From the IMG/VR virus record IMGVR_UViG_3300021373_000896, positions 1 through 25,917 of that record: DNA of 25,917 nucleotides; one strand, 5' to 3'. Positions 1 through 25,917 of the stretch are shown piece by piece (position 1 is the stretch's first letter; the number at the start of each line of letters is the position of its first letter). This DNA is from a virus. Both the position numbers and the translations under genes were made by a program. Below the pieces are notes generated by a model that saw nothing but the letters and a program-made list of their open reading frames with translations, was not told where the DNA came from and did not search any database.

Positions 1-1444
1 TTAATCCTAATTCATTTGTCTGTATTTCTAGATTATCAGTTGTAACTATAGAAGTTCTTTCATTTTCATCATTGTATCTATAAAGATATTTACCTGTATC
101 ATAAGGAGTATCATCACCATTATAATTTAACCAAGTAGCATCGTCATCAGTCGATAAGGAATTGTTCGATGATGCAGAATATCCATTATTTAAATTAGAT
201 TGAGCATCAGTAATTACCTCAGCAAATGTATTATGGACTACATATCCACCAGGATTAGTAGGATGAGTAGGTCCATTGCCTTCCCAAGTATTACCTTCTT
301 TCAGCATAGTTTGAGTTGTTACAGGGCCAGATAATACATCTTGCTTCTTCCATATGTCAGTAGGTCCATATTTAACATTTCCTTCTCTAAAACTTCTCCA
401 TTCGTAATAATGAGTTACTACACCACCAGTTACTTTGCATACCATATAGTCATTATTATTGTCTTTATGCAAGAACCAATATCTATTAGCTCTACCGTTA
501 GTAGTACCTTCTTCTAATTGTGTTCCATTAGCATCAGAATATACAGAATCTCCAACATTTATAGTGTTATTATTGTTAGCTATATAAACTGTTTCAGTAG
601 CTCTTTCTACTTCCGAAGAAGGCTCTAAGCTTCTTACGGTAACCCCTTCATTAGTTAACATATCTGCTGCAAATTGTATATAGCCAACATCAGCTATTCT
701 CTCATCATATCCACTTCTATATCTTACATAACCATTAAGACCGTCAGCTAATCCGTTTGAATTGTAGCTTGGCTGATTTATCATTGCACTAGGCTGACCT
801 ATATAGAAATCTTCTACAGAGATAGCGTAATAATTATCAGCAGTTTGGAATGTGCCAAATTCAGTAAAGTCTACAGTCCATTCGCCATATATATTAGTGT
901 TTTTGTTAATTATACTATTATTTACACTATAAGTCTCTCCATAACCATCATTATTTGTGTCGTTAGGATTTACTTGACCAGTAGAGGAATCATTAGGAAC
1001 ATATCCACCTCCAGTACTTTCGTAGTCTGAACCGCCTTCGTTATATACGTTAGAACCATCTCCTTCTTGCAAAATAATATACTCAGATTCATTTATTGAA
1101 TATCTAGTTTTATCATCATAAGGAACATCAGAAGAATTTACTATAGATATCTTATCTCTATACACTAAATTATTTTCTTCATTGTTTGTTGATATAGTTA
1201 TTAAATAATAGAAACCCTCTCTAAAGAAGCTATTTATTTGATTAAAGTTTAATGTTAAACAATTATCATATCTATAACTAAGTAAATTAAATACACTTTG
1301 CGTAAGATTACTACCTTCTTCTGTTAGAACAATAGACAATGCATTCGCAGATAATTGCTTAGGAGAACTGCCAGTATATGTTAAACTGGATTCTCTAGGA
1401 ATTATCTTTAGTGATTGAGATTCGCTATTATTTGTTATTATCAT
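1..1444 (-). CDS. Large virion/tail-fibre-type structural protein, C-terminus beyond window
   Basis: An ATG at 1444 opens a reading frame that stays open for 481 codons to base 1, so the gene is cut by the left edge. The first ~110 residues follow a pattern I associate with Bacteroidetes-phage tail or baseplate proteins: an early 'IPRES' segment, alternating hydrophobic strands, 'FYYLITI' and then 'VYRDKISIV'. The rest is Asn/Gly/Ser/Thr/Tyr-rich and looks like a repetitive beta-structured, surface-exposed fibre. Host binding or fibre attachment is an inference. It lies downstream of a terminator (1482-1508), so it needs its own transcription start. The start is preceded by the 11-mer TCGTTATCATA plus 2 nt, also found before the genes at 12085 and 17018. 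Structural role likely; exact function unknown. Confidence 0.75.
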   Translation of the reverse strand, partial: MIITNNSESQSLKIIPRESSLTYTGSSPKQLSANALSIVLTEEGSNLTQSVFNLLSYRYDNCLTLNFNQINSFFREGFYYLITISTNNEENNLVYRDKISIVNSSDVPYDDKTRYSINESEYIILQEGDGSNVYNEGGSDYESTGGGYVPNDSSTGQVNPNDTNNDGYGETYSVNNSIINKNTNIYGEWTVDFTEFGTFQTADNYYAISVEDFYIGQPSAMINQPSYNSNGLADGLNGYVRYRSGYDERIADVGYIQFAADMLTNEGVTVRSLEPSSEVERATETVYIANNNNTINVGDSVYSDANGTQLEEGTTNGRANRYWFLHKDNNNDYMVCKVTGGVVTHYYEWRSFREGNVKYGPTDIWKKQDVLSGPVTTQTMLKEGNTWEGNGPTHPTNPGGYVVHNTFAEVITDAQSNLNNGYSASSNNSLSTDDDATWLNYNGDDTPYDTGKYLYRYNDENERTSIVTTDNLEIQTNELGL

Positions 1445-1446
1445 AT

Positions 1447-1457
1447 TATGATAACGA
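1447..1457 (-). promoter_or_regulatory. Start-proximal 11-mer TCGTTATCATA (copy 1)
   Basis: Exact 11-mer ending 2 nt before the ATG at 1444. The identical word with the same 2-nt spacing occurs at 12088-12098 and 17021-17031. Upstream lies TATAAAACAAAA, 11 nt before CGTT, an arrangement also seen before the gene at 4725. It could be a late promoter element giving a nearly leaderless mRNA, or a translational operator. The function is inferred. Confidence 0.5.
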
Positions 1458-1481
1458 TATTTTTCTTTTTTGTTTTATAAT

Positions 1482-1508
1482 AAAAAAGGGTAAGCTAATG
1501 CCTACCCT
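1482..1508 (-). terminator. Intrinsic terminator after the 192-aa virion protein
   Basis: On the minus strand, AGGGTAGGC and GCTTACCCT form a 9-bp stem (one G-U pair) around an ATTA tetraloop, followed by six T. It ends the unit at 1535-2113, and the gene starting at 1444 begins just downstream. Confidence 0.85.
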
Positions 1509-1534
1509 GTTTTTACTAATAATAAACAATATTA

Positions 1535-2113
1535 TTATTCGTTACTCATGTTAGATGTTTGTACATCAAATCCTGATGTGTTACCTACAGCAACTAGTGT
1601 GCTTAGTACAAATAAAGACGGTAATACTTCTTTCCCTTCGAAAGTAATATTATATCCGTTTAAATCTCCCATTGCACCTCCAGTAGAAGTATTAACAGAA
1701 ACTTCACATCCATTTTGTCCTCCAGCTATTCTAAATTTCCCATTATAATCTTCAATGATTATATGAGGTCTACCGTAAGACAATAATTTTAATTGCATCA
1801 TTGTATCGGCATTCTGAGCCTTAAGAACAAAAGAACCTGATTGAGTCCAGAATGAAGTTCCATTGTCTCTAGAACTTTCATTAGTTTCTTCAAAGGTATT
1901 GTTGTCTCCTCTTAATTCAAATTTGTGTACGTCTACACCAGCGGTTAAAGTTGCTACAGTTCCGTCAAATGCAGCAGCGGTTGGAGCGTTAGAACTAGCG
2001 TCAGCCATCCCAGCGTACATAGCGTCTGAGTAATTAGCAATGTAAAGATTTTTAATTCCACCTACGGACTCTTTACACGCTTCTAGTCTCCCTTTTGATA
2101 AATCACAAGCCAT
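1535..2113 (-). CDS. Virion structural protein (tail-tube or decoration candidate)
   Basis: This 192-aa protein begins MACDLSKGR and has 'ESVGGIKNLY', a middle 'SRDNGTSFWTQSGSF' segment and a late 'GGAMGDLNGYNITF' segment. I recognise this pattern from structural proteins of Bacteroidetes phages, but I cannot assign it to a Pfam family by eye. Predicted structure is all beta, with no membrane segment. It directly follows the major capsid gene and is bounded on both sides by strong terminators (2133-2163 and 1482-1508). It is therefore its own transcription unit, which suits an abundant virion component such as the tail tube or a head decoration protein. The A-rich leader AAACATATAAAAA precedes the ATG. 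Structural role moderately sure; exact position in the virion unknown. Confidence 0.6.
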   Translation of the reverse strand: MACDLSKGRLEACKESVGGIKNLYIANYSDAMYAGMADASSNAPTAAAFDGTVATLTAGVDVHKFELRGDNNTFEETNESSRDNGTSFWTQSGSFVLKAQNADTMMQLKLLSYGRPHIIIEDYNGKFRIAGGQNGCEVSVNTSTGGAMGDLNGYNITFEGKEVLPSLFVLSTLVAVGNTSGFDVQTSNMSNE

Positions 2114-2132
2114 TTTTTATATGTTTTATAAT

Positions 2133-2163
2133 AAAAAAGGGTAGGTAGAATATCCACCTACCC
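2133..2163 (-). terminator. Intrinsic terminator after the major capsid gene
   Basis: On the minus strand, GGGTAGGT pairs perfectly with ACCTACCC. The stem can be extended inward by G-U, G-C and A-T pairs to a TAT loop, and six T follow. The T-run and the next bases (TTTTTTATTATAAAACA) are identical to those after the terminator at 1482-1508. Confidence 0.9.
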
Positions 2164-2189
2164 CTTTTATGTGTTAGTATTAAGTTATA

Positions 2190-3113
2190 TTAAGAATAAA
2201 GAACGATGTCAGAACCGATGCCGTATTGTACAGCAGCAGTAAATCTCATTACTATTCTTACATTTTGACTTCCGTCAATGTCAGCCATATCGATAACTTT
2301 TACTTCATTGTGGTCAGATAATAAACCTGTACCGAAATATAAGTTAGACTTTTCAGCAGCCATTGCAGTATTGTCAGCTAATCCGTTAGCAACGAAGATT
2401 TTTACACCATCGAAAGATAATTCTCCTCCGTTGTACCATTGAGTACCTTCGTTCATTGTTCCAGCTCCACCTATAGTAGCAACAAATCCACCTAAAGCTC
2501 TTACATAAGCTCTAGCGATGTTTTGCGATACATATAAGAATAAATCTTCTTTACCGTATAGTGAAGAAGGAATTGCGTCAACGATAGCTCCTAATTGAGC
2601 GATAACGTTAGCAGAAGATACTGTTGCAGCAGTTACGTCAATAACGTCAGAATCAGCTCCAGCTAGTGTTACAAATCCGTCAAACTCTCCAGCGTTAGCG
2701 TTAACACCTCTCCAGATGTTTTGCTCATTCTTTTCAGCTACTTTAGCTACAACGTGAGCTAATAAGTAATCTTGGAAAGTTTTAGGTAATGAATCAAATG
2801 CAGAATATCCCATAGATACTGCTTCCCAATCAGAACGGAAATCAGCTTTACATAATTGTAAGTTTACTTGGAATGTTTCTGGCTCGATAATTCTTTCTGT
2901 TAAAGTTACAGAAGAAGTTGCAGCGAAGTCACATCCTCCATTAGCTATAAGGTCTCCTGTAGCTAATTTCTTGATTACTTCTTTGAATTTAATGTTTGGT
3001 TTTACTTCTATACCACCTTTTTCGATAGTATTAGCAGATAGTAAAGCAGCAGAAATATATTTCCCTGCAAATTCACCTGCGTAAGTAGTTGTAATTGATG
3101 TTGTAGTTGCCAT
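2190..3113 (-). CDS. Major capsid protein (HK97-fold type)
   Basis: This 307-aa protein fits the size and layout of HK97-fold capsid proteins without a long delta domain. It has an N-arm starting MATTTSITTTYAGEF, a central acidic/aromatic 'FRSDWEAVSMGYSAFDSLP' segment (residues ~93-111), helical 'YLLAHVVAKVAEKNEQNIWRG' and a beta-rich C-terminus ('VRIVMRFTAAVQYGIGSDIV'). It follows an XkdF-type protease and an acidic scaffold candidate, the standard capsid-assembly order. Codons look more GC-rich and uniform than in neighbours, consistent with very high expression, and a strong terminator follows. The scaffold gene ends at 3122, giving an 8-nt gap. The assignment rests on context plus sequence pattern, not on an alignment. 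Confidence 0.8.
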   Translation of the reverse strand: MATTTSITTTYAGEFAGKYISAALLSANTIEKGGIEVKPNIKFKEVIKKLATGDLIANGGCDFAATSSVTLTERIIEPETFQVNLQLCKADFRSDWEAVSMGYSAFDSLPKTFQDYLLAHVVAKVAEKNEQNIWRGVNANAGEFDGFVTLAGADSDVIDVTAATVSSANVIAQLGAIVDAIPSSLYGKEDLFLYVSQNIARAYVRALGGFVATIGGAGTMNEGTQWYNGGELSFDGVKIFVANGLADNTAMAAEKSNLYFGTGLLSDHNEVKVIDMADIDGSQNVRIVMRFTAAVQYGIGSDIVLYS

Positions 3114-3121
3114 AATTAATA

Positions 3122-3601
3122 TTAGTTGTTAAATAATTTGTTAAATACTCTTTGTTTTGTAGTTACTGGTTGCTTCTGAGAATATAAGTTCATTGTGTTT
3201 GAGCTTACTTCAGCTTCAGGAGAATGTGCGATAGATTCTGCTTCTTCAGATAACTCTACTTTATCAGAGCTTAATTCTTCAGGAACTTCAGATGATTTAA
3301 CCTCACCCATATTATCCATCATTTGGTCGTACATAGCTTTGAATTCTGCTACTACCTTGCTTAACTCTTCTTTGGTAGCATAAATGCTTTCTTCTTCAAC
3401 TACTTCTTCAACCACTTCTTCTTCGACTACTTCTTCTTCTAAAGAAGTTTCCTCTACTGTTTCTTCAGCAAGTTCTACTTGCTCTTCGATTACTTCGTTT
3501 TCTACTTCAGCAGAAAGCTCCTCTTGAATAGGAGTTTCTTCTTCAGCTTCTACAGAAAGTAATACGTTTTTAAATTTGTTGATAATTTCTGTTGCTTTCA
3601 T
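3122..3601 (-). CDS. Acidic, Glu-rich scaffold candidate
   Basis: This 159-aa protein is extremely acidic. Residues ~18-71 are a low-complexity tract of Glu and Val ('EEEVVEEEVVEEVVEE'). A probable short coiled coil follows at ~76-100 ('TKEELSKVVAEFKAMYDQMM'), then a Ser/Glu linker, and a short basic C-terminus ('TTKQRVFNKLFNN'). Acidic helical protein, coiled coil and basic C-terminal tail form the usual layout of phage scaffolding proteins, whose basic end binds capsid protein. Position between protease and major capsid supports this. Function is inferred from composition and location; there is no recognisable enzymatic motif. The Glu-Val tract is repetitive at DNA level too, so its length may vary between relatives. 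Confidence 0.65.
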   Translation of the reverse strand: MKATEIINKFKNVLLSVEAEEETPIQEELSAEVENEVIEEQVELAEETVEETSLEEEVVEEEVVEEVVEEESIYATKEELSKVVAEFKAMYDQMMDNMGEVKSSEVPEELSSDKVELSEEAESIAHSPEAEVSSNTMNLYSQKQPVTTKQRVFNKLFNN

Positions 3602-3655
3602 AAATAATTATTATAATTTGTTAACGTTTAATAAATAATCTGTTTCATTTTCGGA

Positions 3656-3802
3656 TTATTGTGGATTACCTTGATTGGTTAAACTACCAATCCCTTGTGC
3701 TTGTAAACTTCCATCACAGCATTTAGTGCTATAAGTACCGTTGCTACATAAACAAGCTCGTTTACTACTCTTTGGACTATTGTTGCTTGGCGTTTTTTTC
3801 AT
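3656..3802 (-). CDS. Cys-rich 48-aa miniprotein
   Basis: An ATG at 3802 overlaps the protease stop as ATGA and opens a 48-aa frame ending in TAA at 3656. The protein starts with a basic Lys/Ser tract, then 'CLCSNGTYSTKCCDG' with four Cys in a compact knot-like spacing, and ends 'QGIGSLTNQGNPQ'. I recall similar small Cys-rich proteins in Bacteroidetes phages next to capsid genes but know no function for them. Translational coupling to the protease suggests a head-assembly or virion role. Disulphide or metal binding is possible given the CxC and CC pairs. The density and order of the Cys residues argue against a chance frame. Confidence 0.65.
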   Translation of the reverse strand: MKKTPSNNSPKSSKRACLCSNGTYSTKCCDGSLQAQGIGSLTNQGNPQ

Positions 3803-4725
3803 TTATCTATTTGTTTTAGTTTGTTTATTGCCCAGTTAACTCCAGAGCTACCACCCCAAGCATCCCACATAATACCTCCACATCCTTCACTATAAGGAAC
3901 ATCTTTATTCTGTTGATGTCTTTTGAATGAAGCCATTCTAGCTATTGTTGAGCGAGATATATTTTCTCCTGATGCTAATTGATTAGCTCTTGCCCATCCT
4001 ACAGGTGTTCCACAACTACTTCCATTCTCTTTCTTCCATTTTAATGCTCTCTTTGCATTATTTCTTGCTGCTTGTGGATAATCATTATAAGTTTCTAACT
4101 CTACTTTTTCTCCTTGTAATAAAACATCTTCTAATTCGAATAATTTAGATAATGCTTCAAACTCATCATAATCCATTTGTTCCTTTACACTTTCCTTAGG
4201 TCTTTCGTCTAGTTTATCTGTAAAGAATCCTTCTATACTAAATCCTTTTACTCTACCTTCTTTAACAAACTCTTCCCAAATCTGTTCGTTATTTACTTTT
4301 ACAGAAACCATCCAAGTTCCTACTGGTAAGCCAAGATTATATTTAGCTGACTTATCTTGTTTCTCGTCTTCTATTATCCAACTCTCTACAACACTTAGTC
4401 CATTTAATTCTACTTCGTGTTCTAATGTTGAATTGTTTTGTTTGCCTTTAGACAGGAATAATTCAGAAGCCTTTCTTACAGTATCTTTAGAAAAGAATAT
4501 ATAATACTCTTCTTCTCCGTTGTTTCTGTATATCTTCTTGTCTGGTATTAAAGCAGCTCCCATAAGTATACGTTTCTCAGAATCTACTTCAGCTAACTTA
4601 ATCTCTTGCGCTTTTAAAGCAATGAAGTCTTCTTCTATTGCAGGGTTTTCCACTATAGATATAGCTTCTATACCAGCAAAGTCATTTTCTTCGTCTATAA
4701 ATAATTCTATAATATTCTCTTCCAT
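3799..4725 (-). CDS. XkdF-type prohead serine protease with extra C-terminal domain
   Basis: This 308-aa protein cleaves scaffold and/or capsid during head maturation, by family resemblance. Residues 1-175 match the XkdF-type phage protease (Peptidase_S78_2) pattern: 'KRILMGAALIPD' (51-62), 'YYIFFSKDT' (74-82), 'LEHE' with candidate catalytic His103, 'ESWII' (114-118), 'GTWMVSVKV', and 'KGFSIEGFF' (160-168) with candidate nucleophile Ser163. Residues ~213-308 form a separate basic domain with 'AARNNAKRALKWKK', 'MASFKRHQQN' and 'GGIMWDAWGG' (283-292). I have seen this kind of domain attached to phage head proteins, but its role is unknown to me. A separate scaffold candidate follows, so the C-terminal domain need not be the scaffold. 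A degenerate copy of the 11-mer lies just before the start (4728-4738). Confidence 0.8.
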   Translation of the reverse strand: MEENIIELFIDEENDFAGIEAISIVENPAIEEDFIALKAQEIKLAEVDSEKRILMGAALIPDKKIYRNNGEEEYYIFFSKDTVRKASELFLSKGKQNNSTLEHEVELNGLSVVESWIIEDEKQDKSAKYNLGLPVGTWMVSVKVNNEQIWEEFVKEGRVKGFSIEGFFTDKLDERPKESVKEQMDYDEFEALSKLFELEDVLLQGEKVELETYNDYPQAARNNAKRALKWKKENGSSCGTPVGWARANQLASGENISRSTIARMASFKRHQQNKDVPYSEGCGGIMWDAWGGSSGVNWAINKLKQIDK

Positions 4726-4727
4726 AA

Positions 4728-4738
4728 CTTGGTAACGT
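4728..4738 (-). promoter_or_regulatory. Degenerate start-proximal 11-mer (copy 4)
   Basis: ACGTTACCAAG lies 2 nt before the ATG at 4725, exactly where TCGTTATCATA lies in the three perfect copies; 7 of 11 positions match, including CGTTA. TATAAAACAAAA begins the same distance upstream as in the copy at 1447. It sits in the only sizeable gap between the tape-measure and protease genes. Confidence 0.35.
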
Positions 4739-4760
4739 ATTTAATGTATTTTGTTTTATA

Positions 4761-6827
4761 TTAGTCTCCTCCTAAAGAAGCTCCTGTTGATATTTGTAAG
4801 TCTAATTCTTGTTGTGATGTCATCTGACTACTTACTACATAAGCTTGAACAGGTTCTTGGAATTGACTACCTACTGCTTCAGCTAATTGATTAGTTCCTG
4901 TAGAACCAACTAAGTTAAAGTCAAATGTTCTTCCTCCACCACTAGCTCCTGCTGAAGTAGTTGTACCTCCGTTTCTTGTAGGTGTCGGTGTGTTTAGTAT
5001 CTTGTTAACATTAGAAAGACCCATAGCTGTTACAAGAGCTGCTTGAGCTATATTCCAAGGACCATAAGGCTCAGCTCCTAATGCAGCTACAGCAGCTTTT
5101 CTAGTGCTCATTAAAGTTGCTGCGACAGCGGCAGCTTTCCCTATAGCACTACCTTTTTCAGCTATTGAAGCAATAACTTCAAATCCATATTGAACAATAT
5201 CTAATTTAGCTTCTTCAGTCTTTTCAGTTAATACTAATTTATCATTATTAAATTGTTTTTCTGCATTTAGTTTTTGTTTTATTAAGTCCATGTAAGAGTC
5301 GCCATCTCTCTTTCTTTCTTTTATTTCCTCATCTAGCCAATATACTTTCTGGTCATATTGAGCCTTAAGCAATACAGCTTCTGCATTTAAAGCATCAACT
5401 CCAGCATCTTGAGTCATGCCAAAAGTAAGAGCCTGTATTTCTCCAGCATCAACTGCTTCTTGATATTTTCTAGTAGATTCTCTAGCTATTTCTAATGCAA
5501 AATTAAATCTTTTAGATGCTTGAGTTATAGTTAATTCTGTTAAAGCGTCTTGATGTTCCTTTTCTGCTTGTAGCTCCATTTTATTAAAAGTAGCTTTTGC
5601 TTCTGCTATTTTAGCTTCATCTTCGGTTGTTTTTAAGAAGTTCTCTAATCTTAACTCTTCTTTCTCTATAAAAGAATTTTTCTTATTTTCTAAATCTATT
5701 CTTTCATATTTCTGTTTTATTTCTAACTTCTTAAATTCATTCTCTTCAGTAGATAGCTCTTCATCTTTCTGAAATTTACTAATTTCTTTTGATAAATCTA
5801 AGTATTTACTTTTAAAATCTTTAATGACTCTCGTAGTCGTCTCTTTATCTTTCTTTTCATCAGTTTTACCTAAAAGATAATCCATTAAAGACTTAGGTTC
5901 GTCATCACCTAAATCCTTACGCAATATCTCCATGATTGAATTAATCTTTTTTCTCCTTCTTGTTATTTCTTTCTCTAAATCTGCTTCTCCTTCTTTTACA
6001 GTACCTGAAGCAATACCTAAAGCCCATGAGAAATCTCCAGGAGCTCCCATTTTATCTATATTTTTTACAGCAGCTATTAAAGTATCATACCAGTCAATTT
6101 GTTCTTCAATACCACCTGTAGTAAGTTCAGCTATATCATTATATTGTTCTTGTAATACATTAGCATAACCTTGTGCAATAGCAGTTCTTTCTAATTCAAC
6201 TTGTAAATTACTTAATGCAAAAGCCATTTTATGTATACCTTCCTGACTAGTATCTACCTCTATGCCGTAATCCTCTAATTCTTCTCTAGCAGATTCTAAT
6301 ACTCTTTTTTGCTCATCGAAGGTAGCGTTTTCATCAGTTAACACTTCATTTAGAATCCTAAGCTTAGAAGAAGTGTCAGTTACAGAATTACCCATAATGT
6401 CAAGTTCTGTATCAACTTTTTTACTTCCCATAGACCATCTTTCTAATAAAGCTATAGCACCTTGAAATGCTAACACTAAACCTAGAGGGCCCATCATTGC
6501 AGCCCATATACTCTTTAGTCCAGAAGAGAGACCTCCTGCTGCTTTTGTAGTAAATACAAAGTTAGATGCCAATTGTGAAAGGTTATTCGCCATACCTCTA
6601 ATTCCATAGTTGGAATCTGATATAGTACGACCAAGTTCTAGTACTGTTGCAGTAGCTCCACCAGTTGCCCCTGAAGCTCCTTTGCCTTTACCAGCATTTT
6701 GAGATAGTTTTACTAGCTCAGAGTTTAGTTTCTTAGTACTTACAGTAACCCCATCTATTGAAGCTGTAGCTTGACCTCCATCAACAATTATTTTTATTTC
6801 TTTTACTACACTTGAACTTGTTGCCAT
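4761..6827 (-). CDS. Tail tape measure protein
   Basis: This 688-aa protein sets tail length and is threaded through the tail tube. The N-terminus has 'IKIIVDGGQATASIDGVTVSTKKLNSEL' character typical of tape measures. A Gly/Ala region is followed by a hydrophobic membrane-like stretch ('AAMMGPLGLVLAFQGAIALL', ~109-128). Long charged heptad-rich coiled coils fill ~310-560. A second hydrophobic Ala-rich block ('KAAAVAATLMSTRKAAVAAL') and a Gly/Ser/Thr-rich tail end the protein. At about 0.15 nm per residue this predicts a tail near 100 nm, so a siphovirus. The ATG overlaps the stop of the 45-aa ORF as TAATG. No peptidase or lysozyme motif was seen. Assignment is from architecture and location. 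Confidence 0.8.
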   Translation of the reverse strand: MATSSSVVKEIKIIVDGGQATASIDGVTVSTKKLNSELVKLSQNAGKGKGASGATGGATATVLELGRTISDSNYGIRGMANNLSQLASNFVFTTKAAGGLSSGLKSIWAAMMGPLGLVLAFQGAIALLERWSMGSKKVDTELDIMGNSVTDTSSKLRILNEVLTDENATFDEQKRVLESAREELEDYGIEVDTSQEGIHKMAFALSNLQVELERTAIAQGYANVLQEQYNDIAELTTGGIEEQIDWYDTLIAAVKNIDKMGAPGDFSWALGIASGTVKEGEADLEKEITRRRKKINSIMEILRKDLGDDEPKSLMDYLLGKTDEKKDKETTTRVIKDFKSKYLDLSKEISKFQKDEELSTEENEFKKLEIKQKYERIDLENKKNSFIEKEELRLENFLKTTEDEAKIAEAKATFNKMELQAEKEHQDALTELTITQASKRFNFALEIARESTRKYQEAVDAGEIQALTFGMTQDAGVDALNAEAVLLKAQYDQKVYWLDEEIKERKRDGDSYMDLIKQKLNAEKQFNNDKLVLTEKTEEAKLDIVQYGFEVIASIAEKGSAIGKAAAVAATLMSTRKAAVAALGAEPYGPWNIAQAALVTAMGLSNVNKILNTPTPTRNGGTTTSAGASGGGRTFDFNLVGSTGTNQLAEAVGSQFQEPVQAYVVSSQMTSQQELDLQISTGASLGGD

Positions 6828-6964
6828 TATTTATTTCGTTTTATTGCGTTTTTTAATTCTTTCCAATTAGTAGGTGCTAAATATTTACCTTTAGCTATAT
6901 TTATATCTTCGTCTTTAACATCCCAATCAGATGTTCCTAGTAAATCTATTATCTCTCTTATCAT
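6827..6964 (-). CDS. 45-aa ORF between baseplate-like and tape-measure genes
   Basis: ATG at 6964, one base after the TAA of the 740-aa gene, opens 45 codons ending in a TAATG overlap with the tape-measure start. The protein MIREIIDLLGTSDWDVKDED... is mixed-charge and soluble, with a basic C-terminus ('NWKELKNAIKRNK'). It exactly fills the 138-nt space and is coupled on both sides, which supports real coding. Function unknown; a tail-assembly accessory role is inferred only from position. Confidence 0.6.
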   Translation of the reverse strand: MIREIIDLLGTSDWDVKDEDINIAKGKYLAPTNWKELKNAIKRNK

Positions 6965-6965
6965 A

Positions 6966-9188
6966 TTACACTTCGTTTATTAATTCTAATGTAGCTTTAC
7001 CAGTATTTATATTCATCTGTATTTTGTTTATCTTGTAACTTCTACCTGATATAATTAGTTTATCGTTTAGCTCTAACTTAGTAACTAATTTTAAAGGTAA
7101 TGTAGCTTCAAACTTAGATAATCTTGACTTTTCATTGTATATAGGCACTATATAGTTAAAGTAGTAATTATTAAACAGACTTTCTGTATTTACATTATCT
7201 ACAAAAAACTCATCTCCTTCTTCACCAAAATGAATTGACTGTAAATTAGTAGATGCACTTGTTGTTAAAGTATTTGCTGGTCTTATATATTGGTCAAAAT
7301 CAGTATCATCTGTGCTAAATATAGGATATGAACTTGTATCTTGTTTTATACCATAAAAAACTAGAGGTTTTCCAAGTATTGTATTTTCATCCTTATTAAC
7401 CATCCACCCCCATTGTATAGTAGTCCTTTCTGTGTCATCATTTTGATTAGTCATTCTCTCATACATCATGTGTTCAAATCCTAACTTAACAGAATACGTT
7501 CCCCCATCAAACGTTAAAGGGTTGCTTATAGCATTAGACCTATTACTAAGTCTTTCATTACCAAACTCATCATTAGTTATTTCATTGCTATTTACTATGG
7601 CAAAAGTAGATGCGTCTTGATACTCGAAATCTATCTTAGAGAATATATTTGCTTTATCTACAGTATGTTTGTCAGTATGAATATATTGACTTACATCATG
7701 ATTTGTTCCTTCTTCATAAAATTTATCTAATGTTCTTACTTTAATTGTTTCTCCATCATAAAAAGCAGTTAGATTAAACATCTTAAATACTGATGTTAAA
7801 AAGTCTATAACTTTCATCTTAGGCATATTATCTACCACATTTATACCTGAAGAAACTCCTATAGCATTACCTCCATTGTATGTGTAGTTAGCATCATAAC
7901 CAGCAGAACTACCTGAGTTATCTATTTCATTGTATACTATAGTAAAACTGTTTACAGCTATTTGAGTTATACCTCCTTGTGTTCTTACTTTAAATATAGG
8001 CGTAAAAGTTTGTGTTCCTTCGCCACTTCCAAATTCTTTTCTTATCGTATAACTTCTAGTAACAGGGCCTCCTCCAGAATGCTCTGAAGTTCCTATAATT
8101 TCTCCTGACTCTCCATCAAATAACTCTAAAGTATATAGCCCTGTTCCAGTTGGAGTTACTTGTATTTGATAATTATAATAAATCTCGGTAGTATCAGGTC
8201 CGTCAACTACAATAGAAGTAACTAAGTCTTTATTAGAATTGCTTCTTGGGTCGTTTTGACCAGTAGGGGTTGTGTTAACAAACAAATAGTCATCTAAATC
8301 AATTTTTCTTTCGCTTATTGCTATTTGTGAAGATAAATCTCCTTTTTCTCTATTCAACCATAGATATAACTCATAGAATGAAGCATTAGACGTACTAAAG
8401 AAGTCGTTTGTTCCGTTTTTAGAGAATGTAATACCATACCTATCTTCTATACCTAATATTATGTGATATAATCTAATTGCTGGTTTTAAGTCTATCATAG
8501 ATAGTCCAGTATAGGGAGTTCCAGAATTATGATGTCTTACATTTCTTGAAACAACCTCTTCTCTTAACTCAGGTCCATTATCGTGCTGTGAATCCCAATA
8601 ATAATGACTTTTACCACTTATAAAAGGATAACATAAGTCTCCTGCTGTTGTGCTAGAACCGTTAGAGACTAAAACGCCATTAACTAAATTAAATCCGTCA
8701 GAAAACCCTGTTTCTACGTTAGAAGTAGTATATGTTTGATTAAATTGAGATAAATAAGAAGTATTATCTACAGCTAAGTTATCTAACTCATCATCTCCGA
8801 AAAGCAAATTAAGATTTACTGTTTTTCCATAAAACACAATCTTGTAAGCAAAAGGAACTCCGTTTTTCATGCTTACACTATTTAAACTAAGAAATCCTTT
8901 CTTATAATCCTCTCCATTTATCTTTATTAAAGCTTCTTTCTTTACTCTAGCATCATAACCACCTATAATATCAAAATTATAATAGTGTTTAAAGATTAAG
9001 TTGTTAGGAGAACTAGCAGGTACACTAAATTGTTGTGTAAAGTCAGTAAATACCTTAGCTATATCTCTAATATCCTGTATTGAGTTAGTTATATTAACAG
9101 ATTCTTCTGAAAATATATCTAATCGACTATAGCTTATAGTTTCACCAAATTCTGCTGTATTTATGTATATTTCTACTTCTCTACGCAT
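6966..9188 (-). CDS. Large baseplate/tail-tip structural protein
   Basis: This 740-aa protein has an N-terminal pattern I know from Bacteroidetes-phage tail proteins: 'FTQQFSVPASSPNNLIFKHYYNFDI' character (~49-73), then 'GYDARVKKEALIKING' and a 'KIVFYGKTVNLNLLFG' strand. The middle contains beta-rich Ig-like stretches with Thr/Gly runs (~315-430). The C-terminal third ('FLTSVFKMFNLTAFYDGETIKVRTLDKFY' onwards) resembles the tail-hub style in which a receptor-facing beta domain ends in a small OB-like fold ('LIISGRSYKINKIQMNINTGKATLELI'). Located immediately upstream of the tape measure, it is likely the distal tail or tail-hub protein. No enzymatic motif was seen. Structural role fairly sure, exact position in the tail inferred. 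Confidence 0.65.
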   Translation of the reverse strand: MRREVEIYINTAEFGETISYSRLDIFSEESVNITNSIQDIRDIAKVFTDFTQQFSVPASSPNNLIFKHYYNFDIIGGYDARVKKEALIKINGEDYKKGFLSLNSVSMKNGVPFAYKIVFYGKTVNLNLLFGDDELDNLAVDNTSYLSQFNQTYTTSNVETGFSDGFNLVNGVLVSNGSSTTAGDLCYPFISGKSHYYWDSQHDNGPELREEVVSRNVRHHNSGTPYTGLSMIDLKPAIRLYHIILGIEDRYGITFSKNGTNDFFSTSNASFYELYLWLNREKGDLSSQIAISERKIDLDDYLFVNTTPTGQNDPRSNSNKDLVTSIVVDGPDTTEIYYNYQIQVTPTGTGLYTLELFDGESGEIIGTSEHSGGGPVTRSYTIRKEFGSGEGTQTFTPIFKVRTQGGITQIAVNSFTIVYNEIDNSGSSAGYDANYTYNGGNAIGVSSGINVVDNMPKMKVIDFLTSVFKMFNLTAFYDGETIKVRTLDKFYEEGTNHDVSQYIHTDKHTVDKANIFSKIDFEYQDASTFAIVNSNEITNDEFGNERLSNRSNAISNPLTFDGGTYSVKLGFEHMMYERMTNQNDDTERTTIQWGWMVNKDENTILGKPLVFYGIKQDTSSYPIFSTDDTDFDQYIRPANTLTTSASTNLQSIHFGEEGDEFFVDNVNTESLFNNYYFNYIVPIYNEKSRLSKFEATLPLKLVTKLELNDKLIISGRSYKINKIQMNINTGKATLELINEV

Positions 9189-9189
9189 A

Positions 9190-10341
9190 TTATCTTACGT
9201 TGTTTATCTTATCAAATGCAAATTCTAGTTCTATTGTGTAATTTATTAGCTTATCATCTAATTTAGTCTTAAAAGAAAGGTTAGATGAGGTCAATCTAAC
9301 AGGTAAAGTCTTTTCATTGTATTTTATCCATATTTTATCGCTTAAAGACATTTGTCTAAATACTTCATTATAAGATTCTGGATAGAATCCTGTATTTAAG
9401 CTTAATTTTTCTTTAGCATTAACATGAAAAGTGTTATATTGATGCTTATTAGTTGCATAACCTATAGAGCCATTAGTGCCTATTAAGTTAGACTTAAACA
9501 TCTCATCTTTCTTAGTCATACTAAGATTGCTTCTCTTAAAGAACCATAAATCTTGATAAACACCATACTTATTGATAAACGTAACCTTATAAGGAGTGTA
9601 TCTACACTCTTCTATATTTTGTATTTTTAATACAGTAACACCTTCTACTGCATTTACTACAACCTCGTCAACTGGGTAAATAGTTTCATTCCTTAAAAAC
9701 TGCTGTATACAAGTATTATTCTCAAAAGTTCCTCCAGAAGCCTCTACTCTTTCTTTATAACTGTCTATATCTGCTGAAGCTGTACTTACATAAGCAATTT
9801 GGTCTTCTATCTTTAAATTAGCAGTAGGAGTCCACACATATATTTGTTCCCCTTTGTTAAAGAATGCAACAGAAGTTGTGTTTTCATTATCTACAGGTAT
9901 TCTTAATGGATTATCATCTGCTTTTAATATAGTTGTGTTTGATTGCAAATATCCTTGTAAAAACTCAGGGTTTGAGCCATCTTCAAAGTAACCATACCCA
10001 TAAAAGGCTCTATTACCAAGACTTTCTACAGCAGTTCCTGCTGTGGAGCCTGAAAATGGCGTTATTTTATAATCCACATAAACTGTTGTACTGTCATCAC
10101 TAGAACCACTATCACTTGGGTATATACCGTCAAAAGATGCTGGTATATAATCTCTTATAAGCTCACTTATTTCAAAGATAATCTTATTAGTAGTCCCTGT
10201 TGCGTTTAAAGTGTACTGTGGACTTCCTTGCCAAGTTGTGTTTGCTACACCTGTGTATATTAACATTTCTAATGTAGCACTTGTTATACCTGCTACTCCT
10301 ACTTGGGCAAAGTATGGACTTCTTACGTTTATTTTAGCCAT
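9190..10341 (-). CDS. Tail-associated structural protein
   Basis: This 383-aa beta-rich protein starts 'MAKINVRSPYFAQVG' and continues with 'IYTG...QYTLNATGTTNKIIFEISELIRDYI', a signature I associate with minor tail proteins of Bacteroidetes phages. The C-terminal part has alternating strands ('WIKYNEKTLPVRLTSSNLSFKTKLDD') and ends 'INYTIELEFAFDKINNVR'. There is no signal peptide and no membrane helix. The start overlaps the preceding HK97-gp10-like gene by 8 nt, and the stop is one base from the next ATG, so it is co-translated with the tail block. It may be a distal-tail or baseplate component; the exact role cannot be read from the sequence. Confidence 0.6.
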   Translation of the reverse strand: MAKINVRSPYFAQVGVAGITSATLEMLIYTGVANTTWQGSPQYTLNATGTTNKIIFEISELIRDYIPASFDGIYPSDSGSSDDSTTVYVDYKITPFSGSTAGTAVESLGNRAFYGYGYFEDGSNPEFLQGYLQSNTTILKADDNPLRIPVDNENTTSVAFFNKGEQIYVWTPTANLKIEDQIAYVSTASADIDSYKERVEASGGTFENNTCIQQFLRNETIYPVDEVVVNAVEGVTVLKIQNIEECRYTPYKVTFINKYGVYQDLWFFKRSNLSMTKKDEMFKSNLIGTNGSIGYATNKHQYNTFHVNAKEKLSLNTGFYPESYNEVFRQMSLSDKIWIKYNEKTLPVRLTSSNLSFKTKLDDKLINYTIELEFAFDKINNVR

Positions 10342-10831
10342 TTGTTTTTATTTTATCAAATTCTTTTGTTAGTTCCTTATTAAATGCTTCTAATATAGCA
10401 TCATCAAATTCATCTAATGTGTTGTTTATTGCTCTGTCTATAAAATTACTTCCTTTATATCCGAATCTTTTTATTATTCCATCTCTAGCTATACTTCTAC
10501 TAATAAGAAAAGCTATCTTATTGTAATTATAGTCTGTCTGTTTAAGGTATCTGCCAGTAGTATTGTCTCTAAGACGTATACCTTTGATTCTTAACCACTC
10601 CTTAATCCTATATCCGTTAGCTGGTCTACTTCCTTTACGAAGACCTTCGTCTATAGCTCCACCATAACCAGCCATAGTAACTGTTAAAGCGTTACCTACA
10701 GCTTGTGACTTAATACTTCTTGATAAATTACCACTAGCTACAGTATCATCTGCCTCTAATTGCTGTTGAAGCCTATCTACAACTTGGTCGCCTAGTCTAG
10801 TAAGTGCTATTGTTATAAAACTAGTGTCCAT
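10334..10831 (-). CDS. HK97 gp10-like head-tail connector/tail completion protein
   Basis: This 165-aa protein matches the size and layout of the HK97-gp10-like family: an N-terminal helix ('ALTRLGDQVVDRLQQQLEADDTV'), the hallmark 'ASGNLSRSIKSQA' (32-44), a beta strand 'TVTMAGYGGAIDEG', then a basic loop 'RKGSRPANGYRIKEWLRIKGI' and a C-terminal helix. Members help complete or join the tail to the head. The start overlaps the previous stop as TAATG, and the end overlaps the next gene by 8 nt. Family assignment from motif and neighbours. Confidence 0.7.
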   Translation of the reverse strand: MDTSFITIALTRLGDQVVDRLQQQLEADDTVASGNLSRSIKSQAVGNALTVTMAGYGGAIDEGLRKGSRPANGYRIKEWLRIKGIRLRDNTTGRYLKQTDYNYNKIAFLISRSIARDGIIKRFGYKGSNFIDRAINNTLDEFDDAILEAFNKELTKEFDKIKTNG

Positions 10832-11289
10832 TAGCAGATACTTATATCGTTTCTCATTATTATGTTTATATCAGCTCCCCATCCTACTAATTCATTCTCA
10901 AATCTATCTTTAAATGGTTCAACAGAGATATTATCGTCTACTTGTAGCAATTCTTCTCTTAAAGTACCTCTTTTTAGCTTAGAGTACACTAAATTCACTA
11001 CTTGCAACTGTGTATTCATTATATCTTGTAAATTATCGTTGCCATAGAACAAATCATGACTATAATCCTGTTTATTGTAGTCTAATATGTCTGCACATAG
11101 TACTTGAAGTGTAAAAGTGATGGTATTTGAGCTTATTACAGCATTTGAGATGTTTAAGTGTGTTAAAGGGAATATATCTGTCTTGTTTAGGTTAACTTCG
11201 GTAATATCTCCAAAACTAACGCTATTAACATGGGGATTAGCTCTTAATTCATCCTTTAACTTGTCTAATAAGTCATATACTTGTGTCAT
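10831..11289 (-). CDS. Putative tail-terminator/neck protein
   Basis: This 152-aa protein opens with a helix 'VYDLLDKLKDELRANPHVNSVSFGDITEVNL' and then 'FPLTHLNISNAVIS'. A strand-rich middle follows ('TITFTLQVLCADILDYN'), then a helix 'LQDIMNTQLQVVNLVYSKLKRGTL', ending 'GWGADINIIMRNDISIC'. The alpha-beta alternation and the size suit tail-terminator or neck proteins, and it sits directly before the HK97-gp10-like gene, a usual pairing in siphoviruses. I have seen this pattern as a conserved hypothetical in Bacteroidetes phages. Role inferred from position and shape only. Confidence 0.5.
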   Translation of the reverse strand: MTQVYDLLDKLKDELRANPHVNSVSFGDITEVNLNKTDIFPLTHLNISNAVISSNTITFTLQVLCADILDYNKQDYSHDLFYGNDNLQDIMNTQLQVVNLVYSKLKRGTLREELLQVDDNISVEPFKDRFENELVGWGADINIIMRNDISIC

Positions 11290-11291
11290 AT

Positions 11292-11363
11292 CTATTTTTT
11301 ATGTGCTCTTTTTATTAAAGCATTCTCTAAATTTGTTTTATCCTTTATATATTCCAAATACAT
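11292..11363 (-). CDS. 23-aa micro-ORF coupled to its upstream gene
   Basis: The stop of the 240-aa gene overlaps an ATG as TAATG at 11363. A 23-codon frame (MYLEYIKDKTNLENALIKRAHKK) follows and ends 2 nt before the next ATG at 11289. It exactly fills the gap and is a plausible basic helical peptide, but so short a frame can occur by chance. Alternatively the region could be reached by a frameshift from the upstream gene; I see no obvious slippery heptamer there. Confidence 0.35.
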   Translation of the reverse strand: MYLEYIKDKTNLENALIKRAHKK

Positions 11364-12085
11364 TAAACAGGTATGTATTGGAAGTCTTGTTGCTTCATCA
11401 ATTCTAGCTGCATCTTCTTTAGCGATTGTAAATATTGATTGATACCAACCCCACTTTTGTCCAAAGTTTGCTTGAGCTGAGGAGGAACTCCCTCCTTCTT
11501 GAATACCTTCACTAAATAATCCACCGTATAGTTTGGTAATTTTCTCCCTAAACGATAAAAAAAAACCATCGCCCCTATCGCTATATTAACTGGCATATCC
11601 AACATTACATCTGAGTACTTATTACTACCTTCATAATCCATAACTCTATAAAACTCCTTCTTCTTAAATATAATAGGTCTGAATAAGACAGCCATTGCTT
11701 TATGCATGGTCTGCCAATCAGATATATTATTATCTAAATCAATAAATTCTCCAAATGACATCTCATCTAACTTTGGTATAAAACCAAACTCAACAATAGT
11801 CTCCTCTCCATACTCATCTTTAGCAGACATCTCAAATCTATTAATTAAAGGTGTCTTTTCATCAAAACATCTATTTACTGCATTAATAGCAAAATCAAAG
11901 TTGTTTAAAGGTACTTTAAAAGTATCCTCTATATTTAGATTACAAAATATTTGTAACATCTTTGTTTTAATATACACCTCATCCTCCTTATCCCATTTAT
12001 CTAGTACTTTTAGATAATCTTGATACTGTCTTAATGTTATACCTTCTAGCTTAGAAGGCACATCTAACTTATACTCTTTTACCAT
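11363..12085 (-). CDS. First tail-block gene; tail-assembly-chaperone-like candidate
   Basis: The ATG at 12085 gives 240 aa; a longer frame exists only from a TTG at 12136 and its extra residues look non-coding. Visible features are 'LEGITLRQYQDYLKVLDKW' near the N-terminus, 'EFGFIPKLDEMSFGEFIDLDNNI' in the middle, then 'MHKAMAVLFRPIIF' and a helical C-terminus with a hydrophobic patch ('AIGAMVFFYRLG'). I know this pattern as a conserved hypothetical beside tail genes of Bacteroidetes phages. Helical content, size and position at the head of the tail block suggest an assembly chaperone, as inference. The exact 11-mer TCGTTATCATA precedes the ATG by 2 nt, which also supports this start. Confidence 0.6.
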   Translation of the reverse strand: MVKEYKLDVPSKLEGITLRQYQDYLKVLDKWDKEDEVYIKTKMLQIFCNLNIEDTFKVPLNNFDFAINAVNRCFDEKTPLINRFEMSAKDEYGEETIVEFGFIPKLDEMSFGEFIDLDNNISDWQTMHKAMAVLFRPIIFKKKEFYRVMDYEGSNKYSDVMLDMPVNIAIGAMVFFYRLGRKLPNYTVDYLVKVFKKEGVPPQLKQTLDKSGVGINQYLQSLKKMQLELMKQQDFQYIPV

Positions 12086-12087
12086 AC

Positions 12088-12098
12088 TATGATAACGA
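12088..12098 (-). promoter_or_regulatory. Start-proximal 11-mer TCGTTATCATA (copy 2)
   Basis: Exact copy, 2 nt before the ATG at 12085. An oppositely oriented CGTTATC lies at 12150-12156, making a GATAACG...CGTTATC inverted pair with a 52-nt spacer. The plus-strand context of that inverted copy (AAAAATATCGTTATC) is the same 15 bases that precede the gene at 1444 on the minus strand. Confidence 0.5.
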
Positions 12099-12718
12099 AA
12101 TCCACTACTTTTTGTTTTAACAGTAGAAAAAAACAAAAATAAAAAATATCGTTATCTATATAGACAGTTGCAAATCTGTATAAGTTGCTACACTTTAGGT
12201 ATCCACCCCTATTGGTTCGGGCAACCTAAATCTCCTTGAGAATTGCGATACTAAATCCTTTTGTTATTTTCGTGAACGCCCTAGTATCATTCAACTCAAC
12301 GAGTACATCAGCTAACCAGTTGTCTAGCTAACAACATTTAAAGTAACATATATAAAGAGGGGGGCGAATAAAACTCCATCAATACACCTTTTAATTACTC
12401 AACTCGTTTTACAATTATATTTATATTTTTAGAATATGAGTTTTAGAATAATTCGTTTTTGTAATGAAATCATAAGAGTGGGCTACTTACTCCAGCCATC
12501 TCCGATTTACGTTAAATTACTATATAATTACATTAAAATAATATATTCTGAATCGTTTTAAGCTATGTTTAAAGAAAGATATTTAAATATAGGTATGTAG
12601 ATATAGAAGAGGTAATTAGAGGCTCTTAAATGAGCTTAAATGAGGTTGTTCCAACATCAGCATATATAATATCTCATTATCAAACAGTTAAAAAATAAAC
12701 GCAGTAAATAAAGCGTAT

Positions 12719-12750
12719 AAAAAAAAGGGCTAAAACCTAAGCTTTAACCC
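12719..12750 (-). terminator. Intrinsic terminator closing the small-gene island
   Basis: On the minus strand, GGGTTAAAGC and GTTTTAGCCC pair over 10 positions (two G-U type pairs) around a TTAG tetraloop, followed by eight T. It follows the stop of the 93-aa gene by about 30 nt. Confidence 0.85.
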
Positions 12751-12778
12751 CTCTTTTGACTAACCAAAACAAATTATT

Positions 12779-13060
12779 TTACATCTCTTTTAATTCTTCT
12801 TTTATATTATTTAAATACATTTTTTGCATCTTTTTATTTTCTTTTACTACTTGATTAATTATAAATGGCAAGTCTTTAAATAGTTGGTCAGTATTATATA
12901 TTAACCATCTTTCATTATTTCCAACATCACCGAAACCAATATGTAATTCTCCATCTTGACAATACAGGTTATTTGTTTCATATATGTAGGTATGTTGTTT
13001 AGATTCTTTTAATTGTTGTTTAAGTTCTTTTATTTCCTGTTGTAGTTGTTTCTTTGTCAT
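12779..13060 (-). CDS. 93-aa unknown protein with N-terminal coiled coil
   Basis: The first ~23 residues (MTKKQLQQEIKELKQQLKES...) are a Leu-heptad coiled coil rich in Lys/Gln/Glu. Then comes a compact part with 'CQDGELHIGFGDVGNNERWLIYNTDQLFKDLPFIIN', and the end is a second charged helix. No family recognised and no membrane segment. The start overlaps the upstream 32-aa ORF as ATGA. It is the last gene of its transcription unit and is followed by the terminator at 12719-12750. The coiled coil suggests oligomerisation or partner binding. Confidence 0.6.
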   Translation of the reverse strand: MTKKQLQQEIKELKQQLKESKQHTYIYETNNLYCQDGELHIGFGDVGNNERWLIYNTDQLFKDLPFIINQVVKENKKMQKMYLNNIKEELKEM

Positions 13061-13155
13061 TTGTTTTTCTTTTTAATTATTAATGTTATTGTTATACCTG
13101 TTATCATATAACCAAAGTTAACTATAATAAAAGGGTTTAATATATATTCTATCAT
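13057..13155 (-). CDS. 32-aa single-membrane-segment micro-ORF
   Basis: ATG at 13155 overlaps the preceding TGA as ATGA, and the TGA at 13057 overlaps the following ATG as ATGA. The peptide (MIEYILNPFIIVNFGYMIT...) is almost wholly hydrophobic with a basic KKKNK tail, so it should span the membrane once with the C-terminus in the cytoplasm. Coupling on both sides is good evidence that it is translated. Function unknown; it follows another small membrane protein. Confidence 0.6.
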   Translation of the reverse strand: MIEYILNPFIIVNFGYMITGITITLIIKKKNK

Positions 13156-13340
13156 TGTTTAATTATATTATACAACATTGCACCAATTAAACTAATTATA
13201 ATATATTTAAATGCTCTGTTAATTCTGTTAATTATTTTATTATCTTTTTTAAGTTTTATATATTCTTTTAATGTATAAACTTCTATAGTATTATTTTTCT
13301 CAATAATTACTAAATTTCTGTCTGTTAGTTTTATATTCAT
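13152..13340 (-). CDS. 62-aa tail-anchored small membrane protein
   Basis: The first ~40 residues are charged ('MNIKLTDRNLVIIEKNNTIEVYTLKEYIKLKKDNKI'). A C-terminal hydrophobic helix ('YIIISLIGAMLYNII', ~47-61) then looks like a tail anchor. Basic residues before the helix (NRINRAFK) predict a cytoplasmic N-terminal part. No family recognised. It lies 21 nt after the 43-aa membrane peptide and is coupled to the 32-aa ORF, so three consecutive products are probably membrane-bound. Confidence 0.55.
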   Translation of the reverse strand: MNIKLTDRNLVIIEKNNTIEVYTLKEYIKLKKDNKIINRINRAFKYIIISLIGAMLYNIIKQ

Positions 13341-13361
13341 TATATGTGTTTTATACTTATA

Positions 13362-13493
13362 TTAAAATAAGTTGTTAATATCTATATTAGAAGCTATTGT
13401 TATTATCATAGGAACAATAATTAAAGTCACTACTGATAAACCGATATTTGTTGTTATGTCGTTGTTTTTGATTGTGTTAATTAAATTTGTCAT
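13362..13493 (-). CDS. 43-aa membrane peptide, paralogue of 14917-15048
   Basis: ATG at 13493 opens 43 codons ending at 13362. The peptide starts MTNLINTIKNND, has a Thr/Asn linker and one hydrophobic helix of about 17 residues ('LSVVTLIIVPMIITIA'), and ends 'SNIDINNLF'. The ORF at 14917-15048 encodes a peptide of the same length with the same start (NLINTIKNND), the same helix position and the same end (NLF), so the two are clear duplicates. The A-rich leader AAAACAAAAACAAA precedes the ATG. Function unknown; size and topology fit phage membrane modulators (exclusion, lysis timing) or type-I-toxin-like peptides, as speculation. Confidence 0.7.
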   Translation of the reverse strand: MTNLINTIKNNDITTNIGLSVVTLIIVPMIITIASNIDINNLF

Positions 13494-13537
13494 TTTGTTT
13501 TTGTTTTTAGTTAATATTATTTGTTTTTAATTATACT

Positions 13538-13545
13538 CAAATATA
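13538..13545 (-). promoter_or_regulatory. Promoter -7 element for the 43-aa peptide gene at 13493
   Basis: TATATTTG on the minus strand matches the Bacteroidetes -7 consensus TAnnTTTG, 44 nt before the ATG. At the expected -33 position there is no TTTG; instead the 11-bp repeat array begins exactly there (13565), suggesting an activator-assisted promoter. Confidence 0.6.
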
Positions 13546-13564
13546 TAAACTTATATTTAATTAA

Positions 13565-13597
13565 ATGTTAAAATTATGTTAAAATTATGTTAAAATT
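13565..13597. repeat. Three perfect tandem 11-bp repeats ATGTTAAAATT
   Basis: Copies at 13565-13575, 13576-13586 and 13587-13597 are identical. The array starts 20 bp upstream of the -7 element and covers the stop codon of the 96-aa gene. An 11-bp period puts each unit on nearly the same helix face. The same array (one mismatch) lies at 15120-15152 before the paralogous gene. Confidence 0.9.
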
Positions 13598-13880
13598 TTA
13601 TTTCTACTCTGTCACCGTTCCAACTATCGCCGTTTAAATACCAGATAAAATTTTTCTGATATATACCAGAATTACCTATATAATTTAAAATACCGTTTAA
13701 TCTTTCTTTTGTGGTATTACTGAACCAGCCACAATTTGACAATATTAATTTATTATCTTTTATTTCAGCGATTAAATTATTATGTAAATAAAATTTATTA
13801 TTATTTACAAATGTGTTTGATTTACTATAATTAGTATTATTAAAAAAGGCTTTTACTGCTTCTTTTGTAATTTGTCTCAT
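13590..13880 (-). CDS. 96-aa conserved phage hypothetical ('SNTTKERLN' type)
   Basis: The protein has 'SNT' (21-23), 'LHNNLIAEI' (32-40), 'SNCGWFSNTTKERLN' (48-62) and 'QKNFIWYLNG' (75-84). I recognise this layout from small hypothetical proteins in many phages and plasmids, where the Asn-Thr-Thr-Lys-x-Arg-Leu-Asn motif recurs, but I know no function. Mixed alpha/beta, soluble, no Cys pairs. Its 3' end carries the first part of the 11-bp repeat array of the next promoter, so the coding end and the control region overlap. Confidence 0.6.
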   Translation of the reverse strand: MRQITKEAVKAFFNNTNYSKSNTFVNNNKFYLHNNLIAEIKDNKLILSNCGWFSNTTKERLNGILNYIGNSGIYQKNFIWYLNGDSWNGDRVEIKF

Positions 13881-13929
13881 GTTGTTTAGTTTTTATATTA
13901 TTGTTTTATGTTCTCTTTTATAATATTCT

Positions 13930-14478
13930 TTATTTATTTGTTATTATTTCAATTTCTAAATCTGTCATTATACTTTCGTTAATCTCTTGATTATATTCCT
14001 TATGTATTATATAATTAAATATATAAACTAATAATATTTCTTTTGATTCTTTTACGTGTTCAATATCTTTATAAAAGCTAATATATCCGTCATATGATTT
14101 GCATGACTCATTTACATAATTAATAAAATCATTATCATTTAAATATATATTATTTAATTTATTAAAATCATTGTCATTGATTTCAACTTCAATTTTATCT
14201 GTTTCATAATTATAAAATCTAGGAGAATTTAATTGTATAAATTTTAAATCTATTTCTAAAATATCATTTAATATATTTATGTATTTTTTACTGTATTCAA
14301 TAAATGTATTTTTATAATCTACATTATCAAAGTTTAAATTATAGTATTCATCAATGAAATAATCTATATTATCCGAATGAGTAGAATGATAAAAACCTTC
14401 AAATTCTATATTAAACTTCTGTTTATTTTTATATAATTCTTTTTTAACTTGTTCAATTGTCAATATTTCTTTTGTCAT
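13930..14478 (-). CDS. 182-aa Asn/Ile/Tyr-rich unknown protein
   Basis: This 182-aa acidic protein is strongly biased to Asn, Ile, Asp and Tyr, as expected in this very AT-rich island. It starts MTKEILTIEQVKKEL. It has an aromatic stretch 'FEGFYHSTHSDNIDYFIDEYYNLNF' split by His/Ser, and a C-terminal helical part 'EILLVYIFNYIIHKEY'. No motif or family recognised. It is 10 nt from the 133-aa gene and so in the same unit. Confidence 0.55.
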   Translation of the reverse strand: MTKEILTIEQVKKELYKNKQKFNIEFEGFYHSTHSDNIDYFIDEYYNLNFDNVDYKNTFIEYSKKYINILNDILEIDLKFIQLNSPRFYNYETDKIEVEINDNDFNKLNNIYLNDNDFINYVNESCKSYDGYISFYKDIEHVKESKEILLVYIFNYIIHKEYNQEINESIMTDLEIEIITNK

Positions 14479-14488
14479 ATCTTTATTT

Positions 14489-14890
14489 TTAAAATGGTAA
14501 TTTGTTTAATCCGTTTTGATATGTTAGTAAATACTTTATTATATCATTATTAATATTCTTTATATTGTCAAAGCCTTCAAACTCATTTTGTAAATCGTTC
14601 ATTATTTCATAAGCATAATAATTTAATATTGAATTTACTATATATTCAGAATTAATATTTTCAGTAGGCAAATTTTCTCCAGTCATATCGTTGTATAATT
14701 CTGAAGCGTGTGCAATAACTTCAAAAGCATTAGAAAAAGAATTATTAATAAATTCATTACAACGACTATAATATATTATAGTATAAATTTCATCTGAAAT
14801 AATATAATCAAAATTAGTTTGATTTTCATAATCTTCAAGAGTATCCACTATTGAATTAATTATGTGGTTTTTAAAGTGTGTAATATCCAT
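14489..14890 (-). CDS. 133-aa unknown helical protein
   Basis: This acidic 133-aa protein is rich in Asn, Ile and Tyr and looks all-helical: 'HIINSIVDTLEDYENQ', 'FSNAFEVIAHASELYNDMTG', 'YIVNSILNYYAYEIMNDLQNEFE'. It ends 'YLLTYQNGLNKLPF'. No catalytic motif, membrane segment or signal peptide. It lies 26 nt after the 43-aa membrane peptide (14917-15048), suggesting co-transcription from the repeat-bearing promoter at 15082-15152. The next gene has the same base composition, so the pair may have arrived together. Function unknown. Confidence 0.55.
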   Translation of the reverse strand: MDITHFKNHIINSIVDTLEDYENQTNFDYIISDEIYTIIYYSRCNEFINNSFSNAFEVIAHASELYNDMTGENLPTENINSEYIVNSILNYYAYEIMNDLQNEFEGFDNIKNINNDIIKYLLTYQNGLNKLPF

Positions 14891-14916
14891 TGTTTTGTTT
14901 TATTGGTTAATATTGT

Positions 14917-15048
14917 TTAAAATAAATTAGTTGTGTCAATGTTTGAAATTACAATTATTAACAAAGGTAATATAATAGTTGTAACTATTGCTAGACCTGT
15001 GTTGGTTGTTGTGTCGTTGTTTTTGATTGTGTTAATTAAGTTGCTCAT
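14917..15048 (-). CDS. 43-aa membrane peptide, paralogue of 13362-13493
   Basis: ATG at 15048 opens 43 codons ending at 14917. The peptide starts MSNLINTIKNND, has a Thr/Asn-rich linker ('TTTNTG') and one helix ('LAIVTTIILPLLIIVI'), and ends 'SNIDTTNLF'. Compared with the peptide from 13493, about two thirds of residues are identical, with differences mostly conservative within the helix. The N-terminal dozen codons are also nearly identical in DNA, so the duplication is recent or under strong selection. It is the first gene of the island and directly follows a control region with three 11-bp repeats. Confidence 0.7.
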   Translation of the reverse strand: MSNLINTIKNNDTTTNTGLAIVTTIILPLLIIVISNIDTTNLF

Positions 15049-15081
15049 AATTTTGTTTTTATTTGTTATTGTTTTACAATG

Positions 15082-15089
15082 TAAATATA
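15082..15089 (-). promoter_or_regulatory. Probable promoter -7 element for the 43-aa peptide gene at 15048
   Basis: TATATTTA (one change from TAnnTTTG) lies 33 nt before the ATG. No -33 TTTG at the right distance. The 11-bp repeat array starts 31 bp upstream, exactly one repeat unit (11 bp) further than in the sister promoter, so the helical phase is preserved. Confidence 0.45.
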
Positions 15090-15119
15090 TAAAACTAATA
15101 TAAATAAATCGAAATGTAA

Positions 15120-15152
15120 ATGTTAAAATTTTGTTAAAATTATGTTAAAATT
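15120..15152. repeat. Three tandem 11-bp repeats (one mismatch)
   Basis: ATGTTAAAATT at 15120-15130 and 15142-15152, TTGTTAAAATT at 15131-15141. Same unit and copy number as at 13565-13597, in the same orientation relative to a paralogous gene. Confidence 0.9.
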
Positions 15153-15187
15153 TTATGCACCTTTAATAATATGCGCGCGCGTGTATA

Positions 15188-15220
15188 CAAAATTAATTTG
15201 ACACTAACAAAATAAATTTG
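15188..15220. repeat. Pair of 13-bp near-palindromes, 20-bp spacing
   Basis: CAAAATTAATTTG (15188-15200) and CAAAATAAATTTG (15208-15220) differ at one base and start 20 bp apart, about two helical turns. Each is close to palindromic (CAAA...TTTG), the layout of a tandem operator for a dimeric repressor. Confidence 0.6.
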
Positions 15221-15306
15221 TGTTTTCTACTGGCTTAATTTGTTTTTATAATTGTGTAAGAATACAGATATTATTTAGAATGAATTTAAATAGCGAAGAG
15301 GGGGGG

Positions 15307-15409
15307 ATAATGTTAAACGACCCCCATAATGTTAAACAGGAGGGGGATAATATTAAACAAGGCATAATATTAAACAGACCCCTTAATGTTAAACACCTTA
15401 ATGTTAAAC
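15307..15409. repeat. Six iteron-like 12-bp direct repeats
   Basis: Consensus WTAATRTTAAAC at 15307, 15326, 15347, 15364, 15383 and 15398 (spacings 19, 21, 17, 19 and 15). The first copy is flanked by GGGGG and CCCCC, and another G-run/C-run pair encloses copies 3-4, so hairpins are possible. The array ends 3 nt from the terL stop. The core ATGTTAAA is shared with the 11-bp repeats. Confidence 0.85.
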
Positions 15410-15412
15410 AAA

Positions 15413-16627
15413 TTATCGGATAACATATTTTCCAGAATTGACTCCTTGAATTAAATATTGAAGTGAATATCTTATTGCATCTATAAAGTGATTGTACTTA
15501 TCTATTGGCTTCTCTCCTTTATCGTGCCATACATAGTTGTTTAGCTCTCGTATAATACCACTAGAGTTTCTCTCTACTATAATCTCATAGTCTTGCATTA
15601 AAGCAATGCCAGATAGTATACTACCCTTCTTCTTAATAGTAGGTCTTATGTTTAGTCCTGTGTTTCTTAATTCATTTATAAGTCTAGGTTCTGCACTATC
15701 ACATATTATTAAATCTGCTCCACATTCCTGTCTATTCCTAAATGCTATGTCAGAAGTAGATAAACCAGTTTTTCCGTATATTTCTTTAACATATACCTTT
15801 CTAACCTCTTTATCAATAGAAACCTTTACAAGTGTTGTCATATCCATAGAGAAACCAAAATCTTGACCATAACAGGTTAATTCTGTCTGTGCAAACTCTC
15901 CTACCTTCCAATTTCTTATAATTGTTCCTTCAGCTTTCTCCATCCAACCACCTAAGATAACATGCTCAAACTTAGAAGGGTTTCTTCTCTTCATCTCATA
16001 CAACTGTGTTAAGAATGAGTCTGACAGATTGTCTTGATTATCTTCGTATGTAGTATGGATATAAGTAGCATCATCCTTTATACCATTAAAGCCACCTTTT
16101 ATACTTTTATATAAAAAATATCTTTGATATATCCAATGCTCTTTTGTAGCAGGGTTTAATATTAAAATACATCTATTCTGTTTATTCTGTGAACGTATAG
16201 AAAAGTCTATCTTGTTAAACACATCTTCTTCCATAAGCTCTTCTGCTTCGTCTACAACAAACGTTGTAACGCCATTTAAGGACTTTAGAGCTGCTGTCTG
16301 GTTACCAGAGGATGTTCGTATACCTTTAAACATTATAGAGCTTCCTGTCTTAAGATTTATAATCTCATCTTTAGTTATCCTAAAATCTCCGTGTACATTC
16401 ATCAGGTCTATCTTCTCAATAAACTCAGGAATAATAGAAGTGTTAGCTGATGTTAAAGTATATCTAGTAAACAATACTTTATGCCCTTCTTCATACGTTA
16501 GGTTAAGTAGAAACAAAGCTACTCCAAATGATTTACCTGAACCTCTACCACCAGTTACAATATAGTATCTGCTCTTAGATTGAAACAAAGGAATGTATTT
16601 ACTATGTAGATTTATATTACTATTCAT
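15413..16627 (-). CDS. terL: Terminase large subunit (Terminase_3/PBSX type)
   Basis: This 404-aa packaging motor/nuclease carries all expected motifs: Walker A 'TGGRGSGKS' (25-33), Walker B 'TTFVVDEAEE' (121-130), coupling motif 'LILNPA' (145-150), then the RNase-H-like nuclease with acidic residues in 'GQDFGFSMD' (Asp256), 'IICDSAEP' (Asp310) and 'HFIDAIRYS' (Asp373). Length is typical of the compact Terminase_3 group. The start overlaps the small-subunit stop by 8 nt, so translation is coupled. It is followed by the six-repeat array rather than by a terminator or the portal gene, which is unusual. Confidence 0.95.
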   Translation of the reverse strand: MNSNINLHSKYIPLFQSKSRYYIVTGGRGSGKSFGVALFLLNLTYEEGHKVLFTRYTLTSANTSIIPEFIEKIDLMNVHGDFRITKDEIINLKTGSSIMFKGIRTSSGNQTAALKSLNGVTTFVVDEAEELMEEDVFNKIDFSIRSQNKQNRCILILNPATKEHWIYQRYFLYKSIKGGFNGIKDDATYIHTTYEDNQDNLSDSFLTQLYEMKRRNPSKFEHVILGGWMEKAEGTIIRNWKVGEFAQTELTCYGQDFGFSMDMTTLVKVSIDKEVRKVYVKEIYGKTGLSTSDIAFRNRQECGADLIICDSAEPRLINELRNTGLNIRPTIKKKGSILSGIALMQDYEIIVERNSSGIIRELNNYVWHDKGEKPIDKYNHFIDAIRYSLQYLIQGVNSGKYVIR

Positions 16628-17018
16628 CGTCTGGAGTTACATCTATTGTATCTTCTATGTTTTGTATATCTTTATTGTTAAAGAAGTTTATTACAGGTAC
16701 TTGTACTTTGTTAGACTTCTTAGCATCATTTATACTATCAGAGGGCTTACCATAAGCATACTCTAGTAGTAATTTCATGTGAGTAAAGTTATTCTTAGCT
16801 AAACTTGCTAGGTGTTTAAACGCTTCTTTCTCGCTACCAAATACATCTTTCATAGCTGAGGTAGCATAAGATGCTATCCTGTCTCTCTTAGCTTTATTCT
16901 GTCTAGCTGATGGTAATTTGTTTGTAGTAGATATAGGTTTAGGTGCAAGTCTCTTATTATGTTTCCTACCGTCTGTAGGTTTTATCTCTTGTGATTTATT
17001 CTTTTTTGCTCTAGCCAT
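16620..17018 (-). CDS. terS: Terminase small subunit candidate
   Basis: The 132-aa protein has a very basic N-terminus (MARAKKNKSQEIKP... 'RKHNKRLAPKP'), then a helical part 'KAKRDRIASYATSAMKDVFGSEKEAFKHLASLAKNNFTHMKLLLEYAYGKPSDS'. The 'LLEYAYGKP' ending is one I associate with small-terminase-like DNA-binding proteins upstream of terL. The acidic C-terminus 'DTIDVTPDDE' overlaps the terL start by 8 nt. Its role would be recognition of the packaging start site. No clear helix-turn-helix can be scored by eye, so the call leans on position. The 13-nt spacer before its ATG consists of the conserved 11-mer plus 2 nt. Confidence 0.65.
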   Translation of the reverse strand: MARAKKNKSQEIKPTDGRKHNKRLAPKPISTTNKLPSARQNKAKRDRIASYATSAMKDVFGSEKEAFKHLASLAKNNFTHMKLLLEYAYGKPSDSINDAKKSNKVQVPVINFFNNKDIQNIEDTIDVTPDDE

Positions 17019-17020
17019 AA

Positions 17021-17031
17021 TATGATAACGA
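17021..17031 (-). promoter_or_regulatory. Start-proximal 11-mer TCGTTATCATA (copy 3)
   Basis: Exact copy, 2 nt before the ATG at 17018. It occupies the whole spacer between the stop of the 71-aa gene (17032) and this start, so the spacer has no room for a separate leader. This is the first gene of the packaging unit. Confidence 0.5.
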
Positions 17032-17247
17032 TTATTTAGTATTATGTTTTTTGTATAGCTTTAAGTATATATCTGTAATACCTTGATGTATAGTTGTTTT
17101 AGTATATACATCTTCAATAAATACTTTCTTTACTCCTTTCTCTATAACTATATTATAATCCTTGTTGTTTTTAGTTACAGGGTATATAACAAAGTCATTC
17201 TTAAAACACCACCTTAAAGCTTTCTGTCTTTCGTTTTCTAAATACAT
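17032..17247 (-). CDS. 71-aa unknown basic protein
   Basis: This 71-aa basic, mixed alpha/beta protein starts MYLENERQKALRWCFKNDFVIYPVTKNNKDYNIVI and continues with 'GVKKVFIEDVYTKTTIHQGI'. It ends in a basic helix 'LKLYKKHNTK'. No family recognised, though the N-terminal half has the look of a short phage DNA-metabolism accessory protein. The start overlaps the previous stop as TAATG, so it is coupled to the membrane protein at 17247-17465. It is the last gene before the conserved 11-mer of the terminase unit. Confidence 0.55.
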   Translation of the reverse strand: MYLENERQKALRWCFKNDFVIYPVTKNNKDYNIVIEKGVKKVFIEDVYTKTTIHQGITDIYLKLYKKHNTK

Positions 17248-17465
17248 TAGTTAACATACTTATCCATTAAAACATACATATCACTATAACTATGCTTCTT
17301 ATAACAAGACACACAAAAGCCTTTATCATTTACTTCTACCTCTACTTCTACTTCTTTAATTACTATTTCTTTAATAACTTCTTTATTACCTTGCCCTAAT
17401 TTAAAACAACAATAACATAAACACGCTATCAATAAAATTAATTTAATTGCTTGTTTCTTATTCAT
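17247..17465 (-). CDS. 72-aa small membrane protein with Cys pairs
   Basis: A basic start (MNKKQ) leads into one hydrophobic helix ('AIKLILLIACLCYCCFKLG', ~6-24) with four Cys. A Glu/Val/Lys-rich stalk ('KEVIKEIVIKEVEVEVEV') follows, then a C-terminal 'CVSCYKKH' pair. Layout fits an N-terminal anchor with a small external or cytoplasmic domain; the CxxC could bind metal. It is not a clear lipoprotein because no good lipobox follows the helix. Single-base gap after the DnaA-like gene. Function unknown. Confidence 0.55.
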   Translation of the reverse strand: MNKKQAIKLILLIACLCYCCFKLGQGNKEVIKEIVIKEVEVEVEVNDKGFCVSCYKKHSYSDMYVLMDKYVN

Positions 17466-17466
17466 C

Positions 17467-17925
17467 TTAGTGTGCTTTTAACATTTGTACCATAGCATTT
17501 ATTCTAAGCTTCGCTACATCTATTTGTGACTCAGGTATTTGCTTTATTATATCTATAAGCTCTGCATCATCTTCTACTTGTGTTGATGAAAGTAAAGACT
17601 CATAATCTTCTTTAAGACTTATGTATTTCTCTTCAATCTGCTCTATAGGTTCAGGTGATTTAAGTCTTTTATATAATGTAGCATATTGCTTATCGTACTT
17701 CATTATTAAAGGGAAAACGTTTTTTATAGAATGTATTACTGTGGCGTGATTTAACCCTACTGTGTCTGCTATACTTTCTAAACTAAGCTCTGTATTCTCT
17801 CTACATAATTTAAAGTAAACTGCTCTAGTGTAAACATACTCTCTACTTCTTTTCTTTTTACTTAAATCTAATCCTGTTTTAGATTCAATTTCTTCTCTGA
17901 TTTCTTTTGTTATTTCGTTATTCAT
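17467..17925 (-). CDS. DnaA domain IV-like DNA-binding protein
   Basis: Residues ~25-70 resemble the C-terminal DNA-binding domain of DnaA: 'RSREYVYTRAVYFKLCRE' (26-43) corresponds to the first helices. 'LSLESIADTVGLNHATVIHSI' character (47-67) corresponds to the DnaA signature in which 'DHxTVxH' reads DnaA boxes (here N-H-A-T-V-I-H). No AAA+ ATPase part is present. The C-terminal half is acidic and helical, perhaps for partner contact. In this family such stand-alone domains act as origin-binding or regulatory proteins; here it could bind the repeats near terL (inference). The start overlaps the upstream 83-aa gene by 8 nt. Confidence 0.7.
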   Translation of the reverse strand: MNNEITKEIREEIESKTGLDLSKKKRSREYVYTRAVYFKLCRENTELSLESIADTVGLNHATVIHSIKNVFPLIMKYDKQYATLYKRLKSPEPIEQIEEKYISLKEDYESLLSSTQVEDDAELIDIIKQIPESQIDVAKLRINAMVQMLKAH

Positions 17926-18169
17926 TTTCTATAAATTTTATTCTATTTAATTGTTTGTATTGATTTAATTCTCTTGTTATACAGACTAGTGAATTGAATT
18001 TAGAATATTCTATTGCTTTCTTTATTCCAGCACACTCTAAATACATTTCTCTATCTTCATATTCTTTGAGCATCATTTCTATCTCACTATATAATGTTCC
18101 TTTCTCTATCTCATATAATGTAAGCATAAAGTAGTCATTAATAATTTCGTTAGACAGACCTTCGCTCAT
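17918..18169 (-). CDS. 83-aa helical unknown protein
   Basis: This 83-aa acidic, all-helical protein is rich in Glu, Leu and Ile: 'NEIINDYFMLTLYEIEKGTLYSEIEMMLKEYEDREMYLECAGIKKAIEYSKFN'. It ends in a basic helix 'ELNQYKQLNRIKFIENE'. No domain recognised. The start overlaps the exonuclease stop by 4 nt (ATGA) and its end overlaps the DnaA-like gene, so all three are co-translated. This placement suggests a replication accessory protein, without direct evidence. Confidence 0.55.
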   Translation of the reverse strand: MSEGLSNEIINDYFMLTLYEIEKGTLYSEIEMMLKEYEDREMYLECAGIKKAIEYSKFNSLVCITRELNQYKQLNRIKFIENE

Positions 18170-18852
18170 TCAGTTCTTAACTTAAGTAAATTGTAACATT
18201 GTATATATTTTAGTTTTGCTTTTTGTTTATATATTATTTTAAATAATTCATATACTTTCTTAGTAAATTGATAATGACTTGTGCAATCTTTTAGCAATTT
18301 CTCAGCATACTTCTTACCATACCCTTTACAGTAGTTTACATTGTCTATACTGTCTCCTATAATCATTTGCTCATAAAAGTTATATAAAGCTTCTAAAGGT
18401 TCTATATCATATACACACCTATGTTTGTAGTGATAGTTGTATATTAAAGCTGGTAGTTGTTTATAGTCTTTATCTATAGAAACTATAATAACATTATCTC
18501 TACCATCTTCTTCTGCTATATTCTTCCAATAATTAGCAACCAAGTCATCTGTCTCTAAACTATATTTACTTACACTATTATAACTTTCTGTTACATAATC
18601 ATGAAGCTCTGTTAAAACACTAGGTATTCCTGAAGATTTTCTATTAGATTTATAGTTGGTATCTAATATCTTTCTAAAGTTACCTTTACTATTGTTAAAG
18701 GTTATTACTTCTGATATATCATATATTTCATTCAAATCGTATATTATGTTTGTAAAGGAATCATTATACTTTTCTATAGCTAAATTAATATCCTCTTCAA
18801 CACCATAAGATGATGCCCATACTAAACTATCTGCATCAAATAATGCTACCAT
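18166..18852 (-). CDS. 5'-3' exonuclease/flap endonuclease (PIN-like)
   Basis: This 228-aa protein carries the acidic metal-binding pattern of the phage 5'-3' exonuclease family: 'LFDADSL' (4-10, Asp6 and Asp8), a basic arch 'NYKSNRKSSGIP' (66-77), 'ETDDLVA' (100-106), 'VSIDKDYKQLP' (124-134), and a helix-hairpin-helix-like 'IGDSIDNVNYCKGYGKKYAEKLL' (165-187). These enzymes remove RNA primers or flaps during replication. It is shorter than the bacterial polymerase-I domain, as usual in phages. Start overlaps the 73-aa gene by 7 nt. No DNA polymerase is seen in the window, so it probably works with the host replisome. Confidence 0.8.
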   Translation of the reverse strand: MVALFDADSLVWASSYGVEEDINLAIEKYNDSFTNIIYDLNEIYDISEVITFNNSKGNFRKILDTNYKSNRKSSGIPSVLTELHDYVTESYNSVSKYSLETDDLVANYWKNIAEEDGRDNVIIVSIDKDYKQLPALIYNYHYKHRCVYDIEPLEALYNFYEQMIIGDSIDNVNYCKGYGKKYAEKLLKDCTSHYQFTKKVYELFKIIYKQKAKLKYIQCYNLLKLRTE

Positions 18853-19067
18853 TCTCCTTCTATAGTTTTAACTGCTTCTATTTCTAAATCATCTATTACT
18901 CTCTGTTCGAGTATATCTATAATGTCGTCTCCTCCACATAGCACTTTATAACAATTAAAAGTACTATCAATATCTGGATACATATAACTACCATCTTGTC
19001 CTTTTTCAAATTCACCTACCACAACTAATACTATGTTGTCGTATTTTACTGTAACTTCTTTTTCCAT
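18846..19067 (-). CDS. 73-aa acidic conserved phage hypothetical
   Basis: The protein begins 'MEKEVTVKYDNIVLVVVGEFEKG' (beta strands) and contains 'LCGGDDIIDILEQRVIDDLEIEAV' ending in 'EGEW'. The 'xDIIDILxxxVIDDLExxA' ending occurs in many small phage proteins of unknown function. It is the first gene behind a good Bacteroidetes-type promoter (19096-19125). Its end overlaps the exonuclease start by 7 nt, so it leads the exonuclease/DnaA-like unit. Function unknown. Confidence 0.6.
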   Translation of the reverse strand: MEKEVTVKYDNIVLVVVGEFEKGQDGSYMYPDIDSTFNCYKVLCGGDDIIDILEQRVIDDLEIEAVKTIEGEW

Positions 19068-19095
19068 TTTGTTTTTGTTTTATTGTTTATGTCTG

Positions 19096-19125
19096 CAATA
19101 TAATATAAATATTTCAATTATCAAA
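19096..19125 (-). promoter_or_regulatory. Bacteroidetes-type promoter for the 18846-19067 unit
   Basis: TTTG (19122-19125), 19 nt, then TATATTG (19096-19102) on the minus strand; the ATG is 28 nt downstream behind an A-rich leader. It overlaps the 3' end of the PD-(D/E)XK gene. Confidence 0.65.
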
Positions 19126-19515
19126 CATTAATTTACTTATATTCCAATTAAATCCTAATTTATTCAAAACATTAACCAAAGGCTCGTTATCAACTTTAGA
19201 CCAATTACCCTTATAATAACAGCCATTAACAAAGCATTTAACTAAAGGAATGTCTCTAGTATCATCTAAGTAATTATGTGTTACATATAAAGCAATGCCT
19301 TTGTCTGTATGCCAACTATCACATATTCTTTCTAACAGAAGCCTTTGTCCTGTAGGAATAGAGTTACCAGCTCTTTTAACCTCCATTAATATTAAAGCCT
19401 TATTATCAAACTCTAATACAGCATCTATATCAGAAGGATGTATCTTACCGTTCTTTACACCTGTAAAGTCTAAACCTTGCTTTGTTTGATTACTATTTCT
19501 AATTAAGCTTTTCAC
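19114..19515 (-). CDS. PD-(D/E)XK nuclease-fold protein
   Basis: This 133-aa protein has the core of a PD-(D/E)XK nuclease: 'HPSDIDAVLEF' (26-36, with Asp29/Asp31), then 'LILMEVKRAG' (41-50, Glu45-x-Lys47), and a following helix with 'PTGQRLLLERI' (Gln57). The pattern Asp, about 14 residues, Glu-x-Lys, then Gln is typical of Holliday-junction-type and restriction-type members. The C-terminal part looks like an OB- or beta-rich segment with Cys and Trp. Likely a recombination or DNA-repair nuclease. ATG at 19515 overlaps the previous gene by 17 nt; a later ATG would remove the fold, so this start is kept. Confidence 0.65.
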   Translation of the reverse strand: MKSLIRNSNQTKQGLDFTGVKNGKIHPSDIDAVLEFDNKALILMEVKRAGNSIPTGQRLLLERICDSWHTDKGIALYVTHNYLDDTRDIPLVKCFVNGCYYKGNWSKVDNEPLVNVLNKLGFNWNISKLMFDN

Positions 19516-19837
19516 CTTCTAATTCTTTTTGTAAGTTAGCTAAAGCTCTCCAAGCTACCTTAGCTGAGTGTCTAACACCATCTGAGTCTATCTTACCAGC
19601 TTCTACTAAATGTCTCGCTAAAGCGTCTAATTCATCTGTACTCTTGTTTCTATCCCAATGCAAAGGCTTATCAGGATGATGTTGTTGGTTTCCTATTAAA
19701 GATACCCTTGCAACTTCTGCTATAGCATCAGGAAAGTATTTAATCAGTCCTGTATATATAGGTATTCTTTTTCTCTCCTGACTATCTGTTGGTAGATTAC
19801 CAACTAACTCTTGAAATTTCTTTATACTATCACTCAT
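19499..19837 (-). CDS. dGTP_diPhyd_N/DUF5664-like protein
   Basis: The 112-aa protein shows the conserved string I associate with DUF5664, also described as the N-terminal domain of phage dATP/dGTP diphosphohydrolases: 'RKRIPIYTGLIKYFPDAIAEVA' character (22-43), 'GNQQHHPDKPLHWDR' (49-63), then 'DELDALARHLVEAG' (68-81) and 'DGVRHSAKVAWRALANL' (86-102). His53, His54, Asp56, Asp68, Asp71 and His76 could bind metal or phosphate. Its role may be control of purine nucleotide pools. If truly MazZ-like it would be linked to modified-purine phages, but no PurZ or other base-modification gene is visible here, so that is open. Confidence 0.6.
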   Translation of the reverse strand: MSDSIKKFQELVGNLPTDSQERKRIPIYTGLIKYFPDAIAEVARVSLIGNQQHHPDKPLHWDRNKSTDELDALARHLVEAGKIDSDGVRHSAKVAWRALANLQKELEGEKLN

Positions 19838-19977
19838 TCTTCTTCGTCTTTAAATAGTTCTTTTTCTAGTTTCTCTAATCTACTAGTCATACTTACATTA
19901 GATAAATACAACTGAGTCAATACTTTTTCCATTCTACCCATTCTCTGTGAGATAGTATGCTTTTTATCTTTTAACAT
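19834..19977 (-). CDS. 47-aa coiled-coil mini-ORF
   Basis: ATG at 19977, one base after the metallophosphoesterase stop, opens 47 codons ending in an ATGA overlap with the next gene. The peptide (MLKDKKHTISQRMGRMEKVL...) is one amphipathic helix with a Leu/Met heptad pattern and an acidic end (ELFKDEEE). It exactly fills the space and is coupled on both sides, which supports coding. Function unknown; it resembles short dimerising phage peptides. Confidence 0.6.
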   Translation of the reverse strand: MLKDKKHTISQRMGRMEKVLTQLYLSNVSMTSRLEKLEKELFKDEEE

Positions 19978-19978
19978 A

Positions 19979-20692
19979 TTATAATTGCATTAATTCATTA
20001 ATTGCTGTATGTCCTCCTATAACTACTCCACAACCAATAGCTGGTTTCTTCCCAGCTTTAGCATAAGCAAAGGCATACTTCTCGTGGTCTATACCACAAC
20101 CTACCTGAGTTCCAAATACTTTAAACTTTGCACCTACAGTCCATTCTGTGTAGCATTGTGTATGCAAGTGACCTTGTACAGTAGACATCATATCTGCTTT
20201 AGACTTTGTTCTAGCAGTCCCTCCTTCTCCATGTATATATTGAACATTATCAATAACAACTCTCTCTATAAAATTCCATTTAGGAGTGTTAAGTACTTCA
20301 GAATAATCTCTTACCCATCTACTAGGTATTCCTCCTGTTTGAGCTTTTCTTGCTATAATCCTATCGTGATTACCAATAGTTACATCTGCTTTAGGAAATG
20401 CTCTATACCATCTGCCTATTCTCTTTATAGCTAAATCAAGTTCATCTCCTCCACCCATACCATCTGCTGATGCTTCATGATATGATGAATAATGATTGTC
20501 TATAACATCCCCAATAAAAACAACTCTATTGCAATTGTATTTAGAATAAACATCTTTACAATGTTGAAGGTAAGAGTCTAAACAAAAAGGCTCGTGTAAA
20601 TCTCCTATAACTAAGACTCTAGTTTCTTTCTTAGTTAAGTTCAAGAACGCTTTTAGTTTATTACCCTTTAATCTTGGTCTAAAATCTTTCAT
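19979..20692 (-). CDS. Calcineurin-like metallophosphoesterase
   Basis: This 237-aa protein has the complete family signature: 'GDLHEP' (30-35), 'GDVIDNH' (61-67), 'GNHD' (107-110), 'YIHGEGG' (His154) and 'GHLHT' (174-178). These residues bind two metal ions. Phage members hydrolyse phosphodiesters, phosphoproteins or nucleic-acid ends; the substrate cannot be told from the sequence. It lies in the replication block between the Cys-rich 146-aa gene (1-nt spacing) and the 47-aa mini-ORF. No membrane segment. An internal Gly-rich loop 'DGMGGGDELD' follows the second motif. Confidence 0.85.
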   Translation of the reverse strand: MKDFRPRLKGNKLKAFLNLTKKETRVLVIGDLHEPFCLDSYLQHCKDVYSKYNCNRVVFIGDVIDNHYSSYHEASADGMGGGDELDLAIKRIGRWYRAFPKADVTIGNHDRIIARKAQTGGIPSRWVRDYSEVLNTPKWNFIERVVIDNVQYIHGEGGTARTKSKADMMSTVQGHLHTQCYTEWTVGAKFKVFGTQVGCGIDHEKYAFAYAKAGKKPAIGCGVVIGGHTAINELMQL

Positions 20693-20693
20693 A

Positions 20694-21134
20694 TTAATTA
20701 TTATGATATTCGTTAAACAACAATTTTAACTCATGTATAACTGTTTTAACACAAGAAGAACAACTAGTTCTGCTTTGCTTCATATTATATACTCTATTAT
20801 ATATAGTAAACAATAATACTTGGTCTTGTGTAGTTACTACATTTCTTTCTTTACTAAACCAATGCTCTAATGTAAAGTACTCCTCTTCTGTTAAACATTC
20901 TACATTTCTTTGAGAGAAGAACCTTATCTTATTTAAAGCTTTTTTTCTTTCATCACATCCACAGTCTTCTCCAAAGACAGACTTAACAACTTTCTTTATT
21001 CCTGTAGCTTTTGTTATCTTCTCTACTACATCTCCTAAGCCTACACCATTATCAGAATCAAATGATGCTTTCCACTTCTTGTACTCTTTAGTTCTCTTGT
21101 CTAAATTCTCGTAATATTCTTTATTTCTCTCCAT
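20694..21134 (-). CDS. 146-aa Cys-containing conserved phage hypothetical
   Basis: The N-terminus is a charged helix. Residues 32-68 read 'GLGDVVEKITKATGIKKVVK' followed by 'CGCDERKKALN', a signature I recall from many Bacteroidetes phages, sometimes as part of larger proteins. The C-terminal half is helical and carries 'CSSC' (125-128). With Cys58, Cys60, Cys125 and Cys128 a zinc site is possible. It sits just downstream of the sigma-like gene (4-nt gap), so it may be co-regulated with it. Function unknown; DNA binding is conceivable from the basic helices but not shown. Confidence 0.6.
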   Translation of the reverse strand: MERNKEYYENLDKRTKEYKKWKASFDSDNGVGLGDVVEKITKATGIKKVVKSVFGEDCGCDERKKALNKIRFFSQRNVECLTEEEYFTLEHWFSKERNVVTTQDQVLLFTIYNRVYNMKQSRTSCSSCVKTVIHELKLLFNEYHNN

Positions 21135-21138
21135 AGTA

Positions 21139-21702
21139 TTATATTTTATCGTAATCTTTATTATAAAAGTCTTCTACATCCTCCTGAAACTTATCTTTTA
21201 TTCTTTCCCTATAATGTCTTATAGAGTTATATAAGCTAGACCTACCTATACCTAATTCTTTTACTAACTTATCTAATGATAAATCTGTGGTAAAATATGC
21301 TATACATAAGTTCTTGTTATAAAAATCCCAACTATTTATTTCATCTAGTATCTTATTATATATTTTAGTAAACGCTTCTTGTTGTTCTAAATCAACTCCA
21401 GCATATATACTACTAGACTCATACATATCATTGGCTTCATCATTCTCTAATATTTTAAAGAACTTATATCTGCCTCTTGTCCTTTTATAATCAAAATACA
21501 TTGACTTTAATGTTAAATATATATAAAACCTATTTGCTGATTCATTATTATACATTACATTTTTTCCTCCTTCAATAAGTCTATGAACTTTTAAGTACAT
21601 CTCTTGTACTATATCTTCTGCTATGCTAGGATTACATCCTAAGTTAATTACCATCTTCACCCATAGCTTGTGACTTTTGGCTATCTTTTCTAAATCGCTC
21701 AT
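21139..21702 (-). CDS. Phage sigma-70-family factor (ECF-like, regions 2 and 4)
   Basis: This 187-aa protein has a sigma region-2-like part ('AEDIVQEMYLKVHRL', 28-42, then 'FYIYLTLKSMYFDYKRTRGR', 59-78) and a region-4-like helix-turn-helix ('LSLDKLVKELGIGRSSLYNSI', 141-161, then 'RHYRERIKDKF'). No region 1 or 3 is seen, as in ECF factors. Its likely role is to redirect host RNA polymerase to phage promoters, perhaps the late units. The ATG at 21702 lies 59 nt inside the RusA gene; a downstream ATG at codon 17 would cut into region 2, so the long overlap is kept. It could instead be a sigma-like transcription regulator. Confidence 0.75.
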   Translation of the reverse strand: MSDLEKIAKSHKLWVKMVINLGCNPSIAEDIVQEMYLKVHRLIEGGKNVMYNNESANRFYIYLTLKSMYFDYKRTRGRYKFFKILENDEANDMYESSSIYAGVDLEQQEAFTKIYNKILDEINSWDFYNKNLCIAYFTTDLSLDKLVKELGIGRSSLYNSIRHYRERIKDKFQEDVEDFYNKDYDKI

Positions 21703-22093
21703 CTATACATTTTATAAAAACTTCCACTCTTGGATTCTCTCCATCTAATTCTGTCGGCAAAATAATCTCTGTTTTTATGTTTTCATCATCATCATCTGTC
21801 CAGCAACCTAATTGTGTAATAGCATCCATCAAATACTTTGAGGTAACACTAATTACATTCATTTTATCTAAACGTCTTTTAGAGCCTTTATAGACCTTAT
21901 AAGTAACTTCAACAGGTGTTTGTATGGTAAGTCCCTCAATCTGTTCTCTAACAGCGTTTAAATATGCCTTTTTAGCTTGATTGTTTATTATATGATGTAG
22001 GTTTCGGTAAGTATTAAGATTTATTGCTATTCTCTTATCCTTACTTTTAACTCTTGGTAAATAAACAGCTAAAGGGCAAATTAGTTTAATCAT
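21644..22093 (-). CDS. rusA: RusA-family Holliday junction resolvase
   Basis: This 149-aa protein carries the RusA core: 'PVEVTYKVYKGSKRRLDKMN' character (60-79) with Asp76, 'KYLMDAI' (86-92) with Asp90, and 'WTDDDDENI' (98-106). The acidic residues bind metal for cleavage of four-way junctions. Length is a little above the usual 120-130 aa because of a C-terminal acidic/basic tail that overlaps the sigma-like gene by 59 nt. The start overlaps the 49-aa ORF as ATGA. It pairs naturally with the ERF annealase and SSB upstream. Confidence 0.8.
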   Translation of the reverse strand: MIKLICPLAVYLPRVKSKDKRIAINLNTYRNLHHIINNQAKKAYLNAVREQIEGLTIQTPVEVTYKVYKGSKRRLDKMNVISVTSKYLMDAITQLGCWTDDDDENIKTEIILPTELDGENPRVEVFIKCIDERFRKDSQKSQAMGEDGN

Positions 22094-22239
22094 ATAATCT
22101 CGTTATCTATTTGTTGTATTAGGTAACGCAAATCTTCTTTACTAAACTTTCCTTCAATACTTTCTTTGTATGTAGATAGTTTTAAGTTATAGTACTCTGA
22201 TTGTTCTTCTAATCTTTTAATTTTTACATCTATATTCAT
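22090..22239 (-). CDS. 49-aa helical mini-ORF
   Basis: ATG at 22239, one base after the ATPase stop, opens 49 codons that end as ATGA with the RusA start. The peptide (MNIDVKIKRLEEQSEYYNLK...) is a single charged helix with weak heptads, ending 'YLIQQIDNEII'. It fills the gap exactly and is coupled on both sides. No function known. Confidence 0.6.
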   Translation of the reverse strand: MNIDVKIKRLEEQSEYYNLKLSTYKESIEGKFSKEDLRYLIQQIDNEII

Positions 22240-22240
22240 A

Positions 22241-23107
22241 TTATAATTTTTTATATTTAATACCGATTCCTTCTAAATGGTCGTATACATTACCAACTAC
22301 TTCTGGTAATCCTACATCATTTACTTTAAAGCTAAACGTCTCAAAAGAATACCCTCTGCTTCGTTTGCATTTTACAGTTACTTGTTCTGTGTGAACAGTA
22401 TTTAATTCTAACTCTATCTGACTTTCGCATTTTTTCTCTAATAAAGAACCAAGATGACCTGTTGGCTTAGAACTTCCAAAGTTACTATGTATAACTGTAA
22501 TTATATGACAATCAAACTTAGCACTCCATTCCATAATCTTTTGCACCACTTTATTACTTTCCTCTAGGTTGTTTACATCAGATACTAAATCAGCAATACC
22601 ATCTATAACCACTAAACCTACTTTACCTTTTTCAATCTTATATTTTAAATAGTATTCTATAAAACCTAACCTAGTTTTATAACCTACTGTTCTTAAACCA
22701 AAGGTATGGTAGCAACCAACATCTTTACCATCATTCATATCTAAGACACGCTTAAATACTCTTTGTGAATGCCACTTACCTTGTTCTGTATCAAAATGTA
22801 TTAAACATCTATCTTCTTTATGACCTTGTATATCTCCTCCAAATCTATTTTTACCTGATAAGTAAACAGATGCTAGTAGGCTAATAAAGAATGTTTTCTT
22901 TGTCTTTGGAGGAGCTTGTACAAAACTAAAGTTACCATAAGTACCTATAGGTATAGGATACGTTTTAAGCCCTGTTTTAGTATTTATAGTATGTTCCCCT
23001 AAAGATAATGCAACAGGTGGATAAGATATAATCTCTGTAGTATCTACAAAGCAATCTTTTTCTATCTGCTCCATCAACATATTATTAATTGTTTCTTGTT
23101 CTGTCAT
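22241..23107 (-). CDS. RecA/RepA-like (AAA_25-type) ATPase
   Basis: This 288-aa protein has a variant Walker A 'QAPPKTKKTFF' (64-74), 'IHFDTEQ' (103-109), Walker B 'VGLVVIDGIADLV' (153-165) and the sensor-like 'IITVIHSNFG' (202-211). It then has 'GSLLEKKCESQIELE', a pattern of RepA/KaiC-type hexameric helicases and related recombination ATPases. The Walker A lacks the usual Gly-x-Gly before Lys, as in several phage members. Likely role: replicative helicase or loader, or recombination mediator. It starts a unit behind the terminator at 23128-23155 with an A-rich leader (AAACAAAAACAAACA). Confidence 0.75.
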   Translation of the reverse strand: MTEQETINNMLMEQIEKDCFVDTTEIISYPPVALSLGEHTINTKTGLKTYPIPIGTYGNFSFVQAPPKTKKTFFISLLASVYLSGKNRFGGDIQGHKEDRCLIHFDTEQGKWHSQRVFKRVLDMNDGKDVGCYHTFGLRTVGYKTRLGFIEYYLKYKIEKGKVGLVVIDGIADLVSDVNNLEESNKVVQKIMEWSAKFDCHIITVIHSNFGSSKPTGHLGSLLEKKCESQIELELNTVHTEQVTVKCKRSRGYSFETFSFKVNDVGLPEVVGNVYDHLEGIGIKYKKL

Positions 23108-23127
23108 TGTTTGTTTTTGTTTATAAT

Positions 23128-23155
23128 AAAAAAGAGAGGGCTTTTACACCCTCCC
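23128..23155 (-). terminator. Intrinsic terminator after ssb
   Basis: On the minus strand, GGGAGGG pairs with CCCTCTC (one G-U) around an 8-nt loop, followed by six T. The T-run continues into TATTATAAACA, almost the same trailer as after the terminators at 1482 and 2133. Confidence 0.85.
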
Positions 23156-23161
23156 CAAATA

Positions 23162-23470
23162 TTAAAATGGTAAGTCGTCACTCGCTGATACAACTTCTTT
23201 TTGAGCTTTTTTAGGCTCATCATCCCTCACTACAGCAGTACATTTTCCGTCTGTCCATACTACCTTACCATTTCCTATGTAGTTTCTGGTCTTTTTAGCA
23301 TCTCTCTCTTCTTTCGTTTGAGAGTCGTAAGCTGACACATTGCTTCCATAGTCGTTAGTTTCATCGTTAACACTTACTGTAAAATTATAGTAAGTTCCTT
23401 TTTTACCTTTTACGAATTTCTCCTTAGGTAAGTTTTCTAAGTTTACACTTAAATTGATAATTGCACTCAT
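23162..23470 (-). CDS. ssb: Single-stranded DNA-binding protein
   Basis: This 102-aa protein starts 'MSAIINLSVNLENLPKEKFVKG' and has 'YYNFTVSVNDETNDYGSNVSAY' strands typical of a short OB fold. It ends in the acidic tip 'SASDDLPF', the hallmark that recruits partners to SSB. It is shorter than bacterial SSB, as usual in phages. It lies 13 nt downstream of the ERF gene, with which it should act in annealing. A terminator follows directly, giving an ERF-SSB unit. Confidence 0.75.
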   Translation of the reverse strand: MSAIINLSVNLENLPKEKFVKGKKGTYYNFTVSVNDETNDYGSNVSAYDSQTKEERDAKKTRNYIGNGKVVWTDGKCTAVVRDDEPKKAQKEVVSASDDLPF

Positions 23471-23483
23471 AATATATATATAT

Positions 23484-24008
23484 TTATTTAATTAATAATT
23501 CTTTAGTTTCCTTAGCTAATTTGTATTTAGCTTCTATTTGTTCTACACTTCCTCCACCTTTAATAAAGTCTTTAGCTTTGTTAAACTCTGGAGTGTTAAC
23601 ATTTAGCCATTTCTTGTCTTTACCATGTGTGTTAGTAGCATCTGCATCTTTAGTATCGTCAATAAGTAGTAAACCATTTAAAGCATACTTTCTTGCATAA
23701 GAACTTGACGAACCAAATGATTGTGCTATATCCATACCTTTTCTGTTAGGGTCAATACCTGCTTGTGCAGTTACCTCTATCTTTCCCTCTCCATCAAAGA
23801 ATACAGCTCTAGCTTCCACATAAGGAATACCTGCTACTTCTTTAATAGTGTCTGTTACCATAATAGATACATCTTCAGCTACAAGGTGTGGCTTTACTGC
23901 TTCTAAAATGTCTTCACAACTTCTGTAGTTATACTTACCGAAGTTATTTCTTTGATTCTTTGGTGCTTTCAATTTTGATTGAATAGCAATTAATTTTTGT
24001 GTTATCAT
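23484..24008 (-). CDS. erf: ERF-family single-strand annealing protein
   Basis: With the ATG at 24008 the protein has 174 aa. It shows the ERF pattern: 'KLIAIQSKLKAPKNQ' (5-19), 'FGKYNYRSCEDILEAVKPHL' (23-42), 'YVEARAVFFDGEGKIEVTAQAG' (63-84), and the hallmark 'GMDIAQSFGSSSSYARKYAL' (91-110) followed by 'DDTKDAD'. ERF proteins anneal complementary single strands in phage recombination and genome circularisation. A longer frame exists from a TTG at 24035, but that TTG lies in a probable promoter -7 element, so the ATG is preferred. The Lys-rich C-terminus may contact SSB. Confidence 0.8.
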   Translation of the reverse strand: MITQKLIAIQSKLKAPKNQRNNFGKYNYRSCEDILEAVKPHLVAEDVSIMVTDTIKEVAGIPYVEARAVFFDGEGKIEVTAQAGIDPNRKGMDIAQSFGSSSSYARKYALNGLLLIDDTKDADATNTHGKDKKWLNVNTPEFNKAKDFIKGGGSVEQIEAKYKLAKETKELLIK

Positions 24009-24032
24009 ATTGTTTTTATTTATTAATTGTTG

Positions 24033-24063
24033 CAATATAGTAATTTATATTTAATTATACAAA
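24033..24063 (-). promoter_or_regulatory. Bacteroidetes-type promoter for erf-ssb
   Basis: TTTG (24060-24063), 20 nt, then TATATTG (24033-24039) on the minus strand. The erf ATG follows 24 nt downstream behind an A-rich leader. Same -7 word as at 19096. Confidence 0.5.
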
Positions 24064-24273
24064 TTATATAAAGATTTTCTTATTTGTTTCATATCTCATC
24101 TTAGATAAAGCTAATTCTAACTCTCTGTTTTCTATATGCATGGAGTTTGCATAAAAGTATATTTCGTTCAATGCTTTAATATACTTATCAGATTCTTTAG
24201 GTTTGCTTTTACTAAACTCTAATAGAAACTCTCCTAACATATTAAAGTTATTATAGAAATTAATCTCTTGCAT
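24064..24273 (-). CDS. 69-aa helical unknown protein
   Basis: The ATG at 24273 overlaps the end of the 63-aa gene by 14 nt. A longer frame from 24342 lies almost wholly inside that gene and is less likely. The product (MQEINFYNNFNMLGEFLLEF...) is helical with mixed charge, 'SKSKPKESDKYIKALNEIYFY', ending 'ALSKMRYETNKKIFI'. No family recognised. It is the last gene of the unit begun by the promoter at 24607-24637. Confidence 0.5.
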   Translation of the reverse strand: MQEINFYNNFNMLGEFLLEFSKSKPKESDKYIKALNEIYFYANSMHIENRELELALSKMRYETNKKIFI

Positions 24274-24451
24274 TGTCCTTAAGTATTTCTTGTTGAACAA
24301 TCCTTTTATAATCTTCTGGACAATCTTTGTCACATAACTCAAATATAAAAGTTGTTAATCTTGTTACTTCTTGTTCTAATTCTTTGTTCTTATTCATTAA
24401 CACACTATTACTTTGTGTTAACCAATCTACTAAACTATTTATTGTACTCAT
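24260..24451 (-). CDS. 63-aa coiled-coil unknown protein
   Basis: This 63-aa protein has a helix 'TINSLVDWLTQSNSVLMNKNKELEQEVTRLTTFIFELC' with Leu heptads, then 'DKDCPEDYKRIVQQEILKDNARD'. Its start follows the 41-aa gene by 2 nt. No family recognised. Two Cys are present ('LCDKDC') but no motif. Probably an early gene with the neighbouring mini-ORFs; function unknown. Confidence 0.55.
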   Translation of the reverse strand: MSTINSLVDWLTQSNSVLMNKNKELEQEVTRLTTFIFELCDKDCPEDYKRIVQQEILKDNARD

Positions 24452-24453
24452 AA

Positions 24454-24579
24454 TTATCTGTTTGCTCTTTCTTTGTTAAATACTAATTCATTTTGTCTGT
24501 GTGTTTTAAATCCTGTTATTGGATTGTACTTGTAATCCCAATATTTAAAGGGAATTAATCTTTTCTTTTGTTTTTCCAT
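24454..24579 (-). CDS. 41-aa basic mini-ORF
   Basis: ATG at 24579 opens 41 codons ending 2 nt before the next gene. The peptide (MEKQKKRLIPFKYWDYKYNP...) is strongly basic and aromatic, with 'ITGFKTHRQNELVFNKERANR'. It is the first gene behind the best promoter in the window (24607-24637) with an A-rich leader, which supports expression as an early protein. Small basic early peptides often bind nucleic acid or host enzymes, but no function is known here. Confidence 0.6.
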   Translation of the reverse strand: MEKQKKRLIPFKYWDYKYNPITGFKTHRQNELVFNKERANR

Positions 24580-24606
24580 AAGTTATATTTTTAATTGTTA
24601 ATATTG

Positions 24607-24637
24607 CAAATATATATATAAATATTTAATAAACAAA
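24607..24637 (-). promoter_or_regulatory. Consensus Bacteroidetes promoter (TTTG-N19-TATATTTG)
   Basis: TTTG at 24634-24637, exactly 19 nt, then TATATTTG at 24607-24614 on the minus strand: a full match to the Bacteroidetes primary-sigma consensus. The ATG at 24579 is 27 nt downstream. The -33 box lies in the T-tract of the preceding terminator. Confidence 0.8.
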
Positions 24638-24666
24638 AAAAAGAGGCAGAATAAAATTCCACCTCT
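24635..24666 (-). terminator. Intrinsic terminator after the M15-like gene
   Basis: On the minus strand, AGAGG/CCTCT and inner GAAT/ATTC form a stem with a 2x2 mismatch and a TTT loop, followed by eight T. It separates the lysis block from the early block. Confidence 0.8.
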
Positions 24667-24693
24667 CTAAAAACAAAAAAACAAAACAAGGGT

Positions 24694-25080
24694 CTACCAA
24701 AGATATAGACCTCTTTCTTTTAAGTCGTCAGTATCAAAATAAACTTCATCATGTGATACAGCTATTCTAGTGACTCCTTCTAATATTAATAATCTTACTA
24801 AATCCATTCTTTTCTTAGGATTTAATATTCTAAGCTTTATAGCTCTTCCTACTCTATGTGAGTTGTTAGTCGCTAATAATAATTTATTTCCATATGCAGG
24901 AGAGACATAACCTAATAGTATTTCAAAGTTTCTTCTAGTCTTCTTAACTATCTTATCTAGTATGTATACTGGTTGTCTTTCCATAAACTTATATCCACTA
25001 CCTGTTTCATCAGGAGAATCAAATAAACTCCATTGTAAATAATCTAAACCTTCTATGTCTAAATTGTTATCCACAATCAA
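24694..25080 (-). CDS. M15-type peptidase-like protein with degenerate metal site
   Basis: The frame from a TTG at 25080 gives 128 aa. It follows the layout of small M15 peptidases used as phage endolysins: 'FDSPDETGSG' (20-29), 'LDKIVKK' (41-47), 'LGYVSPAYGN' (56-65), 'NNSHRVGRAIKL' (72-83) and 'GVTRIAVSHDEVYFDTDD' (102-119). In active members SxHxxGxAxD and a final HxD bind zinc. Here His75 remains, but the Asp is Lys82 and the last His is Tyr114. It may be inactive, or His110 may substitute. The start is uncertain: TTG at 25080 or GTG at 25074 are the options, as the first in-frame ATG (codon 33) would remove the N-terminal motif. Confidence 0.65.
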   Translation of the reverse strand: MIVDNNLDIEGLDYLQWSLFDSPDETGSGYKFMERQPVYILDKIVKKTRRNFEILLGYVSPAYGNKLLLATNNSHRVGRAIKLRILNPKKRMDLVRLLILEGVTRIAVSHDEVYFDTDDLKERGLYLW

Positions 25081-25108
25081 ATATAAGAATATATAACGTT
25101 ACTTTAAA
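25078..25108 (-). promoter_or_regulatory. Near-consensus promoter overlapping the M15-like start
   Basis: TTTA (25105-25108), 19 nt, then TATATTTG (25078-25085) on the minus strand. The -7 box includes the TTG at 25080, so a transcript from here would begin at or inside the first codons. Either the real start is further in, or the gene is read from upstream. Confidence 0.4.
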
Positions 25109-25165
25109 ATAAAGATATTAATAATTGTTAATAAAATAGATTGACTTTCTAATTTATTTTATATA

Positions 25166-25240
25166 ACTTCGTCAATATAATGAAGTATATAAGTTTTTTA
25201 TGTTTGTGATGGAATCTAAAAATGGAATCACAAATCACAA
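25166..25240. repeat. Inverted and direct repeats in the holin / M15-like gap
   Basis: The 201-nt gap 25081-25281 holds TTTGTGAT/ATCACAAA, a perfect 8-bp inverted repeat (25203-25210 and 25227-25234); two ATGGAATC copies (25209, 25222); two ATCACAA copies (25227, 25234); and ACTTC/GAAGT (25166-25186). No T-run follows, so an operator or processing site is more likely than a terminator. Confidence 0.5.
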
Positions 25241-25281
25241 TATTTTATAAGTTACTATAAATACAGGATAAGTGTGTTCTA

Positions 25282-25725
25282 TTACTTGATAGACTTAAAT
25301 TTTTCTACACCTCGAGAACCGAAGTATGCTACATAAGTAGTTATTAAAAGAGATTTAAGTAAATCTACCCAACCAGTATTCACTTCGAAGTTAATGTTAA
25401 AGCTATCTAATAATATTAAACATACCATAGAAACAGTTAAAAATATAAGTGTCATAGGTCTCGTGTTTTTACTTAACCAACTATCACTTGTCATATCGCT
25501 ATTCCAACGCTTAGATATCTCTTGCATCTCTACCATATCTATTTCAAGCAGTTTTAAAGCCTTTTCTTTATCTTCTGGTGGTAATGACTCGTCTTTGTCT
25601 ATAAGCCCTTTAACAAGCCCTAAAACACCATTATCAGGCAATGCATCTCCAATAGTGTTTACTATGCCTGAACCATTGTTAAGTAAGAACTGACCTACTT
25701 TTGTATCTTTAAATTTCTTCTTCAT
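25282..25725 (-). CDS. Holin, GTA 3TM-type
   Basis: This 147-aa protein has the signature of the gene-transfer-agent 3TM holin family (GTA_holin_3TM): 'RWNSDMTSDSWLSKNTRP' (73-90) followed directly by a hydrophobic helix ('MTLIFLTVSMVCLILL', 91-106) and a second helix ('LLKSLLITTYVAYFG', 122-136), ending 'SRGVEKFKSIK'. An N-terminal weakly hydrophobic part may form the third segment. Such holins permeabilise the inner membrane to time lysis. The ATG at 25725 overlaps the upstream 50-aa ORF by 17 nt. The M15-like gene follows, so this is the lysis block. Confidence 0.75.
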   Translation of the reverse strand: MKKKFKDTKVGQFLLNNGSGIVNTIGDALPDNGVLGLVKGLIDKDESLPPEDKEKALKLLEIDMVEMQEISKRWNSDMTSDSWLSKNTRPMTLIFLTVSMVCLILLDSFNINFEVNTGWVDLLKSLLITTYVAYFGSRGVEKFKSIK

Positions 25726-25861
25726 ATCCCCATTTAAAGTGAATACAAATAAATATTAAATAAATATTTAACTCTTCGTTGTCTTCTTCGTCTAATGCTG
25801 GGTAATATTCCCACCCAAATAATAAACCTCTATCTACTGTAAAACTAAATCCTAATAACAT
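25709..25861 (-). CDS. 50-aa mini-ORF overlapping the holin start
   Basis: ATG at 25861 lies 1 nt after the TAA of the preceding gene and opens 50 codons ending 17 nt inside the holin gene. The product (MLLGFSFTVDRGLLFGWEYY...) has an aromatic start, an acidic middle 'ALDEEDNEELNIY' and a hydrophobic stretch 'LIFICIHF'. The tight spacing and overlap support coding. A holin-regulator role is possible by position only. Confidence 0.55.
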   Translation of the reverse strand: MLLGFSFTVDRGLLFGWEYYPALDEEDNEELNIYLIFICIHFKWGYEEEI

Positions 25862-25862
25862 A

Positions 25863-25917
25863 TTATAATTTTTTTTGATAATCCCATCTTGCTCTTGTTC
25901 CTCTTATATCATAGTGA
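25863..25917 (-). CDS. C-terminal fragment of an unknown gene
   Basis: Only the last 17 codons are in the window. The product ends 'HYDIRGTRARWDYQKKL' followed by TAA, a basic aromatic tail. The stop is 1 nt before the ATG at 25861, so it belongs to the same unit. The rest of the gene is beyond the right edge, so no family can be given. Confidence 0.5.
   Translation of the reverse strand, partial: HYDIRGTRARWDYQKKL

Follow-up and report, generated by a model that had tools for sequence, protein, structure and literature searches.

A new family of pseudoknotted phage RNA, probably transcribed from its own promoter beside the tail genes

A structured spacer between the tail genes and the terminase

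What is encoded by the gene-free spacer that separates the tail genes of this phage from its terminase, and what are the inverted repeats that it carries? The window, which is the whole stretch of DNA analyzed here, is a phage fragment of 25.9 kb whose phage genes lie on the - strand. Its tail and head genes run downward from 12082, the terminase occupies 15413-17018, and the repeats lie in the gap at 12083-12778, between the tail/head block and the terminase side and about 3 kb from the terminase. The preliminary description had placed a candidate element at 12160-12340 and considered a phage non-coding RNA, a structured 5′ leader upstream of the tail block, or a packaging signal. Its basic observations agree with ours: all of the quoted repeats are present at 12160-12340, no gene-like ORF was found there, and the AT bias is weaker than in the surroundings, with a G+C content of 35-41% compared to 18-30% in most neighboring 100-nt windows. 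ARAGORN detected no tRNA or tmRNA at 12160-12340, no tRNA lies nearby, and Rfam gave no match, consistent with the earlier failure to fit the region to a tRNA, tmRNA, or known riboswitch. The location was also correct, but the end at 12340 was not, as the element reaches approximately 12366. The two main features of the region are as follows.

11366-12082, - strand: tail-block gene behind a divergent promoter (PHROG 32199)
12162-12366, + strand: probable structured non-coding RNA of about 205 nt (covariation among 33 members, covariance-model matches, and promoter)

No gene lies downstream of the RNA on the + strand of the window, and no 3′ terminator was found for the RNA. A terminator-like hairpin with a T-run was recognized by eye near 12720-12760 and seems to close the upstream operon; a strict terminator scanner did not report it. 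A second conserved element is located at approximately 12450-12520 of the window (ACGTAAA...GTAGTCC...AATGAATTCAA in the - strand sense), about 100-150 nt past the probable 3′ end of the RNA. This element is duplicated in some relatives, and also occurs at 8000-8150 of locus L095 and adjoining the RNA in L121 and L244.

Fold of the RNA and compensatory changes

Relatives were fetched from IMG/VR using the neighboring tail protein, the large terminase, and conserved motifs, and 33 distinct members were aligned. The structure that we named comprises 44 pairs, including interleaved pseudoknots, and consists of the following parts.

12164-12167/12176-12179, + strand: stem S2 of pseudoknot PK2 (ACAG/CTGT); two-sided change at 2 of 4 pairs, 97% of cells paired
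12170-12173/12185-12188, + strand: stem S1 of PK2 (GCAA/TTGC); 100% of cells paired, four pair types at one position
12196-12199/12208-12211, + strand: hairpin P3 (TAGG/CCTA), then a conserved TTGG; 4 of 4 pairs covary
12232-12234/12301-12303, 12236-12240/12295-12299, and 12243-12245/12292-12294, + strand: helix P1; two-sided change at 5 of 11 pairs, 96% of cells paired
12247-12253/12282-12288, + strand: hairpin P2 (GATACTA/TAGTATC); 7 of 7 pairs covary
12263-12270/12340-12347, + strand: helix P0b, from the P2 loop (GTTATTTT/AAAGTAAC, one G.U pair); supported by partner permutations
12277-12281/12362-12366, + strand: helix P0a, from the P2 loop (CGCCC/GGGCG); covaries and is supported by partner permutations
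12311-12314/12325-12328 and 12319-12323/12331-12335, + strand: optional pseudoknot PK1 (GCTA/TAGC and GTTGT/ACAAC), missing in some clades

S1 interleaves with S2 in PK2, forming an H-type pseudoknot, while P0a and P0b anchor the loop of P2 to the 3′ end of the RNA. As several strand pairs interleave, the RNA is predicted to be pseudoknotted at both ends, and this locking of both ends suggests a stable RNA. The 3′ end is placed near 12366 by the last conserved helix. Among relatives, P0a takes forms such as GCACCC/GGGTGC, GATGCCC/GGGCATC, and TTCTGCC/GGCAGAA, and P0b forms such as TATAATCTT/AAGATTATA, ATAACCTT/AAGGTTAT, and ATTGTTTT/AAAACAAT (all in the - strand sense). Four of the five repeats described earlier correspond to conserved helices, including GTTGT/ACAAC (PK1a, covarying at 5 of 5 pairs) and AGCTA/TAGCT (2 of 4). 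The fifth, TTTAGGT/ACCTAAA, was rejected as a helix because it is not conserved and competes with the conserved TAGG/CCTA pairing of P3.

Across the 44 pairs and 33 sequences, 93.8% of cells are paired, and 30 of the 44 pairs show changes on both sides. Double-change cells number 270, compared to 82 ± 8 in shuffles, and the covariation score is 0.464, against 0.152 for shuffled alignments; when the structure is slid along the alignment, the score does not exceed 0.066 and no more than 43% of cells pair. The structure was partly drawn from the same alignment that scored it, and hence two further supports were weighed. P2, PK1, and PK2-S2 had been named beforehand from a single sequence in the preliminary description. 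Moreover, in a blind phylogeny-aware scan of approximately 25,000 column pairs with a tree-based null, pairs of P1, P2, and PK2 ranked first, the top pair belonging to P1; single-pair E-values were modest (0.06 to 3) because independent lineages are limited in number. In the conserved half (PK2 and P3), represented by 57 unique sequences of which two are probably chance matches, all 228 cells of S1 hold Watson-Crick pairs, and one position of this stem varies among CG, TA, GC, and AT. The P0a strands pair with their own partners over a run of 6.26, compared to 4.88 with permuted partners, and those of P0b likewise pair longer with their own partners; for each helix, none of 300 permutations was as good.

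Folding energy had also been proposed as a check, and here the + strand did no better than shuffled sequence (z 0.51 for 12160-12370 and z -0.64 for 12140-12345), while the - strand was somewhat better (z -2.31). The + strand values are what would be expected if the repeats were chance features of AT-rich spacer DNA. However, nested-only energy models are unable to score these pseudoknots, and the compensatory changes, the other check proposed, occur throughout the shared fold and were given more weight. Covariation in the 33-sequence alignment refutes an origin by chance, for which we see practically no room. By this comparative evidence the repeats exceed chance, and the fold is well established at the level of sequence; the element is very probably a structured RNA gene.

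Promoter and direction of transcription

Structural and terminase genes of these phages share a two-box promoter, RAACA-N14..17-GTTAT, which stands at a fixed distance from the start codon. At 43 unique gene sites (ORFs of at least 80 aa, all loci scanned) the ATG lies exactly 6 nt past GTTAT, and four decoy patterns gave no site 6 nt before an ATG. The genes that bear it encode terminase, tail, head, protease-like, and other structural proteins, and, given the exact spacing, the mRNAs of these genes probably lack a leader. The same promoter is found in the isolated Nonlabens phage P12024L (L162) at 146-172, with an ATG 6 nt on. Four copies in the window are relevant here.

1451-1475, - strand: promoter of the gene at 2-1444, with 6 nt between GTTAT and the ATG
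12092-12117, - strand: divergent promoter of the tail gene at 11366-12082, with GTTAT ending 6 nt before the ATG
12131-12155, + strand: promoter of the RNA (AAACA-N15-GTTAT), the same two-box element, just outside PK2
17025-17049, - strand: promoter of the gene at 16620-17018, again with 6 nt between GTTAT and the ATG

The tail gene and the RNA gene are thus separated by a divergent promoter pair, 13 bp apart, at 12092-12155. Since a gene-type promoter points into the RNA, the RNA would be transcribed from the + strand and away from the tail operon, and we hold this direction with high, if not complete, confidence. Counting the same 6-nt spacing places +1, and with it the probable 5′ end, at 12162. 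Among 55 unique RNAs, 28 have the strict promoter at the PK2 end (+1 is A in 26 and G in 2), and about half lack it. Wobble pairs give no help with the strand, because G.U and A.C cells occur at similarly low frequencies whichever strand is considered. Folding energy was tried as a guide to the strand, and its mild preference for the - strand was overruled by the promoter evidence.

The direction of the promoter also bears on the earlier proposal of a 5′ leader for the tail block. The tail genes lie on the - strand behind a promoter of their own, the RNA promoter points the other way, and in four relatives (L148, L127, L099, and L097) the genes between the RNA and the tail operon run opposite to that operon, which excludes a leader role there. 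The leader was accordingly rejected.

A sigma-factor-like gene is located at 21139-21702 on the - strand (PHROG 1740; Pfam Sigma70_r2 below the cut-off), and its product is a candidate for the factor that recognizes the RAACA/GTTAT promoter.

Occurrence among phages

The element was recognized in more than 100 IMG/VR loci, although some contigs were fetched twice, and 60 unique near-full-length sequences were obtained among the relatives. The motif collection gave at least 119 stretches with the correct spacing and 26 with a spacing one base too long, the latter serving as a rough chance control. Among fully covered loci with a closely related terminase, L095 was the exception noticed, as only the upstream elements were recognized there by eye. 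Of the more distant tail-protein relatives, L051 and L060 had no covariance-model match in their records and L072 had a match at chance level only. P12024L lacks the RNA, and its TerL is 51% identical. Beyond these phages, two exact motifs had no match in 84,980 bacterial and archaeal genomes, and there was no meaningful match among 50,697 named phage records.

Some contigs, including L308, L336, L341, L345, L374, and L386, carry only the 5′ half of the RNA (PK2, P3, and TTGG), which implies that the core consists of the 5′ pseudoknot and hairpin. In this group, the element is located between lysis-type and replication-type genes, not close to the terminase, and is preceded by a few nucleotides by a TATATATTTR-like box that differs from the strict promoter. 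Full-length RNA is also found in phages of another type (L340, L367, L377, and L378), and the terminase of L378 belongs to a different family (phrog_6681). In L391, the RNA is located between what look like, by gene order, the small- and large-terminase genes. RNA type and terminase type are not strictly linked.

L372 (2028-2165, - strand), L341 (2041-2181, + strand), and L340 (7545-7691, + strand) each encode a very basic protein of 46 aa with KYRGQGR at its C terminus. These proteins are 58-77% identical between otherwise different phages and adjoin the RNA in one group. The protein was considered as a partner of the RNA and rejected, as its relatives lie elsewhere in the group of the window.

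Relation to known RNAs

No Rfam 15 family was found at the gathering threshold in the window and 17 relatives, nor was there any meaningful match at E-values up to 5, and a limited literature search found no paper describing this RNA. It constitutes a new family, and RNAs of this kind have few precedents. The nearest in kind are GOLLD and ROOL, which are also free-standing phage or prophage RNAs with elaborate folds (PMC12286853). ROOL has several pseudoknots, and GOLLD consists of one universally conserved and one variable half (PMC12286853), a division that the present RNA shares. However, GOLLD and ROOL are approximately 660 to more than 800 nt long and often located near tRNA islands (PMC12286853), whereas the present RNA has a conserved length of about 205 nt, well below the more than 600 nt expected of these families, has no tRNA nearby, and gave no Rfam match to either.

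The packaging RNA (pRNA) of phi29 is similar in being a phage RNA of comparable size, and the present RNA uses the promoter type of the terminase genes. On the other hand, there was no Rfam match to pRNA at the gathering score and none to any phage RNA at E-values up to 5, the helices differ, and the phages are larger and use another packaging system.

Processive-antitermination leader RNAs, such as HK022 put and EAR, are structured RNAs near the start of an operon. The present RNA resembles them in its position, but it is divergent from the operon and so could not act on it in cis. More generally, a cis-acting leader or riboswitch is expected on the sense strand upstream of the regulated gene throughout the family, and this arrangement is not seen here because of the divergent promoter and the antisense neighbors in relatives.

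Alternative explanations and possible function

Transcription from the - strand, yielding a small RNA or a leader ahead of the tail operon, is improbable. It draws on the somewhat better folding of that strand, on an excess of unpaired G over C there, and on spaced boxes (CTTTTTG-N23-GAAATATA) that precede P0a in several clades. However, the CTTTTTG box was detected solely next to the RNA and immediately upstream of no gene, while the box on the + strand is the gene promoter of the phage; the tail gene is served by a separate promoter at 12092-12117, and the genes downstream are antisense in the four relatives named above. The structure could also act as single-stranded DNA, as an origin, a priming site, or a packaging site, since G.U pairs are no commoner than A.C and contig ends cluster near the RNA. 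We regard this as quite unlikely, because a gene-type promoter points exactly into the 5′ end of the RNA. Moreover, the complete contigs examined mostly end elsewhere, several in variable tail-fiber genes, so that the clustered ends mark no terminus; on the same grounds we rejected the idea that a genome terminus or a cos site adjoins the RNA, and the packaging signal of the preliminary description is superfluous for the data.

A packaging RNA resembling that of phi29, made with the terminase genes and forming part of the DNA-translocation motor, has more specific points in its favor, namely the promoter common to terminase genes, the distance of 3 kb from the terminase in the window, the position in L391, and the pseudoknots that lock both ends. 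Against it, the RNA occurs with two different large-terminase families and is absent from P12024L despite its related TerL, which argues against a strict terminase partner; the 5′-half-only group is not close to the terminase, and Rfam gave no match. The loose link between RNA and terminase types weakens a packaging role, and the phi29-like version appears to us to be a long shot.

Taken as a whole, the data are best explained by a free-standing, trans-acting, late phage RNA gene on the + strand, an explanation that we favor with moderate confidence. The earlier suggestion of a phage non-coding RNA is supported by the covariation and by the RNA having its own promoter. The promoter at 12131-12155 would drive a + strand RNA from approximately 12162, divergently from the tail operon. 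The RNA would fold compactly into the 5′-terminal H-type PK2, hairpin P3, and a long P1/P2 hairpin, its loop pinned to the 3′ end by P0a and P0b, with PK1 added in many members. Because terminase, head, and tail genes share its promoter, it may be transcribed during infection along with the morphogenesis genes. Action in trans is likely, as the window has no gene downstream on the + strand, and the RNA would then act late, at the same stage as the terminase, head, and tail genes. What it does there is more tentative. The leading concrete guess is a putative role in assembly or packaging, in which the RNA would most probably contribute to virion assembly as a structured molecule, alone or in complex with protein. 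This guess is more likely wrong than right, and the phi29-like packaging RNA makes up about half of its probability. It is rather doubtful that the RNA represents a widespread virion-assembly or packaging RNA outside the phi29 group, that is, a trans-acting particle co-expressed with terminase, head, and tail genes in phages with different terminases.

Free-standing structured RNAs of phages are few and mostly orphans, and the present one is compact with strong covariation. Through the promoter, which the isolated P12024L also carries, the program of morphogenesis genes in these phages becomes readable. With a strand, a start site, and a fold in hand, the RNA is directly testable, and its recurrence in uncultured marine phages with different terminases suggests that its function is likely general rather than particular to a single phage.
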